NCBI GenBank assembly: GCA_013388895.1
Contig: JACAEK010000007.1
Location: 1 to 32,933, forward strand
Direction: 5' to 3'
Source: Candidatus Bathyarchaeota archaeon
GTDB lineage: Archaea > Thermoproteota > Bathyarchaeia > Bathyarchaeales > Bathycorpusculaceae
DNA length: 32,933 bases
Positions 1 to 32,933 of this stretch are shown piece after piece. How positions within the stretch are numbered: position 1 is the first letter of the stretch; every line of letters begins with the position of its first letter. The notes below the pieces were generated by a model, which did no database searches, was not told the DNA's origin, and worked only from the letters and a program-made list of their open reading frames with translations. A program made the translations under genes and the position numbers.

Positions 1-122
1 AGTCTCATTGAGGAATCCCCGGTTCTAAGGCTGCATGCGCTTACCCGGGGCATTTTCGCAGTTTGCCGCGCCCTTCTTCAGCGCTCAAGCCGAGCCATCC
101 TCCAGACGGCGTTGCATGTTGG
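1..122 (-). rRNA. 23S ribosomal RNA, 5' end (partial, runs off the left edge)
   Basis: Read on the minus strand, this stretch contains the block GGATGGCTCGGCTTGAGCGC followed by GCGGCAAACTGCGA and GGGGATTCCTCAATGAGACT. That is the order and spacing of the first about 110 nt of archaeal 23S rRNA (the GGTGGATTGCTCGGCTC... region and the 'GGATTTCCGAATG' region). The mature 5' end is placed near 122 by analogy with other archaeal 23S genes, which begin about 18 nt before the GGTGGAT-like motif; the exact base is uncertain. The rest of the gene lies to the left of the window. No 16S gene precedes it: the upstream side holds a divergent tRNA and protein genes. Confidence 0.85.
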
Positions 123-414
123 GCCTTTTGGCGGTGTTTGTTTGACGTTTATGGTGAATCTTTTTTTAGATAGTATGTACTGCTTCTTTGGGTATGTGCA
201 TGGTTTCATTGTGAGCTTTTTGGCTCATTCGCCTCTTCACTCCGCATCAAGGCTGATGGGGAGTTGCATCTGTTTAATGGTTTAAGCTAATGTAGCTAAA
301 ATATTTCTGAAGCGGCTTTGCGGAATATAAGTGTTGCGTTGCATGTGATAAGTGGTTTCTGATGGTCTTGTGTAGAGAATATTTTTATTTTTGTTGTTAT
401 TAGCTTAGATGTGC
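123..414. other. Intergenic region between divergent 23S rRNA and tRNA-Thr
   Basis: About 290 bases without a convincing ORF. It must hold the 23S promoter/leader on the minus strand and the tRNA-Thr promoter on the plus strand. A run of T at about 160-168 reads as an A-rich TATA-like box on the minus strand. Nothing else is recognisable; in particular there is no 16S rRNA 3' end. Confidence 0.5.
379..390 (+). promoter_or_regulatory. TATA-like box for tRNA-Thr
   Basis: An AT-only stretch (ATATTTTTATTT) lies about 25-35 nt before the tRNA 5' end, the normal position of an archaeal TATA box. Support is by position and composition only. Confidence 0.4.
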
Positions 415-487
415 GCCCCGATAGCTCAGTTGGCTAGAGCGATAGCCTTGTAAGCTGTAGGTCGCGGGTTCAAATCCCGCCCGGGGC
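415..487 (+). tRNA. tRNA-Thr (anticodon TGT)
   Basis: Complete 73-nt cloverleaf. The acceptor strand GCCCCGA faces CCGGGGC (six pairs, with an A-C mismatch at the last position). The D-stem is GCTC/GAGC, the anticodon stem ATAGC/GCTGT with loop CTTGTAA (anticodon TGT), and the T-stem GCGGG/CCCGC with loop TTCAAAT. The next base, T488, would be the discriminator; CCA is not encoded. No intron. A T-run at 490-494 could act as terminator. Confidence 0.93.
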
Positions 488-672
488 TCCTTTTTGGTTT
501 GTGTACGTGCAACAGTTTCTAGCCCCTCTATTTGAATCCTAATATGTTTTGTGAATCTGTGAAGGTGATGTTTTGGTTGGTGGAGGTCGTTTTTTGGTTT
601 TTTCTGTTTGGTTTTTGGTAGTAAAGTTTTTATGCAGTACTATCTGATTGTAGTATTGGTGTTGAGTTGGAA

Positions 673-900
673 ATGGAAGTGGTAGTAACTCGGAAGGGTC
701 AGACGACTATTCCTGCTGAGCTTAGGGTGAAGTTTAATATTGAGGAGGGTTCGCGTTTGGAGGTTGTTGAAGTTGCGGATGGGATTTTGTTTAGGCCTGT
801 GAAGTCTACGGCTGATTTGGCTGGTAGTGGCGCTAAATATGCTAGTGTTGAGGAGATGAAGCGGGTTTTGGATAGGCTTAGGGATTTGGATGCTTGCTGA
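673..900 (+). CDS. AbrB/VapB-type antitoxin, swapped-hairpin DNA-binding protein
   Basis: A 75-residue protein starting MEVVVTRKGQTTIPAELR, the classic AbrB/SpoVT N-terminal hairpin (V-T-x-K-G-Q-x-T-I-P), followed by a Glu/Gly/Leu-rich beta segment and a short helical tail that would contact the toxin. The family forms DNA-binding dimers that neutralise VapC and repress their own operon. The next gene, a PIN-domain protein, overlaps its stop by 11 nt, the usual vapBC arrangement. A TTG at 667 is in frame, but the ATG at 673 fits the family N-terminus better. Codon use is strikingly G/T-rich (GGT, GTT, TTG, CGG), unlike the A-rich genes downstream. Confidence 0.85.
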   Translation: MEVVVTRKGQTTIPAELRVKFNIEEGSRLEVVEVADGILFRPVKSTADLAGSGAKYASVEEMKRVLDRLRDLDAC

Positions 901-1282
901 CCGGCTTGTATTTGACACTCGGTTTTTTATTGAGCATTATTATAGTGGTGATAGGCGGGTTTGGGAGCGGACTCGGGCGGAGATTCGGCGTTCTCGGAAG
1001 CGTTTTGTGTCTGCGGTTGTTTTACATGAAGTCTTTTGGTTGACATTGGGTTGTGAGGGAAAGGAAACAGCGGTTTTGCGTGCAGATTTGTTAGAGAAGG
1101 ATTTTAGAATTGTTGATGTCGATGCTGAGATTGCGCGGATTTCTGCCGAGTTGCGGCATAAGTATAGGATGCGTTTGGCTGACAGTATTATTGCAGCAAC
1201 GGCTTTGGTTTTGAAGGCACAGTGCCTATCAGATGATCCGCATTTGAAGAAGATTAGAGAGATAAAGACACGATGGATATAG
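890..1282 (+). CDS. VapC-type PIN-domain ribonuclease toxin
   Basis: A 130-residue protein with the acidic PIN-domain residues in order: Asp9 (LVFDTRFF), Glu47 (VLHEVFW), Asp98 (RLADSIIAATA) and Asp115/Asp116 (LSDDPHLKKI). PIN toxins of the VapC group are Mg-dependent RNases that cut tRNA or rRNA until bound by the cognate antitoxin. It overlaps the AbrB-type antitoxin gene and so is probably translationally coupled to it. The length is normal for VapC and no catalytic acid is missing. Base composition is G/T-rich like its partner, so the pair may be a transferred module; that is inference only. Confidence 0.87.
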   Translation: MLADRLVFDTRFFIEHYYSGDRRVWERTRAEIRRSRKRFVSAVVLHEVFWLTLGCEGKETAVLRADLLEKDFRIVDVDAEIARISAELRHKYRMRLADSIIAATALVLKAQCLSDDPHLKKIREIKTRWI

Positions 1283-1306
1283 GCACTAGTTTGTTTGGCT
1301 AGAAAC

Positions 1307-1316
1307 TTTTTTATAA
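1307..1316 (+). promoter_or_regulatory. TATA-like box upstream of mce
   Basis: TTTTTTATAA sits about 50 nt before the TTG chosen as the mce start. Transcription would then begin around 1338, which excludes the more upstream TTG at 1323 and agrees with the GGGAG ribosome-binding site at 1348-1352. Confidence 0.4.
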
Positions 1317-1364
1317 CATGTTTTGAAACCTATTTGCTGTTCTGAAAGGGAGTTGAAGTATGAA

Positions 1365-1766
1365 TTGATTACTGGAATACGTCATATTGGGGTTGCTGTT
1401 AGTGATTTGGATGAAGCGATTAAGCTTTATCGCGACATTTTGGGTTTGAGACTTGAAGATGTCCGTGACGTGAAGGAAATGAAAATGCGAGTAGCTTTTT
1501 TCTCAACCAATGACAAAACAGAAATAGAGCTTATCCAACCAACAGATAATGAAACGTCACTAGCTAAATTTATTGAAAAACGTGGCGAAGGTATTCATCA
1601 TGTTGCTTTTGAAGTTGACGACATCGAATCTGCTTTGGCGATGGCCAGGACGAAGGGTTTGTTGCTAATAGATGAGAAACCTCGTGTCGGTGTCCACGGA
1701 GATAAAATTGCTTTCATTCATCCCAAAAGCACTAGAGGCGTTCTTCTCGAATTCGTCATGAAATGA
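1365..1766 (+). CDS. mce: Methylmalonyl-CoA epimerase
   Basis: A 133-residue vicinal-oxygen-chelate protein that interconverts (S)- and (R)-methylmalonyl-CoA, linking biotin-dependent carboxylation to the B12 mutase. The N-terminus ITGIRHIGVAVSDLDEAI is the family signature. Metal ligands can be assigned as His7, Gln58 (IELIQP), His79 (GIHHVAF) and Glu129 (LLEF), with the family's spacing. I chose the TTG at 1365 because it follows a GGGAG site, lies downstream of the TATA-like box and gives the usual length; an in-frame TTG at 1323 would add 14 residues. The biotin ligase, carboxyltransferases and methylmalonyl-CoA mutase lie nearby. A small hairpin (TTGCC/GGCAA, 1769-1784) follows the stop. 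Confidence 0.92.
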   Translation: MITGIRHIGVAVSDLDEAIKLYRDILGLRLEDVRDVKEMKMRVAFFSTNDKTEIELIQPTDNETSLAKFIEKRGEGIHHVAFEVDDIESALAMARTKGLLLIDEKPRVGVHGDKIAFIHPKSTRGVLLEFVMK

Positions 1767-1787
1767 TATTGCCTTATAGGGCAACAA

Positions 1788-1795
1788 CTTTAAAC
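1788..1795 (+). promoter_or_regulatory. TATA-like box before the MFS gene
   Basis: CTTTAAAC lies 24-31 nt before the GTG at 1819. At that distance transcription would start at or next to the start codon, implying a leaderless mRNA for the transporter gene. No Shine-Dalgarno is visible there, which agrees. Confidence 0.4.
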
Positions 1796-1818
1796 GTGAA
1801 CCTCTCGTAGAAATTTCT

Positions 1819-2952
1819 GTGAGTGTATGCTATTTGGCTCAAGTTAAGAATGTGCTTTTGATTCAGGTTTTGAACTCTTTTGTGGGCGGTATTTTAGGTG
1901 TAGCAGTGCCACTGATGATGAAGGCGAGAAATGTTGACGTAGTTCTCATAGGCTTCGTGTTTGCATCTATGCCATTGATTATGCAGTTAGGACGAATGTT
2001 CTTCGCCACTGTTTCAGATTTTTGGGGCAGAAAACTTTTCTTTGTCTCTAATGGCATGTTAGGCGTTATTTCTGGATTAATCTATTATGCGGCGCATTCA
2101 CCATTGGAATTTTTGTTCGGCAAAGTCATGGAAGGCACCAAAGAAGGTAGCTTGTGGGCTGTTAATCGGGCTTATCTTTTGGAGAAGAATGGGGGTCATT
2201 GGCGGATTCTGGTCTATTTGCGGACAGTTGCCTACGTGGCTTACGCCCTAGGAAGCCTAATTGCAGGTTTTTTGATTGTCTGGTTTTTGTTTGAAGGAAC
2301 GATGCTTACTTGTACATTGCTCAGCGTCTTTGTGCTTTTGTTGGCTTTGTTATTAGCTGCTGAGAAACGAGGGCAATTCAACATGGCGAAGGCTTTACGA
2401 TTTCTAGATTTCAGAAAGAAAACTAGAGTGTTCAAGATTTTTCTGGTTTTATTTTTTGTTATGGGCGTATCTTTCGGTTTTGTCGGTGGCTATGTTGTTA
2501 CTCTGTTTTTGGACGAAGTTGGATTTAACGTGGAAGAAATCGGATTAATTCTTGGCATAGAAATCCTCGTAGCTGGCTTGTTTTCGTATCTCTTTGCTAA
2601 GACCACTAGGATGCGGGAGCTCACACTTTTGAGCGGCATTTTGTTTTCGATTACGCTTTTTCTTCTCGGATTCACAGGTTGGATTTTGGCGGCTGCACTT
2701 CTAATTTTATTTGGTGTTGTTCAAGGCATGGCTAGCATCGGTCAAGAAGGAATTTTGTCCATAATCAGCGATAAGGAATCCTACGGAACCGATATTGGTT
2801 TGCTAATGATGGGACTACACTTGGGCGAGGCATTCAGCCTAGCCTTATCAGGCGTTCTTATTGCACTGTGGGGTTTCGCCGCACCGTTTATGCTTGCTGC
2901 ATCTATGTATGCTATTTTTTACGTAGGCACATATATGCTCTTGAAAGAGTAG
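1819..2952 (+). CDS. Major facilitator superfamily transporter
   Basis: A 377-residue, very hydrophobic protein with about ten to twelve predicted membrane segments. The MFS motif A is present in the loop after the second helix (SDFWGRKLFF), with acidic and basic residues in the expected places. The substrate cannot be read from the sequence; drug-efflux and metabolite exporters share this form. It starts with GTG, probably on a leaderless transcript. It lies between the epimerase and biotin ligase genes on the same strand, so a role in export or import linked to propionate or biotin metabolism is possible but unproven. Confidence 0.85.
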   Translation: MSVCYLAQVKNVLLIQVLNSFVGGILGVAVPLMMKARNVDVVLIGFVFASMPLIMQLGRMFFATVSDFWGRKLFFVSNGMLGVISGLIYYAAHSPLEFLFGKVMEGTKEGSLWAVNRAYLLEKNGGHWRILVYLRTVAYVAYALGSLIAGFLIVWFLFEGTMLTCTLLSVFVLLLALLLAAEKRGQFNMAKALRFLDFRKKTRVFKIFLVLFFVMGVSFGFVGGYVVTLFLDEVGFNVEEIGLILGIEILVAGLFSYLFAKTTRMRELTLLSGILFSITLFLLGFTGWILAAALLILFGVVQGMASIGQEGILSIISDKESYGTDIGLLMMGLHLGEAFSLALSGVLIALWGFAAPFMLAASMYAIFYVGTYMLLKE

Positions 2953-2988
2953 TCATACAAGAGTCAATCTGAAAGGCGTTGGGCGAAT

Positions 2989-3765
2989 ATGAATGTGAAT
3001 ATGCTGCAAGAAGGCTTACGCACTAAACAGTTTGGCAAACGCATAGTTTTTCTGCATGAAGTAGGCTCGACGAATGATTGTGCCAAAGAGTTAGCGGGCT
3101 ATGACGCTGAAGAGGGAACAGTTGTGATAGCGGAAACGCAGACAGCAGGACGCGGAAGACTTGGACGAGAGTGGATCTCACCAAAAGGCGGACTATACTT
3201 CTCCGTCATTCTAAGACCCAAAATCAGTGCCAGCGAAGCTGTCAAGCTCGTGTTTGTAGCCGGCTTGGCTGTTGCGAAGGTTTTGAATGAAGTCTATGAG
3301 CTTAAAGTGGAAACTAAGTGGCCAAATGATGTGCTGATAAAAGGAAAGAAAATCTGCGGGATTTTAGCTGAAACAAATACGATCAGTGAAAAAGTCAATT
3401 ACGCCATAATAGGCGTGGGCGTAAACGCAAACTTCAATGTCGAAAAAGCCTTGCTGAAAGAGCTTGTGAAAACTGCAACTTCGCTGGAAGATGAGCTTGG
3501 AAAAAAAATTCGCGTCGAAGAATTATTTAAGACGCTGATGGAAAAGCTAGAAACTCTATACTTCTTGCTTTTGAAAGAAGGTTCTGCTCCCATTCTGAGC
3601 GAATGGAAAAAGCATGCTGACTTTCTTGGTAAAAGGGTAGAAGTAACTATCGGCGATAAGAAATTTAGTGGCATGGCTGTGGACGTAGGTGTTGATGGTT
3701 CATTGATTTTGAAGCAAGAGAACGGTTCGGTGAAGCTTGTTTCCGGAGATCTCGTATTAATTTAG
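2989..3765 (+). CDS. birA: Biotin--[carboxylase] protein ligase (BirA, no HTH domain)
   Basis: A 258-residue enzyme that makes biotinyl-5'-AMP and attaches biotin to the lysine of the carrier protein. Visible motifs are HEVGSTND (residues 23-30), the biotinyl-AMP loop GRGRLGREW (54-62) and KWPNDV (110-115), followed by the GK(K)ICGILAE segment. The C-terminal SH3-like domain is present (KRVEVTIGDKKFSG). There is no N-terminal winged helix, so it is the monofunctional, non-repressor type. Its target is presumably the biotin carrier protein encoded at 9474-10022. An in-frame ATG at 3001 is an alternative start. Confidence 0.93.
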   Translation: MNVNMLQEGLRTKQFGKRIVFLHEVGSTNDCAKELAGYDAEEGTVVIAETQTAGRGRLGREWISPKGGLYFSVILRPKISASEAVKLVFVAGLAVAKVLNEVYELKVETKWPNDVLIKGKKICGILAETNTISEKVNYAIIGVGVNANFNVEKALLKELVKTATSLEDELGKKIRVEELFKTLMEKLETLYFLLLKEGSAPILSEWKKHADFLGKRVEVTIGDKKFSGMAVDVGVDGSLILKQENGSVKLVSGDLVLI

Positions 3766-3914
3766 CAGGAAAATGGGCGCAAATTCGTGTTTTTATGCTT
3801 TTATCGGACGTTTGCTCGTTGATTTCGGGTTTTTAATGAAGTTTTGAAACGCAAATCATATTAATGAAGAAGAAATACTAATGCACTGCTCAAAACCGAA
3901 TCAAGTGGTTCAAC

Positions 3915-5324
3915 ATGAAAAAGGCAAGATTTGCATTATCCATCTTGGTCTTGTTATTGGCTATCGTATCAGTACAGCAAGTAAACCTTCCAACCGTTAA
4001 GGCTTCTCCATTACATCTAGGCAACTTAGTCCTCAACGGTAACAATGTTACTATAATTGAAGGCTATTATGACATCAATGGCAGCATGATTGTTGAAGAG
4101 AATGCAACTCTGATTTTGAGAAATGCTTATGTGAATTTCACGCAATCTGCAGATCGTCAATTCAATTTGACTTTGCGTAATCCAGCTGATGGCAATCCGC
4201 GTCTTATAGTAGAAAACGCTACTGTAGATGCGAATGGCTGCGATTTCTTTATGAGCCTTTATGGAAACAGCACAGGTTCAATAGAAATGCTTAACACTGT
4301 AGGGTCAATTTGGCTGCGCACTCTTGATGATGCTTCTGTGTCTGTTTCAGATTCCTTCGTTTACTTCATTCACGCCTTCGGCACTTCCAACTTTGACCTG
4401 TCAAATTCAATGTCCTACGCAACTCACATCTATGAAGATGCAAGCTTTGAAGCACACAACTGCACAATCAATATTCTTTCCGGTCACGACGACGTCGACG
4501 TATATGTCTCTAACTGCACGATCTCAGGATACATTGCTATTTACGCGTCTTCCACAAACTGCACGATTGATGAACTTAAGCCAGGCTACTTCGGCTATTG
4601 GGATTTTAGACTTAACTGTTCAGTGACTGTCACTGTTGGTGGCGAAGCTCCAAACTTTACAGTCGTAGACTCGCATGTCGATCTTTGGAGTCTAAGCCTT
4701 GAAAATAACTCTAACGCGACAATATCCAACTCGTCATTGGATTTCATTTTCATCTACGATTCTACGATTGTCTCGGCTTACAATTTAACAGTCACTTATG
4801 CCATAAGGAGCTATCAAAATTCTAGGTTCTATGCTTACAATTCTTCAACAAACTACGCATATTCTTACGATAACTCGGAGATGTGGGTCATAAATTCGAT
4901 GGCGAACTATGGTGAAAATCAAGATCAGTCTAGGACTTATATTTGCTGGTATCTTGATGCGCATGTTGTAGATATGAACAGCGACGATGTTCCGTACGCA
5001 AACGTGACAGCTAACTATCAGAATGGAACAGTTGCATATTCATATTTGGCAGATGCAGTTGGCTGGGCGAAATTCATTCTGGTTCAATTGATGACTAACA
5101 ATACGAGTGTATATCCTTATGGAGACTACACTGTGATAGCGACTTATGCCTCGCATTCGGCAAACGCGACGATTGACATGACAGAGAATAAGCAGGTTAC
5201 TCTAATGTTGGAAGACTTCGTAATCCCAGAATTCTCACAATTCTTCATTATATCATTGCTAATCATAACAACGCTACTGGCAATAACATACAAAAGAAAA
5301 CACCTACTCCACACCAAAAATTAA
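3915..5324 (+). CDS. Secreted, Asn-glycosylation-rich beta-helix-like surface protein with PEF-CTERM-like tail
   Basis: A 469-residue protein of unknown specific function. It has an N-terminal signal peptide ([20 protein letters not shown]...), a long Ser/Asn/Thr-rich body of short beta-strand repeats typical of parallel beta-helix or right-handed-helix repeats, and about twenty N-x-S/T sequons. The C-terminus is VIPEF followed by a hydrophobic helix and a basic end ([12 protein letters not shown]), which matches the archaeal PEF-CTERM sorting signal handled by archaeosortases. The sugar dehydrogenase at 28918-30504 ends the same way. It is probably anchored outside the cell membrane. It starts at ATG and is followed by a C-then-T run at 5325-5340. 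Its place within the propionate block may be accidental. Confidence 0.8.
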
Positions 5325-5340
5325 CCCCTTTTTTCCTTTC
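5325..5340 (+). terminator. T-rich terminator-like tract
   Basis: CCCC then TTTTTT and CCTTTC directly follow the stop of the surface-protein gene, a typical archaeal T-rich termination signal. Assigned by composition only. Confidence 0.35.
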
Positions 5341-5416
5341 AAAACAGCGTGTATTCTCCAGAGATTCTAAATATTTGTTGATGCATTATACTCTTTCACA
5401 ATTTGAGGTAATCACA

Positions 5417-6985
5417 ATGCCCACAACTAAAGAGCCGAGTGTTGATGAGAAAATTAAACGATTACACGAATTAAACGAGCAAGCTAAACTTAGCGGCGGA
5501 CAAAAACGCATAGAAGAACAACATGCTAAGGGTAAGTTGACAGCCCGCGAACGCATCGACTTGCTATTAGATCCAGGCAGTTTCAACGAACTTGACCGCT
5601 TTGTTGTGCATCAATGCATGGAATTCGGCATGCAAGACCGAAAATTCCTCGGCGATGGTGTCGTAACAGGCTACGGCACAATCGACGGCAGACTCGTTTA
5701 TGTATTTAGTCAGGACTTCACCGTTTTCGGCGGTTCACTCGGAGAAATGTTCGCAAAAAAAGTCTGCAAACTGATGGACTTAGCTCTGAAAACAGGCGCG
5801 CCAGTCATAGGCTTAAACGATAGTGGAGGCGCACGCATCCAAGAAGGCGTCGTAAGCCTAGCAGGCTACGGCGACATATTCTTCCGCAACGTCATCAGTT
5901 CTGGTGTGGTTCCCCAGATAAGCGCGGTGATGGGACCATGTGCAGGCGGCGCTGTATATTCGCCAGCAATGACAGACTTCATAATTATGGTAGACAAAAC
6001 ATCGCACATGTTTATCACTGGTCCAGACGTGGTCAAAGCTGCATTAGGACAAGAAGTATCGTTTGAAGAGCTTGGGGGGGCTATGGTGCATAGCACAGCT
6101 AGTGGTGTTGCGCATTTTATCGCAAAAGACGAGCAACATTGCATTCAGCTAATTCGAAAGCTGTTAAGCTACCTGCCGTCTAACTATTTGGAAGACCCGC
6201 CTGTAATAGCGTCAACAGATGACCCGAACCGCACAGACGAAGGCTTAGTGCACATAATTCCAGATGACCCGGACAAGCCATATGACGTAAAAGAAATAAT
6301 AACACGAATAGTTGACAACAACGAGTTCTTCGAAATCCAACCTCTATGGGCTCAGAACATCGTTATAGGTTTTGCACGCTTAAACGGTAAGCCAGTCGGC
6401 ATAGTAGCCAACCAGCCCATGCATTACGCTGGAGCGTTAGACATAAACAGCAGCATGAAAGCAGGACGGTTCATACGCTTCTGTGACAGCTTCAACATTC
6501 CAATAATCACATTCGTCGACGTTCCAGGATTCTTGCCAGGCACAGATCAAGAACACGGTGGCATAATCAAGCATGGCTCCAAACTATTATACGCTTATTG
6601 CGAAGCTACGGTGCCAAAAATCACCACAATTTTGCGCAAGGATTATGGCGGAGCATACGACGTCATGGGCAGCAAGCATTCAGGTGCAGACATAAACTAT
6701 GCGTGGCCAACTGCCGAAATCGCTGTCATGGGACCGCACTGCGCCATAAACATAATTTTCCGCAAAGAAATCGCCGAAGCCTCAGACCCAGAACAAAAGC
6801 GCAAGGAGCTTGTCAGCGATTATCGGCAGAAATTTGCCAGTCCATACATTGCTGCGCAGAAAGGCTACATAGACGAAGTCATAGAACCCGCCGAAACCAG
6901 ACCGAAACTCATAAGCGCACTAGAATCGCTTGCAACGAAACGTGAACCGCGCCCAAGCAGAAAACACGGAAACATACCACTATAA
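5417..6985 (+). CDS. pccB: Acyl-CoA carboxylase carboxyltransferase (PccB / methylmalonyl-CoA decarboxylase alpha / transcarboxylase 12S type)
   Basis: A 522-residue crotonase-fold carboxyltransferase that moves CO2 between biotin and an acyl-CoA, here most likely propionyl-CoA/methylmalonyl-CoA. The N-terminal half carries [10 protein letters not shown] (135-144) and the oxyanion-hole segment [12 protein letters not shown] (173-184). The C-terminal half carries VDVPGFLPG and [11 protein letters not shown]. The length is normal for the fused beta subunit. I chose ATG 5417, 7 nt after a GAGGT ribosome-binding site; the ORF can be read 14 codons further upstream. Downstream on the same strand are a PycB/5S-type gene and a biotin carrier. 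Without a biotin carboxylase nearby, it could serve propionyl-CoA carboxylase (partner elsewhere) or a transcarboxylase. Confidence 0.93.
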
Positions 6986-7032
6986 ACACAAAACAGCACA
7001 GCAAGTAAGAATCTTCTAATGAAGGAACAAGA

Positions 7033-7854
7033 ATGAGAAAAAGCCAGTTACCGCCAATCACAAAAAGTAGACTAATGGCCGATTTTAAAAAACTTGGAAC
7101 AGAATCTGGCGATACGATTATGCTCCACGCTTCGGTAAAAGCAATAGGTTGGATAGTAGGCGGTCCAGACATTGTAATTCAAGCACTGCTAGACGTATTG
7201 GGCGCTGATGGGACATTAACAATGTACGTAGGATGGGAAGATTCGCCATATCGTCTTGAGAAGTGGAATGAAGAATGGCAACAAGCGTATTTGAAAGAGT
7301 GCCCGCCTTTTGATCCGAAAATGTCCCGTGCACATAGAAAGTGGAGCATACTGACCGAATATCTACGCACATGGCCTGGAGCTTATCGTAGCAACCACCC
7401 TGAAGCCTCTTGTGCTGCAGTAGGTGCGCGGGCTAAATGGCTAACTGAAAATCATCCACTCCAATACGGATATGGACCAGGCTCGCCCTTAGCTAAACTA
7501 TGCGAGGCAAAGGGCAAAGTGCTGCTTCTTGGCGCACCTTTCGACACTATTACGCTTCTGCATTACTCTGAGAACTTGGCTAAAGTTTCCAACAAGCGCA
7601 CCGTGCGCTATAAGATGCCGATTTTACGTGATGGAAAACGTGTATTGGTTGAGATTGAGGAGTTTGACACTTGCGGAAGCATACTGCCAAATGCAGAAGA
7701 ATATTTCAAAATCATTCCATGCGAGTTTCTGTCTTTTGGTAAGGGTATTTCAGGTAAAATAGGAAACGCCCAGTCATATCTTTTTGATGCAAATGAACTC
7801 GTCAATTTTGCTGTGCAATGGCTTGAAAGAAAATATGGAAAGCCACCACTATAG
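7033..7854 (+). CDS. AAC(3)-family (aminoglycoside N3'-acetyltransferase-like) protein
   Basis: A 273-residue member of the antibiotic-acetyltransferase fold. Key segments are the N-terminal LHASVKAIGWIVGGPD (31-46), RSNHPEASCAAVG (119-131), YGYGPGSPLAKL (145-155) and LLHYSE with His177, which corresponds to the family's active-site His. The family uses acetyl-CoA to modify amines; many genomic members have no known antibiotic substrate and some act on other amines or CoA/peptide compounds. It lies between the two carboxyltransferase genes, 47 nt after pccB, so a metabolic rather than resistance role is plausible. Its TAG stop is in the same frame as the following pycB, with no other stop between them. 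Confidence 0.82.
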   Translation: MRKSQLPPITKSRLMADFKKLGTESGDTIMLHASVKAIGWIVGGPDIVIQALLDVLGADGTLTMYVGWEDSPYRLEKWNEEWQQAYLKECPPFDPKMSRAHRKWSILTEYLRTWPGAYRSNHPEASCAAVGARAKWLTENHPLQYGYGPGSPLAKLCEAKGKVLLLGAPFDTITLLHYSENLAKVSNKRTVRYKMPILRDGKRVLVEIEEFDTCGSILPNAEEYFKIIPCEFLSFGKGISGKIGNAQSYLFDANELVNFAVQWLERKYGKPPL

Positions 7855-7897
7855 ATTAATACCGCTTCACTACCCTTTTCTAATCTCAAGTTCAATG

Positions 7898-7914
7898 TAT
7901 ATATAAGGGAGGGG
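7898..7914 (+). promoter_or_regulatory. TATA-like box fused to a strong Shine-Dalgarno-like sequence before pycB
   Basis: TATATATAA (7898-7906) is directly followed by GGGAGGGG (7907-7914). The first would place a transcription start near 7926-7930. The second is an excellent ribosome-binding site 9 nt before ACG 7924. Both cannot serve the same transcript: if the TATA box is used, the purine tract is not transcribed. Which one works is open. Confidence 0.4.
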
Positions 7915-7923
7915 CTAGTCGCC

Positions 7924-9465
7924 ACGAGCAAGCCTGTCAAAATCACCGATACCACTTTCCGTGATGCGCATCAATCATTGATGGCTACGCGAATGCGCAC
8001 TGACACAATGCTTCCCATAGCCGAGAAAATAGATCAAGTGGGCTTCTTTTCGTTGGAAATGTGGGGAGGCGCAACATTCGACGTGGCAATTCGCTACTTA
8101 GCCGAAGATCCATGGGAACGGATACGCACACTAAAACGCCACATAAAAAAGACGCCTTTCCAAATGTTACTACGAGGACAGAATGTCGTTGGCTACCGCA
8201 ACTATCCAGACGACGTAGTCACGAAATTCGTCGAAAAAGCCGCTGAAGATGGCATAGACATTTTCCGTGTCTTCGACGCACTAAACGACATTCGCAACAT
8301 GGAAACCGCCATAAAAAAAGTTAAAAAAGTAGACAAACACGCTCAGGGAACAATCTGCTACACGATTAGTCCCGTCCACACAACGAAATATTACGTGAAA
8401 GTTGCCAAACAACTAGCAGAATTAGATTGCGATTCCATATGCATCAAAGATATGGCTGGGATGCTCGCACCTCAATCAGCTTACGAACTAATAACTGCCC
8501 TAAAAAAAGAAGTAGGCTTACCCGTGCATTTGCATTCACACAGTACAAGCGGCATGGTCATGATGACCTACCTACGCGCATGCGATGCAGGCGTAGACAT
8601 AGTCGACACAGCTTTTTCGCCTTTGGCTTGGGGCACTTCGCAACCTCCAGTCGAATCAGTTGTAGCTGCATTGAAAGGCACGCCGTACGATCCAGGCTTA
8701 GATTTGGAACTTCTAGACGAAATTGCCGAATATTTCCGTGAACTGCGCGAAAAATACTATGACCAATTAAGACTTATTGACTCAAAATCTGAAAGGGTTG
8801 ATGCGTCTATAATAATTCATCAGATTCCCGGCGGAATGTTCTCTAATCTTCTTGAACAGTTGAAAGAGCAAAAGGCGCTTCATCGATTGAAAGAGGTTCT
8901 GGAAGAGGTTCCTAAAGTTAGAAAAGAGTTGGGGTATCCGCCGTTGGTTACGCCTACGAGCCAGCTTGTGGGAATACAAGCCGTTTTTAACGTTATTTCT
9001 GGAAAGCGCTACAGCATCGTGCCAAAAGAGATAAAGGACTACGTGAAGGGTTTGTATGGAAAGCCGCCAGCTCCCATCGACCCAAAAGTGAAAAAGAAAA
9101 TTATAGGCGATGAAAAGCCAATAACAGGACGTCCAGCCAACCTTCTAAAGCCAGTACTTAACAAGATACCAGACGAAGTGAAGCCATACATTGAAAGTGA
9201 GGAGGACAAGCTGACCTATGCGCTGTTTCCACAGGTCGCCTTAGAATTCTTCAAGAAAAGAAAAGTCAAAAGGGAAGACGCTAAAACTGGAATTGCACCC
9301 GAGAAAGTTGCAGTGCTTGAAGAAATTGCCGCGGTTTCTGTGGCAGTTGCAGCATACCTAAAAAGTCCACAAGGCGCTAAAGCCCTAGTACTATCAAAGG
9401 CAAAAGGCACAGCATCGACTTGGGTTTCAACTGGTCGCCAAAACCTAGCAGAATATGGTGTATAA
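7924..9465 (+). CDS. pycB: PycB / oxaloacetate decarboxylase alpha / transcarboxylase 5S-type carboxyltransferase, with no canonical start codon
   Basis: A TIM-barrel carboxyltransferase that moves carboxyl between biotin and pyruvate/oxaloacetate. The coding similarity begins at SKPVKITDTTFRDAHQS, whose DTTFRD carries a metal-ligand Asp and which cannot be dispensable. The first in-frame TTG (7978) and ATG (7981) lie after it. No ATG, GTG or TTG exists in any plus frame between 7906 and 7960. ACG 7924 is one base from ATG and follows GGGAGGGG, so I use it provisionally (513 residues). Other motifs are CIKDMAG with the carboxylated Lys (about 175) and the metal site HLHSH (about 202-206), then the PYC/OADA-type C-terminal domain. 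There is no fused biotinyl domain; the carrier is the next gene. Confidence 0.9.
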   Translation, partial: TSKPVKITDTTFRDAHQSLMATRMRTDTMLPIAEKIDQVGFFSLEMWGGATFDVAIRYLAEDPWERIRTLKRHIKKTPFQMLLRGQNVVGYRNYPDDVVTKFVEKAAEDGIDIFRVFDALNDIRNMETAIKKVKKVDKHAQGTICYTISPVHTTKYYVKVAKQLAELDCDSICIKDMAGMLAPQSAYELITALKKEVGLPVHLHSHSTSGMVMMTYLRACDAGVDIVDTAFSPLAWGTSQPPVESVVAALKGTPYDPGLDLELLDEIAEYFRELREKYYDQLRLIDSKSERVDASIIIHQIPGGMFSNLLEQLKEQKALHRLKEVLEEVPKVRKELGYPPLVTPTSQLVGIQAVFNVISGKRYSIVPKEIKDYVKGLYGKPPAPIDPKVKKKIIGDEKPITGRPANLLKPVLNKIPDEVKPYIESEEDKLTYALFPQVALEFFKKRKVKREDAKTGIAPEKVAVLEEIAAVSVAVAAYLKSPQGAKALVLSKAKGTASTWVSTGRQNLAEYGV

Positions 9466-9473
9466 AATTGCCA

Positions 9474-10022
9474 ATGTACGAAATTTTCATCGATGGCAAA
9501 CTTAGAAAAATCGAATTAACAAAGACTGGCGAAACCTCTTTCACAGTGAAGGTGGACAACAAACCTGTAAACGTTGACTTATCAGTAGAGAAACCAAACT
9601 TGGAAACAACATTCGCAATAAATGTTGAGGGCAAAACATACCAGGTGGAATTGCCCAAAATCGACCGAGACAAACCTTTCATCATCAAAGTCGAAGACGC
9701 CACTTTCAATGCTGAAGTGAAAACGCCCGTAAGCAAGCCTGCATTAACGATTTTTGAGCCAATCACGTCAGTTCCCACAAAAAAAGTCGCAGCACCAAAA
9801 CAGGCGGTTGAAGGGGCTGTAGTGGCGCCAATGACAGGCAGAATTCTATCAGTAAAAGTAAAAAAAGGCGACCAAGTGGAAGCGGGGCAAACCTTGTGCA
9901 TTCTCGAAGCTATGAAAATGGAGAACGAAATTGCAGCACCTAAAGCTGGAACAGTCAGAGAAGTTCATGCTTCGGAAGGCTCTTCAGTAAGTGAAGGCGA
10001 ACCCCTCTTCATACTCGACTAG
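9474..10022 (+). CDS. Biotin carboxyl carrier protein (BCCP / transcarboxylase 1.3S-type)
   Basis: A 182-residue carrier starting [15 protein letters not shown], with an N-terminal beta-rich region, a Pro/Lys/Ala linker around residues 95-110 and a C-terminal biotinyl domain. The biotin attachment motif is EAMKMENE with Lys148; GAVVAPMTG and the repeated [19 protein letters not shown] halves of the barrel are visible. It follows pycB after 8 nt and is almost certainly co-transcribed with it. Biotin would be attached by the ligase at 2989-3765. An in-frame TTG at 9468 is an alternative start. Its TAG overlaps the stop of the convergent mutase gene (CTAG, 10019-10022). Confidence 0.93.
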
Positions 10023-11701
10023 AAAATGGAAGGCGGTTTATACTCGCCGAACACTTCCCGCAAAGCATTGCATACTTCGCCTAAAGTGACATATTCTTTC
10101 ACTGCTTGAAGTATGAAGGGCATAAGATTCACATTTTCCTTTTCAGCAGCCTTGTGCAGGTTGTCTAACGCATTTTCGACTTTGGCCTTGTTTCTTCCTC
10201 GTTTTATTTGGTTTAAGCGTTCAACAAGTGTCTTTTCGATTTTAGGGTCTACCTTAAGAATTGTCATTGGAACCTCCTCTTCTGTCACGAATTCGTTCAC
10301 GCCCACAATCGTTCGTTTTTTGGCTTCAACTTCTTTCTGAAAGCAGTAGGCACTTTCCACGATTTCACGTTGCATAAAACCCTTCTCGATGGCAGCAACT
10401 GCTCCACCCATATCATCGATTTTCTCGATATATTCCGTAGCTTTCTCTTCGATCTGACTTGTTAAATATTCCAAGTAATAGGAGCCAGCAAGTGGGTCGA
10501 TGGTATCGACTACGCCGCTTTCGTAAGCAATTGTTTGCTGAGTTCTGAGGGCAATTGTCACGGCGTGCTCGCTTGGCAAAGCGTAAGCCTCATCAAACGA
10601 GTTTGTATGCAACGATTGAGTTCCGCCTAAAACGCTTGCCAACGCTTGAAGAGTTGTTCTGACAATGTTGTTGTAGGGTTGCTGAGCCGTAAGCAAGACA
10701 CCTGAAGTTTGTGTGTGAAAACGTAACATCCAAGAAGTAGAATTCTTAGCCTTAAAATGTTCTCGCATTATCTTCGCCCACAACTTTCTTGCAGCTCTGA
10801 ACTTGGCTATTTCTTCAAGGAAATTGTTGTGCGCTGCAAAAAAGAAGGATAATCTACCTGCGAATTTGTCTAAGTCTAAGCCTCTATCTATGGCTGCTTG
10901 GACGTAGGCGATTGCGTTTGCAAGTGTGAAGGCAACTTCTTGGACGGCTGTGGCGCCTGCTTCGCGTATGTGGTAGCCGCTTACGCTTATGGTGTTCCAC
11001 TGCGGCATGTGCTGCGAACAATATTCAAAGATGTCGGTGACCATTCTCATGGAAGGTTTAGGTGGGTAAATGTACATGCCTCTAGCCACGTATTCTTTCA
11101 AAATGTCGTTTTGAACTGTGCCGCCAAGCTTAGCCTGTTCCACGCCTTGTTTCTGTCCAACTGCAACGTACGTGGCAAGCAAAACGTTTGCTGGAGCATT
11201 AATCGTCATTGAAGTAGTAACGTTATCCAGTGGTATTCCGCTGAAAAGAATCTCCATGTCACGCAGAGTGCTGGCGCTTACGCCTACCTTTCCAACTTCG
11301 CCAACAGCCATTGAATGGTCGCAGTCATAGCCTACATGTGTTGGAAAATCGAACGCTACACTTAAGCCCGTTTGCCCGTGCTCCAGCAAATACTTGAAGC
11401 GTTGATTCGTTTGCTCAGCCGTGCCGAAGCCCGCATACTGCCTCATAGTCCACAACCGTGCACGATACATTGTTGGATAGACTCCGCGTGTAAGCGGATA
11501 TTCGCCTGGAAACCCCAAATCACGTAAATAGTCAAAATCAGCAATGTCCGACGGTGTGTAGATGCGGCTTACTGGAACGCTAGAGCTAGTGGAGAATTCG
11601 CCTTTTTCTGGAAGTTTTTCAAAGCTTTTCAGAACAGTTTCTTTCTCCCACTTTTCTTTCTCTAGCTTAATTTCTTCCAGTTTCCGTTTGTCAAACGTCA
11701 T
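10019..11701 (-). CDS. mcmA: Methylmalonyl-CoA mutase, large (catalytic) subunit
   Basis: A 560-residue TIM-barrel chain that interconverts (R)-methylmalonyl-CoA and succinyl-CoA with adenosylcobalamin. Residues known from the Propionibacterium enzyme fall at the same numbers here: Tyr89 (MRQYAGF), Arg207 (KEYVARGMY), Tyr243 and His244 ([10 protein letters not shown]). Tyr89 with Arg207 marks methylmalonyl-CoA specificity rather than isobutyryl-CoA mutase, which has Phe and Gln. The B12-binding domain is absent, as is usual when it is a separate small-subunit gene, and that gene is not in this window. I chose the ATG after an AGGTG site over the GTG 9 nt upstream. It is convergent with the biotin carrier. 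Confidence 0.95.
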
Positions 11702-11758
11702 TGAAGGCACCTAGAAACTAGACTGTGTGAGAAACATAAAAGAATTGCCAAAGAGCTA

Positions 11759-12529
11759 TTACAGTTTTTTGCCTGTGATGCAGAATCCTCTCTTTTCCAG
11801 TTGCTCAAGCAGTTCTTTTGATTTGGGATACCATTGTCCCCATTTTCTGCAAATATGCTCTGTCCAACAGTAATTTTCGTACGTGAATGTTTCTTGGCGA
11901 TTCTTCTCCAACGGTATTTTCGCATTCAACTTACGATAATAGTCTTGGGCAAGATAGCCTTCATCCATCTGCTTCATGGCTTCTGAAATCATGTCATCGC
12001 TCAACTCGGGATATTTATCTTCAAACAGCGTGAACTCCATTGGATAGCGGGGTCGCGGTGGCGGATTCTCAGCTGGATAGCCCATCACCAATTGCACAAG
12101 CGGAAACACATGTTTCGGCAAATTATACTCCTCAGCAATCTTGTCTGCTCTGTACATTGCACTTCCCAAGAAACAGCTTCCAAGTCCCAAGCTTCTTCCT
12201 GCGACGACCATGTTTTGCGCCATCAAAGCCGCATCTTGAATGCCAAACATCAAAAGCGTTAAGTCGTTTGTAGTTATTTGCCAATTTCTCTTAGCCATAA
12301 TACGCTCGAATTTATGGACGTCAACGCAAATGGTGAAGAGAAGCGGTGCTTTCCAAGGGTTTCGCTTTCTGTTCCGTGATAATACTACGCTGTATAGCTG
12401 CGAAGCAAAAGGGGCTTGTTGACCTGCCCTAACAATTGTTTTTAAGACTTCTTCTGGAGGTGTTTCATCCGTGTATTTTCGAATAGACTTGTGTTCAAGC
12501 AGAGTCCGAATAACTGTGTTGCTCCTCAT
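11759..12529 (-). CDS. Nitroreductase-family flavoprotein
   Basis: A 256-residue FMN-dependent oxidoreductase. The N-terminus has the family pattern HKSIRKYTDETPPEEVLKTIVRAGQQAP (FMN-binding RxY). The middle carries DAALMAQNMVVAGRSLGLGSCFLG and the C-terminal half LVQLVMGYPAENPPPRPR, typical of the NfsA/FRP-type branch. It would use NAD(P)H to reduce a small organic acceptor; the natural substrate is unknown. The start ATG has a good GGAGAT site. It is followed on the same strand by the mutase after about 57 nt, so they may share a transcript. Confidence 0.88.
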   Translation of the reverse strand: MRSNTVIRTLLEHKSIRKYTDETPPEEVLKTIVRAGQQAPFASQLYSVVLSRNRKRNPWKAPLLFTICVDVHKFERIMAKRNWQITTNDLTLLMFGIQDAALMAQNMVVAGRSLGLGSCFLGSAMYRADKIAEEYNLPKHVFPLVQLVMGYPAENPPPRPRYPMEFTLFEDKYPELSDDMISEAMKQMDEGYLAQDYYRKLNAKIPLEKNRQETFTYENYCWTEHICRKWGQWYPKSKELLEQLEKRGFCITGKKL

Positions 12530-12618
12530 GAATCTCCTTCCGATAATTTCATTGTAGAGATGAAATATAGTAAGATATAGGTTTTGATATGTACGGCGCT
12601 AGGAATAGTTGGAGACGT

Positions 12619-12721
12619 TTACTTCTGTCGTCTTTTGGCTAAAGTTATGAGCTTGTCTGTCAATTCCCTGCATTCTTTTATGCCTTCTTTATTGTTCAAG
12701 ATTGGGCGGTGAACTGTGACG
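12619..12721 (-). pseudogene. Out-of-frame C-terminal remainder of the iron-sulfur flavoprotein gene
   Basis: Read one base out of phase with the upstream ORF, this stretch gives TVHRPILNNKEGIKECRELT and then a basic helix ending LAKRRQK, the kind of tail the flavoprotein family has. A TAG in this frame at 12725-12727 limits where the shift can lie. It is annotated separately because it is not translated with the main ORF as the sequence stands. Confidence 0.65.
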
Positions 12722-13201
12722 CACTAGCTTAAATCCTAAACCTTTTAGGTCATCAACAACTTCGGATAAGATCTGTCCGCCGATTCTTCCTGTACCAGAT
12801 ACGAAGAAAATGCAGAAGGGTTTATTCCTCTGAAAAAGCTTATAGTCAGGATTCTTTAGAGCACCAACATAGCCCATAAACTTCCGCATATGTTCTATCG
12901 TAGCTAGTCTTTCTAGAAAAGATAGGAATCTTGAGGAAAAGAAAAGATATTTCGGAAGGGCGAGTATTATCCCGTCTGCTCTTTTCATCTTTTCAAAAAT
13001 CTGGTTAAAATCATCAGTTAAAACACAATCTTCGTCTATGCATTTTTCACAAAGGTCACAGAAGTCTATCCTTTTCTCAGCTAACTGAATTATTTCATAA
13101 TCCATTTTTGTCGAGTCAAGCACGTTTTTTGTCAACAAATAGGAATTTGCATTTTTTCGATGAGAGCCTATTATTGCCAAAAGTTTTGCCTTAGATTTCA
13201 T
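12689..13201 (-). CDS. Iron-sulfur flavoprotein / NADPH-dependent FMN reductase family (frameshifted near its 3' end)
   Basis: A 170-residue flavodoxin-fold protein with the FMN-binding start LLAIIGSHRKNANSYLL and the compact cysteine motif C48-x2-C51-x2-C54-x4-C59 (FCDLCEKCIDEDC), which in the Isf family binds a [4Fe-4S] cluster that passes electrons to FMN. The reading frame ends early at TAA 12689. In the other frame the text continues as a sensible family C-terminus (TVHRPILNNKEGIKECRELT...) to a stop at 12619, so one base too many lies around 12690-12722. Either the gene is a recent pseudogene or the base is a sequencing error. Upstream lies a divergent MoaD-like gene. Confidence 0.82.
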   Translation of the reverse strand: MKSKAKLLAIIGSHRKNANSYLLTKNVLDSTKMDYEIIQLAEKRIDFCDLCEKCIDEDCVLTDDFNQIFEKMKRADGIILALPKYLFFSSRFLSFLERLATIEHMRKFMGYVGALKNPDYKLFQRNKPFCIFFVSGTGRIGGQILSEVVDDLKGLGFKLVRHSSPPNLEQ

Positions 13202-13315
13202 AATAGCACATGAAGTAGATTATTATTTTAAACTATTGGCTTCTTGGAGAGTAACTGAAATGGATAAATATTCAGTCTGAATCTAAAATATTCAGGATGT
13301 ATAGGTGCCACGGTT

Positions 13316-13606
13316 TTGAAGGTTAAAGTCGAATACATGGGTCACATAAGAAACATCATCGGCAGTGTGCGAGAGGAAGAAATCGAAATCCACGATAAAG
13401 CCTCAATCGCCGACTTGCTGATTGTTCTTTCTGAAAAGTATGGTGAACCCTTCAAAAAAGCTATTTTCGAATCGAGAGGCACGGATGTAAAATCAAACTA
13501 CATAATCACAGTTAACGGTTATCTGCTCAACCAGTTAAAAGGCGTGGAGACCAAACTCAAAGATGGCGACCACGTGACTCTCTTGCCAATTGTAAGCGGC
13601 GGCTAA
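13316..13606 (+). CDS. MoaD/ThiS-family ubiquitin-like sulfur carrier
   Basis: A 96-residue beta-grasp protein ending in Gly-Gly (LLPIVSGG), the C-terminus that is adenylated and thiocarboxylated by MoeB/E1-like enzymes. It fits a small archaeal modifier protein (SAMP) or the small subunit of molybdopterin synthase; the sequence does not decide between them. The core KVEYMGHIRNIIGSVREEEIEI and the GDHVTLLP strand are typical. It starts at TTG, 9 nt after AGGTG. No molybdenum-cofactor genes are nearby. Its TAA overlaps the stop of the convergent ABC permease by 4 nt. Confidence 0.87.
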   Translation: MKVKVEYMGHIRNIIGSVREEEIEIHDKASIADLLIVLSEKYGEPFKKAIFESRGTDVKSNYIITVNGYLLNQLKGVETKLKDGDHVTLLPIVSGG

Positions 13607-14457
13607 TACTCTTCTTTTCTGTCGATGAGCCCGTCTTTTCTGGCTTTATGTTCAGCTATTTTGAAAACACCTAATCCCAAAATCACGGCTCCAACAGTCG
13701 TCAAAACCAAATACAGCAAGTTTGTTTGAACATCGAATCCAGCTTGATGCAGAATAGCGAATCTTATTCCTCTGAGAAAATAGGTTATGGGCAAAGCGTT
13801 TGTGATGGCTTGACCCCAAGACGGAAGTATTTCTGGCAGAAAAACTACTCCTCCGAATAGGTAAAGCGTGCCCGAAACGTATTCCGTCAACATGAACTGA
13901 ACTCTTGATGTCATAATGTTTATTCCACACAACATGAAGCCCAACGCCAGAAAACAAAACATGCCAATGAACAAGCTTAAAGCCAATAGCGGAAAATCGA
14001 TTCCCCACCAGTTGATTGACATCTGCACTCCCAACAAGACTTGGAAAATGAGCAGCCCAAAACCTAAAGTCAGAATCAGCGACACAGTTGCATTTAACAC
14101 TCCGTTTAAGGCTCTTCCAAGAATATACCATCTCAATGAGCCCGGTGTCAGATAAATATGCCTCAGCACTTCGTAGTGGGATCTGTCTTCGTGAATCAGA
14201 ATGCTCATGCTCATCATTATCTGCACGACGTAAATGAAGAAACTGTTTCCAATGAACATGAATGCGAAATAATCTGGATTAAACGTTCCAGCAACACCGC
14301 TACCTATTAAGAAAATGAATCCTACTATTAGCAAGCCAGCAAGCGGGCGAATAAGATAGTAGATAGCAAATACTAATGGGTCTGCCCAGTTTGTGTCAAT
14401 TTTCCAGCCAAGCCAAATCGCCTGCTTCACAGTACGCAAGATGGTGCTTACTGCCAT
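13603..14457 (-). CDS. ABC-2-type exporter permease
   Basis: A membrane protein of about 284 residues with roughly six hydrophobic segments and the ABC-2 features RPLAGLLIVGF, LRHIYLTPGSLRWYILGR and LPEILPSWGQAITNALPITYFLRGIR near the C-terminus. It is the third gene of an ATPase-permease-permease operon on the minus strand. I chose ATG 14457, which lies within the last codons of the preceding gene and follows GGGGAGG; the longer ORF upstream has no membrane-protein character. The substrate is unknown; the class exports drugs, lipids or polysaccharides. Confidence 0.87.
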   Translation of the reverse strand: MAVSTILRTVKQAIWLGWKIDTNWADPLVFAIYYLIRPLAGLLIVGFIFLIGSGVAGTFNPDYFAFMFIGNSFFIYVVQIMMSMSILIHEDRSHYEVLRHIYLTPGSLRWYILGRALNGVLNATVSLILTLGFGLLIFQVLLGVQMSINWWGIDFPLLALSLFIGMFCFLALGFMLCGINIMTSRVQFMLTEYVSGTLYLFGGVVFLPEILPSWGQAITNALPITYFLRGIRFAILHQAGFDVQTNLLYLVLTTVGAVILGLGVFKIAEHKARKDGLIDRKEEY

Positions 14458-15257
14458 CTCAGCGTCAGCCTCCCCTCTTTCTTGCCCAAGTTCTCCATGT
14501 AATTCAGAGCGAACTTGGCCAATGGCAGCAGAATCAAGATGAAGACCACTAGCACAGCCACATTTAGCCAAATGTCCGCTATACCTTCACCCAGAATAAT
14601 GACTCTTCTTATACCGTCTAATCCAAACGTTAACGGAATCAGCGACGCCACAAGCTGAACCACAAAAGGCAACTGATTAACTGGAAAATAAAGCCCAGAG
14701 AACAAATAAACAGGTTCTTGCAGCAAACTTGCAGTGTGCCAAGCCTCTCTACCATACAACATGAATAACGATGCAAATAACATGCCCAACGCATACAAAG
14801 CAATAATCGTCAGGAAGAACATAAGCAAAGCAGTCAAAGGCTCTTGTAATGCGAATGGAACTTGGAAAATCAGTGCTCCAGCAACGAGAATTGCAACAGC
14901 TCTCAAAGTTGTGTTTACAATTCCGCCTAAAGCCATTCCCAATAGAATCGCCATTCTGGATATGGGCGCAACCAAATAGACTTCCAAGCTTCCAGTCTCT
15001 TTCTCCCAGTAAAACTGTGCAGACATGTTCCACAAAACATTTGACCAAAACGCAACCATAGTGCCGCCAATAATGACAAAACCACCATACTCGGGTGGTG
15101 CATTTAGCATCTTATATAGGTAAACATATGCGCTCAGAGTTAACATTGGGATTATTAGTTCTGCGATGAGCCATTCGGGTTCGCGGTTGCCTCCTTTAAC
15201 CCTAACCCAAAGCCTCGCATAGACAACTTTCAAGTTTCGGATTAGTTGCTCACGCAC
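14448..15257 (-). CDS. ABC-2-type exporter permease
   Basis: A permease of about 269 residues with about six transmembrane segments and the typical ABC-2 pattern WEKETGSLEVYLVAPISRMAI in the first cytoplasmic loop, followed by LQEPVYLFSGLYFPVNQLPF and ASLIPLTFGLDGIRRVIILG. It pairs with the neighbouring permease to form a heterodimeric channel driven by the upstream ATPase. I chose GTG 15257, which overlaps the ATPase stop by 8 nt and has GGAGAGG upstream; the ORF could begin at 15296 but would then overlap by 47 nt. Confidence 0.87.
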   Translation of the reverse strand: MREQLIRNLKVVYARLWVRVKGGNREPEWLIAELIIPMLTLSAYVYLYKMLNAPPEYGGFVIIGGTMVAFWSNVLWNMSAQFYWEKETGSLEVYLVAPISRMAILLGMALGGIVNTTLRAVAILVAGALIFQVPFALQEPLTALLMFFLTIIALYALGMLFASLFMLYGREAWHTASLLQEPVYLFSGLYFPVNQLPFVVQLVASLIPLTFGLDGIRRVIILGEGIADIWLNVAVLVVFILILLPLAKFALNYMENLGKKEGRLTLRWQ

Positions 15258-16242
15258 TGGTAGACGCCTCTCCTTCTTCAAAACCTCGACCCACAAGGCT
15301 AATGTAAACGTCTTCCAAAGTGGGTTCTGCTTTGCTAACTGACAGAATCTTCAGTTTTTCAAGTTGTCTCATTATTTTTGCGAAAGCTGTTTCGTTGTCT
15401 ACCATAATTTTAAGCGTAGTCGTGCCTGTTTGAATGTTACGAGTCTGCGAATATCCGATTACGTCTGCCATTTTATCTATAAAACCAAAATCTGCCTGAA
15501 CCGACGCAATCTCAACCCTCATAATTTGTTTTTGTTTAAGATTTTCCTTAAGCGTGCTGGGGCTGTCGCAGGCCAAGATTCTCCCACGGTCGATTATGGC
15601 TACGCGGTCGCACATCTCATCTGCTTCAGCCATGTAATGCGTCGTTAAGAGAACAGTGCCCTTAGCTTCCTTTTTCGCCCAATCCACAATATAGCTTCGC
15701 AGTTTCTTAGCGGTCAACACGTCCAATCCCAAAGTCGGCTCATCCAAAAACAGAATATTTGGACCGCTCAACAAACCTCTAGCAAGATTCAACCGTTGCC
15801 TGTACCCAGTTGAAAGTTTGGCCATTCGCGTATTTGCATACTCTTCAAAGTCTAAATCTGCCATCAAACGCTTAATCTTCTCTCTAGCAGCTGTAGAGGA
15901 TAAGCCATAAAGCTGTGAGAAAAACCATAGATTTTCTCTAACCGACAATATCCCATAACCCGGTGTTTCGCCGCCTGAAACAAGACTTATGATTTTTCGA
16001 ACCCTATCCGGTTCCTTGATTACGTTGAATCCGCCAACGTATGCTTCGCCATTGGTGGGAAGCAGAAGTGTTGTCAAAATTTTGATAAATGTGGTTTTGC
16101 CTGCTCCATTCGGACCTAAAAGTCCAAAGATTTCTCTTTCCTCAATCGAAAGCGAAACTTTGTCCAGAGCCTTCACTGTCTCGTTTTTGCTTTTGAATAT
16201 TCTTGTTAAGTCTCTGGTTTCAATTGAATGTGGCAATTTCAT
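15250..16242 (-). CDS. ABC transporter ATPase (DrrA/daunorubicin-resistance type)
   Basis: A 330-residue ATPase. It shows Walker A GPNGAGKT (43-50), signature LSTGYRQR (143-150, with ST in place of the usual SG), Walker B ILFLDEP (163-169), and the H-loop TTHYMAEADEMCDRVAII. The C-terminal 80-residue extension with LEDVYISLVGRG is typical of the DrrA/CcmA exporter group. It is the first gene of a three-gene exporter operon on the minus strand. ATG 16242 is preferred; GTG 16248 is an alternative. The cargo is unknown. Confidence 0.94.
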   Translation of the reverse strand: MKLPHSIETRDLTRIFKSKNETVKALDKVSLSIEEREIFGLLGPNGAGKTTFIKILTTLLLPTNGEAYVGGFNVIKEPDRVRKIISLVSGGETPGYGILSVRENLWFFSQLYGLSSTAAREKIKRLMADLDFEEYANTRMAKLSTGYRQRLNLARGLLSGPNILFLDEPTLGLDVLTAKKLRSYIVDWAKKEAKGTVLLTTHYMAEADEMCDRVAIIDRGRILACDSPSTLKENLKQKQIMRVEIASVQADFGFIDKMADVIGYSQTRNIQTGTTTLKIMVDNETAFAKIMRQLEKLKILSVSKAEPTLEDVYISLVGRGFEEGEASTSA

Positions 16243-16381
16243 AACCACGGGTTAACAAACAGAAAAAACCCACATAATTAAGAATTTCTGTTTAGTATAG
16301 AGCATAAAAAAACAATACGTCTTTTATTGCAAAATGTAATAAGCTAAACTATAACTTATGATTTCTTGAAAGGTGAATATC

Positions 16382-17455
16382 TTGAATCGAGTGAATGCTT
16401 TAACACAAAACGCCTTTGAGCAGAAAGGTTTTGATGGCTTTCTGATTTCTAATGAGCATAACATGCTGTATTTTACGGGTTGTCCGGGATTAGCTTGTGC
16501 ATTAATACCTAAAACAGGCGCAAACGCTGTTTACGTTTATAGTGTGAACTATGAACAGGCAAAGGCTGAGGCAGAATGCTTTGAAGTCAAGCTGGTGAAA
16601 CGTGGCGAAAACCTGATTGAAAAGCTTGCCAAACAGGTCAAGGCGTTTAAAATCCGAAAACTTGCCGTTGACGAACTCAGCCACGAAAACTATCGCAATC
16701 TTGCCAAGCAACTACGAGGCGAGACAAGGCTCAAGCTTCAAGGCGATCTTGTTTGGGAGCTTCGCAGAGTGAAAGATGAAGAAGAGCTAAAGCTCATGCG
16801 CAAAGCAGGTGAATTAACAACTGAGGGTATGCGCGTCGCCTATGAAGTGATAAAGCCGGGCGTAAAAGAGTTTGAGGTTGCTGGAGAAATTGAATACGCA
16901 ATGCGCAAACACGGTTGTTGGGGAACCGCCTTCGAAACTATAGTAGCTTCTGGTGTCCGCTCAGCTTTCCCTCATGGAGGCTGCACAGACAAGACAATCA
17001 GAGACGGCGACTTAGTAGTTGTGGACATCGGTGCCACTTACTGTCATTACCGTTCAGACATGACGCGAACACTTGTGGCAGGTAAGCCATCAGAAAAACA
17101 GAAGAGAATTTACGACATTGTTAGACTAGCCCAAGATAAAGCTTTTCAGGCTGTGAAGCCAAACGCCAAAGCCAAAATTATAGACGCAGTAGCGAGAAAA
17201 ACCATTGAAGATGCGGGATATGGAGAATACTTTGTCCACGGTTTAGGACACGGTGTAGGCTTAGAAGTTCATGAACCACCAACACTAGGCCCAGAAAGCA
17301 AAGATAGACTGATGATTGGAAACGTTGTAACAATCGAGCCAGGCGTATACCTTATAGGCTTTGGCGGTGTCAGAGTAGAAGACACTGTTATAGTGCGAAA
17401 AGGCAAAGCGGAAAAGCTCACAAATGACTTCTACAGCTTAGAAGCTGAAAAATGA
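16382..17455 (+). CDS. pepQ: Xaa-Pro dipeptidase / aminopeptidase (M24B)
   Basis: A 357-residue metallopeptidase that cleaves the bond before proline in small peptides. The N-terminal creatinase domain is followed by the pita-bread catalytic domain with the five metal ligands in order: Asp215 (VVVDIGA), Asp226 (SDMTRT), His290 (GLGHGVGLEVHE), Glu319 (TIEPGVY) and Glu333 (VRVEDTV). The start is either GTG 16373 or TTG 16382; AAGGTGA lies 6 nt before the TTG and overlaps the GTG, so TTG is preferred. It probably leads a short operon with the next two genes. Confidence 0.92.
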   Translation: MNRVNALTQNAFEQKGFDGFLISNEHNMLYFTGCPGLACALIPKTGANAVYVYSVNYEQAKAEAECFEVKLVKRGENLIEKLAKQVKAFKIRKLAVDELSHENYRNLAKQLRGETRLKLQGDLVWELRRVKDEEELKLMRKAGELTTEGMRVAYEVIKPGVKEFEVAGEIEYAMRKHGCWGTAFETIVASGVRSAFPHGGCTDKTIRDGDLVVVDIGATYCHYRSDMTRTLVAGKPSEKQKRIYDIVRLAQDKAFQAVKPNAKAKIIDAVARKTIEDAGYGEYFVHGLGHGVGLEVHEPPTLGPESKDRLMIGNVVTIEPGVYLIGFGGVRVEDTVIVRKGKAEKLTNDFYSLEAEK

Positions 17456-17509
17456 ACTAGTTTAAATAACGCCATGAACAATATTGAATTTCTCAGAGGT
17501 TAACATTCT

Positions 17510-18067
17510 TTGGAAAACAAAGCTATAATAATAATTGACATGCTCAACGACTTTGTTATAGGCGATTTGAAAAGCGAAAGTGGTCAGCGCATAATTCCAA
17601 AACTGAAAAAGCTCATCGAAGCGGCACGCAAGAAAGGCGTAGCAGTAATCTACAGCAATGATGCGCATCTGCCTGAAGACCCTGAAGTTGTCTATAAATG
17701 GGGAAAACATGCCATAAAAGGCACAAAAGGCGCCGAAGTGATTCCAGAACTGCGGTCTACAAAAAAGGACTATGTTTTTGAGAAGCGAACCTACAGTGGC
17801 TTCTATGAAACTGGGTTAGATTCGCTTTTAAGAAGTTTATACCATGGCGAAGGGGTGAAAACAGTTATTCTGGGCGGGTTACATACGAACATTTGTGTTA
17901 GACATACAGCTGCAGACGCCTTCTTTAGAGGTTACAAGATAATAATAATCAAAGATGGCGTGGCAGCCTTCACCTCAAAGGAACATGAAGAAGGACTCAA
18001 ATATCTAGAAAACATCTACAATGCCAAAATAATGCCTGTTGACAAGATTTTAACAGAACTGAAATAG
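17510..18067 (+). CDS. Isochorismatase/nicotinamidase-family cysteine hydrolase
   Basis: A 185-residue hydrolase with the catalytic triad visible: Asp10 (IIIIDMLNDF), Lys92 (FEKRTYSGF) and Cys129 (HTNICVRHTA). The cis-peptide region GGLHTNIC is also typical. Family members hydrolyse nicotinamide, isochorismate or related amides. The HTNICVRHTA context and the metal-site residues Asp51/His53 (NDAHLPED) lean toward nicotinamidase-like chemistry, but the substrate is not proven. It starts at TTG after GAGGT. The next gene follows 19 nt later. Confidence 0.88.
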   Translation: MENKAIIIIDMLNDFVIGDLKSESGQRIIPKLKKLIEAARKKGVAVIYSNDAHLPEDPEVVYKWGKHAIKGTKGAEVIPELRSTKKDYVFEKRTYSGFYETGLDSLLRSLYHGEGVKTVILGGLHTNICVRHTAADAFFRGYKIIIIKDGVAAFTSKEHEEGLKYLENIYNAKIMPVDKILTELK

Positions 18068-18086
18068 AATAGGCTGAAAGGATACA

Positions 18087-18893
18087 ATGCCTGAGAAAAT
18101 AAGGATTGAAAACCTTCAAGGTTCGAACATAGACGACCTCATTTACGTCTGCTCCGCAAAAAGACTGGACGATACTATTCATCAGCAAGGCGTAAAGCTG
18201 AAGAGACAATGGCTACGTGAAATGCTCAAGAACTGCGGTTCTGTTGCAAAGATCGCCTATTTTAATGATAGGCCAGTTGCGCAGATACTCTTTTTTCCAG
18301 AGGAGGTGGATGCAACCAAAGCTTTCAGAAGAGAAAACGTTCTGGTAATACAGTGCATTTATAATCCAAATCCTGAAGCGCAAAAACTTGGAATAGGTAC
18401 AAGACTATTGCAAGGCCTAATTCAAGACGCCAAAAACAGAAAAACATGTCTCGGCAACAAGCGATGCAAATTCCTTCTGACAAAAGCCTTCAATACTGGC
18501 GAATTCTTGCCATTACCCGAATTTTTCACGAAAAACAGTTTCACGTCAACATCAGAGGGAAACCTGCTTTATCTTCCAATTGATGGCCAATATGAGCCAA
18601 TGCCTTCCGTGGGAAATTATGAGCCATTAGCAGAAGATAGAGACAAAGCCATAATTTTCTACGGTCCAGTCTGTCAGTTTGGTTATCCTTTTGCAAAAAA
18701 GATAGAAGAACTCGTCCTAGAAGTTGAGCCAAACATTAAAATTGAAATGATTAATGATTGGGAAAAACCCGAAGAGTCGATAAAACGCAAAAATTGGTGG
18801 CTTATCGTAAATGCTAAGCCGATACAAACATTTTTTATGGAGACTGAAAAATTCAAGGCAGAAATAAGGCAAGCAGTAAGCCAAAACTATTGA
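18087..18893 (+). CDS. GNAT-like acetyltransferase fused to a YoaP-like C-terminal domain
   Basis: A 268-residue protein. The N-terminal part has a GNAT fold with the acetyl-CoA loop around QKLGIGTRLLQGLIQDAK (about residues 99-116). The C-terminal part, from about residue 188, contains IIFYGPVCQFGYPFAKKIEE and resembles the thioredoxin-like YoaP domain that follows GNAT domains in bacterial and archaeal YoaP-type proteins. The substrate is unknown. Cysteines cluster in LGNKRCKFLL and PVCQFGY. It starts at ATG after AAAGGAT and is the last gene of the pepQ-hydrolase run. Confidence 0.75.
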   Translation: MPEKIRIENLQGSNIDDLIYVCSAKRLDDTIHQQGVKLKRQWLREMLKNCGSVAKIAYFNDRPVAQILFFPEEVDATKAFRRENVLVIQCIYNPNPEAQKLGIGTRLLQGLIQDAKNRKTCLGNKRCKFLLTKAFNTGEFLPLPEFFTKNSFTSTSEGNLLYLPIDGQYEPMPSVGNYEPLAEDRDKAIIFYGPVCQFGYPFAKKIEELVLEVEPNIKIEMINDWEKPEESIKRKNWWLIVNAKPIQTFFMETEKFKAEIRQAVSQNY

Positions 18894-19201
18894 AAAACCT
18901 TGTTTTTTCAGAGATTTTCAGAGTTATAATTCAAAATGCGGCGAAAAATTTAAAAGTTAAAGCATACAACATTATGAGAAATGTGAGGAGAATGGTGGAT
19001 TTGTTTAGTTTTCTCCCTTCTCTCCTTTCTCCCCTCTAAAATGAGTCTGCCATTCTCCTCAGTAAACTCCTTTTAACAGTTGCAACACTTATATCTTATG
19101 GAAAAATCTTCTATGTGCTGTTTGGCAAACAATAAAGCAGCTAAACAGCTGAAAACTTAAAGCTAAATAGCGTCAGCTTATTTTGATTAGCTTGTGATTT
19201 A
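18894..19201. other. 300-base intergenic region with hairpin and pyrimidine tract
   Basis: No long ORF. It contains a TATA-like TTTAAAAG near 18950, a 12-nt inverted repeat (18984-18995 and 19050-19061) that encloses a pyrimidine-rich tract (19009-19037), a second TATA-like TTATAT near 19090 and several AGCT repeats up to the flavodoxin start. A 21-codon ORF (18974-19039) runs through the hairpin but has no support as a gene. A small RNA or a regulatory leader is possible. Confidence 0.45.
18984..19061. repeat. Inverted repeat, 12-nt arms with 54-nt pyrimidine-rich loop
   Basis: TGAGGAGAATGG at 18984-18995 is the exact reverse complement of CCATTCTCCTCA at 19050-19061. The loop carries several copies of TTCTCC that could compete with the 3' arm for pairing with the 5' arm, so alternative folds are possible. 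Confidence 0.7.
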
Positions 19202-19684
19202 ATGGCAAAGATCATCATTGTTTATCATTCCAAATCTGGAAATACAGAAAAGATGGCTTTCGCTGTCGCTGAAGGCGCCAAACAAGTAGAAAGCGTTGAA
19301 GTTACAGTGAAGAAGGCTAACCAAACCAGCCTCGAAGATTTGCTGAATGCTGATGGGATCATAATGGGCTCTCCAACGTATTATGGGCAAATGTCCGCCA
19401 AACTTAAGGCGTTAATTGACGAATCAGTTAGAATTCATGGAAAGCTTGAGGGAAAAGTGGGCGCTGCTTTTACGAGTTCTGGAGGGACAGCTTCTGGTGC
19501 TGAAACCACCTTGTTGTCTATGGTTCAGGCTATGTTGGTTCATGGAATGATTGTGCAGGGCAGAGCAAGTGACAAACACTATGGAGCTGCGGCTGTAGGT
19601 TGTCCAGATGAGAAAGCGCTTGAATCTTGCAAAGCATTGGGAAAAAAGGTTGCAAATTTAGTTGTGAAGTTGAAAATGCAATGA
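19202..19684 (+). CDS. Flavodoxin / WrbA-like flavoprotein
   Basis: A 160-residue flavodoxin-fold protein with the FMN phosphate loop HSKSGNTEKM (9-18), the MGSPTYYGQMSA segment that covers the flavin, and SSGGTASGAETTLLSM. The pattern is that of the WrbA/NAD(P)H:quinone oxidoreductase branch rather than a short electron-carrier flavodoxin. It would carry electrons or reduce quinone-like compounds; the partner is unknown. It starts at ATG 19202 directly after GTGATTTA and is preceded by the hairpin-containing intergenic region. Confidence 0.9.
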   Translation: MAKIIIVYHSKSGNTEKMAFAVAEGAKQVESVEVTVKKANQTSLEDLLNADGIIMGSPTYYGQMSAKLKALIDESVRIHGKLEGKVGAAFTSSGGTASGAETTLLSMVQAMLVHGMIVQGRASDKHYGAAAVGCPDEKALESCKALGKKVANLVVKLKMQ

Positions 19685-19710
19685 CAGGTTAAAGAAGTAA
19701 AAGACAGGAA

Positions 19711-20418
19711 ATGTTCGTGACAGCACGAAAGCCTCATCAAACGTATTTCGAAGTTGACGCAGTAACGTTTGACGATTTTGGCACTCTGCGTTTTTGCGTT
19801 AGCCGTGAAGATATCATCTATCCAATTTTAAGAGAACTTGGTAAACGCATACGTCTTGATAAGAACAAGTTTTTAGAGAAATACTTCAAGATGGACGCAT
19901 CTTACCATAAGAAACTTCAAGAAACACTGAAAGAATCCCTTCTTGATGACATAATTATGCACGCTTTGAAATCGTTTGGTCTAAAGCCGCAGATGACCAG
20001 AAGTATTGTTGAAAAGGCTGTAGACAAAGGCTTGGCAACTAGGCGCACTAGGTGGTATGCAGATGTCCCTCACACGCTCTCACTTTTAAGAAGAAAAGGA
20101 TACAAACTTGGATTAATATCCAACACCCATTGGCGTTATCCAGAAAGCTTTAGAAACGAAGTGGAAAGAATCTTTGAAGTTATCACATTATCTTACGAGC
20201 ATGGATATGCAAAACCACACCCATCAATATTTTTAGCAACTCTGAAAAAATTACAAGCGTGTCCAAACCGTTGCTTACATGCTGGTGACGACCACATAGC
20301 AGATATCGAAGGAGCCAAAGGCGTCGGAATGAAAACAGCTTTCATTAGAAGAAAGGCACAAATGGCGACAGCAGACATGAATTTAGAACAATTAAATGAG
20401 CTATTGAAATTCCTGTAA
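19711..20418 (+). CDS. HAD-superfamily hydrolase with DxFGTL motif
   Basis: A 235-residue HAD protein. Motif I is FDDFGTL (nucleophile Asp21), where the usual second Asp of DxD is Phe; this is the form seen in haloacid dehalogenases (DAYGTL) and in some HAD-like proteins rather than in phosphatases. Motif II is LISNTHW, motif III the Lys of YAKPHPSIF, and motif IV GDDHIADIEGA. A four-helix cap lies between motifs I and II. The substrate is unknown; phosphatase activity may be weak because of the missing acid. A tRNA gene on the other strand begins 13 nt after the stop. Confidence 0.85.
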   Translation: MFVTARKPHQTYFEVDAVTFDDFGTLRFCVSREDIIYPILRELGKRIRLDKNKFLEKYFKMDASYHKKLQETLKESLLDDIIMHALKSFGLKPQMTRSIVEKAVDKGLATRRTRWYADVPHTLSLLRRKGYKLGLISNTHWRYPESFRNEVERIFEVITLSYEHGYAKPHPSIFLATLKKLQACPNRCLHAGDDHIADIEGAKGVGMKTAFIRRKAQMATADMNLEQLNELLKFL

Positions 20419-20430
20419 GCAAACATTGGT

Positions 20431-20504
20431 GGGCCCGCCCGGACTTGAACCGGGGACCAACAGGTTATGAGCCTGTCGCTCTAACCTAGCTGAGCTACGG
20501 GCCC
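20431..20504 (-). tRNA. tRNA with CAT anticodon (probably tRNA-Ile2, otherwise elongator tRNA-Met)
   Basis: Complete 74-nt cloverleaf: acceptor GGGCCCG/CGGGCCC fully paired, D-stem GCTC/GAGC, anticodon stem ACAGG/CCTGT with loop CTCATAA, T-stem CCCGG/CCGGG with loop TTCAAGT. The discriminator is A (T at 20430 on the plus strand); CCA is not encoded; no intron. The 5' GGGCCCG end resembles archaeal Ile2 tRNAs, whose anticodon C34 is changed to agmatidine to read AUA. The archaeal elongator Met typically begins GCCGGGG. Identity is therefore inferred and not certain. Confidence 0.9.
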
Positions 20505-20579
20505 TCTTGACATATGTGCATTTTATATGCTGTTTCAGATTTAATTTAAACGTTTTCTGGTTTAAGCATGCTGTGAAAG

Positions 20580-20589
20580 ATTTAAAAAG
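20580..20589 (+). promoter_or_regulatory. TATA-like box before the thioredoxin-fold gene
   Basis: ATTTAAAAAG lies about 40 nt before the ATG at 20628, placing the transcription start near 20608 and leaving room for the GGAG site at 20615-20618. Confidence 0.4.
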
Positions 20590-20627
20590 TATAGTGTATG
20601 CCTAATTGAGGTTTGGAGATTAGCCGT

Positions 20628-20909
20628 ATGGAGTTGAAGGTTTTCACGTTGCCCACTTGCTCCTCTTGCCCAGTAGCTAAGAGAATTGCTTCAGAAGTTG
20701 CACAAAAGTTTGGCATCGCCTTTCGAGAAGTGAACATGGCTACTACTGAAGGATTAAGTGAAGGACTAGCCTCCGATATCATGAGCGCTCCCACCATAGT
20801 CATAGACAAAGAAGTCTTAGCCAGAGGGCGACTTATCTCTAAGGAAAGGCTTGAAGAAGAAATAAAGACAAGAATAGAAAAATGGAAAGAACGAGCCATC
20901 ACAAAATAG
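20628..20909 (+). CDS. Small thioredoxin/glutaredoxin-like protein
   Basis: A 93-residue thioredoxin-fold protein with the redox pair Cys11-Ser-Ser-Cys14 (LPTCSSCPVAK) and the cis-proline segment SAPTIVIDKEVLARGRL. It resembles the archaeal glutaredoxin-like or thioredoxin-like small proteins that reduce disulfides. I chose ATG 20628, which follows GGAG; a TTG at 20613 is in frame but overlaps that site. The following small gene may overlap its end. Confidence 0.85.
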   Translation: MELKVFTLPTCSSCPVAKRIASEVAQKFGIAFREVNMATTEGLSEGLASDIMSAPTIVIDKEVLARGRLISKERLEEEIKTRIEKWKERAITK

Positions 20910-21022
20910 GCGAAGAGAAAAACTTGACAGAAACCAAAAAGGCCATAATAATCTTTCATTACACGGAAAAAATAAAATCAAATCTAATTTTGACTTTCAG
21001 TCTCTTGGAAGTTCTAAGCACC

Positions 21023-21283
21023 ATGCGAGACGAAGAAATTGAAGGCGCTGAAAAGCTTCTAACAGCTTTTTTGAACGCTTTAATTCGAGAGGTCCATATC
21101 GCTGCGAATGCCACTGAAGTTAAAGGATTCAAAGACGTTAACGCAAAGCTTGAGGAAACAATTGAGCAGGTTAAGCAACATAATTATGCTGAAGGTATGA
21201 AGCTTGTTTCGGAAGCCATATCGCTCGCAACGACAGGCGGAAGTCAAGCGGTTGAAGTCCTGAAAGAAAAAAACCTCATCTAA
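21023..21283 (+). CDS. Small helical protein of unknown function
   Basis: Not recognised. The 86-residue form starting MRDEEIEGAEKLLTAFLNALI is predicted to be all helix, with Glu/Lys/Ala-rich amphipathic segments and a Gly-Gly turn (ATTGGSQAVEVL). The ORF is open back to an ATG at 20882, which would add 47 residues and overlap the previous gene by 28 nt. That extension is compositionally poor, and an AT-rich promoter-like stretch (about 20967-20977) lies within it, so I prefer ATG 21023. The stop overlaps that of the convergent glycosylase gene by 4 nt. Confidence 0.6.
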   Translation: MRDEEIEGAEKLLTAFLNALIREVHIAANATEVKGFKDVNAKLEETIEQVKQHNYAEGMKLVSEAISLATTGGSQAVEVLKEKNLI

Positions 21284-22152
21284 CTCTGCGTCCGTTCGTA
21301 ATGATACAAGTATTCTTGAGCATAACCAGCATATTCTCCAAAATACTTTCGCCCAAACAAACTCAGCTTCCTATATTCAGAGTCATTAAGCGATTGTTTA
21401 TCCAAGATTTTCTTGATAAATTTGTTTGGGAAATGGTTTGAATAATGTTTCAGAACAGCTCGTTTTATCCATACATCAATTGGGAATGCCTCAGACTTTC
21501 CCAAAGAAAAAAGCAAAACACAATCGGCAACCTTCAAGCCCACGCCTGAAAAATTTAGCAATTCCTTTCTAGCCTGTTCATAACCTAATTCTCCCAAACT
21601 TTCCAATTCAAAACCGTTTTCACAGATCATTTTTGCAGTTTCAGACACATATTTGGCTCTGTAACCAAGTCCACAAGCGACTAATTCTTGAAGTTTCGCC
21701 TTTGCCAACTTTTGAGCAATTGGAAAGCTGTAAAATTTGTATTCATCAAAGCATATTTTTTCTCCAAATCTTCTGGAAAGGTTTAGCAACATTTGTTTTA
21801 TTGCTTGGATGTTTTTGTATGTTGCACATACATATGAAATTAGGCATTCCCAAGGGTTTTGGTGGAGAATTCGTAGACCGTAAAACGTGTCTATGGCACG
21901 TTTAATGTGCGTGTCTCTGCTAATTTCTGAAAGAATTTTGGATAAATCATCATTTAACCCGAAATAGTCTCTAACAAAACGTGTGTCTACGTTCTCAAAT
22001 TCCAACTTATCGTTGATTTGTCGGATTTTGAAGACATTTCGTCCAACAATGCCATACCACCATTCGCCTTGCTTATCCCATCTGAAAGCCTGTCCACAAC
22101 AAAGCGTCACATCCAGATTGAACGGGTATGAAGGCTTCAATAGAATCTTCAT
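21280..22152 (-). CDS. ogg: 8-oxoguanine DNA glycosylase/AP lyase (OGG1-type)
   Basis: A 290-residue HhH-GPD glycosylase that removes 8-oxoguanine from DNA. The N-terminal OGG domain has LCCGQAFRW (18-25), the counterpart of CGQSFRW in human OGG1. The helix-hairpin-helix and catalytic parts give FSGVGLKVADCVLLFSLG with catalytic Lys207 and FPIDVW with the essential Asp226. The four-Cys iron-sulfur motif of the MutY/Nth branch is absent, as expected for OGG1. It starts at ATG 22152 and is divergent from the radical SAM operon. Confidence 0.93.
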   Translation of the reverse strand: MKILLKPSYPFNLDVTLCCGQAFRWDKQGEWWYGIVGRNVFKIRQINDKLEFENVDTRFVRDYFGLNDDLSKILSEISRDTHIKRAIDTFYGLRILHQNPWECLISYVCATYKNIQAIKQMLLNLSRRFGEKICFDEYKFYSFPIAQKLAKAKLQELVACGLGYRAKYVSETAKMICENGFELESLGELGYEQARKELLNFSGVGLKVADCVLLFSLGKSEAFPIDVWIKRAVLKHYSNHFPNKFIKKILDKQSLNDSEYRKLSLFGRKYFGEYAGYAQEYLYHYERTQS

Positions 22153-22256
22153 CTAAATCTTCACTCTTTGAAAACAGAATTTTTTCCTATTAACTTTACC
22201 CCTTTTAGGCAAAGCTTATTTTATATTGAAGCAAATGAAATGACGTACAAGATGAG

Positions 22257-23693
22257 ATGAACAAGATGAGGTTTTCATTCATAAACCCAAGCCAAACACC
22301 AGGCGGTTTGGAAATGTGCACAAAAGCGTGGCCACCTTTAGGTCTGCTGTATTGTGCCGGAGTCTTAATTAAAGAAGGGTATGACGCGTCATTGCTTGAC
22401 CAAACGGTTAAGGGTTTCACTCATGAACAGGCTGTGGATTGGGTTAAGAAAGAAGACCCAGACATCTTGGGCTTATCAGTTTTGCACAGCGCAGCGAAAG
22501 AAGCGCCTAAGATTGCTGAGCTTGTGAAGAAAGAGAATCCAAACATTAAGGTTGTTATGGGTAATTATCATGCTACTTTTAACGGTGAGAGAATTCTCAA
22601 AAAATATCCTTCTATTGACATCATTGTTCGGGGCGAAGGCGAATACGGATGCCTCGAACTGGTCAGATGTTTGGAAAAAGGCGGTGATTTACGAGAAGTT
22701 GAGGGTATAACCTTCAGAAATGATGGCAAAATCTTTTCTACACCAGATAGACAGTTGATTCAAAACATTGACGAGCTTCCTTTTCCCGACCGGGACCTAA
22801 TGAATGCTGAGTATACGTCAACGATTTTTGGAGTAAAAGTTGCCACAAAAAAATTTACCACAGTCCTTTCTTCAAGGGGCTGTTCGTTCCGATGCACTTT
22901 TTGTGGATGCCGAAAATTCATCAAGGGAATTTGGCGGCCGAGGTCTGTGGAAAACATAATGAAAGAATTATGGCTTTTACGAAGCCAAGGTTACGAGGAA
23001 ATTCTTTTCGTAGACGACAACTTCACTCTGAACAGGAAAAGAGTGAAACAGCTCTGTCAAAGAATGAGAAAAGAAGGATTGAATATTCGCTGGATTTGTG
23101 ATTCGCGGGTGGATAATAGTGAATATGACATGTTTAGGCAGATGGTGAAGGCTGGCTGTAACACGGTCTATTTTGGAATAGAAAGCGCAAACCAGAGGAT
23201 TTTGGACTATTATAGGAAGGGTATAACGCCACAGCAGACTATGGAGGCTGTTCGCAAAGCCAGAAAAGCAGGAGTAGACATTATTGTAGGCTCTTTCATA
23301 GTCGGAGCACCAGATGAAACTCGCAGCGAAGTTGAAAATACATTAAGATTTGCAGAAAAACTGGACATCGATGTGCCTTCACTGAACATTCTTGGAGCTT
23401 TTTCCGGCACGGAAATCTGGAATGAGCTTATAGCTAAAGGCTTAATCAACGAAGACGAATGCTGGGAAACAGCCATATATGTTCCAACTGTCTCGCCAAA
23501 CACCATTCCATTCGAGGAAATGCGCAAGATGATTTACGATCATTTCCGAGAATTCTATTTCCGCCCTAAGAAAATGGTGAAGGAAATACTGCAAACGCTA
23601 AAGAGTTCTTATCGACTGGGAGTGCTTTTTGCAAATCTTCCAAGAATCAATTCTGTCATTAATGATGTGAAACAAGGCGTCAGGTACGGCTAG
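22257..23693 (+). CDS. B12-binding-domain radical SAM enzyme (class B type)
   Basis: A 478-residue enzyme. Residues 1-145 form a cobalamin-binding-like Rossmann domain (PPLGLLYCAGVLIKEGY; VVMGNYHATFN), followed by the radical SAM barrel with the [4Fe-4S] motif Cys209-x3-Cys213-x2-Cys216 (SRGCSFRCTFC). The C-terminus FYFRPKKMVKEIL is typical of B12-dependent radical SAM methyltransferases and related ring-forming enzymes. The substrate is unknown; archaeal relatives include lipid-modifying enzymes. It heads a tight three-gene operon with another radical SAM enzyme and a kinase-like protein. A TATA-like TTATTTTATA stretch about 30-40 nt upstream suggests a short leader. Confidence 0.88.
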   Translation: MNKMRFSFINPSQTPGGLEMCTKAWPPLGLLYCAGVLIKEGYDASLLDQTVKGFTHEQAVDWVKKEDPDILGLSVLHSAAKEAPKIAELVKKENPNIKVVMGNYHATFNGERILKKYPSIDIIVRGEGEYGCLELVRCLEKGGDLREVEGITFRNDGKIFSTPDRQLIQNIDELPFPDRDLMNAEYTSTIFGVKVATKKFTTVLSSRGCSFRCTFCGCRKFIKGIWRPRSVENIMKELWLLRSQGYEEILFVDDNFTLNRKRVKQLCQRMRKEGLNIRWICDSRVDNSEYDMFRQMVKAGCNTVYFGIESANQRILDYYRKGITPQQTMEAVRKARKAGVDIIVGSFIVGAPDETRSEVENTLRFAEKLDIDVPSLNILGAFSGTEIWNELIAKGLINEDECWETAIYVPTVSPNTIPFEEMRKMIYDHFREFYFRPKKMVKEILQTLKSSYRLGVLFANLPRINSVINDVKQGVRYG

Positions 23694-24764
23694 GTGCCCA
23701 TGAAATACCCGGTAAGAAATTTTCTCAAATGTTGCATCAACAGTTTCGTTTTAAAAAATCCAACTCCGCTGTTGCTAAGTTTCGAGATTACTCAAAAATG
23801 CAATGCCAAGTGCAGTTTTTGCGGTTATTGGAGACTTAAGAATCCATCTCTTGGGCTTCCTTTGGATAAGATAAAGAAAATAGTAGATGATGGCTACGAT
23901 TTAGGCTGCGTGCTTCTAGGCATAACAGGTGGCGAACCGCTTCTGAGGAAAGATTTGCCTCAAGTTTTCAAATATGCCAGAAAAACAGGATTTTCCACCC
24001 TTCTCTTAACAAATGGTTACTTGCTTCCCAAAAGGATTCATGAGTTTCACGGCTTTCTTGATGCAATTAATGTTAGTGTGGATTTTCCAGATTCTCGCCA
24101 TGACAAAATCAGAGGCGTAGCTAATCTGTTTGAGCGAACAATTAGGGGCATACGGCTTGCGGGAAGATATGGCGTTTCCACGAACATGAATTGTGTGATA
24201 ACAGCCGAGCACAGTTTAGAAGATATAAGAAAGCTATTGTTTATGGCGAAAGAGCTAGACAGCACGGCTTCTTTCGAGCCTGTTTTTCAGACGCCTAACC
24301 CAAACGGGTCCATTTTGGGCACTATGTCAAAGGATGATGCTGATTTAGTTAAGATAAATGATTGGAATTTTATTAAGCATGTTGCCGAAATGCTTCTCTT
24401 CTACAAGAAACACGGCTATGGAAAAACTATATTGAACACTGAGGCATTCCTCAAACTCATACGCGAAAAAGCCGACTTCACTTGTTATCCTTTTTCGTTG
24501 CAGTTGGGAATCGCATATGACGGAGAAGTAACCTCCATGTGCGTAACTGGCTTGCCAAAAGGCTATTTGGGTAATGCCTTGACCCAAGATTTGAAAGAGA
24601 TTTGGTATTCTGAACGAGCCCAAACCCTGAGAGACAAGTATAAGCATTGCAGATTAGCCAGACCTTACGGCTGCTACCTCTTCTGTGTTGCTGAACCCTC
24701 TCTACCATTCACAGATTCAAAAATCTTCTATGAGTATGCGAAAAGAGCAATCCGATTTTCATGA
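23694..24764 (+). CDS. Radical SAM enzyme with SPASM-like C-terminal cysteines
   Basis: A 356-residue radical SAM protein. The cluster motif is Cys36-x3-Cys40-x2-Cys43 (TQKCNAKCSFC), with the SAM-binding GGEPLL next. The C-terminal part has a Cys-rich pattern (TCYPF, MCVTG, HCRLARPYGCYLFC) like SPASM/twitch domains that hold an extra iron-sulfur cluster. Such enzymes modify peptides, lipids or cofactors; HpnH- and MoaA-like relatives exist, and the substrate is unknown. GTG 23694 abuts the stop of the preceding gene; ATG 23700 is an alternative. Its stop overlaps the next start (ATGA), indicating translational coupling. Confidence 0.87.
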   Translation: MPMKYPVRNFLKCCINSFVLKNPTPLLLSFEITQKCNAKCSFCGYWRLKNPSLGLPLDKIKKIVDDGYDLGCVLLGITGGEPLLRKDLPQVFKYARKTGFSTLLLTNGYLLPKRIHEFHGFLDAINVSVDFPDSRHDKIRGVANLFERTIRGIRLAGRYGVSTNMNCVITAEHSLEDIRKLLFMAKELDSTASFEPVFQTPNPNGSILGTMSKDDADLVKINDWNFIKHVAEMLLFYKKHGYGKTILNTEAFLKLIREKADFTCYPFSLQLGIAYDGEVTSMCVTGLPKGYLGNALTQDLKEIWYSERAQTLRDKYKHCRLARPYGCYLFCVAEPSLPFTDSKIFYEYAKRAIRFS

Positions 24765-25519
24765 AAAAACCATTTCGAATAATTATTGAGAAATTAAGCG
24801 AGGAGCCTTACGCATCTGTAATATGTTATCCTAAAGCCACTATGAATGAATTAAGTAACCGCCTAAAAGAACTTCAAAAGCTAGACATCATAGCATTAGA
24901 GTTTAAAGGAGAAAAAGAAGTCTTCAACTTGCCAGTTCTAGGTAAGGGTTGCGTGGGCATTGTTTTAACAGCCTACAGAAACAGAGAAAAAGTGGCGTTA
25001 AAGATTCGCAGAGTAGATGCTGACCGCTCTGGAATGCAACAAGAGGCGAAGATGCTTAGAAAGGCAAATTCAGTCGATGTTGGACCTAAGTTCTTAGATG
25101 TAAGCAACAATTTTCTTTTGATGCAGTTTATTAACGGCATTCTGTTTCCGGAATGGCTAGAGAAACATGGAGGAAAGAGTCTTGTGAAGAAGGTTTTACA
25201 TGAAATCTTGGAGCAGTGTTGGCGTTTGGATAAGTCTGGCTTAGACCATGGAGAATTGAGCCACGCGCCAAAACACATAGTCATCGATGCGAACAACATG
25301 CCCATCATAGTTGATTTTGAAACAGCAAGCGTCAAACGAAAACCTTCAAACGTAACTTCAATCTGCCAATTCCTCTTCATCAGCGGTTCGGTTGCCAAAA
25401 GAATAGCTGAAACGCTTAACGTAAAAGACATGAATGCAATTATAGAGGTTTTAAGACGTTACAAAAATGATAGGACACGCGAAAATTTTGAAAGCATACT
25501 GAAGGTTTGCTACTTCTAA
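24761..25519 (+). CDS. Archaeal predicted Ser/Thr protein kinase (RIO/Bud32-like)
   Basis: A 252-residue kinase-like protein with an N-terminal winged-helix-like segment (1-50), a Gly-rich loop GKGCVGIV (61-68), Lys81 (VALKIRR), Glu95, a catalytic-loop-like HGELSHAPKHIVID (163-176) and the metal-binding DFE (185-187). It matches the archaeal 'predicted Ser/Thr kinase' group (COG2112 type) rather than eukaryotic-like kinases; the catalytic loop has HGE where HxD is canonical. It overlaps the radical SAM gene by 4 nt, so the kinase and the two radical SAM enzymes probably act in one process. Its stop overlaps that of the small minus-strand gene. Confidence 0.8.
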   Translation: MKKPFRIIIEKLSEEPYASVICYPKATMNELSNRLKELQKLDIIALEFKGEKEVFNLPVLGKGCVGIVLTAYRNREKVALKIRRVDADRSGMQQEAKMLRKANSVDVGPKFLDVSNNFLLMQFINGILFPEWLEKHGGKSLVKKVLHEILEQCWRLDKSGLDHGELSHAPKHIVIDANNMPIIVDFETASVKRKPSNVTSICQFLFISGSVAKRIAETLNVKDMNAIIEVLRRYKNDRTRENFESILKVCYF

Positions 25520-25704
25520 ACTATATAGCTAGTTGCTGAATGCGTATTTTGGCTATTTTTTCCCAGTTTTTCAATGCCTAACTCTTTCACAAGCTGAGAT
25601 AAATCAAGCCACGTTTCAACCTGAAGCTGCCTTGCAACTTTCTTCTTATTATAAAGCAATGGAATAGAATCTACGAAAAGCCAGCCGAAAGCCTCCTCAG
25701 CCAT
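25516..25704 (-). CDS. Small protein of unknown function (62 residues)
   Basis: Not recognised. The sequence MAEEAFGWLFVDSIPLLYNK then a Lys/Arg patch and WLDLSQLVKELGIEKLGKN looks like a compact helical protein rather than a chance ORF. Supports: an ATG preceded by a strong purine tract (GAGGGAGAAGGGAG), placement in an otherwise empty gap, and a 4-nt stop-stop overlap with the kinase gene, exactly as at the other four convergent gene ends here. It could still be a chance ORF. Confidence 0.45.
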   Translation of the reverse strand: MAEEAFGWLFVDSIPLLYNKKKVARQLQVETWLDLSQLVKELGIEKLGKNSQNTHSATSYIV

Positions 25705-25887
25705 TTTCTTTTCTCCCTTCTCCCTCTAAAATGAAAAACTCAATTTTTCCTAATAACTGTGTATGTAAAAATGCGATAGAAGAAAATTCTAGAAGAAAAA
25801 GCAATTCAAACAATGGTTTTACTGAGAAATGTGAAAAAGACTTAAAACATTGAATCTTGAAATTCCTTAACCGAATTGGTGAAATTG

Positions 25888-27321
25888 ATGGCTATAAAAA
25901 GGGAAGAAATGCAGGAAATTGTTCGAAAATATCAGGAACCCATAGGACTAAATCTGGGTTCACATTCAGCCTTAGACGCGTGGCAAGGCCAACGAAACTA
26001 TGGGTTAAGAAGCATAATCTTCACCACGCCAGGTAGAGCACGAATTTATCTCCAAAATCCTATGGTTGGAAAACCAGAAGAACCTGTGGAAGATTTGCCC
26101 CGTCTTGTGAGAAGAGACTTATGCGTCGTAAACGACCCTAAGGACATAAAGAAAACGGACGATTGGAGAAGCGCAATAATAATTCTTGACAAGTATTCTG
26201 ACATAGTCAAATATGCTGATGACCTTGTTAACTTGGAGTGCCTGCAGATTACTAACAGAGCCTTCGCAGTTTACGTAGGCGGAGACGAAAACTGCAGCGT
26301 AATTGAAAACAGCTACGCTGTTCCCATACTTGGCTCGAGAACACTGCTGAAAATAGAGAACAGAGGCGAAATCGAGAAAGACTACTACTGGTTTGCCGAG
26401 CAATCAGGCATTCCCACTCCAAAATCATACAAATACGAAGTTCATGAAGGCGGAATAACTTTCAAAGAACCAGTAGACGAGCCAATGATTCTGAAGGCAG
26501 AGCATGCTCACAGGGCTTTTGAAAGAGAATTTATTTTCGCCGCTGATTCGAGGGATTTGGAAGAGAAAGTCGCAAGGGAAGTTAGAGCTGGAAACTTGAG
26601 CAAAGAAGCCTTAGAAAATGGTCGCATCGAGCAGATTGTGCTTGGTCCACATGCCAATTTTAACTTTTTCTTCTCGCCATTGGACGCCAAAAGCGAATGG
26701 GGAGACACAGACGACTGGTTCGCCAAACTTTACAACGTAAGCTTGGAAGAGGCTAGAATCTGCTTGGCTAACCAGTTCCTCTCAATAGACGAGCGAAGAG
26801 AAACCATACTTGACGGCTTAAAGCGACTGCCATCAGACGTTCAGGAAAGGATAAAAAGAGTTCCCTCCTTCGAAGTGACAGCCCACGCTATTCTAAGTCT
26901 TAGAGAATCACTTTTGAAGGACTTACATCGTTACGCTGACCGCTTCTTACTTGCATGCAGAGAACATGCTTCTCCTGGAATAATTGGTGCGTGGTGTTTG
27001 CAGACGCTAATCACTTGGGACCGAGTCTCAAAATACGAGTTGAAGCCTACAACTAAACTTGATTTCACGATAGGCGCAGAAGCAAAGACGTCAACTGATT
27101 ACGGTTTGTATGATACACATAAGGAAAGTGACCCATACATGCACATTCCTGTGACGCAAGACGTTGCTTTGAGGCATGGTGGAGGAACAAACGTTCACAT
27201 GGGCTTAGGTTCCCAATATGCGAATGCGAAATACAAGAAGCCGATGAGCACTGGCGACCGCATAGCGCTAGAAATTAGAAGAGCATTAAAAACAGGACAA
27301 CTACACGAAATAGTTACTTAG
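25888..27321 (+). CDS. purP: PurP-family ATP-grasp formate-dependent ligase (FAICAR synthetase-like), extended
   Basis: A 477-residue ATP-grasp protein. PurP makes FAICAR from AICAR, formate and ATP in archaeal purine synthesis. Family features: LGSHSALDAWQGQRNYGLRS near the N-terminus, LGPHANFNFFFSPL and the SIDERRETILDGLKRLP segment in the middle, and the C-terminal MSTGDRIALEIRRALKTGQL. It is over 100 residues longer than typical PurP (about 360), the extra lying in the second half, so it may be a divergent paralogue. ATG 25888 follows GGTGA; the ORF opens at TTG 25876. It is convergent with purC, fitting a purine cluster. Confidence 0.8.
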   Translation: MAIKREEMQEIVRKYQEPIGLNLGSHSALDAWQGQRNYGLRSIIFTTPGRARIYLQNPMVGKPEEPVEDLPRLVRRDLCVVNDPKDIKKTDDWRSAIIILDKYSDIVKYADDLVNLECLQITNRAFAVYVGGDENCSVIENSYAVPILGSRTLLKIENRGEIEKDYYWFAEQSGIPTPKSYKYEVHEGGITFKEPVDEPMILKAEHAHRAFEREFIFAADSRDLEEKVAREVRAGNLSKEALENGRIEQIVLGPHANFNFFFSPLDAKSEWGDTDDWFAKLYNVSLEEARICLANQFLSIDERRETILDGLKRLPSDVQERIKRVPSFEVTAHAILSLRESLLKDLHRYADRFLLACREHASPGIIGAWCLQTLITWDRVSKYELKPTTKLDFTIGAEAKTSTDYGLYDTHKESDPYMHIPVTQDVALRHGGGTNVHMGLGSQYANAKYKKPMSTGDRIALEIRRALKTGQLHEIVT

Positions 27322-28367
27322 CTCACATATCCTCTATATTTTTTGATAACTTCCACGAATCTGGACACATCAAACAGTCGGTGCCTCGTCAACTCGTTTG
27401 CAGCTGCCATATACATTTCACTTATAATCATTCGGAGCTGTGGATCTAGTCGTGGAGGTTGCGACTTGCATATTCTTTTCCAATCTTTAATTCCTTGTTT
27501 TTCGGCGGTTTTCTTTGCATTTTCCACATCACTGTACCATTCCGTCTTGCGATAAAACTGCCTCGCTACTTCCTTGCTAACATGCAATCCTTTATACGTG
27601 AATCTGCATTCGTCCAATGTTCCAACAATATCCACAATCATAAGTTTCCTTTCACTGTCAAAAGCCAACTCGATTTTGCCGTCCTCATTCTCCAACTGGG
27701 CAACAGCAGCAATTTCACTAATGACATTATTCGCTCTTAAGAGAACCTCTCTCACCGCTGCAACCTTGCCATCTGTCAACCCAGCAATTCTTTTTGCTTC
27801 TTTCCATGTTAAGTACCTGTCTGATTCTTCAAGTTTTGTGCTAACATCAAAAATTGGCTTCGCAAGCTTCTCGCCTGGTTTTGGATTATGGTCTAATCCT
27901 AATTCCTGCAGTGTTATGGTGCCTTGTTCCAATCGCTTGAAGATTGAGGAGCCTTCTGGTAAGCCATTCCTATAGATTATTTCGAGCGGAATAAGATAAT
28001 TTCTGAGAGCTGTCGTGAAAAAACTGTAATCGTAAACAAGCTTGCCATTTTCCTTGTAGGCTTTAGGCTTGTAAACGTTGACTAGGTTGAACTCCATAAT
28101 GCTTGTTGGCTGCTTCAACTCGTCAAAAGCCACAACCTTATCATCAGTTGAGACTAAGCCTCTGTAATGGGTTTTTATGCCCTTTTCCTCAAGTCTTTCA
28201 AAACAGTAAGCACCCATCATGCACAAGGCAGCGCCTTTTCCGTCAATATTGTCTGGCATTTCGCCCCAGTCAAAAACAGAATAGCGATCTGAAAAATGAA
28301 ATCTTCCAACACCCATAGCATTTTCTGTCGGTTTTTTGACTATTTCTAAGTCCTTTACGCTGCCCAT
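27318..28367 (-). CDS. purC: Phosphoribosylaminoimidazole-succinocarboxamide synthase (SAICAR synthetase)
   Basis: A 349-residue enzyme of purine synthesis that joins CAIR to aspartate with ATP. The N-terminal SVKDLEIV and DRYSVFDWGEMPDNIDGKG give the nucleotide-binding pattern, followed by RNYLIPLEIIYRNGLPEGSS and, near the middle of the chain, LAKPIFDVSTKLEESDRYL, which carry substrate-binding residues. It is the longer archaeal form. It lies 8 nt after purE on the minus strand, so they form an operon. Its stop overlaps that of purP (TTAG, 27318-27321). Confidence 0.93.
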   Translation of the reverse strand: MGSVKDLEIVKKPTENAMGVGRFHFSDRYSVFDWGEMPDNIDGKGAALCMMGAYCFERLEEKGIKTHYRGLVSTDDKVVAFDELKQPTSIMEFNLVNVYKPKAYKENGKLVYDYSFFTTALRNYLIPLEIIYRNGLPEGSSIFKRLEQGTITLQELGLDHNPKPGEKLAKPIFDVSTKLEESDRYLTWKEAKRIAGLTDGKVAAVREVLLRANNVISEIAAVAQLENEDGKIELAFDSERKLMIVDIVGTLDECRFTYKGLHVSKEVARQFYRKTEWYSDVENAKKTAEKQGIKDWKRICKSQPPRLDPQLRMIISEMYMAAANELTRHRLFDVSRFVEVIKKYRGYVS

Positions 28368-28375
28368 GAGATTGC

Positions 28376-28855
28376 CTACTTCAGTTTCTTAACAGAATCT
28401 TCTGCCTTCTCAATTTCCAGCTTTTTCGCCTGCTGATATTCCCTTACCCGTTTTGCCAATTCTGAATTCTCTAAAGCTAAGATTTTTGCAGCAGCAATAG
28501 CAGCGCCTTCAGGTTCAATCGTTACAACCGAGCCAATTCCACTTGGAACCCTAAGCGAAGAGATTATATCTGCTCCGCTAAACTTTTCTGAGTAAGGCGG
28601 ACAAGCGATAACGGGCTTTGTCGTGTGTGCGTCTACAAAAGCGCTTAAAGCATTGGACCGTCCAGCAACTGTCATGTAGACAACTTTTTCTTTCTCGTAC
28701 TCTTTCAAAACATTTAAGACTCTTTCTGGCGTCTTGTGCGCAGACGCAACGTGAAACGTGTAGTCCAATCCAAACGTCTTCAAATGCTTAGCTATTTCAC
28801 GGCAAAATTCCAAATCTCGCTCTGAACCCATCAATACAACGACTTTTCCTTTCAT
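28376..28855 (-). CDS. purE: Class II PurE, AIR carboxylase
   Basis: A 159-residue carboxylase of purine synthesis. The text AGRSNALSAFVDAHTTKPVIACPP (64-87) and SSLRVPSGIG match class II PurE (animal PAICS and Treponema denticola type), which carboxylates AIR directly with CO2. Class I mutases instead read AGAAHLPG and need PurK. SAHKTP (39-43 region) is present. I chose ATG 28855, 6 nt after AGGTG; GTG 28864 is in frame. It forms an operon with purC. No purK is in the window, which agrees with class II. Confidence 0.93.
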   Translation of the reverse strand: MKGKVVVLMGSERDLEFCREIAKHLKTFGLDYTFHVASAHKTPERVLNVLKEYEKEKVVYMTVAGRSNALSAFVDAHTTKPVIACPPYSEKFSGADIISSLRVPSGIGSVVTIEPEGAAIAAAKILALENSELAKRVREYQQAKKLEIEKAEDSVKKLK

Positions 28856-28917
28856 TTTTTGCACCTAAGCTGGCTACACTGCTACAAGGTTGGATTAGCT
28901 AATTAAATTTTTAAGTT

Positions 28918-30504
28918 CTATGATGACTTTTTGGGGCGTTTTTTGCATGAAAAGAATGTTGCTATCAGCGTGCTTGCCATCAGGACTGTTATTATTTGGG
29001 TTGATGGAAATTCTGGTATGACAGTGTATGTGTAGAATAGTCCAAGGTTGTCGTTGACTGCCGTGTTGTCGGCATTATCGTGAGCAATTATTCTATACTC
29101 CACTTGGGTTTGATAAGGCATTGCTGTAATATTGCCAGTGTACGTGTCTCCGCCAACCAGAATCATGGTAACATTAGTCCACAAAGTGTCGCTACGATAA
29201 GAGAGAATAACCTCACGTACACCACTAGCTACGTCAGTCACATTTACGTCCACTTTAACCTCTTGATTGGGCAATGGTTCCAGAGGCGTGTGATATGGAA
29301 CGCCAATTTCTGGCGCAACAATATCCACAACATTTAGCTGATAGATTTTGCCGTCAAAGGCACAAATGTAAACCTCGCCCATTTCGTCCACGCCAAATGA
29401 AGGAATACTTAGACTGGTGTCAACAAGCTCAACGTTTACTGGTTCGCCAGTGCCATTGTACCAGAGTGCCCAGATTCTTCCACTTCCATAATCTCCGTAG
29501 ATGTAAGCTCCTTTCAGCTCATTTAATTTTAAGCCGCGGTAAACGAAGCCTCCAGTAACAGAGAATCCTAGGCTGTGATTATACTCCCAAATCGGCAGTT
29601 CAAGCCCAGTTTGGTTGCATCCAGATGGTGGAGAATAGCACAGGCTGCCTTCCATAATATTCCAGCCATAATTGTTTCCCTTTTCGATGATGTCAATTTC
29701 CTCTATTCTATTCTGGCCCACGTCGGCAGCCCACAACCATCCAGTTACTGGGTCGAAACTGAACCGCCACGGGTTACGCAAGCCATAAGCAAATATCTCC
29801 TCTCTATAGCCTTGAACATTGCCTACAAAGGGGTTGTCGTTTGGAATGCTATAGTTCAAGCCTCCCGACGAAGAATCTACATCAATCCGTAAGATAGACC
29901 CGAGTAAAGTGGAACGATTCTGAGCATTTCCCAATGGGTCTCCCGCTCCTCCTCCGTCGCCTAAGGCAATGTAAAGATAGTTGTCTGGTCCAAATGCTAT
30001 TTGTCCCCCGTTATGATTGGTAAATGGCTGCAGAACTTGTAGCAGAATAAATTCGCTGGTTACGTTCGCTTCGTTTGGGTTGTTTGCTGAAACAGTGAAT
30101 CGGGAAAAAACGCTCCTTAAGGGATTGTCTGAGGTGTAGTAAACGTAGAAGTAGCCATTGCTAGTGAAGTTTGGATGAAACGCTAAGCCAAGTAAGCCAA
30201 GTTCTCCGCTGTTAATGACTTTGTTGCTAATGTCTAGGAAAACGTTTGCAGTAGTTGTGTTTTTAGTGTTTTCGAAAACCCTGATAATTCCTTGCTGTTC
30301 AACCACAAACAGCCTATTGCTACCGTCTCTTGCATTGTAAATTCCGATTGGACTGCTGAAAGAAAGGTTTGGAAAAGCAACTCCAACTTCATATTGATAT
30401 GCTAGGTCTCCAGTGGAAATGTTAGCTTCATATTTCAAGATAAAGACAGCAAAAAAGATTAATGTAAATGTTAACGTAGCAATGGACGAAGATTTTAACT
30501 TCAT
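28918..30504 (-). CDS. Secreted quinoprotein-type glucose/sorbosone dehydrogenase with PEF-CTERM-like tail
   Basis: A 528-residue extracellular protein. After a signal-anchor (LTFTLIFFAVFIL) comes a six-bladed beta-propeller of the soluble aldose dehydrogenase family: ELGLLGLAFHPNF, NHNGGQIAFGPDNYLYIALGDGGGAGDP, and YGLRNPWRFSFDP. Family members oxidise aldoses with PQQ; the conserved His of NHNGGQ is present. An Ig-like domain (about 405-495) follows, then the C-terminus VIPEFPSTQIITVLMASTLIA with a basic end, a PEF-CTERM-like sorting signal shared with the protein at 3915-5324. It is divergent from a DapA/KDG-aldolase-family gene. Confidence 0.85.
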   Translation of the reverse strand: MKLKSSSIATLTFTLIFFAVFILKYEANISTGDLAYQYEVGVAFPNLSFSSPIGIYNARDGSNRLFVVEQQGIIRVFENTKNTTTANVFLDISNKVINSGELGLLGLAFHPNFTSNGYFYVYYTSDNPLRSVFSRFTVSANNPNEANVTSEFILLQVLQPFTNHNGGQIAFGPDNYLYIALGDGGGAGDPLGNAQNRSTLLGSILRIDVDSSSGGLNYSIPNDNPFVGNVQGYREEIFAYGLRNPWRFSFDPVTGWLWAADVGQNRIEEIDIIEKGNNYGWNIMEGSLCYSPPSGCNQTGLELPIWEYNHSLGFSVTGGFVYRGLKLNELKGAYIYGDYGSGRIWALWYNGTGEPVNVELVDTSLSIPSFGVDEMGEVYICAFDGKIYQLNVVDIVAPEIGVPYHTPLEPLPNQEVKVDVNVTDVASGVREVILSYRSDTLWTNVTMILVGGDTYTGNITAMPYQTQVEYRIIAHDNADNTAVNDNLGLFYTYTVIPEFPSTQIITVLMASTLIATFFSCKKRPKKSS

Positions 30505-30623
30505 CTAAACAACGCCTCGCCATTACCATTTTATGTATGCGTCTATGAATCATATAAACTAGACACTCTCTCCAGCAACCCAAGATGGCCTTGAATGAGA
30601 CATACTTGTGGAAATTCAGTTTC

Positions 30624-30631
30624 TTTAAATA
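30624..30631 (+). promoter_or_regulatory. TATA-like box for the DapA-family gene
   Basis: TTTAAATA about 35-42 nt before the ATG at 30666 places transcription start near 30655. That supports the internal ATG over the first ATG of the ORF at 30585. Confidence 0.4.
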
Positions 30632-30665
30632 CTTTTCAACAACTTACTGTTTTAGGCGAAAAAAG

Positions 30666-31577
30666 ATGCACAGAATCAATTTAGAAGGAATTTTTGTTCC
30701 TCATGTCACACCGTTTACGAGTGAAGGCAAACTTGATGTGGAAGCGCTTAGGACTTGTGTAGGATTCTGGATGAAAGGCGAGGTTTCCGGTTTGGTTTCT
30801 TGCGGAAGTAATGGTGAGGCTCCGTATCTTTCTCGGAAAGAAAGAAGAATAGTCATAAGAACTGTTGTCGAAGAAGGTAACGGCAAGATTCCTGTTATAG
30901 TTGGCACGGGTAGCGTAAGCACTAAACAAACAATCACATTCACAAGAGACGCAGAAAAATTGGAGGCAGACGCCGCACTTGTCATCACGCCTTTCTATTT
31001 CAAACTTTCCAATAAGGAAATCTACGAACACTACAAAACCGTGTTGGAAGCTGTGGACCTGCCCATTATTCTTTACAACGTTCCGAAGTTTACTGGAGTT
31101 TCCTTAGATGCGTCTGTGATTTCTCAACTTGCTTCAAAATATGAAAAAGTGGTTGGGCTGAAAGAGAGCAGCGGAAGTATCGGCGTAATAACAGAAATTA
31201 TACGATTGGTAGGCGACAAAATTTCAATACTAGCAGGAACTGCCGAAGTGATTCTTCCAACACTCATGTTAGGAGGCAAGGGCGCAGTAATTGCTGTGGC
31301 AAACGTTTATCCCAGGCTGTGTAGCCGTCTGTACCACTCTTTTAAAATGGGCAACTATGAAGAGGCGGTTAAGCTTCAGCAGCAGGTCTCGTTCATTAAT
31401 GAAGTGCTTGTAAAGAAGTACAATCAGCTTTCATCCATTAAAGATGCGTTGAGACTTAGGGGATTGCCAAGTGGTTATCCACGTAAACCAGCGTTGCCGC
31501 TGGAGGATGAAGAGGTGAAAACCATTAAAAATATGCTTGGGAATGTGCAAGAGTCTTTACGAAAGCCCAGCGCATAG
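30666..31577 (+). CDS. DapA-family aldolase (dihydrodipicolinate synthase or 2-keto-3-deoxy sugar-acid aldolase)
   Basis: A 303-residue class I (Schiff-base) aldolase. It has GSNGE (47-51, in place of the usual GTTGE), Tyr137 (IILYNVP) and Lys166 (VGLKESSG), the pyruvate-binding Lys. The family includes DHDPS (lysine synthesis) and archaeal KDG/KDPG aldolases of the Entner-Doudoroff path. The divergent sugar dehydrogenase makes the latter attractive, but the sequence alone does not decide. I chose ATG 30666 (after AGGCG, downstream of the TATA-like box); the ORF opens 27 codons earlier. Confidence 0.88.
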   Translation: MHRINLEGIFVPHVTPFTSEGKLDVEALRTCVGFWMKGEVSGLVSCGSNGEAPYLSRKERRIVIRTVVEEGNGKIPVIVGTGSVSTKQTITFTRDAEKLEADAALVITPFYFKLSNKEIYEHYKTVLEAVDLPIILYNVPKFTGVSLDASVISQLASKYEKVVGLKESSGSIGVITEIIRLVGDKISILAGTAEVILPTLMLGGKGAVIAVANVYPRLCSRLYHSFKMGNYEEAVKLQQQVSFINEVLVKKYNQLSSIKDALRLRGLPSGYPRKPALPLEDEEVKTIKNMLGNVQESLRKPSA

Positions 31578-31694
31578 ATTTGTTGACAGGTAACTAAAGA
31601 GTTTTGGTGATGAAAATTTTTAAGCAAGGAAATTGTCTTTCGATTTTGAAGGTAAAGCCTCTATGGTGTCTTCTTCCAAACGACGTCGAAAAAC

Positions 31695-31991
31695 TTGATA
31701 GACGAATTCTTGAGTCGTTCACTATTGGGCGAAAGAGAAGCGTTTTCTGATGAAGTTTTTGAAGGTGGTTATTCGATAAGTGTTGTGCAGACGTGTGAGG
31801 GAACAAAGGTTAAGGTCAAAGTTGGGAAAGACGTAGACGTAAATGCAATCCAAAGAAGGCTTCAACAGCAATATCCAAATGCGCAAATTGAAATAGAAGG
31901 CGGCAAAACAGAGCCTCTAATCAAGGAATTGTCCACGAAAACCATAAGAAAAGACGAAGAGAAAGAACAAGACAAAAACAAAGATGAATAA
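31695..31991 (+). CDS. Small acidic-tailed protein of unknown function, probably starting at ATG 31663 in another frame
   Basis: Not recognised. The in-frame ORF (98 residues) begins at TTG with no ribosome-binding site. A better start exists 32 nt upstream: ATG 31663 behind AAGGTAAAG gives MVSSSKRRRK and then hits TGA, but with one more A in the run at 31689-31693 it would join this ORF as MVSSSKRRRKNLIDEFLS. The body has a beta-rich centre (SISVVQTCEGTKVKVKVGKDV) and a highly charged C-terminus (KDEEKEQDKNKDE). A TATA-like ATTTTTAAG lies near 31616-31624. The function is unknown. Confidence 0.6.
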   Translation: MIDEFLSRSLLGEREAFSDEVFEGGYSISVVQTCEGTKVKVKVGKDVDVNAIQRRLQQQYPNAQIEIEGGKTEPLIKELSTKTIRKDEEKEQDKNKDE

Positions 31992-32020
31992 GACGTCAGC
32001 CACTTTTCAATTCGCATGCA

Positions 32021-32482
32021 ATGGGAATCTGGGCTCTCGCAGGAGCGCTGGGTTGGCACTTGTTAACTTCTTTAAATTCCAGATTGAGAAAACTTTATTT
32101 CAATGATAGGTTGTGTGCCATATCACTCTGGTGTTCACATGGACAAAAAAGCGTATATGCGCTCATTGTTGGAGTAATCTTGTATGTCTTACTGATTGTT
32201 TTGGCTTCAGTACAAGGGGACCTTACAATTCATCAGCTGATAATCGTTCTAGCCGCTCCTATCATAATGGGCGTCATATCTGCGAGAGTGAAAATGGGTT
32301 TAATTCTTGGGTTTGTTGTGTCACTCATTATGCTAATTGTGGAAGCATTTGTTATCCAGCCTGAAGTCTTTGCCAATCCAAATATAATTGCCGCAGTGGT
32401 GCTAATGAGCTTACCCTTCGTTTTGTTATCAGCAACATTAGGAGCTATTGGAGGCTTCGCTGGAAAGCGCCTCTTCAAATAG
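32021..32482 (+). CDS. Four-helix membrane protein of unknown function, probably starting at ATG 32139 in another frame
   Basis: From about residue 44 the protein has four clear membrane segments (YALIVGVILYVLLIVLA; LIIVLAAPIIMGVISA; LILGFVVSLIMLIVEAF; AAVVLMSLPFVLLSATLGAIGG) with Gly-rich turns. The part before that looks non-coding. An ATG at 32139, 5 nt after GGTG, reads MDKK and then leaves the frame at six A residues (32145-32150); one further A would give MDKKSVYALIVGVILY. The natural protein is thus probably about 114 residues. The start given here is only the first in-frame ATG. Confidence 0.55.
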   Translation: MGIWALAGALGWHLLTSLNSRLRKLYFNDRLCAISLWCSHGQKSVYALIVGVILYVLLIVLASVQGDLTIHQLIIVLAAPIIMGVISARVKMGLILGFVVSLIMLIVEAFVIQPEVFANPNIIAAVVLMSLPFVLLSATLGAIGGFAGKRLFK

Positions 32483-32608
32483 TCGAAAAGACGCTTCAGC
32501 GCGCCTTAAAATGGAGAAAAACTGAGAGACTTCTTTAGCAGGTTGGAAAAGATGCGAACTTTTCGAGAAAAGAAAATAAGGCGAACAAGAATACTCGTCT
32601 ATACTTGA
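32483..32608. other. Short intergenic region before tRNA-Pro
   Basis: No ORF of interest. AT-rich AAGAAAATAAG at about 32571-32580 lies some 30-38 nt before the tRNA and is a possible TATA-like box. Confidence 0.3.
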
Positions 32609-32707
32609 GGGGTCGTCGTCTAGTTTGGACAAGGATACCAGCCTGGGGAAAATGCTGAAAAGCTTTACAGAACGCTGGCGATCCTGGGTTCAAATCCCAG
32701 CGACCCC
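32609..32707 (+). tRNA. tRNA-Pro (anticodon GGG) with a 24-nt intron
   Basis: The acceptor stem is GGGGTCG/CGACCCC, the T-stem CTGGG/CCCAG with loop TTCAAAT, and the anticodon stem CCAGC/GCTGG. The loop is interrupted after position 37 by an intron at 32649-32672. The mature loop CTGGGGC gives anticodon GGG at 32645-32647. The intron folds as AAA-T-GCT / AGC-TTT around a GAAA loop. A CTG/CAG helix and 3-nt bulges (GGA and AAC) make the bulge-helix-bulge cut by archaeal splicing endonuclease. Discriminator A at 32708; CCA not encoded. Confidence 0.92.
32649..32672 (+). other. tRNA-Pro intron (canonical position 37/38)
   Basis: 24 nt between exon bases G32648 (position 37) and C32673 (position 38). 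The hairpin and bulges described for the tRNA define the cut sites. Confidence 0.85.
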
Positions 32708-32860
32708 ACTACTAATTTTGTAGGATTTAAGCGTTTTTTGGGGTTATTTTTGAGAAAGAAGTTCTCTAAATCTTCTTTTTATTTTCTCCACAAGACCTAT
32801 TTTATTTTTACATTCAAACTATGAATGTTTATATCGTTGATTGAGAATGATGTTGTAGGG

Positions 32861-32933
32861 ATGTTTGTGGTGGGTTCGCGTCATCCTTCTTGGGATAAGG
32901 TCTTCGCTGTTCTGGGTGATGGTAAGCCTAAGA
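32861..32933 (+). CDS. Start of an unrecognised gene (partial, runs off the right edge)
   Basis: The ORF reads MFVVGSRHPSWDKVFAVLGD and onward; an in-frame ATG at 32825 would add MFISLIENDVVG. The phrase WDKVFAVLGDGKPK could be the first helix of a winged-helix regulator, but 24 residues are too few to decide. TTTATAT (32828-32834) would be a TATA-like box for the 32861 start. Codons are G/T-rich, like the toxin-antitoxin pair at the left edge. Confidence 0.5.
   Translation, partial: MFVVGSRHPSWDKVFAVLGDGKPK

Follow-up and report, generated by a model that had tools for sequence, protein, structure and literature searches.

COG2112 is a characterised family of tRNA kinases, according to PMC9095486, in which the catalytic loop of ArkI from T. 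kodakarensis (TkArkI) reads HGQ and the mutant R202A is affected only mildly. Two types of radical-SAM protein also bear on the present locus. HpnJ and BchE are non-methylating cobalamin-dependent enzymes, from families that take hopanoids and porphyrins as substrates (PMC13142503), and the PTO1314 family (TIGR03961) stands beside the SPASM proteins PqqE, SuiB and BlsE. Relatives of all three groups are encoded side by side in the window, the whole stretch of 32,933 nucleotides that was analysed from a Candidatus Bathyarchaeota archaeon (Table 1). Among the open-licence PMC literature, no paper was found on this P1-P2-arkI trio or on the arkI-cca cluster considered below.

Table 1. Features of the arkI locus, in window positions.
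Feature	Positions	Strand	Length	Basis or remark
Promoter-like stretch CCTATTAACTTTAC..GCAAAGCTTATTTTATAT	22186..22226	+		By-eye likeness to the region directly 5' of arkI in relatives without radical-SAM genes
P1, cobalamin-binding radical SAM protein	22257..23693	+	478 aa	Pfam, NCBIfam-model scores, alignment of 15 homologues
P2, radical SAM/SPASM protein	23694..24764	+	356 aa from GTG; 354 aa from probable ATG 23700	
P3 = ArkI, tRNA U47 2'-O-kinase family (COG2112)	24761..25519	+	252 aa	TkArkI match, fold search, residue tally
Small conserved ORF	25516..25704	-	62 aa	Tail-to-tail with arkI, overlaps the arkI stop codon

The preliminary description proposed a tight operon whose three products are likely made together, and the layout is confirmed and that proposal supported. 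The ATGA overlap between P2 and arkI is present in this genome, but is replaced elsewhere by stop-to-start distances of +5 (G151), +17 (G166) and +17 nt (G157). P1 and P2 abut as read, but their gap is probably 6 nt, because the GTG at 23694 is GTT in the genus-mate G151 whereas the ATG at 23700 is kept. Comparison with G151 (one pair) gave dN/dS values of 0.055 for P1, 0.054 for P2 (at a dS of 1.12, near saturation) and 0.147 for arkI; such purifying selection indicates that none of the three is a chance ORF. The small ORF downstream is present in 24/93 ArkI loci (tblastn E<=1e-4), convergent with arkI in all 24, and has no Pfam match above cut-off.

The kinase can be placed most firmly. By sequence, its best solved relative is TkArkI (PDB 7vnx, E=4e-17), and ArkI structures occupy ranks 1-3 in a fold search with the predicted P3 structure, 7vnx leading (E=9.2e-13, TM 0.67/0.77), so that TkArkI and G. 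acetivorans Ark1 head the matches by both routes. In that search, only 7vnx is far ahead; the margin of the Ark1 structures (1.1e-7, 1.3e-7) over the next chain, from a pre-40S ribosome (3.8e-7), is small, and RIOK2 chains rank lower than the ArkI structures. Pfam gives RIO1 a narrow pass (25.6 bits against a cut-off of 22) and leaves Pkinase under cut-off, while the Bud32 model scores 25.6 against a cut-off of 199 and its HxD loop is absent from P3.

Motifs of the window ArkI, tallied over 93 ArkI proteins of class Bathyarchaeia, comprise GKG 61-63, K81, E95, HGE 163-165, K171, DFE 185-187, N197, T199 and YK 234-235. When the TkArkI residues with mutants in the consulted part of PMC9095486 were mapped, R95 being left out, K32, G33, K51, E65, H130, K137, D149, N160, T162, Y200 and K201 were found to be kept, whereas Q132 is replaced by E and R202 by N; Q132E is absent from the mutants noted in that part. 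The window protein resembles TkArkI (PDB 7vnx, 8yv5) in fold, in the P-loop K-G, in Lys81, Glu95, the H-G-E/Q loop, Lys171, DFE, N-x-T and Y-K, and differs in having HGE for HGQ and in the last residue of the YKR motif of the C-terminal helix, where Y234 and K235 are followed by N. It is also longer (252 residues, against 216 in the known structure) and its gene lies behind two radical-SAM genes. The HGE loop, described earlier as unusual in place of HxD, proves to be the rule in ArkI of this class (92/93 aligned proteins) within a family known as tRNA kinases, and in view of this conservation its reading as the mark of a degenerate kinase is rejected. By analogy with T. kodakarensis, the P3 product most likely phosphorylates the 2'-OH of tRNA U47. 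In keeping with this activity, U occupies the position taken as 47 in each of the two tRNAs of the window; counting against it, a search of this genome for a KptA eraser gave none.

In the wider class, arkI is a housekeeping gene. An ArkI match was obtained in 123/151 genomes of class Bathyarchaeia, and the gene is often the last of a thpR-cca-arkI cluster for tRNA 3'-end processing. A CCA-adding-enzyme gene lies immediately 5' of arkI on the same strand in 35/93 loci, directly preceded by a LigT-like gene in 26 of these 35. Of the 40 arkI loci where a same-strand gene lies no more than 60 nt away, 33 have the CCA-enzyme gene in that place. Within the family to which this genome belongs, arkI is usually found away from the thpR-cca cluster and often beside aEF-2 and purine genes.

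P1 combines a B12-binding domain (79.7 bits) with a Radical_SAM domain (110.8 bits) carrying CxxxCxxC at residues 209-216, and therefore belongs to the cobalamin-dependent radical SAM superfamily. Alignments with its homologues begin at Met4 (22266), which may be the actual start. The two top models, HpnJ (TIGR03471, 235.6 bits) and BchE (TIGR02026, 235.5 bits), tie, and P1 shares their domain order, B12-binding then radical SAM. It nevertheless scores less than half of either equivalog cut-off (577.6 and 481.35 bits), so membership of these families does not follow. With cobalamin, P1 probably carries out a radical reaction that forms C-C bonds, rearranges its substrate or C-methylates it. 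Neighbouring genes were also considered as a guide to its function and set aside, since fumarase, succinyl-CoA ligase, glycosyltransferase and others vary by lineage. An NAD/FAD oxidoreductase gene was seen 3' of a P1 relative in four loci of related genomes (Pfam run on one).

P2, also a radical-SAM enzyme, carries auxiliary cluster(s). Its Radical_SAM domain scores 85.9 bits and its SPASM domain 29.5 bits, above the cut-off of 21.5, and the auxiliary cysteines 264, 283, 319, 327 and 331 are invariant in 10 aligned homologues. The best NCBIfam model is TIGR03961, which P2 fails (119.3 against 306.05 bits) and which 2/6 paralogues of relatives pass. In the AlphaFold model, P2 is nearest to BlsE, SuiB, SkfB and PqqE; pLDDT is below 50 for 65 of the 356 residues, so these matches mean a SPASM-type fold and no more. 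With the PTO1314 family and with PqqE, SuiB and BlsE, P2 shares CxxxCxxC, the five auxiliary cysteines and the fold. It is 28-30% identical to paralogues in relatives over the alignment (up to 40% over shorter stretches) and has an extra stretch around residues 205-222. For P1 as for P2, the earlier statement that no substrate can be identified holds. The in-frame TGA in the P2 orthologues of G151 and G157 lies close to where the alignment finishes and serves as their stop codon, and the G166 orthologue has an additional TGA at the Trp46 codon.

The three-gene order is conserved, but narrowly. Orthologues of P2 were found in 4/90 family genomes (E<=1e-45), namely this genome (G000), G151, G166 and G157, and P2 lies directly 5' of arkI in all four. 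P1 precedes P2 in three of them, giving the full trio in three genomes of two genera (one trio spanning a 55-base contig overlap) and P2-arkI alone in the fourth genome. The order therefore recurs in relatives, and the refuting outcome named in the preliminary description, a lack of this order in every relative, did not arise. It does not amount to a widely conserved archaeal operon: P2 was found in 1/151 class genomes (E<=1e-40; at most 13 candidates scored among the genomes listed) and 1/398 phylum genomes (E<=1e-60; at most five among those listed), with only part of the first-look candidates scored in many genomes of either scan. By profile matches over 93 loci, same-strand relatives of P1 or P2 lie within three ORFs of arkI only in G000, G151 and G157, the G166 neighbourhood ending at a contig end in this survey; other-strand relatives occupy the third ORF from arkI in two further loci.

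The four carriers span an amino-acid divergence of about 28% and three genera that the trees do not place next to one another, although these trees are too weakly supported to settle how the pair descended. Recent transfer of P1-P2 can be rejected, as their GC (0.424 and 0.415) matches that of the window (0.423) and P2 identity to G166 and G157 (71-72%) lies within the 59-86% range of neighbouring genes, from which two low matches to paralogues (38 and 29%) were excluded. These values favour an old presence with repeated loss. However, the window ArkI is closer to the ArkI of G158, G171 and G006 (70-73%), which have no P2, than to that of the carriers G166 and G157 (65-66%), and this counts against simple vertical descent.

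A promoter-like sequence was seen by eye 5' of P1 or P2 in all four carriers and, in part, 5' of arkI in G160, G153 and G132; it was not evident 5' of arkI in several other non-carriers compared in the same way. Judged by eye from sequence, the radical-SAM genes here appear to stand between this putative upstream element and arkI.

The most probable explanation, at roughly 65%, is that a housekeeping tRNA kinase is co-transcribed with a clade-specific radical-SAM pair, the job of which is probably separate. P1 and P2 would have arrived between arkI and its upstream region in the ancestor of a few genera, and all three genes would now be read as one unit from the captured region; such an insertion would explain why the kinase is co-expressed with the pair. 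ArkI would most likely lie outside the chemistry of P1-P2, and the U47 phosphate would brace the tRNA core. Against this explanation, arkI evolves faster than P1 and P2 in the one genome pair compared, and P2 was found only beside arkI in 4/4 carriers despite their divergence and their scatter in the trees, a persistence that could mean a functional tie. The patchy showing of the by-eye upstream element among non-carriers counts against it as well. Radical SAM enzymes such as TYW1, MiaB and QueE are known tRNA modifiers, and the trio might form one RNA-modification pathway, in which P2 (with P1 where present) would modify a tRNA-core nucleotide and ArkI would phosphorylate U47 of the same tRNAs. 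The restriction of P2 to arkI loci, across three genera, is consistent with such a pathway, as are the tRNA or translation genes that often neighbour arkI elsewhere. It is nonetheless unlikely, given that P1 relatives occur without ArkI and away from arkI, that Pfam detects an RNA-binding domain in neither P1 nor P2, and that the nearest models and structures for P2 include peptide, cofactor and nucleoside-antibiotic enzymes; moreover, 122 of the 123 class genomes with ArkI lack a P2 match at E<=1e-40. Among 22 genomes with a P1 match (E<=1e-150), six have no ArkI match, compared with 22/129 other genomes, and both ArkI and P2 are absent from all 23 P1 loci examined outside the carriers. It is quite doubtful that P2, joined by P1 in most carriers, forms a new radical-SAM system that works with ArkI on the tRNA core.

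The preliminary description had itself offered two roles for the kinase, as activator or regulator of a membrane-lipid or cofactor pathway formed by P1-P2, or as the target that the radical-SAM enzymes modify post-translationally. No evidence was found for either in a protein that keeps its catalytic residues (E for Q132), occurs class-wide and recurrently adjoins the CCA gene. The pathway role, to which the HpnJ and BchE scores of P1 lend some colour, is improbable: most ArkI of the class have no radical-SAM neighbours, the closest solved relatives are RNA kinases, and the P1 homologues examined sit among differing housekeeping genes. Modification of ArkI itself is very improbable; adjacency speaks for it, together with the peptide maturases SuiB and SkfB among the nearest P2 folds, whereas the catalytic and YK residues of the window protein, the positions compared, are those of most non-carriers.

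With the supposed HGE oddity removed, a tRNA kinase takes its place among the widespread genes of an archaeal class that is large and mostly uncultured. Recurrence of the thpR-cca-arkI cluster suggests that U47 phosphorylation is part of tRNA maturation. Within the 151 sampled class genomes, many of them incomplete, ArkI is equally common without a reverse gyrase match (106/130) and with one (17/21), so this modification may be relevant beyond hyperthermophiles. If P2 and P1 did act on the tRNA core, a doubly modified tRNA would be limited to a few Bathyarchaeia, and the position of P2 beside arkI in every carrier would be a trace of that link. P1-P2 represents, for its part, a clade-restricted radical-SAM enzyme system.

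The three genes are real and under constraint, and the tight arrangement in which they had been described is confirmed. P2 (radical SAM/SPASM) probably begins at the ATG at 23700, since the GTG codon reads GTT in a genome of the same genus (G151), where the ATG is kept. A conserved ORF of 62 aa lies tail-to-tail with arkI, the gene for P3, and the stop codons of the two overlap; it is present at 24 of 93 ArkI loci, convergent with arkI in all 24, and more genomes have it next to arkI than have the radical-SAM genes there. A Pfam search with this ORF gave no family above cut-off. In place of the window's single PurP-like gene, many members of the family carry a pair, for proteins of about 361 and 365 aa.

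Coordinates of the gene trio and of neighbouring features in the window
Feature	Position	Strand	Content
P1	22257-23693	+	B12-binding and radical SAM domains
P2	23694-24764	+	radical SAM and SPASM domains
P3 (ArkI)	24761-25519	+	weak RIO1/Pkinase matches
62-aa ORF	25516-25704	-	
PurP-like protein, 481 aa	25876-27321		DUF1246/DUF1297

P3 is a member of the known tRNA-modifying kinase family ArkI. A phmmer search matched it to ArkI of T. kodakarensis (TkArkI, PDB 7vnx; E=4e-17), followed by 8yv4/8yv5 (E=1e-6). Fold search with its AlphaFold model (mean pLDDT 90.6) likewise placed 7vnx first (E=9.2e-13), with ATP-bound G. acetivorans RNA kinase Ark1 at ranks 2-3 (1.1e-7 and 1.3e-7). These were followed by a chain from a pre-40S ribosome structure (3.8e-7) and by general protein kinases. 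TkArkI is described as a COG2112 member in which HGQ replaces HRD and DFE replaces DFG, and among its reported alanine mutants those of K32, G33, K51, E65, H130, Q132, K137, D149 and K201 lost much or all of their activity, with smaller losses in the remainder (PMC9095486). When the mutated residues were mapped onto P3 through the phmmer alignment and tallied over 93 ArkI proteins of the class Bathyarchaeia, both P-loop residues, K81, E95, H163, G164, D185, F186 and N197 were invariant. Y234 was present in 92, T199 in 86, K235 in 82 (R in nine) and K171 in 77 (R in 13), and the position matching TkArkI R202 was variable. E187 (one G) and E165 (one Q) were each found in 92; the HGE loop, previously regarded as an oddity, is thus the ordinary state in the class. 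In both tRNAs of the window the variable loop was taken to end in GUC, which puts a U at position 47. Neither KptA nor, at E<=1e-100, reverse gyrase was found in the window's genome (1.58 Mb in 58 contigs, about 96% complete).

An ArkI match is present in 123 of 151 sampled class genomes (82 of the 87 good ones) and in 54 of 60 nearer relatives. The frequency is similar with and without a reverse gyrase match (17/21 vs 106/130), and ArkI therefore does not track hyperthermophily in the class. Neighbourhoods were compared at 93 ArkI loci, mostly higher-scoring, of 148 ArkI-bearing genomes, an upstream ORF being present in 92. The same-strand gene immediately upstream of arkI belonged in 35 of the 93 to a CCA-adding-enzyme cluster, named from Pfam on its representative (L185:2058-3485), itself directly preceded in 26 of the 35 by a LigT/ThpR-like gene (cluster representative L188), which is likely to be a tRNA-maturation operon including the tRNA kinase. 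At 40 loci a gene on the same strand lies no more than 60 nt from arkI; it was of the CCA cluster in 33, P2 in three and a single case in four. Within the window's family, arkI often adjoins an aEF-2 cluster instead of the CCA gene, and often purP/purC/purE; over all loci the aEF-2 cluster is immediately upstream on the opposite strand at 16 and on the same strand at four. Profiles of P1/P2 relatives (E<=1e-5) matched within three ORFs of arkI in the window's genome, G151 and G157, the neighbourhood in G166 being split between contigs, and at the third ORF, on the other strand, at loci L181 and L186.

P2 was found in four of 90 family genomes, namely the window's own, G151 (88% identity), G166 and G157 (71% each), with a match in at least one of 151 class and at least one of 398 phylum genomes. 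P1 is 91% identical in G151, where the trio is intact, and 82% in G166. In the latter, P1-P2 stand at the end of one contig and arkI at the start of another; since these two ends overlap exactly over 55 bases, they are very probably contiguous. The G166 P2 orthologue (L129, about 7619) has TGA at the Trp46 codon, which may reflect a pseudogene, assembly error or recoding. P2 adjoins arkI in G157, with no P1 remnant detected at the locus (best E 0.15) and no P1 at E<=1e-100 in the genome (80% complete). An aEF-2 gene stands beside P1/P2 in G166, and in two pieces in G157, but not in the window's genome or G151.

Relatives of P1 (E<=1e-150, identity at least 48%) occur in at least 22 of 151 class genomes, the window's included, and a profile search found them in at least 20 of 398 phylum genomes, one outside the class. 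An ArkI match is missing in six of the 22 (G117, G130, G009, G036, G046 and G101, the last not being listed in the match table), and in 22 of the 129 class genomes lacking a P1 match at E<=1e-150. At 23 non-carrier P1 loci (L090-L109, L154-L156), several of them possibly incomplete because a contig stops there, neither ArkI nor a P2-like gene of at least 35% identity was found; at L094 a 33%-identical radical-SAM gene lies about 3 kb from the P1 relative. The neighbours of P1 differ by lineage, and many are housekeeping genes. Directly 3' of the P1 homologue at L105, L107, L109 and L156 is a 233-aa gene of a cluster labelled NAD/FAD-binding oxidoreductase from Pfam on the L107 member; it could be the electron donor of the P1 homologues.

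The best matches of P1 were the HpnJ and BchE models, tied, each at less than half of its cut-off. HpnJ, BchE and OxsB are described as cobalamin-dependent radical SAM enzymes of ring formation or rearrangement, without methylation (PMC13142503). P1 may be of this kind, and methylation is also possible. Besides the SAM-cluster motif, P2 has five more conserved Cys, and by fold search its predicted model is nearest BlsE, SuiB, SkfB and PqqE. The preliminary description is borne out in that the substrate of neither enzyme is identifiable.

Compared by eye, an upstream element precedes arkI in the non-carriers G160, G153 and G132, and precedes P1 (window's genome, G151, G166) or P2 (G157) in carriers; it was not clear in the other non-carriers compared. 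The carriers are not monophyletic in either of two trees, one of arkI (25 genomes) and one of OGG+PurC+PurE (24 genomes), in which deep support is weak. P2 is absent from G153, the sister of G157. It is also absent from G158, G171 and G006, three genomes whose ArkI lies closer to the window's than the ArkI of G166 or G157 does. This pattern fits either an ancient insertion that was lost repeatedly or a recombinational exchange.

Of the preliminary description, the operon stands, its gene order being real in relatives though narrowly conserved (P2 in 4/90 family genomes); nothing was found for a kinase-like regulator of a lipid pathway, and P3 lies in a tRNA-modifying family. A tRNA-modification pathway shared by the three products seems unlikely. 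With a probability of roughly two in three, the kinase of the trio has a housekeeping role on tRNA and is co-transcribed with a radical-SAM pair that is clade-specific and unrelated to it.
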